Origin: Microbacteriaceae bacterium
GTDB taxonomy: Bacteria; Actinomycetota; Actinomycetes; Actinomycetales; Microbacteriaceae
Reading direction: 5' to 3'
DNA: 7,635 nt
NCBI GenBank assembly: GCA_026785785.1
Contig: JAJAZI010000079.1
Span: 1 to 7,635 of the forward strand
Shown: positions 1 through 7,635 of the stretch, piece after piece
How the letters are laid out: every line of letters starts with the position of its first letter
Position numbering within the stretch: the first letter of the stretch is position 1
Program-made: the position numbers and the translations under genes
Notes under the pieces: generated by a model
Databases searched by the model: none
Seen by the model: only the letters and a program-made list of their open reading frames with translations
What the model was told of the DNA's origin: nothing

Positions 1-1
1 G

Positions 2-103
2 CAGATCACCCTGCCCCTCGCCCGGCGCGTCCTCGACGGGGCGGAGGCCGGGGAGACCGGTCACGCTCCTGTCACGAACGGCGCCCAAGGAGACGCCCCA
101 TGA
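2..103 (+). CDS. 3' end of an unidentified protein gene (5'-truncated by window edge)
   Basis: An open frame enters from the left edge and stops at TGA 101-103, giving 33 residues that begin QITLPLARRVLDG and end NGAQGDAP. The first nineteen codons almost all end in G or C, as the real genes here do; the other two plus frames do not show this, so I take it as the coding frame. The tail is Gly/Ala-rich and carries no recognisable motif, so I cannot name the product. It converges on acs. Its stop overlaps an ATG at 100 that has a good Shine-Dalgarno (AAGGAG 87-92, 7 bases upstream), as if a translationally coupled gene once followed, but that frame runs straight into the poly-C tract. Confidence 0.5.
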   Translation, partial: QITLPLARRVLDGAEAGETGHAPVTNGAQGDAP

Positions 104-154
104 CCCGGCCCCCCCCCCCCACCCCCCGGCCCCCCCCCGCCCGGGGGGGGCCCC
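104..154. repeat. C/G homopolymer low-complexity tract
   Basis: Runs of C12 (109-120), C6 (122-127), C9 (130-138) and G8 (143-150) are broken only by single A or G bases and one CCC. The composition is unlike anything else in the window, including other intergenic DNA. It lies between convergent genes. Read on the minus strand, the acs transcript side, it has runs of 9, 6 and 12 G and could form G-quadruplexes. It may be natural slippage-prone DNA or a sequencing/assembly error. Nothing visible decides between them. Confidence 0.8.
128..152 (-). terminator. possible transcript-end hairpin for acs (convergent intergenic)
   Basis: GGCCCCCCCC (128-137) and GGGGGGGGCC (143-152) form a perfect 10-bp stem with a 5-base loop, 15 bases beyond the acs stop. 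No T-run follows on either strand, so it is not a canonical intrinsic terminator. GC-only hairpins downstream of genes are common in Actinobacteria. Pairing within a homopolymer tract is also expected by chance, so confidence is low. Confidence 0.3.
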
Positions 155-167
155 GTTCTGCTTCGGG

Positions 168-2132
168 CTACTTCATCTTGTCGCTGATGATCTGCATCAC
201 CGCGGTGTCGGCGAGGGTAGTGGTGTCGCCGATCTCGCGACCCTCCGCGACATCCTGAAGCAGGCGGCGCATGATCTTGCCGGAGCGGGTCTTGGGCAGC
301 TCGTTGACGATGAAGATCTGCTTCGGACGCGCGATCGCGCCGATCTGCTCCGCGACGTGGCTGCGCAGCATCGCCACGGCCTCGTCGGTGGTCTGCTTCG
401 TGGCCTGCTTGGACTTCAGGATCACGAACGCGACGACGGCCTGCCCGGTCGCCTCGTCGGCGGCGCCGACGACAGCGGCCTCCGCCACAATCTTGTGCGA
501 CACGAGGGCCGACTCGATCTCGGCCGTCGAGAGGCGGTGCCCGGAAATGTTCATGACGTCGTCCACGCGGCCGAGCAGCCAGATGTCGCCGTCGGAATCG
601 ACGTGCGCCCCGTCGCCCGCGAAGTACTTCGACCCGCTGAGGGCCTTGAAGCGGTCCCAATAGGTCTCCTGGAATCGCTCCGGGTCGCCCCAGATGCCCC
701 GCAGCATCGAGGGCCACGGCTCCGAGACGACGAGCAGGCCACCGTTGGGCGGGTCGACCCGCGTGCCGTCCTCGCCGAGGATGTCGATCTTGATGCCGGG
801 GATCGGCACCTGCGCCGATCCGGGCTTGAGCGTCGTGACGCCGGGCAGCCCTGAGATCATGATCGCGCCGGTTTCGGTCTGCCACCAGGTGTCGACCACG
901 GGTGCCGTGCCGCCGCCGATGATGTCGCGGTACCAGACCCACGCCTCGGGGTTGATCGGTTCACCGACCGAGCCGAGAACGCGCAGCGAGGTGAGGTCGA
1001 AGGCGTTCGGCACCTCGCGCCCGATCTTCATGAACGACCGGATCGCGGTGGGCGCGGTGTAGAAGATGCTGACGCGGTACTTCTGGATGATCTCCCACCA
1101 GCGGCCCGGATGCGGGGTGTCGGGGGTGCCCTCGTAGAGAACCTGGGTGGCGCCGTTCGCGAGCGGACCGTAGACGACGTAGCTGTGGCCGGTGATCCAG
1201 CCGACGTCGGCGGTGCACCAGTAGACGTCGGATTCCGGATGCAGGTCGAAAACGTTCTTGTGGGTCGATGCCACCTGGGTCAGGTAGCCGCCGCTGGTGT
1301 GCAGGATCCCCTTGGGCTTCCCGGTGGTTCCCGAGGTGTAGAGGATGAAGAGCGGGTTCTCCGCCTCGAACGCCTCGGCCTCGTGTTCGGCGTCGGCCGA
1401 GGCAAGCTCCTCGTGCCACCAGCGGTCACGGCCGTCGATCCAGTCGACGTCGTTCTCGCCGCGGCGCACCACGAGCACGTTCCCAACGGTGCTCTTCTTC
1501 CCCGCGAGGGCACCGTCGACCGCGCCCTTGAGGGGAAACACCTTGCCCTTGCGCCACCCGCCGTCGGCGGTGATCACGAGCTTGGCGCTCGCGTCGTCGA
1601 TGCGCGAGCGCAGGCTCTCCGAGCTGAACCCGCCGAAAATCACGGTGTGCACCGCGCCGATGCGCGCGACGGCGAGCATCGCGATGACCGCCTCGGGGAT
1701 CATCGGGAGGTAGATCGCGACTCGATCGCCCTGGCCGATGCCGAGAGACAGCAGCACGTTGGCGGCACGCTTGACCTCGGCGGTCAGCTCCGCGTAGGTG
1801 ATCGAGCGGCTGTCGCCGGGCTCGCCCTCCCAGTGGATTGCGATGCGGTCGCCGTTCCCGGCCTCGACATGGCGGTCGAGGCAGTTGTAGGCGACGTTGA
1901 TCTTTCCGTCGGCGAACCACTTGGCGAATGGGGGATTCGACCAATCGAGCGTCTCGGTGAACCCCTTGTGCCAGTGCAACAGCGTTCTCGCTTGGTTGGC
2001 CCAGAAGGCAAGGCGGTCTGTGGCGGCCTCGTCGTATATTGCCTGGGATGCAATGGCCTGGCTCGTGAAGCTCTCGCTCGGCGGAAAGCGACGTTCCTCG
2101 TGCAGCAGGCTGTCGATGGAATTACTGGGCAT
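168..2132 (-). CDS. acs: acetyl-CoA synthetase (AMP-forming), Acs
   Basis: Cytosolic enzyme making acetyl-CoA from acetate, ATP and CoA through acetyl-AMP. The product is 654 aa, the usual family length of about 650. The adenylate-forming core motif YTSGTTGKPKG is at residues 265-275, ADVGWITGHSY at 308-318, and the Acs-type acetate/AMP motif TWWQTETG at 415-422, whose second Trp (417) matches the residue that restricts the enzyme to small acyl groups. The hinge and C-terminal lid motif GRVDDVMNISGHR is at 521-533, and PKTRSGKIMRR at 613-623 holds the catalytic Lys619, the site acetylated by Pat-type enzymes in other bacteria. The ATG at 2132 was chosen because AGAGGA lies 7 bases upstream and MPSNSIDSLL fits Acs N-termini. 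The frame is open 40 codons further up, but that stretch is Arg-rich and unlike the family. The gene is divergent from the 6C RNA and tad genes. Identification is secure. Confidence 0.97.
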   Translation of the reverse strand: MPSNSIDSLLHEERRFPPSESFTSQAIASQAIYDEAATDRLAFWANQARTLLHWHKGFTETLDWSNPPFAKWFADGKINVAYNCLDRHVEAGNGDRIAIHWEGEPGDSRSITYAELTAEVKRAANVLLSLGIGQGDRVAIYLPMIPEAVIAMLAVARIGAVHTVIFGGFSSESLRSRIDDASAKLVITADGGWRKGKVFPLKGAVDGALAGKKSTVGNVLVVRRGENDVDWIDGRDRWWHEELASADAEHEAEAFEAENPLFILYTSGTTGKPKGILHTSGGYLTQVASTHKNVFDLHPESDVYWCTADVGWITGHSYVVYGPLANGATQVLYEGTPDTPHPGRWWEIIQKYRVSIFYTAPTAIRSFMKIGREVPNAFDLTSLRVLGSVGEPINPEAWVWYRDIIGGGTAPVVDTWWQTETGAIMISGLPGVTTLKPGSAQVPIPGIKIDILGEDGTRVDPPNGGLLVVSEPWPSMLRGIWGDPERFQETYWDRFKALSGSKYFAGDGAHVDSDGDIWLLGRVDDVMNISGHRLSTAEIESALVSHKIVAEAAVVGAADEATGQAVVAFVILKSKQATKQTTDEAVAMLRSHVAEQIGAIARPKQIFIVNELPKTRSGKIMRRLLQDVAEGREIGDTTTLADTAVMQIISDKMK

Positions 2133-2190
2133 GAACTGATCCTCTTCGATCACACGGCGCTGGGCACGGGGTTCCGGGCCACGTGGTGCG

Positions 2191-2271
2191 ATCATAGTTC
2201 GCCGGGGGTTGCGATCACGTCGCGTCGCCGCGTGCAGCGCCGATAGTGCCACTCAGAAGCCGCCCGATCAA
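2191..2271 (-). promoter_or_regulatory. candidate acs promoter(s)
   Basis: Two candidates lie on the minus strand. One has TATGAT (2191-2196) as a good -10 without a recognisable -35, giving a 5' leader of about 50 bases. The other has TTGATC (2266-2271), a 17-base spacer, and CACTAT (2243-2248), giving a leader of about 105 bases. I see no clear CRP/GlxR palindrome (TGTGA-N6-TCACA), although acs is often under such control in Actinobacteria. The choice between the two is open. Confidence 0.33.
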
Positions 2272-2287
2272 CGGGGAAAATTACCAC

Positions 2288-2315
2288 TTGCGCAGGGTGT
2301 TTCGTGGGCTACACT
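2288..2315 (+). promoter_or_regulatory. sigma-A-like promoter of the 6C RNA
   Basis: TTGCGC (2288-2293), a 16-base spacer and TACACT (2310-2315) give a housekeeping-type promoter. The predicted start is near 2322, just where a hairpin-forming palindrome begins and 17 bases before the first 6C stem. It could also supply the tad operon by read-through, since I see no other promoter before tadA. Confidence 0.6.
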
Positions 2316-2321
2316 AAATTC

Positions 2322-2337
2322 GTCGAATTCATTCGAC
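2322..2337. promoter_or_regulatory. 16-bp palindrome at the predicted 6C start point
   Basis: GTCGAAT-TC-ATTCGAC has perfect 7-bp arms. As DNA it sits at +1 of the promoter, an operator position. As RNA it would be a 5' hairpin (GTCGAA/TTCGAC with a TTCA loop). The half-sites TCGAA/TTCGA match those of the actinobacterial LexA box (TCGAAC-N4-GTTCGA) but are two bases too close together, so a LexA site is only a possibility. Confidence 0.5.
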
Positions 2338-2420
2338 TGGTGGCGCAAGTGATTCCCCCCAATCCAGCGTCACTGTGGCGGCACCGGTTCCCCCCAACAG
2401 GTGCCGCCCCTCCTATTTAA
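2322..2420 (+). ncRNA. 6C small RNA (two stem-loops with C6 loops)
   Basis: Two consecutive hairpins each expose exactly six cytosines, the defining feature of the actinobacterial 6C family. Hairpin 1: stem 2339-2346 with 2367-2374 (8 bp, two G-U), an internal loop, inner stem GATT/AATC (2351-2354 with 2361-2364) and loop CCCCCC at 2355-2360. Hairpin 2: GGCGGCACC (2377-2385) with GGTGCCGCC (2400-2408), a G/A mismatch, inner GTT/AAC and loop CCCCCC at 2390-2395. The tail CCTCCTATTTAA is only a weak U-tract, so the 3' end is estimated. The 5' end is set by the promoter at 2288-2315. The C-rich loops of 6C RNAs are thought to pair with G-rich mRNA sites. M. tuberculosis 6C (B11) lies beside the tad-like gene Rv3660c, and Corynebacterium glutamicum 6C is linked to the DNA-damage response. 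Here it lies directly upstream of tadA and divergent from acs. Confidence 0.87.
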
Positions 2421-2475
2421 CTCACAGATGACAGCGGCGCGGGCGCGCGGAGCCCAGACCCGGCAGGCTCGAAGG

Positions 2476-3567
2476 ATGCCCCGCGGCGAGAGCAGGTCCA
2501 ATCCGGACGAGCGCTTCGTCGCCCGGCATCCGGCCGTCTGGCCCCCCGCCGACGATGATCCGGCCGCCGTGCCCTCCGCGCCCACCGCGGTCGACCATCC
2601 GGCCGTTGCACAGGACCGGCTGGCTGCAGCGGAACTCGCGGACTTCGGCCGCCTCGGCCAACTCGTCGCCGATCCCGAGGTGACCGACGTGTTCGTCAAC
2701 GGCGCCGGCCGACTGTTCGTCGATCGGGGCAGCGGAGCGTTGCTGCAGCCCGATCCCCACCTCGACGAGCGCCAGGTGCGCGCGCTCGCCGTGCAGCTCA
2801 TCGCGGCCGGCGGTCGGCACATCGACGAGGCCACGCCCTGCGTCGACGTGCGCCTGCACGAGGGCATTCGTATCCACGCCGTTCTGCCCCCGGTGTCGCC
2901 GACCGGCACCCTGCTGTCGATCCGGCTGCCCCGCGTTACGCGCGTCACCGTCGACCAGCTCGAGCGCGAGGGCTTCTTTGCGATCGTGCCCATCGGCGAG
3001 GTGCGGTCACTGCTGTCCCGGCGGCGCAACATCCTCCTCACCGGGGCCGGCGGGAGCGGCAAGACGACGACCCTGTCGGCGATGCTTGCGCTCGCCGACC
3101 CCCGAGACAGAATCATCGCGATCGAGGATGTCGCCGAGCTGGCGGTCGACCACCCACACTTCGTGTCGCTCGAGGCCAGGCAGGCCAACCTCGAAGGGGC
3201 CGGCGCGATCGGCCTCGAGCGTCTCGTCCGAGAGGCCCTGCGGATGCGACCCGACCGGCTCGTGCTCGGCGAGTGCCGTGGAGCCGAGGTGCGCGAACTC
3301 CTCGCCGCCCTCAACACGGGGCACGACGGCGGCGCGGGAACACTGCACGCCAACTCCCTCACCGACGTGCCGGCGCGGATGGAGGCGCTCGGCGCGCTCG
3401 CCGGGCTCGGGCCGGAGGCGATCGCCCGGCAGACGGTGAGCGCAATCCACGCCGTCCTCCACCTTGAGCGGCGCGGGGACGGCTCCCGGCGGATCGCCCA
3501 GATGGGCCGGTTCGAGCTCGATGGGCGCGAACGGCTACGCGCCGTCCGGGTGCACGGCCATGCGTGA
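2476..3567 (+). CDS. tadA: TadA-family secretion/pilus ATPase (TadA/VirB11/CpaF-like)
   Basis: Cytoplasmic hexameric ATPase that powers assembly of the Flp/Tad pilus. Numbering from ATG 2476 (363 aa): a disordered Pro/Ala-rich N-terminus to about 45; a conserved N-terminal domain beginning near 50 with the TadA signature TDVFVNG at 70-76; Walker A GAGGSGKT at 190-197; an acidic box IIAIEDVAEL at 213-222; Walker B RLVLGECRGAE at 261-271; and a His box GTLHANS at 288-294. All catalytic motifs are intact. It resembles the 'helicase/secretion neighbourhood ATPase' group of Actinobacteria. The start is uncertain. GTG 2401 lies inside the 6C hairpin, ATG 2428 has no ribosome site, and ATG 2476 has AGG (2465-2467) 8 bases upstream. 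The codons between 2428 and 2475 also include ACA, CGA and AGG, which are less typical of the gene. It overlaps the next gene by 8 bases, so the two are probably coupled. Confidence 0.93.
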   Translation: MPRGESRSNPDERFVARHPAVWPPADDDPAAVPSAPTAVDHPAVAQDRLAAAELADFGRLGQLVADPEVTDVFVNGAGRLFVDRGSGALLQPDPHLDERQVRALAVQLIAAGGRHIDEATPCVDVRLHEGIRIHAVLPPVSPTGTLLSIRLPRVTRVTVDQLEREGFFAIVPIGEVRSLLSRRRNILLTGAGGSGKTTTLSAMLALADPRDRIIAIEDVAELAVDHPHFVSLEARQANLEGAGAIGLERLVREALRMRPDRLVLGECRGAEVRELLAALNTGHDGGAGTLHANSLTDVPARMEALGALAGLGPEAIARQTVSAIHAVLHLERRGDGSRRIAQMGRFELDGRERLRAVRVHGHA

Positions 3568-4486
3568 GTCCGCCGACCTCGATCCAGTCGCCTCCGTCGC
3601 CCAGCGCCTGGCAGTGCTGCTCGAGGGCGGGGTCGCCCCGGCGCGCAGTTGGCGCTATCTCGCCGATCAGCAGCGTGGGCTCACCGGTCGCCTGCTCGCG
3701 TCGGTCGCCGACGCAGCGGGTCGGGGGCGGCCGGTGTGCGAGGCGATCATCGACGCGATCGGCGAGGGCAGGCTCGGAGAGGCGTCGGAGTGGAGGGGGC
3801 TCGCCGCCGCGTGGCAGGTGGCGACGGATGCCGGTGCGCCGCTCGCGCCGACGCTGCACTCCTTCTCGAACTCGCTGCGCTCCCTCGCCCAAGTGCAGCG
3901 CGAGTTGCAGAGCGCGCTCGCCGGGCCCCGGGCAACAGCGCGCCTGGTGCTGGGGTTGCCGCTTGTCGGGCTGCTGTTCGGGGTGGCTCTCGGATTCGAT
4001 ACCATCACCGTCCTCTTCACGACGGTGCCGGGGCTCGGCTGCCTGATTGCCGGACTCGCTCTCCTGGCGGTCGCGCGATTCTGGAGTTTCCGGCTGGTCG
4101 CCTCTGCCGCGCCGCGGCTGGTGACGCCGGGCCTCGGCCTCGATCTCGTGGCGATCGCTGTCTCCGGCGGGATCTCCATTCCGCGCGCTCTCGCGCTCGT
4201 CGATGAGGCGCGAACGCGATGTGGGCTCGCCGACGACGGGTCGCGCGCCGTTCTCGCCGAGGTTCTCGAGCTCTCCCGCCGCGCGGGGGTGCCGGCCGCC
4301 GGGCTGCTGCGGAGTGAGGCCGACGAGGCGAGGCGGATGGCGCGGAGCGCCGGTGACCGCCGGGCGGCGACACTCGCCGTCACTCTCATGGTGCCGCTCG
4401 GCGTGTGCGTTCTGCCCGCGTTCCTGCTGCTCGGGGTGGCGCCGCTGCTTATCTCAGTCGTCTCCTCGACGATCGGCGTGTTGTGA
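3560..4486 (+). CDS. type II secretion F-family inner-membrane protein (TadB/TadC fusion-like)
   Basis: Membrane platform protein of the Tad pilus, expected to contact TadA. It is 308 aa with two F-type halves. The first half has an amphipathic part from about 10 (VAQRLAVLLEGGVAPARSW) through QRELQSALAG (113-122), then two hydrophobic segments at about 129-147 and 151-171. The second half has a second F-like part (DLVAIAVSGGISIPRALAL at 195-213, ending near RRMARSAGDRRAAT) followed by a long hydrophobic stretch at about 269-303 that fits two membrane segments. TadB and TadC are usually separate genes (Rv3658c and Rv3657c in M. tuberculosis), so one gene seems to hold both compact modules here. 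ATG 3560 overlaps the tadA stop. The frame extends upstream into tadA without a better start. Family assignment is firm; the fusion reading is inference. Confidence 0.88.
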   Translation: MRESADLDPVASVAQRLAVLLEGGVAPARSWRYLADQQRGLTGRLLASVADAAGRGRPVCEAIIDAIGEGRLGEASEWRGLAAAWQVATDAGAPLAPTLHSFSNSLRSLAQVQRELQSALAGPRATARLVLGLPLVGLLFGVALGFDTITVLFTTVPGLGCLIAGLALLAVARFWSFRLVASAAPRLVTPGLGLDLVAIAVSGGISIPRALALVDEARTRCGLADDGSRAVLAEVLELSRRAGVPAAGLLRSEADEARRMARSAGDRRAATLAVTLMVPLGVCVLPAFLLLGVAPLLISVVSSTIGVL

Positions 4487-4513
4487 CCGCGTCTGGCCGC
4501 TCACAGGCGCAGC

Positions 4514-4537
4514 CGACCCGCCGCTGTGCACGGGTCG
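4514..4537 (+). other. hairpin in the gap before the pilin gene
   Basis: CGACCCG (4514-4520) and CGGGTCG (4531-4537) form a perfect 7-bp stem with a 10-base loop. It lies in the only long gap (123 bases) inside the tad cluster. There is no U-tract, so it is not an intrinsic terminator. It could mark a processing or RNA-stability point that sets pilin expression apart from the upstream genes. No convincing promoter is visible in this gap. Confidence 0.3.
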
Positions 4538-4597
4538 CACCATTCCGGTCATCCTGGGCACCGGGCGGGCGATGCTGGGCCGAAGCCCTAATAGGAG

Positions 4598-4603
4598 AGG
4601 AGG
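4598..4603 (+). promoter_or_regulatory. strong ribosome binding site of the pilin gene
   Basis: AGGAGG lies 6 bases before the ATG and is preceded by another AGGAG (4593-4597). It is the best Shine-Dalgarno in the tad cluster, where other genes rely on overlap with the preceding gene. That fits a major subunit needed in many more copies than the motor proteins. Confidence 0.85.
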
Positions 4604-4609
4604 AACGCG

Positions 4610-4813
4610 ATGGAGAACCGATTGGAGAACCGATTCACGGCCCTGATGGCGCGCGCCCGGCGTGAGGACGGTGGAGCCGCGACGGCCGAGTATGCGATCG
4701 CGACGATGGCCGCCGTGGGATTCGCGGGGTTGCTGGTGGTGATCCTGCGCAGCGCCGAGGTGCGCGGCATCCTCACCGACCTTGTTCAGCGTGCGCTCAC
4801 CTTCGCCGGATGA
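4610..4813 (+). CDS. Flp-like type IVb prepilin (DUF4244 family)
   Basis: Likely major subunit of the Tad pilus, 67 aa. A short charged leader (residues 1-22, ending RARREDGG) precedes the prepilin-peptidase site G22|AATAEY, with Glu at +5 and Tyr at +6 of the mature protein, the classical Flp signature. The hydrophobic assembly helix runs from about 26 to 47 (YAIATMAAVGFAGLLVVIL) and a short amphipathic tail ends RALTFAG. The mature pilin would be 45 aa. The context (ATPase and F-protein upstream, two TadE-type proteins downstream) supports the call. The leader begins with an exact 12-base tandem duplication, which encodes MENR-LENR. The stop overlaps the next ATG (ATGA, 4810-4813). No prepilin peptidase is in the window, so the processing enzyme must be encoded elsewhere. 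Confidence 0.92.
   Translation: MENRLENRFTALMARARREDGGAATAEYAIATMAAVGFAGLLVVILRSAEVRGILTDLVQRALTFAG
4611..4634 (+). repeat. 12-bp tandem duplication in the pilin leader
   Basis: TGGAGAACCGAT occurs twice, exactly and in tandem (4611-4622 and 4623-4634). It adds four residues to the prepilin leader, giving ENRL then ENRF. It is in frame and leaves the cleavage site unaffected. Confidence 0.9.
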
Positions 4814-5160
4814 GCCTGGGCGCGGTCCGGGGAGAGCGCGGCAGCGTGACTACCGAGTTCGCGGTCCTGATGCCGGCGGTGCTGCTGCTGCTCGGCCTCG
4901 GCCTCTCGGCGGCACAGGTATCGAGCCGCCAGCTGCAGCTACAGGACGCCGCGGCCGACGCGGCGCGGGTCATCGCGAGGGGAGAGGGGGTGCCGGCCGC
5001 CGAGCGGCACCTTGCCACCCTCGTACCGGGGGCGGTGTTGCGCGGGCAGACCACTGGCGACATGTTGTGCGTGCTGCTGAGCGCCCCCGGTGCGCCCCGC
5101 GGTCTGTTCGCGGCGGTCCGGCTCGAGGCGAGGAGCTGTGCACTCGATGGCGGGTTCTGA
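4810..5160 (+). CDS. TadE-family minor pilin / pseudopilin
   Basis: Predicted minor pilin of the Tad pilus, 116 aa, anchored by one N-terminal helix with the rest outside the membrane. The N-terminus MSLGAVRGERG|SVTTEF gives a prepilin-peptidase-like site after Gly11 with Glu at +5 (E16), as known for TadE pseudopilins. The hydrophobic helix FAVLMPAVLLLLGLGLSAAQ spans 17-36 and is followed by SSRQLQLQDAAADAARVIARG, the usual TadE continuation. Cys87 and Cys110 near the end could form an extracytoplasmic disulfide. The ATG overlaps the pilin stop by 4 bases, so the genes are probably translationally coupled. It corresponds in position to the small genes downstream of Rv3656c in M. tuberculosis. 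Confidence 0.88.
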   Translation: MSLGAVRGERGSVTTEFAVLMPAVLLLLGLGLSAAQVSSRQLQLQDAAADAARVIARGEGVPAAERHLATLVPGAVLRGQTTGDMLCVLLSAPGAPRGLFAAVRLEARSCALDGGF

Positions 5161-5509
5161 GCTCCTGCCCGTGGCACGGAGCGAGCGCGGCGCCGGGTCG
5201 ATCATGGCGGTGGCCGTCGTCGCGGGGGCCGTCGTGACCCTCGCGGCACTCGCTCCGCTGTCGCTCGTTCTCCAGGCGAAGGTGGCCACCGCCGGTGCCG
5301 CCGACGCTGCCGCGCTCGCCGCGGCCGACGCCGCAGTGGGCATCGTTCCCGGCCCACCGTGCGAACGTGCGGGAGGAGTGGCGGCCGCCAACAAGACCGC
5401 GCTGCGCGCCTGCCAGGTCGATGGAGTGATCGTCACGGTGCGGGTCGCCGTGACGGCAGCGGGCTTCGACGTCGGAGCCACCGCGACGGCGGGTCCCGCG
5501 CCACGGTAG
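5147..5509 (+). CDS. TadE-like protein of the helicase/secretion neighbourhood (Rv3654c-like)
   Basis: 120-aa protein with a short basic N-terminus (SERGAGSIM, 12-20), a hydrophobic helix at about 20-43 and an Ala-rich stretch at 45-63 (KVATAGAADAAALAAADAA). The extracytoplasmic tail has two Cys in the family pattern (PCERAGG at 71-77, LRACQVDG at 86-93) and ends in Val-rich strands. This matches the actinobacterial TadE-like group typically found beside a DECH helicase, though no helicase is present here. Unlike the gene before it, there is no Glu at +5 after the Gly, so it may not be cleaved by prepilin peptidase. The start at ATG 5147 has AGGAG 11-12 bases upstream and overlaps tadE by 14 bases. 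A GTG at 5171 is a possible shorter start. It is the last gene of the tad cluster. Its precise role is unknown. Confidence 0.85.
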   Translation: MAGSELLPVARSERGAGSIMAVAVVAGAVVTLAALAPLSLVLQAKVATAGAADAAALAAADAAVGIVPGPPCERAGGVAAANKTALRACQVDGVIVTVRVAVTAAGFDVGATATAGPAPR

Positions 5510-5535
5510 GGAACGAAATGGGTGGGCTGGCCGTT
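5509..5535 (+). promoter_or_regulatory. candidate ECF-sigma (SigE/SigH/SigR-type) promoter for topA
   Basis: GGGAAC (5509-5514), 17 bases, then CGTT (5532-5535). This agrees with the actinobacterial stress-sigma pattern GGAA(C/T)-N17-19-(C)GTT. It begins at the last base of the preceding stop codon and would give a leader of about 120 bases before topA. I see no good housekeeping promoter in the same gap. The match is by eye only. Confidence 0.4.
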
Positions 5536-5571
5536 TGTGTGTGTATCGTGTGCGTGTCGGGGCTTCATCCG

Positions 5572-5587
5572 GCATCCGGTCGGATGC
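5572..5587. promoter_or_regulatory. 16-bp palindrome in the topA leader
   Basis: GCATCCG-GT-CGGATGC has perfect 7-bp arms and lies in the 157-base gap between the tad genes and topA, 80 bases before the start codon. An outer pair TGTGTAT (5540-5546) and ATACACA (5600-5606) could enclose it in a larger fold. The region 5534-5557 is unusually GT-rich. It could be an operator or a leader hairpin, but the arms are also the recurrent octamer of this genome, so it may just be two copies facing each other. Confidence 0.4.
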
Positions 5588-5666
5588 GAACGCCGCCACA
5601 TACACATCGTCGTGCGAGGGAACCTTCCCCCGCGTCCATCACCATCTGCATTAATAGAGGAGTTCC

Positions 5667-7635
5667 GTGCCAGTCACGAAGAAGCTGGTCATCGTCGAGT
5701 CGCCCGCAAAGGCCAAGACGATCGCCCAGTATCTCGGAGATGGTTACGAGGTCCAGGCCTCGGTTGGTCACATCCGCGACCTCATCGAGCCGAAAAACCT
5801 CCCGCCCGAGCTCAAGAAGGGCTCGCTCGGCAAGTTCTCCGTCGATGTCGAGAACGGCTTCGAGCCGTACTACGTGGTCTCCGACCAGAAGAAGAAGACC
5901 GTCGCCGACCTGCGACGAGCGCTGAAGAATGCCGACGAGCTCTACCTCGCAACTGATGAGGACCGCGAGGGCGAGGCCATCGCGTGGCACCTGCTGCAGG
6001 AGCTCAAGCCCAAGGTTCCGGTCAAGCGCATGGTCTTCCACGAGATCACGAAGGAGGCGATCGAGCGCGCCCGCGAGAACACCCGCGACATCGACACCGC
6101 ACTCGTCGACGCGCAGGAGACCCGGCGCATCCTCGACCGCCTCTACGGGTTTGAGATCTCGCCCGTGCTCTGGCGCAAGGTCGGCCCCGGGCTGTCCGCT
6201 GGCCGCGTGCAGTCCGCCGCGACCCGCCTGGTCGTCGACCGCGAGCGCGAACGCCTCGCGTTCACCGCCGCGAGCTACTGGGACCTCGCCGCGCGCCTGG
6301 CCACCGAGCAGGGCCAGTCCGGCTTCGAATCGCGCCTCGCCCGCGTCAATGGCGCGCGCATCGCCCAGGGTAAGGACTTCGACGACCTCGGCAAGCTCAA
6401 GTCCGACGTGCGGGTGCTCGACTCCGTCGCCGCCGAGTCACTCGCCGCAGCCCTGCGCCGGCCCGATGTGGTCGTCTCGGTCGCCTCGGTCGACTCCAAG
6501 CCCTACACGCGTCGCCCGGCGGCCCCGTTCACGACGTCCACCCTGCAGCAGGAGGCCGCGCGCAAGCTGCGCTTCACCGCACGGCAGACGATGAGCGTGG
6601 CGCAGGGACTGTACGAAAACGGTCACATCACCTACATGCGAACCGACTCGCCGAACCTCTCCCAGCAGGCGCTCGACGCTGCCCGCTCGCAGGCCGCCTC
6701 GCTCTACGGCCCCGAGACCGTGCCGGACACGCCGCGCATGTACGTGGGCAAGAACAAGAGCGCGCAGGAGGCCCACGAGGCCATCCGCCCCGCCGGAGAA
6801 ACTTTCCGCACCCCGGCGGAGATGCAGGGAACGCTCCGCGGCAACGAATGGAAGCTCTACGACCTGATCTGGAAGCGCACCGTCGCGTCGCAGATGGCCG
6901 ACGCGAAGGGTGCCACGGCATCCGTCGTCATCGCTGCGACCGTCACCGAGACGCTCGAGGCGTTCCCCGGAACCGGGCCGACCGTCGCGGAATTCACCGC
7001 CAGTGGCACTGTCATCACCTTCCGCGGGTTCATGCACGCCTACGAGGAGGGCAAGGACGAGGAGCGCAACGAGGCACCGGAGGCCGCCGAGGCGAAGCTG
7101 CCCCCGCTCACCGCCGGCCAGGAGCTCACGATCGCCGAGGTCGAGGCGAAGGGCCACGAGACGAGCGCGCCGCCCCGCTACACCGAGGCGAGCCTGGTCA
7201 AGAAGCTCGAGGAGCTCGGCATCGGCCGACCGTCGACTTACGCGTCGATCATCTCCACGATCATCGACCGGGGGTACGTGACCCCGCGCGGTCAGTCGCT
7301 CGTGCCGAACTGGGTGGCCTTCTCGGTGGTGCGGCTGCTCGAGGAGTTCTTCGGCGACCTTGTCGAATACGACTTCACCGCGGAGATGGAGAACGACCTC
7401 GACCGCATTGCGGACGGCGAGGCCGACCGTGTCGCCTGGCTGACGAGCTTCTACTTCGGCAGCGACAAGCACCGCGGCCTGCGCAACGTCGTCGACAACT
7501 TGGGCGACATCGACGCGAAGACCATCAACTCGATGGTGCTCACCGACGACATCACCCTGCGCATCGGCAAGTACGGCCCCTACCTTGAGGTCGCGTCGGA
7601 CGAGCCGGATGCCGCGGACGGCACCCCCGCGACGC
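5667..7635 (+). CDS. topA: DNA topoisomerase I (type IA), 3' end beyond window
   Basis: Relaxes negatively supercoiled DNA by breaking one strand through a 5'-phosphotyrosine link. The start is GTG with GAGGAG (5657-5662) 4 bases upstream; the first residues, (V/M)PVTKKLVIVESPAKAKT, match the family. The TOPRIM domain holds VESPAKAKT at 10-18 with Glu11, and the metal-binding DEDREGE at 97-103. The conserved KVGPGLSAGRVQSAATRL is at 171-188 and the active site ITYMRTDS at 321-328, with catalytic Tyr323 and Arg325. GIGRPSTYASII at 518-529 and the start of the C-terminal repeats (RIGKYGPYLEV, 632-642) are also present. An acidic linker sits at 460-476. The frame is intact over 656 codons; the rest, expected to be a few hundred residues including a basic tail, lies outside. 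It sits beside the tad locus, as in other Actinobacteria (Rv3646c lies near Rv3654c-Rv3660c). Confidence 0.97.
   Translation, partial: MPVTKKLVIVESPAKAKTIAQYLGDGYEVQASVGHIRDLIEPKNLPPELKKGSLGKFSVDVENGFEPYYVVSDQKKKTVADLRRALKNADELYLATDEDREGEAIAWHLLQELKPKVPVKRMVFHEITKEAIERARENTRDIDTALVDAQETRRILDRLYGFEISPVLWRKVGPGLSAGRVQSAATRLVVDRERERLAFTAASYWDLAARLATEQGQSGFESRLARVNGARIAQGKDFDDLGKLKSDVRVLDSVAAESLAAALRRPDVVVSVASVDSKPYTRRPAAPFTTSTLQQEAARKLRFTARQTMSVAQGLYENGHITYMRTDSPNLSQQALDAARSQAASLYGPETVPDTPRMYVGKNKSAQEAHEAIRPAGETFRTPAEMQGTLRGNEWKLYDLIWKRTVASQMADAKGATASVVIAATVTETLEAFPGTGPTVAEFTASGTVITFRGFMHAYEEGKDEERNEAPEAAEAKLPPLTAGQELTIAEVEAKGHETSAPPRYTEASLVKKLEELGIGRPSTYASIISTIIDRGYVTPRGQSLVPNWVAFSVVRLLEEFFGDLVEYDFTAEMENDLDRIADGEADRVAWLTSFYFGSDKHRGLRNVVDNLGDIDAKTINSMVLTDDITLRIGKYGPYLEVASDEPDAADGTPAT

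What the first reader, a model, noticed from the sequence alone, without database searches (positions are those of the whole stretch)
2322..2420. A 6C small RNA sits directly upstream of the tad pilus locus
Two adjacent hairpins each present a loop of six cytosines inside the shared decamer TTCCCCCCAA (2353-2362 and 2388-2397). A plausible promoter ends just upstream. This is the signature of the actinobacterial 6C RNA, easily missed by protein-based annotation. M. tuberculosis 6C (B11) also lies beside the tad-like cluster, so the linkage may be conserved and meaningful.
Basis: partly seen in the sequence, partly recalled or inferred. Interest (0 to 1): 0.75.

Follow-up and report, generated by a model that had tools for sequence, protein, structure and literature searches.

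The report
Divergent 6C small RNA beside tad
The bases at 2322-2420 match the structure of 6C, a known small RNA of actinobacteria, and sit beside the same pilus genes as in distant relatives; the RNA is predicted to be made from its own promoter and likely turns genes down by pairing its C-rich loops with G-rich message starts, so it is an ordinary find in a branch of the family that the standard database cut-off mostly misses.

Summary
The window holds two adjacent hairpins, each with six loop cytosines inside TTCCCCCCAA. Rfam's 6C model (RF01066) reports nothing at its curated cut-off, but scores 2339-2412 at 36.8 bits against 47 (E 0.0012), the best place in this genome. The shortfall belongs to the whole family: RF01066 passes its cut-off in 5 of 150 Microbacteriaceae genomes, whereas a model built here finds the RNA in 124 of 150. 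Stems covary. A -10-like element lies just upstream in 72 of 75 copies. The copy sits upstream of tadA on the same strand in 113 of those 124 genomes. Class-wide, 60 of 70 genomes show the same order, mostly with room for one more gene; three of three tested were ssd. Mycobacterium tuberculosis B11/6C lies in the same place. Likely mechanism, from work on B11: base-pairing of C-loops with G-rich ribosome-binding sites. No target was established here, and the tad and acs starts are not candidates. New but modest: the divergent subfamily, and a second twin-loop RNA in one genus.

The parts
2288..2315 (+). predicted promoter: TTGCGC (2288-2293), 16 nt, TACACT (2310-2315); inferred start of transcription near 2322
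   Evidence: TAnnnT within 18 nt upstream of the RNA in 72 of 75 copies against 19 of 1500 control windows, which lie further upstream and are largely GC-rich acs; generic scan found none
2322..2420 (+). 6C RNA gene, about 99 nt as predicted
   Evidence: R1 match 2322-2420, 93.3 bits (the window is one of R1's seed rows); RF01066 2339-2412, 36.8 bits, below the cut-off of 47
2322..2337 (+). 5' hairpin GUCGAA-UUCA-UUCGAC
   Evidence: fold; in relatives only weakly above chance: 54 of 75 against 49% of shuffles
2339..2374 (+). first C-loop hairpin; loop 2355-2360 within UUCCCCCCAA 2353-2362
   Evidence: fold; all 7 outer pairs change on both sides in relatives; own arms pair better than swapped arms
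2377..2408 (+). second C-loop hairpin; loop 2390-2395 within UUCCCCCCAA 2388-2397; predicted terminator stem
   Evidence: fold; 96.9% of cells paired, 4 of 9 outer pairs with changes on both sides
2409..2420 (+). weak U-rich tail CCUCCUAUUUAA, predicted 3' end
   Evidence: sequence; relatives have a mean of 6 U in the last 12 nt; not recognised by the terminator scan
168..2129 (-). acs (acetyl-CoA synthetase), divergent neighbour
   Evidence: Pfam; divergent Acs upstream in 71 of 71 named loci with enough sequence
2428..3567 (+). tadA (Rv3659c-like; that Rv number is recalled); start codon uncertain (2428 or 2476)
   Evidence: TIGR03819, 398.2 bits, cut-off 373.15
3464..4486 (+). tadB/C-like (T2SSF); true start probably near 3561
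   Evidence: Pfam
4610..4813 (+). DUF4244, small pilin-like protein
   Evidence: Pfam
4810..5160 (+). TadE, Rv3655c family
   Evidence: NF041390, 42.6 bits, cut-off 40
5147..5509 (+). TadE-like, Rv3654c family
   Evidence: TIGR03816, 51.5 bits, cut-off 50.95
5667..7634 (+). topA (cut by the contig end)
   Evidence: Pfam; TopA downstream in 54 of 62 named loci with enough sequence

Best explanation
Bases 2322-2420 are a divergent orthologue of the actinobacterial 6C RNA (B11 in mycobacteria), predicted to be transcribed from its own housekeeping promoter as a free RNA of about 99 nt that likely represses distant messages by pairing its two C6 loops with G-runs at or near their ribosome-binding sites. 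Shown here: the two-loop structure with covariation, the conserved -10-like element, the conserved place between acs and tadA, and the continuity with copies that pass Rfam's cut-off. Inferred: transcription, the ends of the RNA, termination at the second hairpin, pairing with messages, and the outcome (blocked ribosome binding and faster decay), all carried over from B11 in Mycobacterium abscessus and M. marinum. The targets in this organism are unknown. Identity is about 0.95 likely, the mechanism about 0.75.
For: Structure: z -5.1. Covariation: 15 of 22 pairs with changes on both sides, 89.8% of cells paired, 0 of 500 shuffles as good on any of five measures; slid versions lower on all five, though only 10-13 against 15 on pairs with double change. 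Since those rows had been picked partly by a hairpin scan, I repeated the test on the 37 copies chosen by sequence alone: own arms of the first stem pair at -16.8 kcal/mol on average, swapped arms at -13.0, with 241 of 1190 swaps as good; second stem -22.5 against -20.3, 145 of 462. Family model: RF01066 36.8 bits, E 0.0012, best place in the genome. Breadth: R1 in 124 of 150 genomes, 72 of 85 genera; some of those genomes also supplied R1's 36 seeds. Promoter: 72 of 75. Linkage: 113 of 124; 71 of 71 divergent acs; class-wide 60 of 70. Loops kept while stems change: 37 of 75 copies have TTCCCCCCAA in both loops, and a second RNA in 4 of 6 genomes of one genus keeps the two decamers 35-36 nt apart on different stems. 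Mechanism, from papers: upregulated genes in an M. abscessus B11 deletion are enriched for complementary sites at the RBS (PMC10470900: outline with abstract and sections 4 and 9 read); compensatory mutations at pks5 in M. marinum (PMC12395582: outline with abstract and sections 6 and 10 read).
Against: Score below Rfam's gathering cut-off. No expression data. The generic promoter and terminator scans found nothing here, and the U tail is weak. The 5' hairpin is hardly above chance across relatives. Target searches failed: WWGGGGGGWW before a start codon was barely above its reversed control (103 against 84 over the 25 family genomes, summed, hits inside 6C genes included); GGGGGGAA before ATG gave 31 against 6 in six genomes (again with a hit inside a 6C gene and one site counted twice), but that control does not allow for ordinary Shine-Dalgarno bias, and no target protein was shared between genomes. 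The loops are not invariant: 50 of 75 copies are C6/C6, others run from C4 to C8, and 30 of 75 have the exact decamer in neither loop. 26 of 150 family genomes gave no match.
Confidence: 0.85

Rival explanations
1. A cis-acting leader or attenuator of tadA: the hairpins would lie in the 5' untranslated region of the tad message and control read-through or translation of tadA.
For: In the window the open frame of tadA begins right after the RNA (7 nt from the R1 end to ATG 2428). Rfam labels RF01066 Cis-reg. The two are on one strand within 2 kb in 113 of 124 genomes.
Against: Across the class the gap to tadA mostly leaves room for another gene (median 1379 nt), ssd in three of three tested. 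In five genomes the RNA and the best tadA match lie 3.8 to 87 kb apart on one contig; in three of these checked (G069, G110, G078) the RNA stays beside acs, and in a fourth (G088) a weaker TadA match does lie near it. 21 of 141 genomes with this TadA have no R1 match. RT-PCR found no joint transcript of B11 and Rv3660c in M. tuberculosis (PMC2764107, passages read). No complementarity to the tad starts.
Confidence: 0.1
2. The C-loops bind a protein rather than messages, so that the RNA acts as a decoy or sponge.
For: Loops are often kept while stems drift. The repeated C-run at about 35 nt (34 of 75 copies exactly 35, range 33-40) would suit a two-site protein.
Against: In M. marinum, matched base changes in RNA and target restore regulation in part (PMC12395582). 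[quoted passage not shown]
Confidence: 0.06
3. A plain pair of terminators, or a relic with no regulatory role.
For: GC-rich hairpins with a U-rich tail stand between divergent genes.
Against: Terminators need neither a conserved -10-like element 6-8 nt before the first hairpin nor twin C6 loops kept in many genera (48 of 85), and would not lie upstream of both neighbours.
Confidence: 0.03

Closest known systems
6C RNA, Rfam RF01066
   Same: two adjacent stems with C-rich loops, full-length model match 1-75, actinobacterial host, upstream of ssd/tad genes
   Different: 36.8 bits against a cut-off of 47; first stem closed by GAUU/AAUC, second by GUU/AAC; in the window both loops carry UUCCCCCCAA; here tadA is the next gene, with no ssd between
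B11/6C of mycobacteria (Rv3660c-Rv3661 gap)
   Same: place beside a tad cluster of the same families, a sigma-A type -10 element, 93 nt, three stem-loops with C-runs in loops 2 and 3 (PMC12395582)
   Different: B11 of M. [quoted passage not shown] in the window both loops are the same decamer, which suggests, untested, that both matter; divergent neighbour is acs here
6C RNA of Corynebacterium glutamicum (cgb_03605)
   Same: about 100 nt on Northern blot with a 5' extension beyond the Rfam model (PMC4046766, passages read)
   Different: two stretches of eight cytosines; linked to the SOS response by a paper not held (Pahlke 2016, seen as cited)

Membership tests
6C RNA (RF01066) | two adjacent stem-loops, each with about six or more loop cytosines | tested here: met
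   window C6 and C6
6C RNA (RF01066) | match to the covariance model | tested here: met
   full-length match 1-75, E 0.0012, best in genome
6C RNA (RF01066) | score at or above Rfam's gathering cut-off (a curation threshold rather than a biological trait) | tested here: not met
   36.8 against 47. Filed as a member all the same, because five relatives with the RNA in the same place pass the cut-off (positions) and scores grade down from there without a gap
6C RNA (RF01066) | stems supported by compensatory change | tested here: met
6C RNA (RF01066) | location by the ssd/tad locus as in other actinobacteria | tested here: met
6C RNA (RF01066) | free transcript of about 75-100 nt | not testable with these tools
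   no RNA data; promoter element conserved
6C RNA (RF01066) | trans repression through C-loop pairing with G-rich RBS | tested here: inconclusive
   searches gave no conserved target
tad locus of the Rv3654c-Rv3659c type | TadA-family ATPase and the two TadE-like families above NCBIfam cut-offs | tested here: met
   TIGR03819, NF041390, TIGR03816

The most novel reading that the evidence does not exclude
In much of the Microbacteriaceae, 6C is a two-pronged RNA: both loops carry one and the same recognition decamer, UUCCCCCCAA, held about 35 nt apart, and the pair, not the stems, is what selection keeps. A second RNA in one genus (probably Curtobacterium) carries the same two decamers at the same distance on different stems, most often behind a clpC-like gene, so the twin decamer would be a portable regulatory cassette that grips one partner with both loops.
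Probability: 0.15. Interest if true: 0.5.

Novelty: new member of a known kind. Interest (0 to 1): 0.33.

Why it matters
It shows that a conserved small RNA is present in most of a large bacterial family, yet falls under the database cut-off in nearly all of it (5 of 150 genomes pass; 124 of 150 by a clade model). It also shows that the 6C-(ssd)-tad order holds widely across the class (60 of 70 genomes with a match), which makes the question why a trans-acting RNA stays beside a pilus and septum locus open to test in harmless hosts.

Tried and rejected
Cis-regulation of tadA or acs by loop pairing: the starts of acs, tadA (two candidates), tadB, DUF4244, the two TadE genes and topA have G-runs of 3 at most, and duplex energies no better than shuffles (68 to 200 of 200 shuffles as good).

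Targets in the own genome: TTGGGGGGAAAGATG occurs in G000 and in its closest relative G005, but it lies antisense inside an open frame on the other strand that resembles glgE by eye, so I dropped it. In G003 a near complement with seven G (TTGGGGGGGAA) precedes an EAL-domain-like frame (domain recognised by eye); no other genome of the genus had it.

Strict co-evolution of loop lengths: a few genomes change both loops together (G001, G014, G008, G024), but over 75 copies the correlation is only 0.33; of 25 copies that depart from C6/C6, 15 do so in one loop and 10 in both. Not claimed.

5' hairpin as a family feature: 54 of 75 against 49% of shuffles; kept only as a fold of the window.

My first C-loop scanner misplaced several loci; counts rest on the R1 search instead. 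Its hits supplied the seed rows, hence the second covariation test on sequence-chosen copies. Six of 80 TadA loci have no R1 match (L096, L107, L118, L150, L151, L158).

Papers: searches '6C motif' + 'pilus assembly' (none), '6C RNA' + 'pilus' (one), + 'Microbacteri' (one), + 'partition' (two, not opened), + 'synten' (three; PMC13354803 not opened). In the papers the passages found mention 6C only in passing. Synteny of 6C with Ms1 RNA across Actinobacteria is published (PMC6582537, passages read). From memory only: the original description of the 6C motif (Weinberg 2007) already noted nearby partitioning and pilus genes; that paper was not seen, so I do not claim the linkage as new.

Full report
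What is there. The window is a whole contig (G000:C79) of a Microbacteriaceae genome, to judge by its named relatives. It reads acs (minus strand), then 2322-2420, then tadA, a T2SSF gene, DUF4244, two TadE-like genes and topA. The stretch 2322-2420 contains TTCCCCCCAA twice, 35 nt apart, and folds into three hairpins with z = -5.1. The last two hairpins expose C6.

Is it 6C? At Rfam's gathering threshold nothing is reported. With the E-value threshold RF01066 matches full length at 2339-2412, 36.8 bits, E 0.0012. The four other families listed there are far below their own cut-offs. In whole-genome searches it is the best place of this genome, which is 82% complete. The low score is a property of the clade: RF01066 exceeds its cut-off in 5 of 150 family genomes, with 98 of 150 at E up to 1, while class-wide it exceeds it in 52 of 118. 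The five family genomes above the cut-off (G030, G100, G106, G129, G172) carry the RNA just upstream of tadA, as here (positions). I therefore treat the cut-off as too strict for this branch, not as evidence against membership.

A model of the branch. I aligned 36 copies (the window and 35 of the 80 named loci, which were fetched by their TadA, and picked from my hairpin scan; alignment), gave the structure of the window without its 5' hairpin and a few weak pairs, and built R1. On that alignment, which MAFFT made without structure, 15 of 22 pairs change on both sides, 89.8% of cells pair, and none of 500 shuffles reaches any of the five measures. All seven outer pairs of the first stem show double changes. 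Because the scan asked for a stem around a C-run, these rows lean towards pairing. On the 37 copies chosen only by the exact tandem decamer, own arms still pair better than arms swapped between loci: first stem -16.8 against -13.0 kcal/mol on average (241 of 1190 swaps as good), second stem -22.5 against -20.3 (145 of 462). R1 matches 75 of 81 sources at 34 bits or more and 124 of 150 family genomes, 72 of 85 genera. Some of these genomes are the same as seed genomes, so the figure is not fully independent.

Promoter and ends. In 72 of 75 copies TAnnnT lies within 18 nt upstream of the RNA, against 19 of 1500 control windows; 63 of the matches start 13 or 14 nt upstream. The control windows lie 60-600 nt further upstream, largely in GC-rich acs, so the contrast is somewhat flattered. 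In the window the element is TACACT at 2310-2315 with TTGCGC at 2288-2293. The consensus scan, which demands more of the two boxes, finds none. The second hairpin is followed by a U-rich tail in relatives (mean 6 U in 12 nt), weak in the window.

Place. Of 124 family genomes with the RNA, 113 have it upstream of tadA on the same strand within 2 kb (median 232 nt to the first aligned residue); five have both on one contig but further apart, two on different contigs, four have no listed TadA. In three of the five (G069, G110, G078) the RNA stays beside acs while tadA is displaced; in a fourth, G088, a weaker TadA match lies near the RNA after all; the fifth, G147, was not fetched. In named loci, divergent acs precedes it in 71 of 71 with enough sequence, and topA follows in 54 of 62. 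Class-wide, 60 of 70 genomes with an RF01066 match show RNA then tadA on one strand within 3 kb; outside this family (57 genomes) the median gap is 1379 nt. The other ten: five with the best listed TadA on another contig, one with no TadA at the threshold, one whose TadA place fell beyond the list, one on the opposite strand nearby, one 6.8 kb away, one far away. The gap gene was tested in three loci and is ssd (TIGR03815) in all three. Two of the window's tad proteins fall in families named after Rv3655c and Rv3654c, and its TadA in TIGR03819; that TadA corresponds to Rv3659c and ssd to Rv3660c is recalled. B11 lies between Rv3660c and Rv3661. So the window has the same ancestral locus, with no ssd gene between.

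How it likely works. B11 in M. abscessus and M. marinum represses messages whose ribosome-binding regions hold G-runs, by base-pairing of its C-loops. The window RNA has the same kind of loops, so the same mechanism is the best inference. I could not name a target. The full complement of the decamer near start codons is rare, and the wider WWGGGGGGWW pattern is not clearly in excess over a reversed control (103 against 84 in 25 family genomes). A shorter pattern is in excess (31 against 6) but without shared genes, and its control does not remove ordinary Shine-Dalgarno bias. Local genes are not candidates.

Novelty. The element is a new member of a known family. Possibly new are the size of the gap in annotation, and a second RNA in the genus g32: in four of its six genomes searched (G036, G132, G350, G392; not in G300, G429) a second pair of TTCCCCCCAA hairpins, 35 or 36 nt apart and followed by a separate GC-rich hairpin, lies away from tad, in three of them behind a frame that resembles clpC (recognised by eye). 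Its stems differ from those of 6C. R1 sees only one of the four well (30.8 bits in G392). The genus is probably Curtobacterium, since the 45-nt core of G392's own 6C is identical to that of L119. Extra 6C copies are known in mycobacteria (PMC9569102, passages read).

Noticed in passing
L308 2649-2693 (+), L309 3182-3226 (-), L307 2056-2100 (+), L306 2036-2081 (+): A second small-RNA candidate with two TTCCCCCCAA hairpins 35-36 nt apart plus a separate terminator-like hairpin, in 4 of 6 genomes of genus g32; behind a clpC-like frame in three of them.
   Followed up: partly
window 104-154: Extreme run of C and then G just beyond the 3' end of acs; could be a very strong hairpin or an assembly error.
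   Followed up: no
family genomes: 21 of 141 genomes with this TadA gave no R1 match; 9 of the 21 are genomes of about 0.9-1.8 Mb, as if 6C were sometimes lost on genome reduction (the fast filters may also have missed weak copies).
   Followed up: partly
L254 2529-6415 (reverse complement): Frames that look, by eye, like a sugar ABC transporter sit between 6C and tadA; 6C stays beside acs.
   Followed up: partly
L074, L075: 6C copies whose loops have shrunk to C4 in both hairpins (G024, identical in this stretch to Klugiella L142, and G008).
   Followed up: partly
L288: A near complement of the loop, TTGGGGGGGAA (seven G), lies 7 nt before an ATG of an EAL-domain-like frame in G003; a possible but unconserved target.
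   Followed up: partly
L259 2516-3088 (-): In G088 a second, weaker TadA match (47% over 193 residues) lies near the 6C copy, while the best match is a short frame 87 kb away.
   Followed up: no
window 2401-2475: The tadA frame is open back into the RNA, and the start codon (2428 or 2476) is unclear; neither has a clear Shine-Dalgarno by eye.
   Followed up: no
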